The notes under the pieces are model-generated. The model was not told the origin of the DNA. It saw only the letters and a program-made list of their open reading frames with translations, and ran no database searches. Positions 1 through 22,548 of a stretch of DNA of 22,548 nucleotides are shown here, piece by piece. How positions within the stretch are numbered: position 1 is the first letter of the stretch; every line of letters starts with the position of its first letter. Position numbers and translations under genes: made by a program. Source of the stretch: a virus. The stretch covers positions 1 through 22,548 of the IMG/VR virus record IMGVR_UViG_3300046787_000151; one strand, written 5' to 3'.

Positions 1-99
1 GATGCCATCCATCCCCTCTGTGGTGGCTACGCTTTCATTTGTGTCAAATGTACCGACATGATAGACTTAACCAACTCCCTTCCCGAGAGGCCCCAATGA
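1..99 (+). CDS. C-terminal end of an upstream gene (partial), product unknown
   Basis: Frame 1 is open from the first base and stops with TGA at 97-99, giving 32 residues that end in LTNSLPERPQ. The stop overlaps the ATG at 96 of the next gene in an ATGA arrangement, the same coupling seen at the following two junctions, and this is the main reason for choosing this frame. Against it, the segment has three cysteines and some rare-looking codons. Frame 2 is also open from base 2 to a TGA at 58-60 and would leave a 35-base gap. The choice is therefore uncertain. The position before the virion block suggests a structural or tail gene, but nothing in the segment shows a function. Confidence 0.4.
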   Translation, partial: DAIHPLCGGYAFICVKCTDMIDLTNSLPERPQ

Positions 100-1229
100 G
101 CTTCATTCCTTACCAAAACTACGGCGCAGGTCTTAGCGCACTGGGCCCTGTTCAGTCCATGTCTGACCGTAACGAAAACCAAACTTTGATGGCCAATAAC
201 GGTCAGATGTTTGCATCTGGTGGTATCACTTCACTTGCTAAAGGTGGTGACACAAACGCACTGCCCAAATACAAGTACGACCCAGTGACCCAGACGTACA
301 CTTTGGAAGGCGAGGACGAAGCCGCCACCGCGATGGAGGAAGAGCTCCTGCGGAGAAAGCGTGCAGCTGAAGCGGCAGGCGGTAGTGGAAGCGCAGCGCC
401 ACAAAGAACGGCGTGGGACGATATGACCTCCGCGCAACGAGCAGCATATTTTGCTGACAACCCAAGAATGGGGCAAGTTACACGCGGGCTTATGGGTGCG
501 CTTGGACGCACCGGAGTGGGGGCTGCTCTGCAATTCTTTAACCCCCAAGGATGGGGAGAAGCGGATGCGATTAGTCGCGGTTTTGATCCAAAAGACACCA
601 GCTTTGGTCGCGGGAGCACATTTTTTGGCTTGATCCCCGGGATGGAGGCTGTGCCAAAGGCTGGCGTGGATGTTTATGGTTACGGTGACGGCACCATGAA
701 CACAAACTACGGCGGTTCTTTGAACCGTGACACACTGAGTGGTTATCAAACAGGGCAGAACGGTCTGCCTAGCGAACTCGGGGGCAGTGCTGCTCCCGGT
801 TCAGGCGGAGCTGCCGACGGTGTTGGTCCGAGCGGTTTTGGTTCAGACTACGGCGATACCTCAATGGGTGGCTCCAGCTCCTTTGACAGCGCTTACGGAT
901 ATGCGCAAGGCGGTCTTTCCGCGCTGGCCCGTGGTGGCATGAGCCACTTGGGCGACTACTCTGATGGCGGTCGTTTGTTGCGCGGCCCCGGTGATGGCGT
1001 GTCTGACAGCATCCCTGCGACTATTGGTAATAAGCGTCCAGCTCGTTTGGCCGACGGTGAGTTTGTGGTCCCAGCTCGCATCGTCTCTGAGTTGGGCAAC
1101 GGCTCGACTGAAGCTGGCGCTCGCAAGCTGTACGCCATGATGGACCGAATCCAGAAGGGCCGTAAGAAATCTATCGGCAAAGGCCGCGTTGCAGTTAACA
1201 GCCGTGCGGACAAAAACTTGCCAGCATGA
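96..1229 (+). CDS. Glycine-rich phage structural protein with conserved C-terminal GPGDGxSD module
   Basis: This is a 377-residue protein. I start it at 96 rather than 39 because GAGAGG lies five bases upstream and the upstream frame-1 stop overlaps this ATG. Residues 39-51 (FASGGITSLAKGG) and 270-281 (AQGGLSALARGG) carry the same glycine-flanked motif. Residues 92-101 and 228-262 are low-complexity Gly/Ser/Ala. The C-terminus (about 297-352) contains GPGDGVSDSIPATI, then ARLADGEFVVPARIVSELG and a short helix ending in YAMMDRIQKGR. From memory, this C-terminal module recurs in virion-region proteins of marine and freshwater phages, often as an unannotated structural protein. No enzymatic motif is seen. 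The gene starts a tightly coupled structural run and its stop overlaps the GNAT-like gene by four bases. The structural role is inferred from neighbours and family recall, not from a known domain. Confidence 0.85.
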   Translation: MSFIPYQNYGAGLSALGPVQSMSDRNENQTLMANNGQMFASGGITSLAKGGDTNALPKYKYDPVTQTYTLEGEDEAATAMEEELLRRKRAAEAAGGSGSAAPQRTAWDDMTSAQRAAYFADNPRMGQVTRGLMGALGRTGVGAALQFFNPQGWGEADAISRGFDPKDTSFGRGSTFFGLIPGMEAVPKAGVDVYGYGDGTMNTNYGGSLNRDTLSGYQTGQNGLPSELGGSAAPGSGGAADGVGPSGFGSDYGDTSMGGSSSFDSAYGYAQGGLSALARGGMSHLGDYSDGGRLLRGPGDGVSDSIPATIGNKRPARLADGEFVVPARIVSELGNGSTEAGARKLYAMMDRIQKGRKKSIGKGRVAVNSRADKNLPA

Positions 1230-1630
1230 AAATCCAATTCGTCCCTCTAGAGTGGGTGAACCAGACATGGCCTCAAGTTGAGGCCTTTGTCGCATCTGCG
1301 CTGGACCATTCCAAGGGCGAATACACAGTTGAGCATGCCAAGGTCATGGCGACCAACGGGCAGTGGCAGTTGCTGGTGGCAACGACGGATAAAGGTATTG
1401 AAGGCGCTGCGCTGGTGCAGTTTTTTAACCGCCCGAATGACCGGGTGTGCTTTATCGTGGCGATTGGCGGTAAGCTCGTCAGCAGTAGCGAAACCTTTGA
1501 ACAGTTGAAAACTTACGCGGCCTCTAACGGGGCTACTTGCATTGAGGGCGCTGCGCGGGAAGCCGTTGCACGCTTATGGACACGGTACGGATTCACTGAG
1601 AAGTACCGAATTGTAGGAGTGAAATTATGA
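1226..1630 (+). CDS. GNAT-fold (acetyltransferase-like) protein
   Basis: This 134-residue protein is coupled at both ends by ATGA overlaps (1226-1229 and 1627-1630). The order of predicted elements fits the GNAT fold: an N-terminal helix containing a Trp (WVNQTWPQVEAFV), a strand ending in WQLLVATTDKG, a strand pair around GAALVQFFN and CFIVAIGGK, a helix FEQLKTYAASNGATC, and a C-terminal helix-strand REAVARLWTRYGFTEKYRIV, where the RYGF turn is typical of the family. The usual acetyl-CoA loop (Q/RxxGxG/A) is not clear, so it may be a non-catalytic GNAT. Small GNAT-like genes occur among virion genes of some podoviruses, and this may be a structural or morphogenesis factor. The substrate is unknown. 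Confidence 0.75.
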   Translation: MKIQFVPLEWVNQTWPQVEAFVASALDHSKGEYTVEHAKVMATNGQWQLLVATTDKGIEGAALVQFFNRPNDRVCFIVAIGGKLVSSSETFEQLKTYAASNGATCIEGAAREAVARLWTRYGFTEKYRIVGVKL

Positions 1631-3882
1631 GCGGCGGAACCACCGAAACCAGATCAAACACCATTGCCCCCTATATGGAGGAAGCGGCCAAGACGCAGCT
1701 TGGCAAGGTAATGGCGTTGACGGACACTAACCAAAATCCGTACCAGCAGTATGGGGGCAACCGCATCGCGGAGTTCAACCCGATGCAGCAGCAGTTCTTC
1801 CAAGGGGTGCAGAATCTAGGCACTTCTGGGGCTGTCGGTCAGGGTATTGATACTGCGGGTCAGGCAGTTGGCCGTGCGCTCAACACTTCTTACAACCCCT
1901 ACCAAACAGGTCAGTTCGGCGCTCAGGCTAGTCAGTACATGGACCCCTACATGCAGAATGTGGTGGACATCCAGCAGCGCGAAGCCCAGCGTCAAGCCGA
2001 CATTGCAGGTACACAGCGCGGAGCGCAGGCCGTGAAGTATGGTGCGTTTGGCGGTAGCCGTCAGGCGATTTTGGACGCAGAAGCCAATCGTAACTTGGCC
2101 ATGCAAAAGGGTGACATCCAAGCCCGTGGTTTGCAGGACGCCTTTACACGCGGTCAACAGCAGTTCAATACCGAGCAGGCTTTGGGCGAGGCATCTCGTC
2201 AATATGGCGCAGGTCTGGGCTTGAAGGGTTTGGACACTGCCTTGGCAGGGGCAGCTCAGCTCGGCGGTTTGGGCGCTACTCAGTTCGGCCAGCAAAAAGA
2301 CATTCTCGGTTTGCAGCAAGGCGTTGGCGCACAGCAGCAAATGCAAGAGCAGACCAAACTCTCCCAAGACTACGAGGATTTCCTCAACAAGCAGAAGTAT
2401 CCATATCAGCAGTTGGAGTTTGCGTCCAACATCATGCGCGGTACACCGTACAGCTCGACCACGTCTATGTACAGCCCCGGCCCAACTGCACTGCAGTCTC
2501 TTGGTAGCCTCGGCACCGCTGCGTATGGCTTGAGCAAGCTCGGCATGTTTGGTGCCAAAGAAGGCGGTACTGTGTCTTCCTACGCCGTTGGTGGTAGCGT
2601 TGACAGCGCCCAGAACATTGAAGCCATCGTAGAAAGACTGTCGGATTCCCAATTGAAGCAGGCCGCTGACTTGGCCCAAGCCCGTGGGGACGCAGAACAA
2701 CTGCAGATCATCCAGCAAGAAATGGCCTCACGCGCTTCCGAGCGCGGCGGCATGATGGGCGCGTTCAACCAACTACCTCAAGAGCAGCAACAGCAAATGA
2801 TGGCTGGCGGCGGTATTGTGGCTTTTGCGCAGCCAACTGCGGAGAACAACTGGAGTCTGGTTTCCGAGCCCGAGGATGAAGATGAGGATGCCCCACAACC
2901 GGTGGCCCCTCGCATACCTGTTGGCCGGGGTGACCCGAAGGTTTATGCAGAGTCTATGTCGGGGCTGCAAGCACTACAGAAAAAACTGGCCGACGATAAG
3001 GGTTACTCCCCGCTGACTGAGGCGCAAGAAAAGGCTCTGTACGACCGCTCCACAGCACGTGGAAAAGAAATTTACGGCGACGTGCTGTCAAAAATTAAAG
3101 CCAACATTGATGCGCAGCGCAATGAAAGTAAAGGGTCTTTGGATCAGGCTAAAGGCCTTGCCGCGCTTGAAGCCGCCGCTGCATTGAGCGAGGGTCGTGG
3201 CCTTGTACAAGGGCTCGGTAAAGCTGGCCGTGCGTTTGGCCGAACCTATGGCGATGCGTTGCGTGCGGATAGAGAGCAAAAACGTGCGCTGGCAAGTATG
3301 GATTTGAACTTGGCCAAGGCCGAAGCCGACCAACGTATGGGCCTGCACGACAAAGCGGAAGCGCAAATTACCAAGGCCAACGCCAACCGTGAGAGAGCGT
3401 ACAACGCCGGGGTGAGTAAAAACAAAGCGCTGGCAAACATGCTGTATAACAGCGGTCGTCTTGCGTTGCCCCCCGCACCTGTTAAGTCTGGCTCTGGCGC
3501 TCCCAAGCCCCTGAAGCTCGCCGAGCAGCTCGCTGCAGCAGAAGTTGCACATGAGACCAACCCCACAGATGCTACGTTGGCAAACGTAACCGCGCTTCGC
3601 CGTGCTGTGGCTCAGACCAAGACTTCCGATTACGGTCCAACTCGTGCGAGTGACGTTGGGGGCCAGCAGGACATCGTGCTGGGCGATCAGATCAGTAAAG
3701 CTCAGCAGAAATTGAAGTTTACGCCTGAGTACGTCAAGGCTACTCCAGCGGAGAAAGCCCAGATGCTGCGGGATGAGGCCAATCGAGTCCGTCAAAACGC
3801 GGGTAGAAGTGCGGGCGTAAACAATAATTCCCCACGGGCCCCTCAAAACGATTATAGTAACCTCTGGGGCGGCAGTAATTGA
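1627..3882 (+). CDS. Gln/Ala-rich virion structural protein, possible DNA-ejection protein
   Basis: This 751-residue protein is preceded by TAGGAG and overlaps the previous stop as ATGA. Residues 1-60 include QYGGNRIAEFNPMQQQFF. Residues 70-260 are helical and rich in Gln, Ala and Gly. The stretch SQDYEDFLNKQKYPYQQLEF, followed by a Pro/Ser/Tyr-rich patch, is a pattern I recall from unannotated structural genes of aquatic phages. Glycine motifs (GGTVSSYAVGG at 313-323 and AGGGIVAFA at 393-401) echo those of the first structural gene. The second half (about 440-751) is charged and helical, with a Gln/Glu-rich linker before it. It lies directly upstream of the giant protein, the place occupied by T7 gp14/gp15-type internal virion proteins. 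That comparison rests on position and composition only, since no T7 homology is visible by eye. Confidence 0.82.
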   Translation: MSGGTTETRSNTIAPYMEEAAKTQLGKVMALTDTNQNPYQQYGGNRIAEFNPMQQQFFQGVQNLGTSGAVGQGIDTAGQAVGRALNTSYNPYQTGQFGAQASQYMDPYMQNVVDIQQREAQRQADIAGTQRGAQAVKYGAFGGSRQAILDAEANRNLAMQKGDIQARGLQDAFTRGQQQFNTEQALGEASRQYGAGLGLKGLDTALAGAAQLGGLGATQFGQQKDILGLQQGVGAQQQMQEQTKLSQDYEDFLNKQKYPYQQLEFASNIMRGTPYSSTTSMYSPGPTALQSLGSLGTAAYGLSKLGMFGAKEGGTVSSYAVGGSVDSAQNIEAIVERLSDSQLKQAADLAQARGDAEQLQIIQQEMASRASERGGMMGAFNQLPQEQQQQMMAGGGIVAFAQPTAENNWSLVSEPEDEDEDAPQPVAPRIPVGRGDPKVYAESMSGLQALQKKLADDKGYSPLTEAQEKALYDRSTARGKEIYGDVLSKIKANIDAQRNESKGSLDQAKGLAALEAAAALSEGRGLVQGLGKAGRAFGRTYGDALRADREQKRALASMDLNLAKAEADQRMGLHDKAEAQITKANANRERAYNAGVSKNKALANMLYNSGRLALPPAPVKSGSGAPKPLKLAEQLAAAEVAHETNPTDATLANVTALRRAVAQTKTSDYGPTRASDVGGQQDIVLGDQISKAQQKLKFTPEYVKATPAEKAQMLRDEANRVRQNAGRSAGVNNNSPRAPQNDYSNLWGGSN

Positions 3883-3912
3883 GCGAGTAGCGCCCCGTAA
3901 CAAGGGGTTGCT

Positions 3913-6900
3913 ATGGCGAAAAAGTGGGCTGAAGTTGTTGATAGTGAAGCGTTTCAAGCATTGCCGGATGACCAAAAAGAGGTTGCCCGGAACCAATACT
4001 TCGACAGTGTTGTAGCCCCACAAGTGCCGGAAACTGACCTTGACGCAGTCCGTCAGCAGTTTCTCTCCACCACTTCTCTCGCCCCAAAACGGGCCCCCGC
4101 AAAAGCAGCCCCCGCCCCACAAGGCGGTGGGTTTGAAGTTACCAACCCAGCAGGGGATGGTTTCGGCGCGTCCATTATGGATGCCGCCCGTGCGCCTAAG
4201 CGCGAAAGCGTACTTGAAGATCAGAAGCTGCCCGGTCCTTTGCCGACTGAGGACAAGATGATTCGCCCCGAATTTGTAGCGGGTCTGGAAGCACAACTCA
4301 ACGCAATGCCAGAAGCCCAGCGCACCGCTGCGCTCGGTAAGATGCTCCAACGCCCAGACGTTTACGGGCGTGCGGCCAAAGTCATCCAAGGTCGGTATGC
4401 GGCTAGGGGCGAGATGCAGCCCACGGCGCTCCAAGATTTGACCGACCTGCGTCTGGAGCAGCAACAAAAACGCTTTATCAAACAGGGCATGAACGCTGAT
4501 GCGGCCCTGAATCTTGCTCGTCAACAGGCCCAACGAGGTGTTGCTCGCCCCGACCTCCAGCAGATGAGTCGGGACATTGAGGGTGAGATTGCCGACCAAG
4601 AAGCAGCTCGGATGCGCGAGGAGACCAAGGACGCTGGGTTCTTTGGTCGTGTTGGTGAAGAGACTAAGGCGCAGTACAAACAGGCTGGGCTCGGCCTGAT
4701 GAATGTTTTTGCCGACCTCACTGGCGATAAACAACTGCAGAGCGATCTGGCGGGTAGCCGCCGTATGGTTGAGGCTGGACAACAAGCTATCCCCAAGGGC
4801 AGTAGCATTTTTGAGCGCTCGGCACAAGGAGCCATTTCCTCTTTGGCTGGGCAGACACCCATGATTGCCTTGAGCGTGCTCACAGGTAGCCCTGCCCCTG
4901 TTCTGTTGCAGGCTGGCGTTCAGCAGTTTGGTGATGCCTATGGCCAAGCCCGAGCTGCGGGGCAATCCCCAGAAGCGGCGGCGGCACGCGCTATCCCTAT
5001 GGCTGCAGCGGAGATTTTCTTCGAGCGGTTTGGTATGGAGAAGGCGCTTGCTGGCTTGACCAAGCACGTAGCCAAGTATGGGTATGACTCGGTGCCAAAG
5101 TACGTTGGAGAGGCGGTCCTGAAAGAACTCCCCGCAGAAATGGCTACCACCGCCACTCAGTACGGTATCGACATCGTACCCGGAGTCGGCCTCAACAAGA
5201 ACCCCAGCTTGGTTGGTTTGTACGAGCAGTTGGAAGAGACACTGCGCCAGACGGTTATTCAAGCAGGTGTTCAGGCGGGCACAACTGTCGGGGCTTCAAA
5301 AGGTGTTCAGAAACTGTCAGAAGCACTGCAGTCCAACGCACCAAAATACGAGCGCCCAGACGACACAGGTTACTACCAAGCCCTGCTTGCTGCAAAAGAA
5401 AAAGGGTTTTTGGCCCCCGAGCGCCGCAACCAAATGGTGCCCCCTGCCGCTCCCGAGGGTCGGGTCGAGCCTACATTCGACGAAGAAAAGTTCACTGCCC
5501 CTACCGTTCAGCCGACTCCTACAAAGGAAGAACAGCTGGCCGCACTTACTGCCGAGATTGAAGCTACGGGTATACCCGCAGAAGATGCGCAGGTGCAAGC
5601 CCAACAAATGTTAGCCATGCGGGAAGCAGAAGAGCGTAAGGCTCTGGCCCCTCGTATTGTTGAGCTGACACGGGAATTTGTGGACAACGGCATGGAGCCG
5701 CAACAAGCCAATCAACTGGCTATCCAGCAAGCTACAGAGGAGGCACAAGCAGATGCGCAAGCCGAACGAGAAGGCGCTATCAGTGCCCAACCAACTGTCA
5801 GTACCGCAGATAGAGCAGGCGCTGGAGTGGCTGGACAGCCCGGTGGAGTCGCCCCCACCGCAAGAGTTGGAGAAGCTGAGCCAACTGGAGTGGTACCTGC
5901 TGGACAAACTGCTGCAGGAACTGTGGCGGGAGCGGGCGAGAAACCCACTGCACTGACCGCTGAGCCACCGGTGCCGGAGGGTTACGTTCGCGTGTACCAC
6001 AGCGGGGCTAAAGGCGAAGGGGAATTTGGCCGTTGGGCAAGCACCGACCGCAAATACGCGGCCAACTACCGTCCAAATCTGCCACTGTTTTACACCGACA
6101 TCCCTGCGGATGACCCACGAGTAAACAACCCGGATTACCCAGATACCCAAGGTGTTAAGCAGGGGTTTACGTTTAACTTTGAACTGACCCCCCAAGAAGC
6201 CACCACGCTTACGGAAACCCCACGAGATACAGAAGCACCCAAAACCAAGCGTGGTCGCCCCACCGTCTTGACTGCGGAAGAAAAGCAGCAGCGTGCTGAA
6301 GACAAGCGCCCCGTGCAGGCTGCAAAAGCCAAGGCCGAGCGGTCTCTCATTCGCCTAACAAACAAACTGGACGAGCTGGCTACGCTGCCGGATGAAGGTG
6401 ACTTTGAGACGGACGAGGATTACGAAGCCGCTGTAGCCGAACACCGAGCCCAGCGCCGTGAGACCATTAAGAGCCTGCTGCAGTTGCAGGCTGATCCGTT
6501 GCTTCGTGGTACTAAGGTAGGCGAGCGCGTCAAAGTTGCGCTGGCCCGCCCCGACGTTTCCGAGAAAGAGAAAGCCGACCTCAAAGCCGGTATCGAGGCG
6601 CAAAAGCGTGCGCAGGCTGCGGCTAAAGGTGAGCAGGCAAGTTCTTCCCGTGTGGGCAAAGACATGCCTGACACTGCGTTTAACAAGTTCACCAACGGTG
6701 TTCAGGCTCTGAACCACATCATCAAGACAGGCAACGACTTCCAGAAGATGCTCGGCAAGCGCCTGCGCAACTTCGTGACCAATGTCAGATTTGTGGTTAT
6801 TGAAGAAGGCCAAGAGCTACCTGCTCAATTGAAGAAACCAAAGAACGCCCGTCAATGGGAGCGCTCCATTGGGTTGTATATCGAAAACTTTGACACCGGC

Positions 6901-9900
6901 GACCGTGTAATTTACGTGCGCGGCGCATCCTTTGGCGAGAACCAAGGGATCAACAACCTGACCATCCTGCACGAGCTGCTGCACGCAGCCACAAACCGCA
7001 AAGTTGCTCTGGCTATTGAAGCAATCCAAAAAGGGGTCGGCCTCAACTCGCCTTTGGTGCGTTCGGCAACCGACTTGCTCCGCACAATGAACAGTGCCAT
7101 CAGCACGTTCAACGAGTTGGAAAGAAAGAAGGAACTGCCACAGCACCTCCTAGACCTCGCTGATTACGGCGCGGTGTTGCAAGACCCACGCGAGTTCATT
7201 GCCTACGGCATGACCGACCCAGACTTCCAGCAGTTCTTGATGAAGGCCAAGGGCTACGAGGAAGACACCTCGTACTTCAAACGCTTCGTGCGCGGCATCC
7301 GTGAGTTGTTCGGCATGGGCGAGGACACCACCAACGCCTTCACCGACTTGATCGTTGTAACCGACACCATCCTGAGCACTCGTGCACCGCAGTACCAAGC
7401 TCGTGGGGAACAAGCCAGCTCTATGTTTGGCCTGTTTGGTGGCAAGAAAGCGCCGGAAGCCGACGAACCGCTGCCCGATGAAACATCCGTCAAGGCCAAA
7501 CCAAGCGCAAACGTGCAGCGTCTGGCCAAGATGCTCGGCTCCAAGTTGTACGGCACTCCAAAAGATATTGCGCTGGTGTCGGTCAAAGAGTTGTTCCAGA
7601 ACTCATTCGATGCCATCAAGGGTTCGTTGGAGCAAGGACAGCTGACCAGAGGTAGGGTTGACGTAAAAATTGATCGTAGTGACCGCTCTATTCGAGTTGT
7701 GGATAACGGCCTCGGCATGCCGACCAGCGTGATGGGCAATCAGTTCCTGCAGATTGCTGGTACTGTCAAAGAAACAAAGCGTGCATCCGGTGGCCTCGGC
7801 GTTGCCAAAATGCTGTTCTTGTTCGAGAACAAGCAGCTCGAAGTTGTTTCTCTGCGCGATGGCAGGCTCTCCCGCATGGTTACCACCGGGGATGATTTGA
7901 AAGCGGCGTTGGATGACCCAGACCGCGCACCAAACATTGAAGTAACTACTGACCCAGAAACAATCCAACGGTACGTGGAGACTTTGTTCCCCGATGGCCA
8001 CGGCACTTCTGTGACTGTGACTATCCCTGAGACGTTCACCAACGAGTCCACTGGCGAGAAGGAAAAAATTAACTTTGATACGTGGGACATCAAGAACGCC
8101 CCCGTGCTGGAATACAGCCCATTGTTTGGCGACATTGACGTTAATGTTGATTACGGGTTCGGCCCAGAGACATACCCTATCGGCGCTAACTTCCCAGCCA
8201 ATGACTACACCCCGTTTGCGAACGTCAACTTCGCATGGGGCACTGCGCGTATCTACGTATCCAAAGAGAAGACAGACCCGCCCTATAAGGGCAACACCCA
8301 CATACTGTCCAACGGTTTGTGGCAGTTCGACACTTCGCTCAAAGATCGCCCCGGATTCGAGGGTAAGCAAATTAAGCGTACCTTCTATGTAGACGTGACC
8401 CCCGCTGAGAACGTCAAGCCAGAAGATGCTGGGTATCCGTTCGACTTGAACCGCCAGAACTTCTCGGCTGTAGCCAAAGACGACTTCGGCAAAATCTTCA
8501 ACTACATCACAGCCATCTACAGCCAGCTTGATCTGGCTGCTGGTGTCAAAAACTTCGGCACGGTGCAGTACGTCAATTCTGATGGCACATTGACCGATGC
8601 AACAACTCTGGAGCCCAGCGCTCCTCCGACCGATAACGCGTTCACGCTGATCAAACCCGGCGATGAGGTAGAAGTCCGTGACGGCGTGCTGTACGTAAAC
8701 AACCGCCCACTACCTGAGCTGACCGCCAAAGATTTGGAGAAGACAAGTATTCGGGTTGACGAGTTGACTATCCCGCAGGATGAGATCGACTCAACCAAGG
8801 TCATGGTTCATGACAACACGGAAACAGAAACAAGGGCACGGGTGCCTGAAGAAGACGCGTTAAAGGCCCTCAAGGAATTGGAAAGCAAAGACCCCACTGG
8901 GTATTCTTTGACCGATCTGGGTAACGGTCGGTATTGGATGAACGCGTACGGCGATAACGGCGAAGTTCTTATCCATGCGTCTGGCACCCCTTCGGAACTT
9001 GTGGAGTGGGCGATCTCCAACGGCATCTCCGTCGAAACCCCTACTGGTGCTCCTCAGTCCCTGTCCGATCTTGCGCGTGATCAGTTCGGCGCTGCGCGTG
9101 TCAATAAGTACTTTGCGGCAATCGGCGATACGTTCCACCTGCTGCGCGATGCTTTGTTGTCGGTCGATAACTCGTACTCTGGTATGGCGGACCAAGCCTT
9201 TGGCGTGAGTATCGACAACGAGTACTATGGTGTCAGCATCATGGTACCGTTCAAGGGCATGTTCATCAACCCGGCTACGACTGATCTGCGCGATACCCCT
9301 GCGCAAGTTGCAGTGTCTATGATCGGCACGATGATCCACGAGATGGCTCACTACCGCGTGCGTAACCACGGTGGTAGCTTTGCGTCTGAAATGCAGAAGA
9401 TTATGACTCTGCTTGACACGCACCCATCTTTCGATTTACAACAGGCCAAGAAAGACCTGACTAAGTTCATCACCGACAACGATGACATCTTCCAATTTTT
9501 GAATAAGGAGTTCCGCAGTGGCAATCTCAAACCTCGTGGCAACCGCTTCCAAGACGCTAGCTACCAACAAATCGGAAATGAAGGCGCTCCTGATGCAATG
9601 GAAAGCGAACGCCAAACAGGACAGGGAGGACCCGGAGTACCGGAACAGCTTGGAGCAAGCGCTCAAGGTACTGGACAAGTCGGCCAGCCTGCCGGAAATG
9701 GTGGCCAAACTACGCCGGTTGGAAATGCAGTCCGTACCCAGCAACAGCTGAACCGTGCGGTAAAAGTAGCGAGCGCTAAATTTGACGAGTCCCAAAACGG
9801 GGACGAGTACAGCAAGGCTGTGTCATTGCTTCAGATGATGCAGGACCCTCGCAAGGTTATCCCAGCTATTCGTGACTTGTACAAGCGCATGAACATGGGT

Positions 9901-12663
9901 GCGCGTAATGCGCTCACCTACGCAATGACCACTGACTTCATGGTCGAGATGGCTGGTAAGGACGTTCCCGAGCTGCGCAACACTGACAAGCTGCTGCAAC
10001 AAATGAGCGGCATGACCCAAACGCTTCTCAAGGCGGCTGGCGATCTGACCAACGACATCTCCCGTGCGTTCCGCAAAGACCCAACCCTGCGCAAGAAGCT
10101 GGACAGAATCACGCATGAGGCTACCTTGGCCGAGTACGACCCAGCGGACAAGTCCCAGACTGTTCGCAGCAAGAGGCTCGACCAAATGTATGCCGACCTT
10201 GGCGAAGAAGGTCAGCGCGTTTACAACCGCATCAAGCGCCACTTCGAGGTTCTGTCAAACTACTTCACCAAACTGCTCGATGATCAGATCACGCAGTCGG
10301 GCTTGCCAATTGCAGAGCAGGCCAATCTGATCAAGAAGATCAGAGCGATGTACGAGACCGGAAGCAAGATCACTCCGTACTTCCCACTGGTGCGCCGTGG
10401 TGATTTCTGGTTATCGATCGGCACAGGTGAGACCCGCAAGTTCTTCATGTACGAAAGTATGGGCGAGCGTGACCGCGCAATGCAGGGTTTTGCCGACGAG
10501 AAAGTGAAGCAGAAGTCTGGCGAGTCGAACGCCGCGTTCCAAAAGCGCCGTGCTCAGAACATGCAGGACTTGCTGGAGTCAGAAGAGTTTGTGTACGGCA
10601 ACGACATCAGCGCCTTGCGCAAAACCACAGTCGGCAACAGCCAGCTTCTGTCTGGTGTATTTGCCGAGATCGACAAGACTGGGGCCAAGACTGACTTCAC
10701 CCCAGAAGCTAAAGAGCAGCTCAAGGATGCGGTGTACCAGCTCTACTTGCAGACAATGCCCGAGCAGAGTTTCCGCAAGCAGTTCATCCATCGTAAGGGC
10801 TTCGCTGGTTTCCGCACCGACTTGCTGCGCAACGTGGCCGACACGACCACCAAGATGGCAACTCAGCTTGCCCGGATCAAGTACGCTCCCCTGCTGCGCA
10901 ACTCGTTGTCTCAGGCTCGTGACTCGATCAAGAACCGCCCAATGTATGAGCCCTACGTCTCTGCATTTGAGCGCCGTGTGTCTGATGCGTTGTCGGCTGG
11001 CAAACCATCTATGGCTGAGAGCATTGCGGCCCTGTCCAACAAGTTCTCGTTCATCTTCTATCTGGGCGGTATGTCCTCGGCGATGCTTCAGCCGTTGAGC
11101 TTGTTCCAAACCGGCATCCCTGTGCTTACAAAGTACGGTGTCGGCAAAGCCTATGCTGAGATGGGCAACATGCTCAAGGTGTGGAACGAGTTCGGCGTGA
11201 TGCAGAAGAACGCTGACGGTACTTTCTCTTGGGTGCCCCCATCCATTGAAAACGTTACTCGCAGCGAAGACGAGCGCCGCGCCATCAAAGACATGATGGG
11301 CCGTGACCTCACCACTTCTACCTACGCACGTGACGCGCTGAACTACAAAGCTACGCCGACTGACGACATCTCATCTCCCAAGGTGCAGTTTGCCAAGGAC
11401 ACGGTCAGTGCTTTGGTGCTCGGCGGGTTGATGCACTCGACTGAACGCTTGTCTCGTGAGTCCATGTTCCTTGCAGCGTACCGACTAAACCGCAAAGCAG
11501 GGCGGGATCACGAAACCTCGGTGGACAACGCTGTTTACGACACCAACGAAGCGCTTGGTAACTACGGCCAGTACAACCGTCCTGACTTCATGCAGGGTGC
11601 TCCGGGCAAAATCCTCACACAGTTCATGATGTATCCCGTGTACATGACTGCGTTCTTGGGCAGAAACTTTGTCGAGATGATCAAGCCAATGAACGGTCGC
11701 ACCCGCTGGGAAGCGTCCAAGAAGTTCTTCGGCACTATGGGCCATACATGGGTGCTCGGTGGCGCAGTTGGTCTGTGGGGTTTCAGCACAGTCATGGGCT
11801 TCCTCGGCGCGATGTGGAACTCCCTCAAGGATGACGAATGGCCTGAAGATGTTAAGAGCATGAGCTACGAGTTGTGGTGGCGCACCGTCTGGCTCAGGGA
11901 ACAGCTTGGTGGTACTCAAGTTGCTGGATATGATCTTGCCGACATCATTGAGCGTGGCCTTGTCAACGCCATTACCGGTGCAGACTTTTCTGGCCGTACG
12001 AGCTTGAACAACATGTGGCTGCGCGAAACCAAGGAAACTGCAACCCCACGCGAAAGCGCGATAGCTCTGGCGGTGGAGAAGGCAGGTCCAACAGCCAACA
12101 TGATCTTGTCTTGGACTGACGCATATAGCGCGTTCATGGACGGTGACTACAAGAAGGGTGTCCTCAAAGCCGCCCCTGCTGGTTTCCGCAACTACATCAA
12201 CACGTACAACCTGTGGAAGGAAGGCGCAAAGGACAACAAGGGCACTGAGATTCTGTCTCGGGATGCGTTCACCACGGGTGACTTGATCTTCCAAGCAGTC
12301 GGCTTCCGCTCAGACCTTCTTGCGAATACACAGTACGTGACCTTCAAAGTCATCGGCCTTGAGCAGAAGATTCTGAACGAGCGCACAAAGATTCTGAACC
12401 GACTCGACCGTGCGTACCGGGAGCAAGACTTCGACGACTACACCAAGTCTTACAAGGACATGGACAAGTTCAACCGCAAGTACCCAACGTACGAAATCTC
12501 GTCAGACAATCTCGTGGAGTCGTTGGAGCGCAAGCAGGAGCAACGAGCTTCGTCTTTCCGTGGGGTTACGCTCACCGAGAAGAACGTGGCACCGTTCTCA
12601 GAAGTTCTGCTCCCCTCTCGGATTGCCGCAGACAAGCGCGAAGAGAAGAACCGCGCCAAATGA
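3913..12663 (+). CDS. Giant polyvalent virion protein: ART-like, two zincin peptidases, GHKL ATPase, LPD38-like C-terminus
   Basis: This is a 2916-residue protein whose start has AAGGGG five bases upstream. Residues 1-50 resemble the N-termini of internal virion proteins. Residues 297-345 hold a hydrophobic helical stretch. Residues 690-760 (VYHSG, WASTDRKYAANY, LFYTDIP) look like an ADP-ribosyltransferase fold, tentatively. R780-G-R-P783 is AT-hook-like. H1020-E-L-L-H1024 marks a zincin. Residues about 1190-1540 form a GHKL ATPase with E1226/N1230 (N box), D1264-N-G-L-G (G1) and S1292-G-G-L-G-V-A (G2). H1809-E-M-A-H1813 with H1819 and GGSF marks a second, SprT/YgjP-like zincin. Residues 1950-2916 are helical, with hydrophobic segments at about 2378-2406 and 2605-2635, and resemble LPD38-type phage modules. 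Polyvalent proteins of this sort are known from phages and conjugative elements and are thought to enter the host with the DNA. Packaging and ejection here are inferred. Two small genes are nested in the +1 frame. Confidence 0.92.
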   Translation: MAKKWAEVVDSEAFQALPDDQKEVARNQYFDSVVAPQVPETDLDAVRQQFLSTTSLAPKRAPAKAAPAPQGGGFEVTNPAGDGFGASIMDAARAPKRESVLEDQKLPGPLPTEDKMIRPEFVAGLEAQLNAMPEAQRTAALGKMLQRPDVYGRAAKVIQGRYAARGEMQPTALQDLTDLRLEQQQKRFIKQGMNADAALNLARQQAQRGVARPDLQQMSRDIEGEIADQEAARMREETKDAGFFGRVGEETKAQYKQAGLGLMNVFADLTGDKQLQSDLAGSRRMVEAGQQAIPKGSSIFERSAQGAISSLAGQTPMIALSVLTGSPAPVLLQAGVQQFGDAYGQARAAGQSPEAAAARAIPMAAAEIFFERFGMEKALAGLTKHVAKYGYDSVPKYVGEAVLKELPAEMATTATQYGIDIVPGVGLNKNPSLVGLYEQLEETLRQTVIQAGVQAGTTVGASKGVQKLSEALQSNAPKYERPDDTGYYQALLAAKEKGFLAPERRNQMVPPAAPEGRVEPTFDEEKFTAPTVQPTPTKEEQLAALTAEIEATGIPAEDAQVQAQQMLAMREAEERKALAPRIVELTREFVDNGMEPQQANQLAIQQATEEAQADAQAEREGAISAQPTVSTADRAGAGVAGQPGGVAPTARVGEAEPTGVVPAGQTAAGTVAGAGEKPTALTAEPPVPEGYVRVYHSGAKGEGEFGRWASTDRKYAANYRPNLPLFYTDIPADDPRVNNPDYPDTQGVKQGFTFNFELTPQEATTLTETPRDTEAPKTKRGRPTVLTAEEKQQRAEDKRPVQAAKAKAERSLIRLTNKLDELATLPDEGDFETDEDYEAAVAEHRAQRRETIKSLLQLQADPLLRGTKVGERVKVALARPDVSEKEKADLKAGIEAQKRAQAAAKGEQASSSRVGKDMPDTAFNKFTNGVQALNHIIKTGNDFQKMLGKRLRNFVTNVRFVVIEEGQELPAQLKKPKNARQWERSIGLYIENFDTGDRVIYVRGASFGENQGINNLTILHELLHAATNRKVALAIEAIQKGVGLNSPLVRSATDLLRTMNSAISTFNELERKKELPQHLLDLADYGAVLQDPREFIAYGMTDPDFQQFLMKAKGYEEDTSYFKRFVRGIRELFGMGEDTTNAFTDLIVVTDTILSTRAPQYQARGEQASSMFGLFGGKKAPEADEPLPDETSVKAKPSANVQRLAKMLGSKLYGTPKDIALVSVKELFQNSFDAIKGSLEQGQLTRGRVDVKIDRSDRSIRVVDNGLGMPTSVMGNQFLQIAGTVKETKRASGGLGVAKMLFLFENKQLEVVSLRDGRLSRMVTTGDDLKAALDDPDRAPNIEVTTDPETIQRYVETLFPDGHGTSVTVTIPETFTNESTGEKEKINFDTWDIKNAPVLEYSPLFGDIDVNVDYGFGPETYPIGANFPANDYTPFANVNFAWGTARIYVSKEKTDPPYKGNTHILSNGLWQFDTSLKDRPGFEGKQIKRTFYVDVTPAENVKPEDAGYPFDLNRQNFSAVAKDDFGKIFNYITAIYSQLDLAAGVKNFGTVQYVNSDGTLTDATTLEPSAPPTDNAFTLIKPGDEVEVRDGVLYVNNRPLPELTAKDLEKTSIRVDELTIPQDEIDSTKVMVHDNTETETRARVPEEDALKALKELESKDPTGYSLTDLGNGRYWMNAYGDNGEVLIHASGTPSELVEWAISNGISVETPTGAPQSLSDLARDQFGAARVNKYFAAIGDTFHLLRDALLSVDNSYSGMADQAFGVSIDNEYYGVSIMVPFKGMFINPATTDLRDTPAQVAVSMIGTMIHEMAHYRVRNHGGSFASEMQKIMTLLDTHPSFDLQQAKKDLTKFITDNDDIFQFLNKEFRSGNLKPRGNRFQDASYQQIGNEGAPDAMESERQTGQGGPGVPEQLGASAQGTGQVGQPAGNGGQTTPVGNAVRTQQQLNRAVKVASAKFDESQNGDEYSKAVSLLQMMQDPRKVIPAIRDLYKRMNMGARNALTYAMTTDFMVEMAGKDVPELRNTDKLLQQMSGMTQTLLKAAGDLTNDISRAFRKDPTLRKKLDRITHEATLAEYDPADKSQTVRSKRLDQMYADLGEEGQRVYNRIKRHFEVLSNYFTKLLDDQITQSGLPIAEQANLIKKIRAMYETGSKITPYFPLVRRGDFWLSIGTGETRKFFMYESMGERDRAMQGFADEKVKQKSGESNAAFQKRRAQNMQDLLESEEFVYGNDISALRKTTVGNSQLLSGVFAEIDKTGAKTDFTPEAKEQLKDAVYQLYLQTMPEQSFRKQFIHRKGFAGFRTDLLRNVADTTTKMATQLARIKYAPLLRNSLSQARDSIKNRPMYEPYVSAFERRVSDALSAGKPSMAESIAALSNKFSFIFYLGGMSSAMLQPLSLFQTGIPVLTKYGVGKAYAEMGNMLKVWNEFGVMQKNADGTFSWVPPSIENVTRSEDERRAIKDMMGRDLTTSTYARDALNYKATPTDDISSPKVQFAKDTVSALVLGGLMHSTERLSRESMFLAAYRLNRKAGRDHETSVDNAVYDTNEALGNYGQYNRPDFMQGAPGKILTQFMMYPVYMTAFLGRNFVEMIKPMNGRTRWEASKKFFGTMGHTWVLGGAVGLWGFSTVMGFLGAMWNSLKDDEWPEDVKSMSYELWWRTVWLREQLGGTQVAGYDLADIIERGLVNAITGADFSGRTSLNNMWLRETKETATPRESAIALAVEKAGPTANMILSWTDAYSAFMDGDYKKGVLKAAPAGFRNYINTYNLWKEGAKDNKGTEILSRDAFTTGDLIFQAVGFRSDLLANTQYVTFKVIGLEQKILNERTKILNRLDRAYREQDFDDYTKSYKDMDKFNRKYPTYEISSDNLVESLERKQEQRASSFRGVTLTEKNVAPFSEVLLPSRIAADKREEKNRAK
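5738..5743 (+). promoter_or_regulatory. Shine-Dalgarno of the first nested gene
   Basis: AGGAGG is a full match to the anti-Shine-Dalgarno core. It sits nine bases before the ATG at 5753, which is in the +1 frame relative to the giant gene. In the giant frame the bases simply encode part of a Thr-Glu-Glu-Ala stretch, so the giant protein does not obviously require this exact sequence. Confidence 0.7.
5753..5956 (+). CDS. Nested overprinting gene 1, 67-aa helical protein
   Basis: This small gene lies wholly inside the giant gene in the +1 frame. The open frame extends back to an ATG at 5678, but only the ATG at 5753 has a Shine-Dalgarno (AGGAGG, nine-base spacer). The product has a basic N-terminus (MRKPNEK), an amphipathic helix (PQIEQALEWLDSP), a Pro-rich turn (VESPPPQEL) and a second helix (LSQLEWYLLDKLLQELWRE), ending NPLH. 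This looks like a folded helical protein rather than a shadow frame. The overlapped part of the giant protein (about residues 614-681) is Gly/Ala/Pro/Thr-rich linker. It has no signal peptide or membrane span. I recall small phage proteins with a similar helix-SPxxxPP-helix shape, but no function. It ends just before the ART-like segment of the giant protein. Confidence 0.72.
   Translation: MRKPNEKALSVPNQLSVPQIEQALEWLDSPVESPPPQELEKLSQLEWYLLDKLLQELWRERARNPLH
6625..6645 (+). other. KGEQASS junction motif, copy 1 (giant protein residues 905-911)
   Basis: The peptide K-G-E-Q-A-S-S sits in an Ala/Lys-rich linker before the first zincin domain. A near-identical heptapeptide recurs after that domain (residues 1164-1170). 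The two copies use different codons (GGT GAG CAG against GGG GAA CAA), so the match is conserved at protein level and is not a recent DNA duplication. A processing site is one possible meaning. Confidence 0.5.
7402..7422 (+). other. RGEQASS junction motif, copy 2 (giant protein residues 1164-1170)
   Basis: R-G-E-Q-A-S-S is followed by a short hydrophobic-glycine run (MFGLFGG) and an acidic Pro-rich linker that leads into the GHKL ATPase domain. Together with copy 1 it brackets the HELLH zincin domain. Confidence 0.5.
9504..9510 (+). promoter_or_regulatory. Shine-Dalgarno of the second nested gene
   Basis: TAAGGAG is a seven-base match to the anti-Shine-Dalgarno sequence, seven bases before the GTG at 9518. 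In the giant frame these bases fall within codons for Asn-Lys-Glu. Confidence 0.7.
9518..9751 (+). CDS. Nested overprinting gene 2, 77-aa charged helical protein
   Basis: This is a second +1-frame gene inside the giant gene, with a GTG start placed by the strong TAAGGAG seven bases upstream. The product begins VAISNLVATASKTLATNK (with fMet at the start) and continues as charged helix: MKALLMQWKANAKQDRED, SLEQALKVLDKSASLPEM and VAKLRRLEMQ. There is no Cys, no signal peptide and no membrane span. The giant frame over the same bases (about residues 1869-1947) is Gly/Gln/Pro-rich linker (for example GTGQVGQPAGNGGQ). The nested frame is therefore the better-looking protein here. It starts after the second zincin and ends at the beginning of the C-terminal helical module. 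Function is unknown, and I do not recognise a family. Confidence 0.7.
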   Translation: MAISNLVATASKTLATNKSEMKALLMQWKANAKQDREDPEYRNSLEQALKVLDKSASLPEMVAKLRRLEMQSVPSNS

Positions 12664-12690
12664 AAAAACCCCCCGGCGCAAACCGGGGGG
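12663..12690 (-). terminator. Rho-independent terminator of the minus-strand operon (strong)
   Basis: An eight-base-pair stem (CCCCCCGG at 12669-12676, CCGGGGGG at 12683-12690) with a six-base CGCAAA loop is preceded on the plus strand by six A residues. Read on the minus strand, this is a GC hairpin followed by TTTTTT. On the plus strand no T-run follows, so it should mainly stop leftward transcription. It directly abuts the stop codon of the giant gene. Confidence 0.85.
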
Positions 12691-12712
12691 TAATGAGAAC
12701 CCACTCAAGGAG

Positions 12713-12734
12713 AAAACCGGGCCCAACTCCCGGT
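12713..12734 (-). terminator. Second, weaker minus-strand terminator hairpin
   Basis: ACCGGG (12716-12721) and CCCGGT (12729-12734) form a six-base-pair stem with a seven-base loop. On the minus strand it is followed by TTTTC. It lies upstream of the stronger hairpin for leftward transcripts, so the two would act in tandem after the 64-aa gene. Confidence 0.55.
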
Positions 12735-12748
12735 AGCCCCAGTGTAAT

Positions 12749-12943
12749 TTAGATGCGCCAGACGCGCAAGCCTTTGACGCCTTCTTCGATTACCACCTTG
12801 CTGACGATCTTAATTTTCAAGCGTTTGGTAACCACGGCCAGAGTTTGTCTGGCCGCTTCGTGGTCAATACAGGGTACAAAAAAAGAGTACCCCCGCCTGA
12901 ACTTCTTCCAGTTAATCTGGAACGCTACCGTTTCGATCTTCAT
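12749..12943 (-). CDS. Small conserved-type phage protein (64 aa), last gene of the replication operon
   Basis: The ATG at 12943 lies inside the last codons of the primase-helicase gene, giving a 32-base overlap in another frame. The product reads INWKKFRRGYSFFVPCIDHE, then a helix (AARQTLAVVTKRL), a strand (KIKIVSKVVIEEG) and KGLRVWRI at the end. The pattern of hydrophobic and basic residues is that of a small folded alpha/beta protein, and I recall similar short phage proteins of unknown function. No good Shine-Dalgarno precedes the ATG, so translation is probably coupled to the overlapping upstream gene. Two terminator hairpins follow. The basic character would suit nucleic-acid binding, but this is only a guess. 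Confidence 0.72.
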   Translation of the reverse strand: MKIETVAFQINWKKFRRGYSFFVPCIDHEAARQTLAVVTKRLKIKIVSKVVIEEGVKGLRVWRI

Positions 12944-15767
12944 CTGCGTTTGAAGCTACATCGACCTGCAAGAACTCAGAAGCCGAGGCATCAAATTTCA
13001 GCACCCGGACGGCGGGGGACACCATCTTCATGCCTTTTGACATGCGCTTGTTCATGGCCTCGGTGTAGCAACCCAACTGCTGAAGCTCCCGAAGAGTGCC
13101 CTTGTAGTTGATCTGCTGACGTACACAGAAGTCCTTGAACGCTTTGGCCGAGATGTACAGCTCTTTGGTGTCAGGCTCGTACCGGATCATCAGCTCACCA
13201 CGGGGCTCCAGCAAAGGCAGTGCCGACAGATTGCTCCGGGCATCCAACTCACCGTTGACCACCAAAGCGTTGGAGATGTGGGCGTTGATGAACTCGCCGA
13301 CTGCGGTAATCGGCGATGCCTGTGGGGGCTTCACTTCGTTGCGCATTTCGCTGAGCATGCGCTTGAGCCATTCATAGACGGCCTTCATGTCAAAGTCGTG
13401 CAAGCCGAGGCTCTTGGCGATCAAACCACCAGCGATGTTGCAAGCGGCAACGCCAGACCAGAACCGCTCACGCTGTGTGAACTGAACTTCTTTGTCGATA
13501 CGGGCCTGAACTTGGCGCATCAGATCGACTGCCTCTTCCTTGTTGTTCACCAGCCATTGCGCGTAGATTTCCATTGCGTGGCCGTAGTTGTCCCGCAGTT
13601 GGTGATCGAACATTTGCTTGCCTTGCTCCATCGGGATCAGGTCGTTGTGGTCAATCCTGTACTCAAGCAGACGCATCGACTCGCCGTCTGGCGAATTCTT
13701 GGCCACACCGAGCTTCTCGTAAAAGCTGGCGTTAGAGGAGCACAGCGTCATACCCTGCCACTTGGTGTTGTTGATGCGCAGTTCGTTGGTCGAACCCTTC
13801 ATCTTCTCTTTGCCTCGGCCTTGGCTGATGCTGTACGCCAGATCGGAGAACTCCATACCGCTCATGTTTGTGATCTCGTCAATCGTGTTGGCGAGGTTGT
13901 TCATCACACCAAGTCGGTGAATCTTGGCGTTGAACGTGTCCTTGAACATGGAGGTCAGCTCTTTGGGCTGGCCGCTCACGCTGTTGCACATGTACAGGGC
14001 TGTGGACTTGCCCGAGCCTGACTCTGGGGAGATGACGTTGATGATCGCCCCTTCCAAGCCTGTGAACTTGAGCAGTGGGGAGCCGAAGGCTGTGAGTGCG
14101 GCAAACGCATGGGGCTCCATCCCCGGCAGTGCGTACAGGTTGAACACCTCTTTCCACTTTTCAAACTCACCCTTGACGTGAATCTTTTCTGCGGCATCTT
14201 TGTTGGTGCTGGAGGGTGGGCTGTAGAACACACCGTCCTTGGTAATTTCTCGGTCGCCGAGGATGAACTTGCTGTCCCCATCGGCCCATCCAAATTGGGT
14301 TCTCATGGTCTCTGCTTTCTTTACGTACTGCAAATTCTTGATGAACGACACGACAAACGATGCGAGGTTTTCGTACTGCTTGTGGTGCGCCACGACCCCT
14401 TGATGGGCCAACTGCTTGCGCAGGTCGTCTTTTGCAGAAATGGATGCTGTGGAAATACTGAACTCGCGCACACCATCGTGTGGCAGGTGCAGTCGGAACA
14501 ACGCAACTTCCCCAATCTCTGGGTCTTTCATGCGCTTGACCACGTACAGGTCGTGCTCATACACCAATGCTGGTTCGTCTTCCTCCTCAGTAGCTCGGCG
14601 GTAAATACCACCCTTGGCGCCACGGAAGAATGGAAACGGATACTCGGGTATGTGGTAGTGTGTCTCTTCGCCGGTCTCTTCGTCAGCAACCACAAAGTCG
14701 TTGTCGTCTGGGTCAGCGGCTTCGATCTCCATGCCGAGCACAATCGGAGATTTGATCTTGCCTCTGTGGGGGCAACCAGCGCACCCAGTCGGGTTCAGCT
14801 TCTCGAACGTAGCGCAGTGATGCGGCCCACCCTTGGCGCGGAGCTGTGCGAGTTTCTGGTCAACTTCGCTGGGATCGTACTCAGGGTGCCCCTTGGACAT
14901 TTTGTGCGCAGAGGCATCGCCATCGGAGCAGAACGCCGCGATCGACAAAGCAGAACGCCATAAGGGTTCTTCAATAGATGCTTGATTCTCAAAGCAGTTG
15001 AGCAACTGCTGGCAACCATCGCCCTCGGCGGACCGAAGCATGATGGTCTTGAACTTCTTGACCTTGTTGCCCATCAGGGCCTCCATCATCGGGCTCATCG
15101 AGCGCGGGATGAAGTCGGGTACATCGTCTTTGGGTTCAGGTGCGCCGAGTAATTCTTTGAACTGCTCGTACGTCAGGCGTTGTGTGACTTCGTTGAGGAC
15201 TGTTACCGGCTTGGGTTCATCCTGTTTGAAGTTAAAGGTGCCGGGGATGCGCAGAACACGCGAAGCCTCGAACACTGAAGAGTCAACGATCAGCCCTTGC
15301 TCGACACACAACTCACGGAGTCGGTTGGCAAGTGGTTCCCAATCGCGGCGGGTAACTACTTCTTCAAGTAGCCAGTAAGCGTGAATCCCGTAACCGGAAC
15401 TCACCAGAATTGGTCGTGGCATGCCAACGGCCATGCAGAATTTTTTGAACTCGGCTAACCCAATGTCTTGGGTCAGATAGCCTTTGACGACACCCTTCTC
15501 GTCTGGGACACCCTTGGTGGGGCCGCAGTCAATGTCCATCCACAGTGCGCGGAAGTACGTGGCGTTCTCATGTGTCCTGTTATTCAGTGGGCCATATTTG
15601 GCGCAACCGAAATACGCATCTATTTTGCGGCGAACAAACTCAGCGGCTATCGCATCGACTTCTTCTCGTGTATCTGCAAAGCGTTGATCTGGGTAACGAC
15701 CGTATCCGAAAACACAGTACCGCCCCTCCGTGGGCAACACGGTGTCGAGTAGGTCAAAACTGGACAT
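12912..15767 (-). CDS. Primase-polymerase fused to DUF927-like replicative helicase
   Basis: This 951-residue protein probably primes and unwinds phage DNA. The N-terminal third matches archaeo-eukaryotic primases: D78-I-D80 (motif I), SSGYGIH ending at H129 (motif II), and VDSSVFEASRVLRIPGTFNF around 161-180 (motif III region). C318, C329, C332 and H334 form a probable zinc cluster between the modules. The helicase half has Walker A GSGKST (584-589), an acidic Walker B-like ANTIDEIT, and downstream NNTKWQGMTLCSSNAS, as in DUF927-type phage and plasmid helicases. The C-terminus ends in a small winged-helix-like region. The start lies two bases after the HTH gene's stop, with only a weak AGAAG before it. 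Assignment to PrimPol plus helicase is secure, and the exact subfamily less so. Confidence 0.9.
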   Translation of the reverse strand: MSSFDLLDTVLPTEGRYCVFGYGRYPDQRFADTREEVDAIAAEFVRRKIDAYFGCAKYGPLNNRTHENATYFRALWMDIDCGPTKGVPDEKGVVKGYLTQDIGLAEFKKFCMAVGMPRPILVSSGYGIHAYWLLEEVVTRRDWEPLANRLRELCVEQGLIVDSSVFEASRVLRIPGTFNFKQDEPKPVTVLNEVTQRLTYEQFKELLGAPEPKDDVPDFIPRSMSPMMEALMGNKVKKFKTIMLRSAEGDGCQQLLNCFENQASIEEPLWRSALSIAAFCSDGDASAHKMSKGHPEYDPSEVDQKLAQLRAKGGPHHCATFEKLNPTGCAGCPHRGKIKSPIVLGMEIEAADPDDNDFVVADEETGEETHYHIPEYPFPFFRGAKGGIYRRATEEEDEPALVYEHDLYVVKRMKDPEIGEVALFRLHLPHDGVREFSISTASISAKDDLRKQLAHQGVVAHHKQYENLASFVVSFIKNLQYVKKAETMRTQFGWADGDSKFILGDREITKDGVFYSPPSSTNKDAAEKIHVKGEFEKWKEVFNLYALPGMEPHAFAALTAFGSPLLKFTGLEGAIINVISPESGSGKSTALYMCNSVSGQPKELTSMFKDTFNAKIHRLGVMNNLANTIDEITNMSGMEFSDLAYSISQGRGKEKMKGSTNELRINNTKWQGMTLCSSNASFYEKLGVAKNSPDGESMRLLEYRIDHNDLIPMEQGKQMFDHQLRDNYGHAMEIYAQWLVNNKEEAVDLMRQVQARIDKEVQFTQRERFWSGVAACNIAGGLIAKSLGLHDFDMKAVYEWLKRMLSEMRNEVKPPQASPITAVGEFINAHISNALVVNGELDARSNLSALPLLEPRGELMIRYEPDTKELYISAKAFKDFCVRQQINYKGTLRELQQLGCYTEAMNKRMSKGMKMVSPAVRVLKFDASASEFLQVDVASNADEDRNGSVPD

Positions 15768-15769
15768 GT

Positions 15770-16021
15770 TTACTTCTGTTTATTGTGGCGGCTCTTGATA
15801 CTGCGCATGTATTTCTCGATGGCGGCGTGGGTGTCTGGGTGTGGCACAGACTCCCCCTTGAACCAGTTGTAAACGGCCATGCGACTGACTCCAAAGAAAT
15901 CAGCAACATGGCTTACGCTTACGCCTTCAAGAATACATACACGGCCCAAGGCTACGCCGAGAGACTTGATGTTGGCCTTTTTATTGGCATACACCAAGCT
16001 CTGGCTGTAACCATAGCTCAT
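15770..16021 (-). CDS. Helix-turn-helix DNA-binding protein (Cro/XRE-like)
   Basis: This is an 83-residue protein. The central segment VSVSHVADFFGVSRMAVYNW is a clear helix-turn-helix, followed by FKGESVPHPDTHAAIEKYM, which is typical of XRE/Cro-type regulators. The C-terminal tail is basic (SIKSRHNKQK). The start follows the upstream stop by two bases. The Shine-Dalgarno GAGGAG is formed by the last Glu-Glu codons of the upstream gene. It sits within the replication operon between the zinc-cluster protein and the primase-helicase. It could regulate the operon through the palindrome at 17394-17412, or could target DNA in another way. The binding site is inferred only. Confidence 0.85.
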   Translation of the reverse strand: MSYGYSQSLVYANKKANIKSLGVALGRVCILEGVSVSHVADFFGVSRMAVYNWFKGESVPHPDTHAAIEKYMRSIKSRHNKQK

Positions 16022-16023
16022 GC

Positions 16024-16929
16024 TTACTCCTCGTCAGTCCATGCGGCGACCACGGAACCCAAGTCCTTCTTTGCAGTCGGAGCGGGGGCTTCAGCTTTTT
16101 TGCTTTCGCGCTTGGTGGGCTCGGCCACAGCATCGGCAACCGTCACGGGTGCGGCGGCTTTAGGTGCAGGAGCAGGCGCTTCCAACTTGGGTGCACGGCC
16201 AGCGGTATCCGCTTGGTACGGAGTCATCAGGACCATCTTCTGCACTTCAGGCTTTGCCGCCACTTCGCTGGTCACAGCGTACTCGGCCTTATTGATGAAA
16301 CGCGCAGGGGTGAACAACACCGACTGGTTATCGTTTTCTTCGTTAAAGCTGATGGTGGTAACCACGTAGTCCAAGCTCTTGCCGTTGTTGGCGAGGTACT
16401 TGGTGTAGTTGCCGAAAGTGTGGGTGTTGTCGGCAGTGCTGTCACCGAACAGGGACTTGGAGGCCAAGTTCATTTGGTAGATTTCACCTTCCAGCGAAGT
16501 ACCAAAGTCTTCTTCCAACACCATCGCAATGCGCTGGCTGTAGCGGCAAGCCTTGGAGTTACCCATGCCTGAACCTTTGATGTTCTGCTGGCAAGAGTCG
16601 CAACGATCGGATTGCGGATTGGCTGAACCTGCGTCCGGGGCATTGCCGTCATTGCTGAAGCAGTCTGGTGCGCTTGGCTCGGCATCGGGAGTCCACTGCT
16701 TTGCGTAGAAGATGCGGCCAACTTTGGGGGATGCGTTCACGATGATGGCATTGAGGTTGCCTTTCACCTTGCCCATTTCCTCGCCGCCGACTACTTTGCG
16801 GAAGATGCCGTTTTTCGGCACGATGCGTTTGACACCGGTCTTACCGGCGAGAGATTTTGTAAGCTCGCTGACACCTGCTTGTTGCAGAAAGTCTGGGAGG
16901 TCTTGGTTCAGAAGTGCAATATTGCTCAT
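16024..16929 (-). CDS. Zinc-cluster phage protein with acidic tail, possible ssDNA-binding protein
   Basis: This is a 301-residue protein. I start it at MSNIALL (16929), with AAGGA seven bases upstream, rather than at an earlier in-frame ATG. The middle holds PDCFSNDG, then CDSCQQN and KACRYSQRIAMVLEEDF, a four-Cys arrangement (C-x(22)-C-x2-C-x(15)-C) that suggests a structural zinc site. The last third is an Ala/Pro/Lys-rich linker, and the protein ends VVAAWTDEE. A disordered linker plus an acidic, aromatic tip is how phage and bacterial ssDNA-binding proteins recruit partners, and the neighbours are replication genes, so an SSB-like role is plausible. I recall related unannotated phage proteins with the same Cys pattern. 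No OB-fold can be shown by eye. Confidence 0.72.
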   Translation of the reverse strand: MSNIALLNQDLPDFLQQAGVSELTKSLAGKTGVKRIVPKNGIFRKVVGGEEMGKVKGNLNAIIVNASPKVGRIFYAKQWTPDAEPSAPDCFSNDGNAPDAGSANPQSDRCDSCQQNIKGSGMGNSKACRYSQRIAMVLEEDFGTSLEGEIYQMNLASKSLFGDSTADNTHTFGNYTKYLANNGKSLDYVVTTISFNEENDNQSVLFTPARFINKAEYAVTSEVAAKPEVQKMVLMTPYQADTAGRAPKLEAPAPAPKAAAPVTVADAVAEPTKRESKKAEAPAPTAKKDLGSVVAAWTDEE

Positions 16930-16930
16930 C

Positions 16931-17359
16931 TCAATTTCCTTTGGAACGTCTAACAACCACGGAGTAAGAATTTTCCACGTTGACCCCGATGGGGAACGTG
17001 TCGGGATTCTCGGAAAGAAACTCTTTCAGGTGTGTCTGATGGAGTCGCTTTTCCAACAGGCCAAACGCATCATGTTCTTTGATGAACTGATACATCGAAT
17101 CCCAATCATTCGTCCAGTACCGTGACTTTACGGAACGGATGATCGTGCCATGTGGGGTGCGAACGCTGTCGGCGTTCATTTGTTTGCAGACTTCGAGCAT
17201 CTCAGCTTCGATGATGCCCATCTGCTCTTCAATTTCTTTTTCACGGGCCTCGGCCTCACGGCGCATGTCGTCCCGCTTGTCGCGCATCTTGAGGTAGACG
17301 GCGGTCAGTTTGTCGAGGTCATATTGGGGGGAATCTTGTCCCTGAACTTCTTCGTCCAT
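16931..17359 (-). CDS. Conserved-type phage protein with N-terminal coiled coil
   Basis: This 142-residue protein starts at MDEEVQG (17359), supported by AAGGAG six bases upstream and by the promoter just before it. An in-frame extension to 17515 would run through the palindrome and back into the helicase gene, and is rejected. Residues about 20-60 (MRDKRDDMRREAEAREKEIEE and on) form a strong coiled coil. The second half (GTIIRSVKSRYWTNDWDSMY, then LLEKRLHQTHLKEFL, NPDTFPIGVNVE, SVVVRRS) is a compact alpha/beta segment. Similar proteins occur in replication regions of other aquatic phages as far as I recall, with no known activity. The coiled coil suggests an oligomer, and an accessory role in DNA replication or recombination would fit its neighbours. 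Confidence 0.85.
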   Translation of the reverse strand: MDEEVQGQDSPQYDLDKLTAVYLKMRDKRDDMRREAEAREKEIEEQMGIIEAEMLEVCKQMNADSVRTPHGTIIRSVKSRYWTNDWDSMYQFIKEHDAFGLLEKRLHQTHLKEFLSENPDTFPIGVNVENSYSVVVRRSKGN

Positions 17360-17381
17360 ATTTTTCTCCTTGGTTGGGGGT

Positions 17382-17412
17382 ACTCTATCACAACTCTTGA
17401 CAGTGTCAAGAG
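17382..17412 (-). promoter_or_regulatory. Mid-operon promoter with palindromic operator candidate
   Basis: CTCTTGACA-G-TGTCAAGAG (17394-17412) is a perfect palindrome with nine-base arms. Read on the minus strand it contains a consensus -35 TTGACA (17409-17404). Sixteen bases on is TAGAGT (17387-17382), preceded by TGA, which makes an extended -10. Transcription would begin near 17375, just before the AAGGAG of the coiled-coil gene. The palindrome covers the -35 and the helicase stop codon, so a dimeric regulator bound here would block the promoter. Confidence 0.5.
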
Positions 17413-18794
17413 GTTTCTTCAAAAATTTCTTTTTGGTATAGGTCGATGATTTCTTTGTGTCCAGCCACGTTGTTTTGCAACATGGAGTACAGTCGGCTTT
17501 CGACTTGGCTTCCACGGATGTGGACGATGGTCATTGGGTTGACCTGACCGGGGCGGTCAATACGTGCGTTGGCTTGCAGGTATGTTTCTACACTGGTGCA
17601 CGGAGCGTACCAAATAATGGTGTCGGCGGCAGTTAGGGTAAGTCCGTGGGATGCGGCCTGTGGTTGGATGATAAGCACTTTCGGGTCTGGTTGTTCTTGA
17701 AACTGCTTGACCACGTCTGCGCGTTTGTTCACCGACACACTGCCGTTGATGATCTCACAAGTGACGCCGTTCTTCGTCAGGTGCTTCTCAAGTAATGCGA
17801 TCGAGTGGGTGAACGGCACAAAGATGAGAACCTTGTTACTGCACTCGTCCACGATCTCCTGCACCACGTTGAGTCGGTTGCTCACGTCAAAGTCCACGAC
17901 CTCGCCCGTGTCGGTGTAGATTGAACCACACGAAATTTGGAGTAGCTTGTTGATTTGCGTTGCGGCGTTGACTGCGCTGATCTCTTCCCCTGCGGCCTCG
18001 ATCATCATCTCCTTCTTGAGTAGCTTGTAAAAGCCAGACTGTTGGGGAGTCAGAGGGGCATCGCGTTCGAGGAACGTCAGAGGGGGCAGGTCAATACACT
18101 GGCGCTTTTCAAACCGGATTGCGGGTTGCAGGGCTTTGTGCACGACCAGCTTGGCGTTCGGCTTGGGGATGTACCGATACTGGCTGACCTTGGTCATCAC
18201 CATGTCTTTGAAGTGCGTGAAGAACTGCGGCACACCTTTGGGGTTGACCAGCTTTGCCAGACCAAACGCATCGGCGGGGGATTGAGCGGCGGGAGTACCC
18301 GTCAACATCCACAAGCCCTTGATAACTTTTGTTAGGTCCCGCAGGTCTTTCCAGCGGCTTGTCTGTGCGTTCTTATATGCAGACGCTTCATCCACAACGA
18401 TCAGGTCAAACCCGCCGTTGATGATTTCGTCCTTGACGATGCCGACACCATCGAAGTTGATGATGACGAACTCAGCCCCTGCGTTGATGATTTCTTTGCG
18501 CTTACGTGCGTTGCCGTATGCGACAGCGACCGTACGGTGGATTGCGAACTTAAACAGGTCGCCTTGCCAAGCCGACTTCATGATCGACAAAGGGCAGATG
18601 ACAAGCACTCGGCGCACAAGGCCAATGTGCATGAGGTAGTCAACGGCCCAGATCACTGATGCTGTTTTGCCGGTGCCTTGCTCGTTGAAGCAAAACGCCT
18701 TGCGGTTACTGATCAAAAACTCTGCTGTTGACTTCTGATGTACGAACGGAGTGAACCCGTGAGGACGGGGCCACTCATACTCTGATAGATTCAT
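17406..18794 (-). CDS. SNF2-family (SF2) DNA helicase/translocase
   Basis: This is a 462-residue protein. The start at MNLSEYEWP (18794) has AAAGGAAAGAG before it, whereas an extension to 18875 has no such site. Helicase motifs appear in order: a Q-like region (FVHQ, 17-20), Walker A EQGTGKT (38-44), motif Ia VICPLSIM, Walker B D135-E-A-S138, motif III LTGTPA, motif V-like LTAADTIIWY, and motif VI QANARIDRPGQ. This set and the RPGQ ending are typical of SNF2-type SF2 proteins. In phages such genes sit with replication and recombination genes and probably remodel or translocate on duplex DNA. It overlaps the 65-aa gene by 20 bases. Its end coincides with the palindromic promoter. Confidence 0.92.
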   Translation of the reverse strand: MNLSEYEWPRPHGFTPFVHQKSTAEFLISNRKAFCFNEQGTGKTASVIWAVDYLMHIGLVRRVLVICPLSIMKSAWQGDLFKFAIHRTVAVAYGNARKRKEIINAGAEFVIINFDGVGIVKDEIINGGFDLIVVDEASAYKNAQTSRWKDLRDLTKVIKGLWMLTGTPAAQSPADAFGLAKLVNPKGVPQFFTHFKDMVMTKVSQYRYIPKPNAKLVVHKALQPAIRFEKRQCIDLPPLTFLERDAPLTPQQSGFYKLLKKEMMIEAAGEEISAVNAATQINKLLQISCGSIYTDTGEVVDFDVSNRLNVVQEIVDECSNKVLIFVPFTHSIALLEKHLTKNGVTCEIINGSVSVNKRADVVKQFQEQPDPKVLIIQPQAASHGLTLTAADTIIWYAPCTSVETYLQANARIDRPGQVNPMTIVHIRGSQVESRLYSMLQNNVAGHKEIIDLYQKEIFEETS

Positions 18795-18972
18795 CTCTTT
18801 CCTTTTCTGTTTTAAGTCTAACGCACATACGGTTGCTGTCGGTCTTGAGCAATCGGGCTTCGTGCATCCGTTCAAGTAAATCGTCTACACCGTCCCCATC
18901 CTCATCCGCAAGCTCGTACCAATGTATCCAGCCCCTGCCGTACTTCAGCAACCAGATTTGCTCGGGGGTCAT
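18775..18972 (-). CDS. Small acidic phage protein (65 aa)
   Basis: The ATG at 18972 overlaps the HNH-like gene's stop as ATGA, and the gene runs 20 bases into the SNF2 gene. The first half is aromatic and acidic (IWLLKYGRGWIHWYELADE, then DGDGVDDLLERMHEARLL). The second half is basic (RLKTEKERDESIRV). The order looks like a small winged-helix-like fold (helix, turn, LLERMHEARLL helix, basic wing), which would fit a DNA- or helicase-binding accessory factor, but no family is recognised. Coupling and composition support it as a real gene. Confidence 0.7.
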   Translation of the reverse strand: MTPEQIWLLKYGRGWIHWYELADEDGDGVDDLLERMHEARLLKTDSNRMCVRLKTEKERDESIRV

Positions 18973-19283
18973 TTCTTCTTCCGTTCCTTTGTGCTGATCT
19001 CGGTCACCAGCTTGTGGTTGCTGTTGCGTTTGAACGAACGGTTGGCCGATGGGGTCTGCAACTTTACGCCATCTTTGTTTGTGCCGCCTTTAGATAGAGC
19101 TCGGACGTGTGCAACATCTTTGCCTTCGCGGATGTCAGCCGTGCCATCACGGTCTCGGTCGGCATGCTTCTTGTCAATGGCTTCTCGTGCACGTTGGCGC
19201 TCAGCGCGTGCTGATGCTTCGCCTCGGGCCTTTTGTAGTTGGTATTCATGTTTGTATGGTCGGGGGGTTTTGGTGTAGGGCAT
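18969..19283 (-). CDS. HNH-like nuclease or DNA-binding protein
   Basis: This 104-residue protein starts one base after the Cas4-like gene, with GGAG upstream. The N-terminal half is a very basic, helical segment (ARAERQRAREAIDKKHADRD). Residues in DVAHVRALSKGGTNKDGVKL and the following SANRSFKRN match the core of short phage HNH proteins: a His in the first strand-turn, GG, an N/D-rich turn and an NRS helix. The leading Cys pairs of many HNH proteins are absent. The HNH assignment is moderate, and it may be a nuclease or a DNA-binding relative that has lost activity. Confidence 0.75.
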   Translation of the reverse strand: MPYTKTPRPYKHEYQLQKARGEASARAERQRAREAIDKKHADRDRDGTADIREGKDVAHVRALSKGGTNKDGVKLQTPSANRSFKRNSNHKLVTEISTKERKKK

Positions 19284-19284
19284 G

Positions 19285-19947
19285 TCAGCTCCGGTTGTAT
19301 TCGCATTGCTTCACTGAGCAGAATCTGCACAGGGGTCCTTGGACGGGATTCCAAACCCCATTTTCCAACGCCGCCTCAATTCGTGCAACATCTTGCGCAG
19401 GTTTTTCCACGTACTTGGGCACCATCACGGCGTGGTGTTCAGCTTTGACAAACTCTTTACTTACAACAAACAAGAGCGCCGACTTGATCCGCTCGATCTT
19501 GGGGAACTTGGCGAAGATGCCCGTTGCCACCAAGTCCAACTGCTTCACGTCTGCGTACCGCGCACTCTTGCTGGTTTTGTAGTCTACAGAGTAGGCCAGC
19601 TTCTTTTCCTCGTTGATCACAACCAAGTCGGCAATGCCATGCCACCATACATCGGGAGCGTGAAACTCGCATGACTTCAGGTCTTTGGTGAAGCCCAACT
19701 GCATCTCGCAGTGCTTCTCACCGGGGATTGCTTTGAGGTTGTCCAGCGTTTCCTGCATGTACGAAAACTGGGGCGGGACTGGTTTGCCATCGCGGATGTA
19801 TTCTTCCGCAACGGTGTGGGCCGACTTCCCGTACAGTGTCGCCGTGGTATCAGGCTCAACAACATCCTTGGCAATTTTGGTGTGGTAATACTTCTTCGGA
19901 CACTGCTGGAATGTCTTGAGGCTACTGAATGACCAGACGATGCTCAT
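19285..19947 (-). CDS. Cas4/RecB-like PD-(D/E)XK nuclease with Fe-S cysteines
   Basis: This is a 220-residue protein. The nuclease core shows YGKSAHTVAEEY (H44), GIADLVV (D107), VDYKTSK (D122, K124) and a Q136 helix, the order of PDDEXK exonucleases of the Cas4/RecB type. C16 (in QQCPKKYY) and C207, C210 and C215 near the C-terminus (LCRFCSVKQC) give the C...C-x2-C-x4-C set used to hold a 4Fe-4S cluster in Cas4, AddB and Dna2 nucleases. It probably trims DNA ends for recombination or repair next to the SNF2 helicase and polymerase. No Cas1, Cas2 or CRISPR array is present, so a CRISPR role is not supported. Its ATG overlaps the previous gene's stop by three bases. Confidence 0.88.
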   Translation of the reverse strand: MSIVWSFSSLKTFQQCPKKYYHTKIAKDVVEPDTTATLYGKSAHTVAEEYIRDGKPVPPQFSYMQETLDNLKAIPGEKHCEMQLGFTKDLKSCEFHAPDVWWHGIADLVVINEEKKLAYSVDYKTSKSARYADVKQLDLVATGIFAKFPKIERIKSALLFVVSKEFVKAEHHAVMVPKYVEKPAQDVARIEAALENGVWNPVQGPLCRFCSVKQCEYNRS

Positions 19948-20222
19948 GTGTTAAGTCCCTTCAGAATTAAGAGGGTTGTGAGTGCTTGCGTAAGCGTTTG
20001 ATCCTCGGGCACGATGAACATCTCAGTCGTCCAGTCAGGCCCGTTAGGGTTATGCTTGTATGTAGCCACTTCCAAGACGCGCCCGTTTATCGCTTTCATA
20101 ATACCGATGCGGCAGGTTGGGGTTGAGTCTGACGTACGCTGGCTCGCCAAAACAGCGCAGTCGTCTCTACCGTTGGTTTCTCTCAATGCCCAGCGAATAA
20201 ATTTACCAATCAATTTTTTCAT
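19944..20222 (-). CDS. Small conserved-type phage protein (92 aa)
   Basis: The ATG overlaps the polymerase stop (TGATG), with GGAG shortly upstream. The protein begins with a basic helix (MKKLIGKFIRWALRE). It continues with strand-rich sequence (IGIMKAINGRVLEVATYKHN, then DWTTEMFIVPEDQ) and ends in a hydrophobic helix (LTQALTTLLILKGL). I recall similar small proteins beside phage replication genes, without a function. No catalytic motif is seen. It may be a polymerase or nuclease accessory factor, but this is only position-based. Confidence 0.75.
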   Translation of the reverse strand: MKKLIGKFIRWALRETNGRDDCAVLASQRTSDSTPTCRIGIMKAINGRVLEVATYKHNPNGPDWTTEMFIVPEDQTLTQALTTLLILKGLNT

Positions 20223-22042
20223 CAGCAGTCTCCATAGCTTTTACCTGAACCAGATTCGCAGTTGAGCGGGAGCTCAGGCCCCCACTGCGGACGTATACGC
20301 ATGCACAACTCAACGTACTCCACCGCACGTTCAACCTCGGTCTCGGGCACGATACAAGCGATCGCGTCATGCACCGTCATGACCACTTGGTATTTCTTCG
20401 CAACCAGCAACATCTGATCGCCGATCACAATCCGAGCGAGAGCTTGGCACACGTTCTCCACCACCTTGCCGCCGTAGATGCGGTTGGGGATTGTGGCTTT
20501 GCCTTTCTTCGTGTCGTACACGTACTCGGGCTTGCCGTCTTCCTCATTGGTGGACCAGCGCAGGTTGGGGTAGCGCAGGTACAAGCCGTTCGGCAACAGG
20601 ATACCTTTGTTGCCCTGCACTTTCAGTACACCGCCCCGACCCAGCTCCGTGGATTGGTCGCCGATGATCGCGCCAAGGATACCCCCTGCGGCTTTCCACA
20701 GCTCAGTTATTCGGGGGTATGTGCGGCGGTAGGTGTCGATGATTCGTTTCGTTTCATCAAGCTCGATAACAACTCCAAAGTTTTTAAGCTGAGCTTGGAA
20801 CTTCGCCGCGCCCATGCCGTACCCCGCGCCCAAGATTGTCGTCTTGCCAACGAACCTTTCGTCTTTGGAAATCGCCGAGACTGGCTTGCCGTAAATAGCA
20901 GATGCCATGATTTTGTAAACGTCCTCGCCACGGTCAAATGCCTCCACTAAGTCGTCTTGCCCCGCAAGCCATGCCAGCGTACGGGCTTCAATCTGCGATG
21001 AGTCTGAGTCGATCATCATGTACCCATCAGGGGCCAAGATAGACTTCTTCAGAGGGGAATTCCTCGGCAGGTTTTGAAGGTTCAGTTTGTCATCACCACC
21101 CCAGCGTCCGGTGTGGGCGGCGTAGTATCTCAAGGGAACTGGCATAGGTCCGCGCTGGGAAATCCCAATGAACCGCTCGGTCCGGCTCTCCTCGATCGTG
21201 GACTTGGTCCCAAGCCGAGCGGCAACCAAGGTCTGCACTGCGGTTATCGGATGCTCCAGCAGGGCTTTGAACTCCTCGTCCGTCTTGGCAAACGCGTACG
21301 TCAGTTTGCCCGTAGCAGGGCTCTTCTTCATCGGCGGCTCGACACCCATCTCGCGGAGCAAGTCGGCGAACTGCGGGTTGCTCATCAGCGTATCTTTGTC
21401 GAAGTTCCGAAGCAGGTCCTCCTTGCGGCTCTGCTCTTTCAGCAAGTGGTCGCGCAGTATCTTCTCATCCAACCGCAACACAGGGTCAGTGAACATGCGA
21501 ATGGTCAGGTCGATCAGGCGCAACTCAGTCTTGGGGAACCCCCGGCTCATGTGGCCGAACAGGTCCCACGTCAGTGTCACGTCATTCTTGCAGTACGATC
21601 CGTAGTCGGCTAACTCCTCGGGCGTGAAGGTATTGCGGAAGTAGTTGATGTACTGCTTGACTTGCTCACCCTTGACCCCGATGCCGTAGTGCTCGGCCAG
21701 CACCGCGAGACTGCCGCCTACGTTGGTACCGTGAAGCGCACGTCCCATGCTCAGTGTGTCCAGCCAGCCTTTGGGTTTGATGCCGAAGTGGTGCGACATG
21801 ATGAACCCATCGAACACAGCGTTGTGCGCCAGCGCAAGAGAGTTCTCCCAATCGTAGTTCCGCAAAAAAGCGTATGTGCTAAGCGTGTCCCCGCTGAACC
21901 ACTTGGGCTCACCGTCATTGACCTGCACCGCTACGCCGATCACCTCAAAGCGTGGGTCTCGTACGTATTCTTCGGTAGTCTGAGTTCTGAACCCAAGGTC
22001 ACCGCCATACGCAGATTCAAAGTCGATCGTGATGATGTTCAT
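20222..22042 (-). CDS. Family A DNA polymerase with 3'-5' exonuclease, Leu762 type
   Basis: This 606-residue polymerase copies the phage genome. The exonuclease has D7-F-E9 (Exo I), LAHNAVFD to D78 (Exo II) and Y150-x3-D154 (Exo III), the DEDDy type. The polymerase has TGRWGGDDKLNLQNLPR (about 311-327), motif A MMIDSDSSQIEARTL (D345, E352), motif B R396-x3-K400 to Y408-G, and motif C MTVHDA (H558, D559). Aligning the O-helix (RxxxKxxxxGxxYG) to E. coli Pol I puts Leu404 where Pol I has Phe762. The start overlaps the upstream 111-aa gene as ATGA. There is no 5'-3' exonuclease domain, as usual for phage PolA proteins. Confidence 0.96.
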   Translation of the reverse strand: MNIITIDFESAYGGDLGFRTQTTEEYVRDPRFEVIGVAVQVNDGEPKWFSGDTLSTYAFLRNYDWENSLALAHNAVFDGFIMSHHFGIKPKGWLDTLSMGRALHGTNVGGSLAVLAEHYGIGVKGEQVKQYINYFRNTFTPEELADYGSYCKNDVTLTWDLFGHMSRGFPKTELRLIDLTIRMFTDPVLRLDEKILRDHLLKEQSRKEDLLRNFDKDTLMSNPQFADLLREMGVEPPMKKSPATGKLTYAFAKTDEEFKALLEHPITAVQTLVAARLGTKSTIEESRTERFIGISQRGPMPVPLRYYAAHTGRWGGDDKLNLQNLPRNSPLKKSILAPDGYMMIDSDSSQIEARTLAWLAGQDDLVEAFDRGEDVYKIMASAIYGKPVSAISKDERFVGKTTILGAGYGMGAAKFQAQLKNFGVVIELDETKRIIDTYRRTYPRITELWKAAGGILGAIIGDQSTELGRGGVLKVQGNKGILLPNGLYLRYPNLRWSTNEEDGKPEYVYDTKKGKATIPNRIYGGKVVENVCQALARIVIGDQMLLVAKKYQVVMTVHDAIACIVPETEVERAVEYVELCMRIRPQWGPELPLNCESGSGKSYGDC

Positions 22043-22374
22043 TTGAAGAGACCCAGTGACCGCACGGGAGCGCCCTCTTGCTTGAGTTGTGGTGTGACGT
22101 AACCCCCTCCAGCAGTGATGACTCCTTGAGCGTACTCTTTCATTTGCCCCTGCACCTCGTCTCTCAGTAGGGTCTGTATGACGTTGTAGTCAAACTCTTT
22201 GCGGCGTACAGCTTTCAGTGCCTCGTGGATTGCGCCCTTCTCCTGCTCGGTCAGCACCTCGCGGAACTTCTCTTTGAAGATGAAGCGCCACTTATCGGCC
22301 TCGTTGAAGAACTCCTCGGGGTTGGTCTCCATGCGATTGATGAGGGTCTCAACCCCTGTTGAAAATTCAGACAT
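22039..22374 (-). CDS. Conserved-type phage protein upstream of DNA polymerase (111 aa)
   Basis: AAAGGAAA lies upstream of the ATG at 22374, which overlaps the VRR-NUC stop by eight bases. The gene's own stop overlaps the polymerase start as ATGA. The protein is mostly helical (INRMETNPEEFFNEADKWRF, then KEKFREVLTEQEKGAIHEAL), with a Gly-rich turn (GVITAGGGYVTP) near the end. I recall similar unannotated proteins beside polymerase genes of aquatic phages. No motif points to a function. Confidence 0.8.
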   Translation of the reverse strand: MSEFSTGVETLINRMETNPEEFFNEADKWRFIFKEKFREVLTEQEKGAIHEALKAVRRKEFDYNVIQTLLRDEVQGQMKEYAQGVITAGGGYVTPQLKQEGAPVRSLGLFK

Positions 22375-22548
22375 TGTTGTTTCCTTTGCACTCGGCGATG
22401 ACTGCCTTCAGGTAGTCAAGGTTGGTCTCGTTGATGATGCAGGTGTACCCACCCGATGCGTTGATGTCCCGCAGGTTCTTGAGTTGCAGTGCTGTTGCCT
22501 GACCCTTACCCGCCTTGGCTTCAATCGCCACAAAGTAGCCGTTCACAC
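22367..22548 (-). CDS. VRR-NUC family nuclease, C-terminal part (cut by window edge)
   Basis: On the minus strand the last 59 codons of a gene are open from the window edge. They include GYFVAIEAKAGKGQATALQL, followed by LRDINASGGYTCIINE and a final helix (LDYLKAVIAEC). The E-x-K core (AIEAKAGKG), a Gln-containing helix and the SGG-strand are the hallmarks of VRR-NUC nucleases (PD-(D/E)XK fold), which in phages are probable resolvase or repair nucleases. The TGA is shared with the start region of the next gene (ATGTCTGA). The N-terminus lies outside the window. Confidence 0.88.
   Translation of the reverse strand, partial: VNGYFVAIEAKAGKGQATALQLKNLRDINASGGYTCIINETNLDYLKAVIAECKGNNNV

Follow-up and report, generated by a model that had tools for sequence, protein, structure and literature searches.

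Comparative evidence for small genes overprinted on the linkers of a giant polyvalent-protein gene in uncultivated phages

An open reading frame (ORF) that lies wholly inside a longer gene may be a gene in its own right or only a shadow of the longer frame. The stretch of viral DNA analysed here (22,548 nt, IMG/VR record IMGVR_UViG_3300046787_000151; hereafter, the window) poses this question for a 67-codon frame, designated nested gene 1, that opens just downstream of an AGGAGG sequence within a gene for a protein of 2,916 aa.

The giant gene and the frame nested within it

The features of the giant gene and its surroundings that bear on this question are as follows.

1627-3882, + strand: homologue of a DNA ejection protein, 751 aa, directly upstream of the giant gene (PHROG 4287, E 3e-13)
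3913-12663, + strand: giant host gene, 2,916 aa, predicted DarB-like/large polyvalent protein (Pfam and PHROG matches)
5738-5743, + strand: AGGAGG, putative Shine-Dalgarno sequence of nested gene 1 (sequence, relatives, synonymous constraint)
5753-5956, + strand: nested gene 1, predicted 67-aa acidic helical protein (translation, relatives, selection, AlphaFold2 model)
6673-7320, + strand: conserved domain with a HELLHA motif, zincin-metallopeptidase-like (HExxH invariant in alignment A2)
7579-7887, + strand: GHKL-type ATPase domain (Pfam HATPase_c_3, aa 1223-1325, 25.1 bits, cut-off 25)
9904-10290, + strand: LPD39 domain (Pfam PF18858, aa 1998-2126, E 3e-9)

Judged by its sequence, the giant gene encodes a DarB-like large polyvalent protein, because it combines the LPD39 domain (37.1 bits against a cut-off of 27), the GHKL-type ATPase domain, and HExxH motifs with a C-terminal part that is ~25% identical to DarB-like/PLxRFG proteins of isolate phages; the protein also matches the DarB-like PHROG 10089 (E 1e-53), and its HExxH region is ~28% identical to the internal virion protein gp37 of phiKMV. 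Polyvalent proteins have been described as a class, and zincin metallopeptidases have been proposed to process them (Iyer et al. 2017, PMC5512222). The DNA ejection family is also found upstream of the giant gene in two related loci (L086 and L098), and the giant protein is itself presumably ejected into the host.

A first-pass annotation, made from the sequence alone, had proposed that a gene is overprinted on this giant gene, and its description of the site proved exact: AGGAGG is separated by a 9-nt gap from the ATG at 5753, which opens 67 codons ending with a TGA at 5954-5956, on the same strand as the 3913-12663 ORF, wholly contained in it and in its +1 frame. Translation of the giant frame across the overlap likewise bore out a linker rich in Gly, Ala, Pro, and Thr. 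The accompanying statement that shadow frames rarely show such features was too strong: when the giant gene was shuffled synonymously 1,000 times, the +1 frame over 5753-5953 was still open in 40% of the shuffled sequences, and 3.2% of them contained, at some place, AGGAGG followed by a spacer of 4 to 11 nt, ATG, and an ORF of at least 60 codons. Off-frame ORFs of at least 67 codons are common in the giant gene (nine observed vs. 5.6 expected from 1,000 synonymous shuffles). Within a single sequence, the open +1 frame by itself has no significance, and the single-sequence case for nested gene 1 is only mildly unusual, suggestive and not strong. Nested gene 1 is accepted here as real because of its conservation, and not because of these features.

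Conservation and selection in the overlap

A search of viral metagenomes with the 67-aa protein, which the first-pass annotation had recommended, recovered 27 true relatives from IMG/VR; searching with 14 aligned members gave 182 matches there, of which the best 80 were kept. Over 100 non-redundant relatives were obtained, and each lies inside a homologous giant gene, in the frame seen in the window. A nested ORF with an identical frame offset inside the giant ORF was present in 107 of the 107 loci found by protein, window included; two further protein-search matches (L029 and L030) were unrelated long ORFs and were excluded. Because these first loci had been picked by the nested protein itself, an independent probe was also used, in which 80 loci were fetched by the HExxH-containing domain of the giant protein (alignment A2), which lies downstream of the nested gene; an alignment of the giant C-terminus (A3) was too diverse for searching. 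The nested-family profile found the ORF, with its +1 frame open, in all 70 evaluable loci of these 80; in the remaining 10, the contig begins too near upstream to judge the nested frame. Nested gene 1 is universal among the giant genes that could be checked. Across the 111 non-redundant loci, the +1 frame is open in every one, while the third frame is closed in 106. Stops throughout the +1 frame of homologous giant genes, which the first-pass annotation had named as grounds for refutation, did not appear. On the opposite strand, two frames are open across the short core (in 73 and 79 of these 111 loci), but the lengths of the antisense ORFs around the first loci are very uneven, which gives no support for an antisense protein.

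No relative of the nested protein was found in the bacterial genome contigs scanned or in the stretches around giant or gp37-like homologues in six isolate records; in an isolate-phage collection, the window protein gave one chance-level match (E 3) and a second family member gave none. Two loci differ in the organization of the giant gene. In one of the 70 evaluable loci, represented by a single contig (L138), the giant frame (2-679) ends 47 nt past the nested stop and a second ORF follows at 807-4943, while the nested gene (393-632) is intact; the giant gene may be naturally split at this locus, or the contig may contain a sequencing or assembly error. In another (L089), a giant gene of 1,752 aa carries nested gene 1 without a downstream HExxH motif, so that the nested product is not strictly tied to the HExxH domain.

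Selection was assessed in 214 giant-gene pairs with at least 60% amino-acid identity, drawn from the 111 non-redundant loci. Giant-frame synonymous differences amounted to 0.061 inside the nested ORF and 0.360 outside it; a comparison of this kind had been put forward as a check on the overprinting, and the suppression it revealed is six-fold and covers precisely the nested interval. The inside value was lower in 212 of the 212 pairs with enough sites; as the pairs share history, these counts are not independent trials, and the argument rests on the size of the effect and on its edges. In the window's clade, synonymous constraint sets in at about the Shine-Dalgarno sequence and lasts up to the nested stop; there the giant-frame synonymous rate jumps from 0.10 to 0.39. 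Mismatch at giant-codon positions 1, 2, and 3 was 0.25, 0.15, and 0.10 inside vs. 0.27, 0.22, and 0.45 outside, and with correction for mutational opportunity the nested frame had an N/S of 0.25 in the overlap and the giant frame one of 2.07. A chance shadow ORF with a chance Shine-Dalgarno sequence in a GC-rich low-complexity linker, which the shuffles and the abundance of long off-frame ORFs would allow, is refuted by these comparative data (conservation of the protein in over 100 relatives, the six-fold drop in synonymous differences with its matching edges, and the low nested N/S) and is almost certainly wrong.

Synonymous constraint alone does not identify its cause, and an RNA or DNA element (a structure, packaging, or regulatory site) could also produce it. 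However, the variation has a three-base rhythm that fits nested codons (mismatch of 0.32, 0.23, and 0.44 at nested-codon positions 1, 2, and 3), changes that are silent in the nested frame and alter the giant protein are in 2.2-fold excess, and the constrained interval ends at the nested stop codon. The codon rhythm leads us to reject such an element, to which we give next to no credence. By its substitution pattern, the nested frame is under purifying selection, while the giant frame in the overlap looks like a passenger. In an alignment of 47 giant proteins, the linker is better conserved than the flanking regions on both sides, as expected if its conservation is carried by the nested gene. 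The first-pass annotation had envisaged a real gene over a tolerant linker; the gene stands, whereas the tolerance has to be refined, since selection acts mainly on the nested frame and the apparent tolerant linker of the giant frame is therefore largely the shadow of the nested gene.

Internal initiation and a second nested gene

The start signals of nested gene 1 are conserved among its relatives. An ATG with a Shine-Dalgarno match of at least 4 nt near the core start was found in 105 of the 111 non-redundant loci (control rate, 0.043), and one with a match of at least 6 nt in 63 of the 111 (control rate, 0.002). In many relatives the start lies ~10 codons later than in the window, at an ATG that AAGGAG precedes by six bases; some relatives combine the two positions, each with a good ribosome-binding site. 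In four loci (L041, L052, L062, and L077), two in-frame ATGs, each preceded by AGGAGG, lie 12 codons apart near the nested start, which suggests that the nested protein of this clade could start at either. One locus (L061) has a stop codon in the nested frame immediately 5′ of the nested ATG, and several others have an in-frame stop within 10 codons of the nested core.

Shine-Dalgarno-like sites can stimulate +1 ribosomal shifts, and an ORF in the +1 frame on the same strand could be reached by programmed frameshifting, which would yield a truncated giant protein with a nested tail. The Shine-Dalgarno-led start is nevertheless kept in nearly all loci, and the stops before the nested frame leave little or no room for a shift; such a product would require a continuous upstream frame, contrary to what the conserved starts and the stop in L061 indicate, and we regard it as very improbable. 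The Shine-Dalgarno-led starts and the L061 stop instead favour internal initiation, by which we strongly infer, from sequence comparison, that nested gene 1 is translated. Taken with the selection data, this makes it highly probable that nested gene 1 is a real, overprinted, internally initiated protein-coding gene.

When synonymous change was scanned along the entire giant gene within the window's clade, a second dip appeared, at 9541-9780, which is matched by a 77-codon ORF in the +1 frame (nested gene 2), with AAGGAG seven bases before a GTG.

9505-9510, + strand: AAGGAG, Shine-Dalgarno sequence of nested gene 2 (sequence, relatives)
9518-9751, + strand: nested gene 2, 77-aa basic protein, pI 9.5, GTG start (relatives, synonymous constraint)

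Relatives of nested gene 2 were found at 26 loci, all with an identical frame offset in the giant ORF, and the Shine-Dalgarno sequence and a GTG or ATG start are retained in most of the 20 relatives displayed. Giant-frame synonymous differences were 0.142 inside nested gene 2 vs. 0.503 outside it, and lower inside in 153 of 153 pairs. Nested gene 2 is thus a second real overprinted gene, in another linker of the giant gene. It was present in all 15 complete giant genes that have the ATPase motif and in none of the 81 that lack it. Its existence strengthens the view that small linker-embedded genes are a habit of this giant gene family.

The nested products and their possible role

Nested protein 1 has a mass of 8.0 kDa and a pI of 5.0. 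Its AlphaFold2 model (mean pLDDT 75, pTM 0.50) places helices at residues 17-28, 37-40, and 44-63, giving two main helices with a Pro-rich turn, in agreement with the two-helix protein read from the sequence in the first-pass annotation; the predicted helices are credible, but their packing is not. The family consensus is LS..QVE.AL.WL.SPVQ.PPP.ELE.L.Q.EWFLLDRMLQ.LL.EK..SPLQ, with L15, L27, P36, W47, and L50 (window numbering) invariant. The nested C-terminus in the 111 non-redundant loci is always Leu or Val followed by Gln or His (47 LQ, 38 LH, 16 VH, and 10 VQ). Searches of PHROGs, Pfam, and PDB sequences gave no match for the window protein and only weak, scattered matches for 84 members (best 0.002-0.006), and a Foldseek structure search with the model gave no match at E 0.001. 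Two of the weak matches were treated as chance, namely Pfam FGAR-AT_N (E 0.002, 10 members) and PHROG 5825 (E 0.0055 at best, 21 members), a family 208 positions long that was not found when searched for in 12 records including the window. With its relatives, the product of nested gene 1 makes up a new protein family, whose members are small, acidic, and helical.

We propose that the late mRNA transcribed from the giant gene offers ribosomes a second initiation site, the internal AGGAGG/ATG, from which a separate small acidic helical protein would be made in the +1 frame, and that this protein may act as a dedicated partner of the giant polyvalent protein, be it as assembly escort, chaperone, or restrainer. 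The partner role is advanced tentatively, at less than an even chance; it is suggested by the presence of nested gene 1 in every checkable giant gene, by the adjoining DNA-ejection gene, and by the way in which nested gene 2 tracks the ATPase module, although physical overlap alone would also give co-occurrence, which limits the argument. Against the role stand the lack of any match to a protein of known function or to a known fold, and the giant gene in L089, which has nested gene 1 but no HExxH motif. More doubtful is a general form of the proposal, in which the linker of each polyvalent module might encode, in another frame, a small protein escorting, restraining, or assembling that module; nested gene 1 would then go with the core giant protein and nested gene 2 only with the ATPase module.

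The nested gene may instead be the older of the two, once free between two genes that were later fused by read-through, and have a function independent of the giant protein. The passenger-like behaviour of the giant frame in the overlap would fit this history, as would codon usage in the window (typical for the nested frame and atypical for the giant frame, -0.01 vs. -0.28) and the split giant frame with an intact nested gene in L138. However, codon usage averaged over the 111 loci does not separate the two frames, no stand-alone homologue was found in the collections searched, and L138 is one contig, perhaps with a sequencing or assembly error; we consider this history possible, if somewhat unlikely.

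The targets of small acidic phage proteins often lie in the host, and the nested product could likewise serve host takeover or anti-defence, with the late mRNA of the giant gene as no more than its vehicle. The giant protein itself belongs to a polyvalent, anti-defence class (PMC5512222). Such genes are usually gained and lost freely, yet nested gene 1 is present in every checkable giant gene; because the overlap hinders loss, this universal presence is weak evidence against a host-directed function, which we judge rather unlikely.

Comparison with known systems shows both likenesses and differences. Gene E of phiX174 within D and Rz1 of lambda within Rz are nested same-strand phage genes, and an rz1 gene is annotated inside rz in phage PEp14 (L193). 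Nested gene 1 resembles E and Rz1 in being a small gene wholly inside a larger one, on the same strand, in another frame, and with its own start. Unlike them, it is not a lysis gene by any match found, its product is predicted to be acidic and helical rather than a membrane protein or lipoprotein, its host is a ~9-kb polyvalent-protein gene, and its product family occurs in no library searched. The gpG and gpGT proteins of lambda are tape-measure chaperones expressed by frameshift, and they offer a working analogy only, as small proteins whose coding region adjoins that of a giant virion protein and which that protein requires; the analogy is not drawn from sequence or fold, and expression of nested gene 1 is proposed to occur by internal initiation. 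The protein gp37 of phiKMV, which is encoded in the late region after other internal virion proteins, is similar to the giant protein over the HExxH region but is much shorter and has no nested homologue. The giant gene itself resembles DarB-like and other large polyvalent proteins in its LPD39 domain, its match to PHROG 10089, and its HExxH motifs of the zincin type (PMC5512222); the terms "overlapping" and "alternative frame" are absent from the main text of that paper. No earlier description of nested gene 1 was found in the open-access literature, subscription journals being outside the scope of the search. Nested phage genes are already known, and two module-associated linker genes of a polyvalent protein are a variant of them that is unreported in the literature searched.

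The first-pass finding holds and bears a stronger statement than it was given, since nested gene 1 represents a whole gene family that is new and unannotated. Annotation that drops contained ORFs would miss this family, even though these uncultivated phages are widespread and each member of the group that could be checked has the gene. A low-complexity linker in a giant phage protein can thus double as a gene read in a second frame, and small nested proteins may be needed to build or deliver such giant proteins. Synonymous scans of giant genes, which revealed nested gene 2, are a simple way to find more nested genes. In the window, a weaker synonymous dip at 10741-10860 (0.26, z -1.6), which may be nothing, lies within a 182-codon +1 ORF at 10550-11098.
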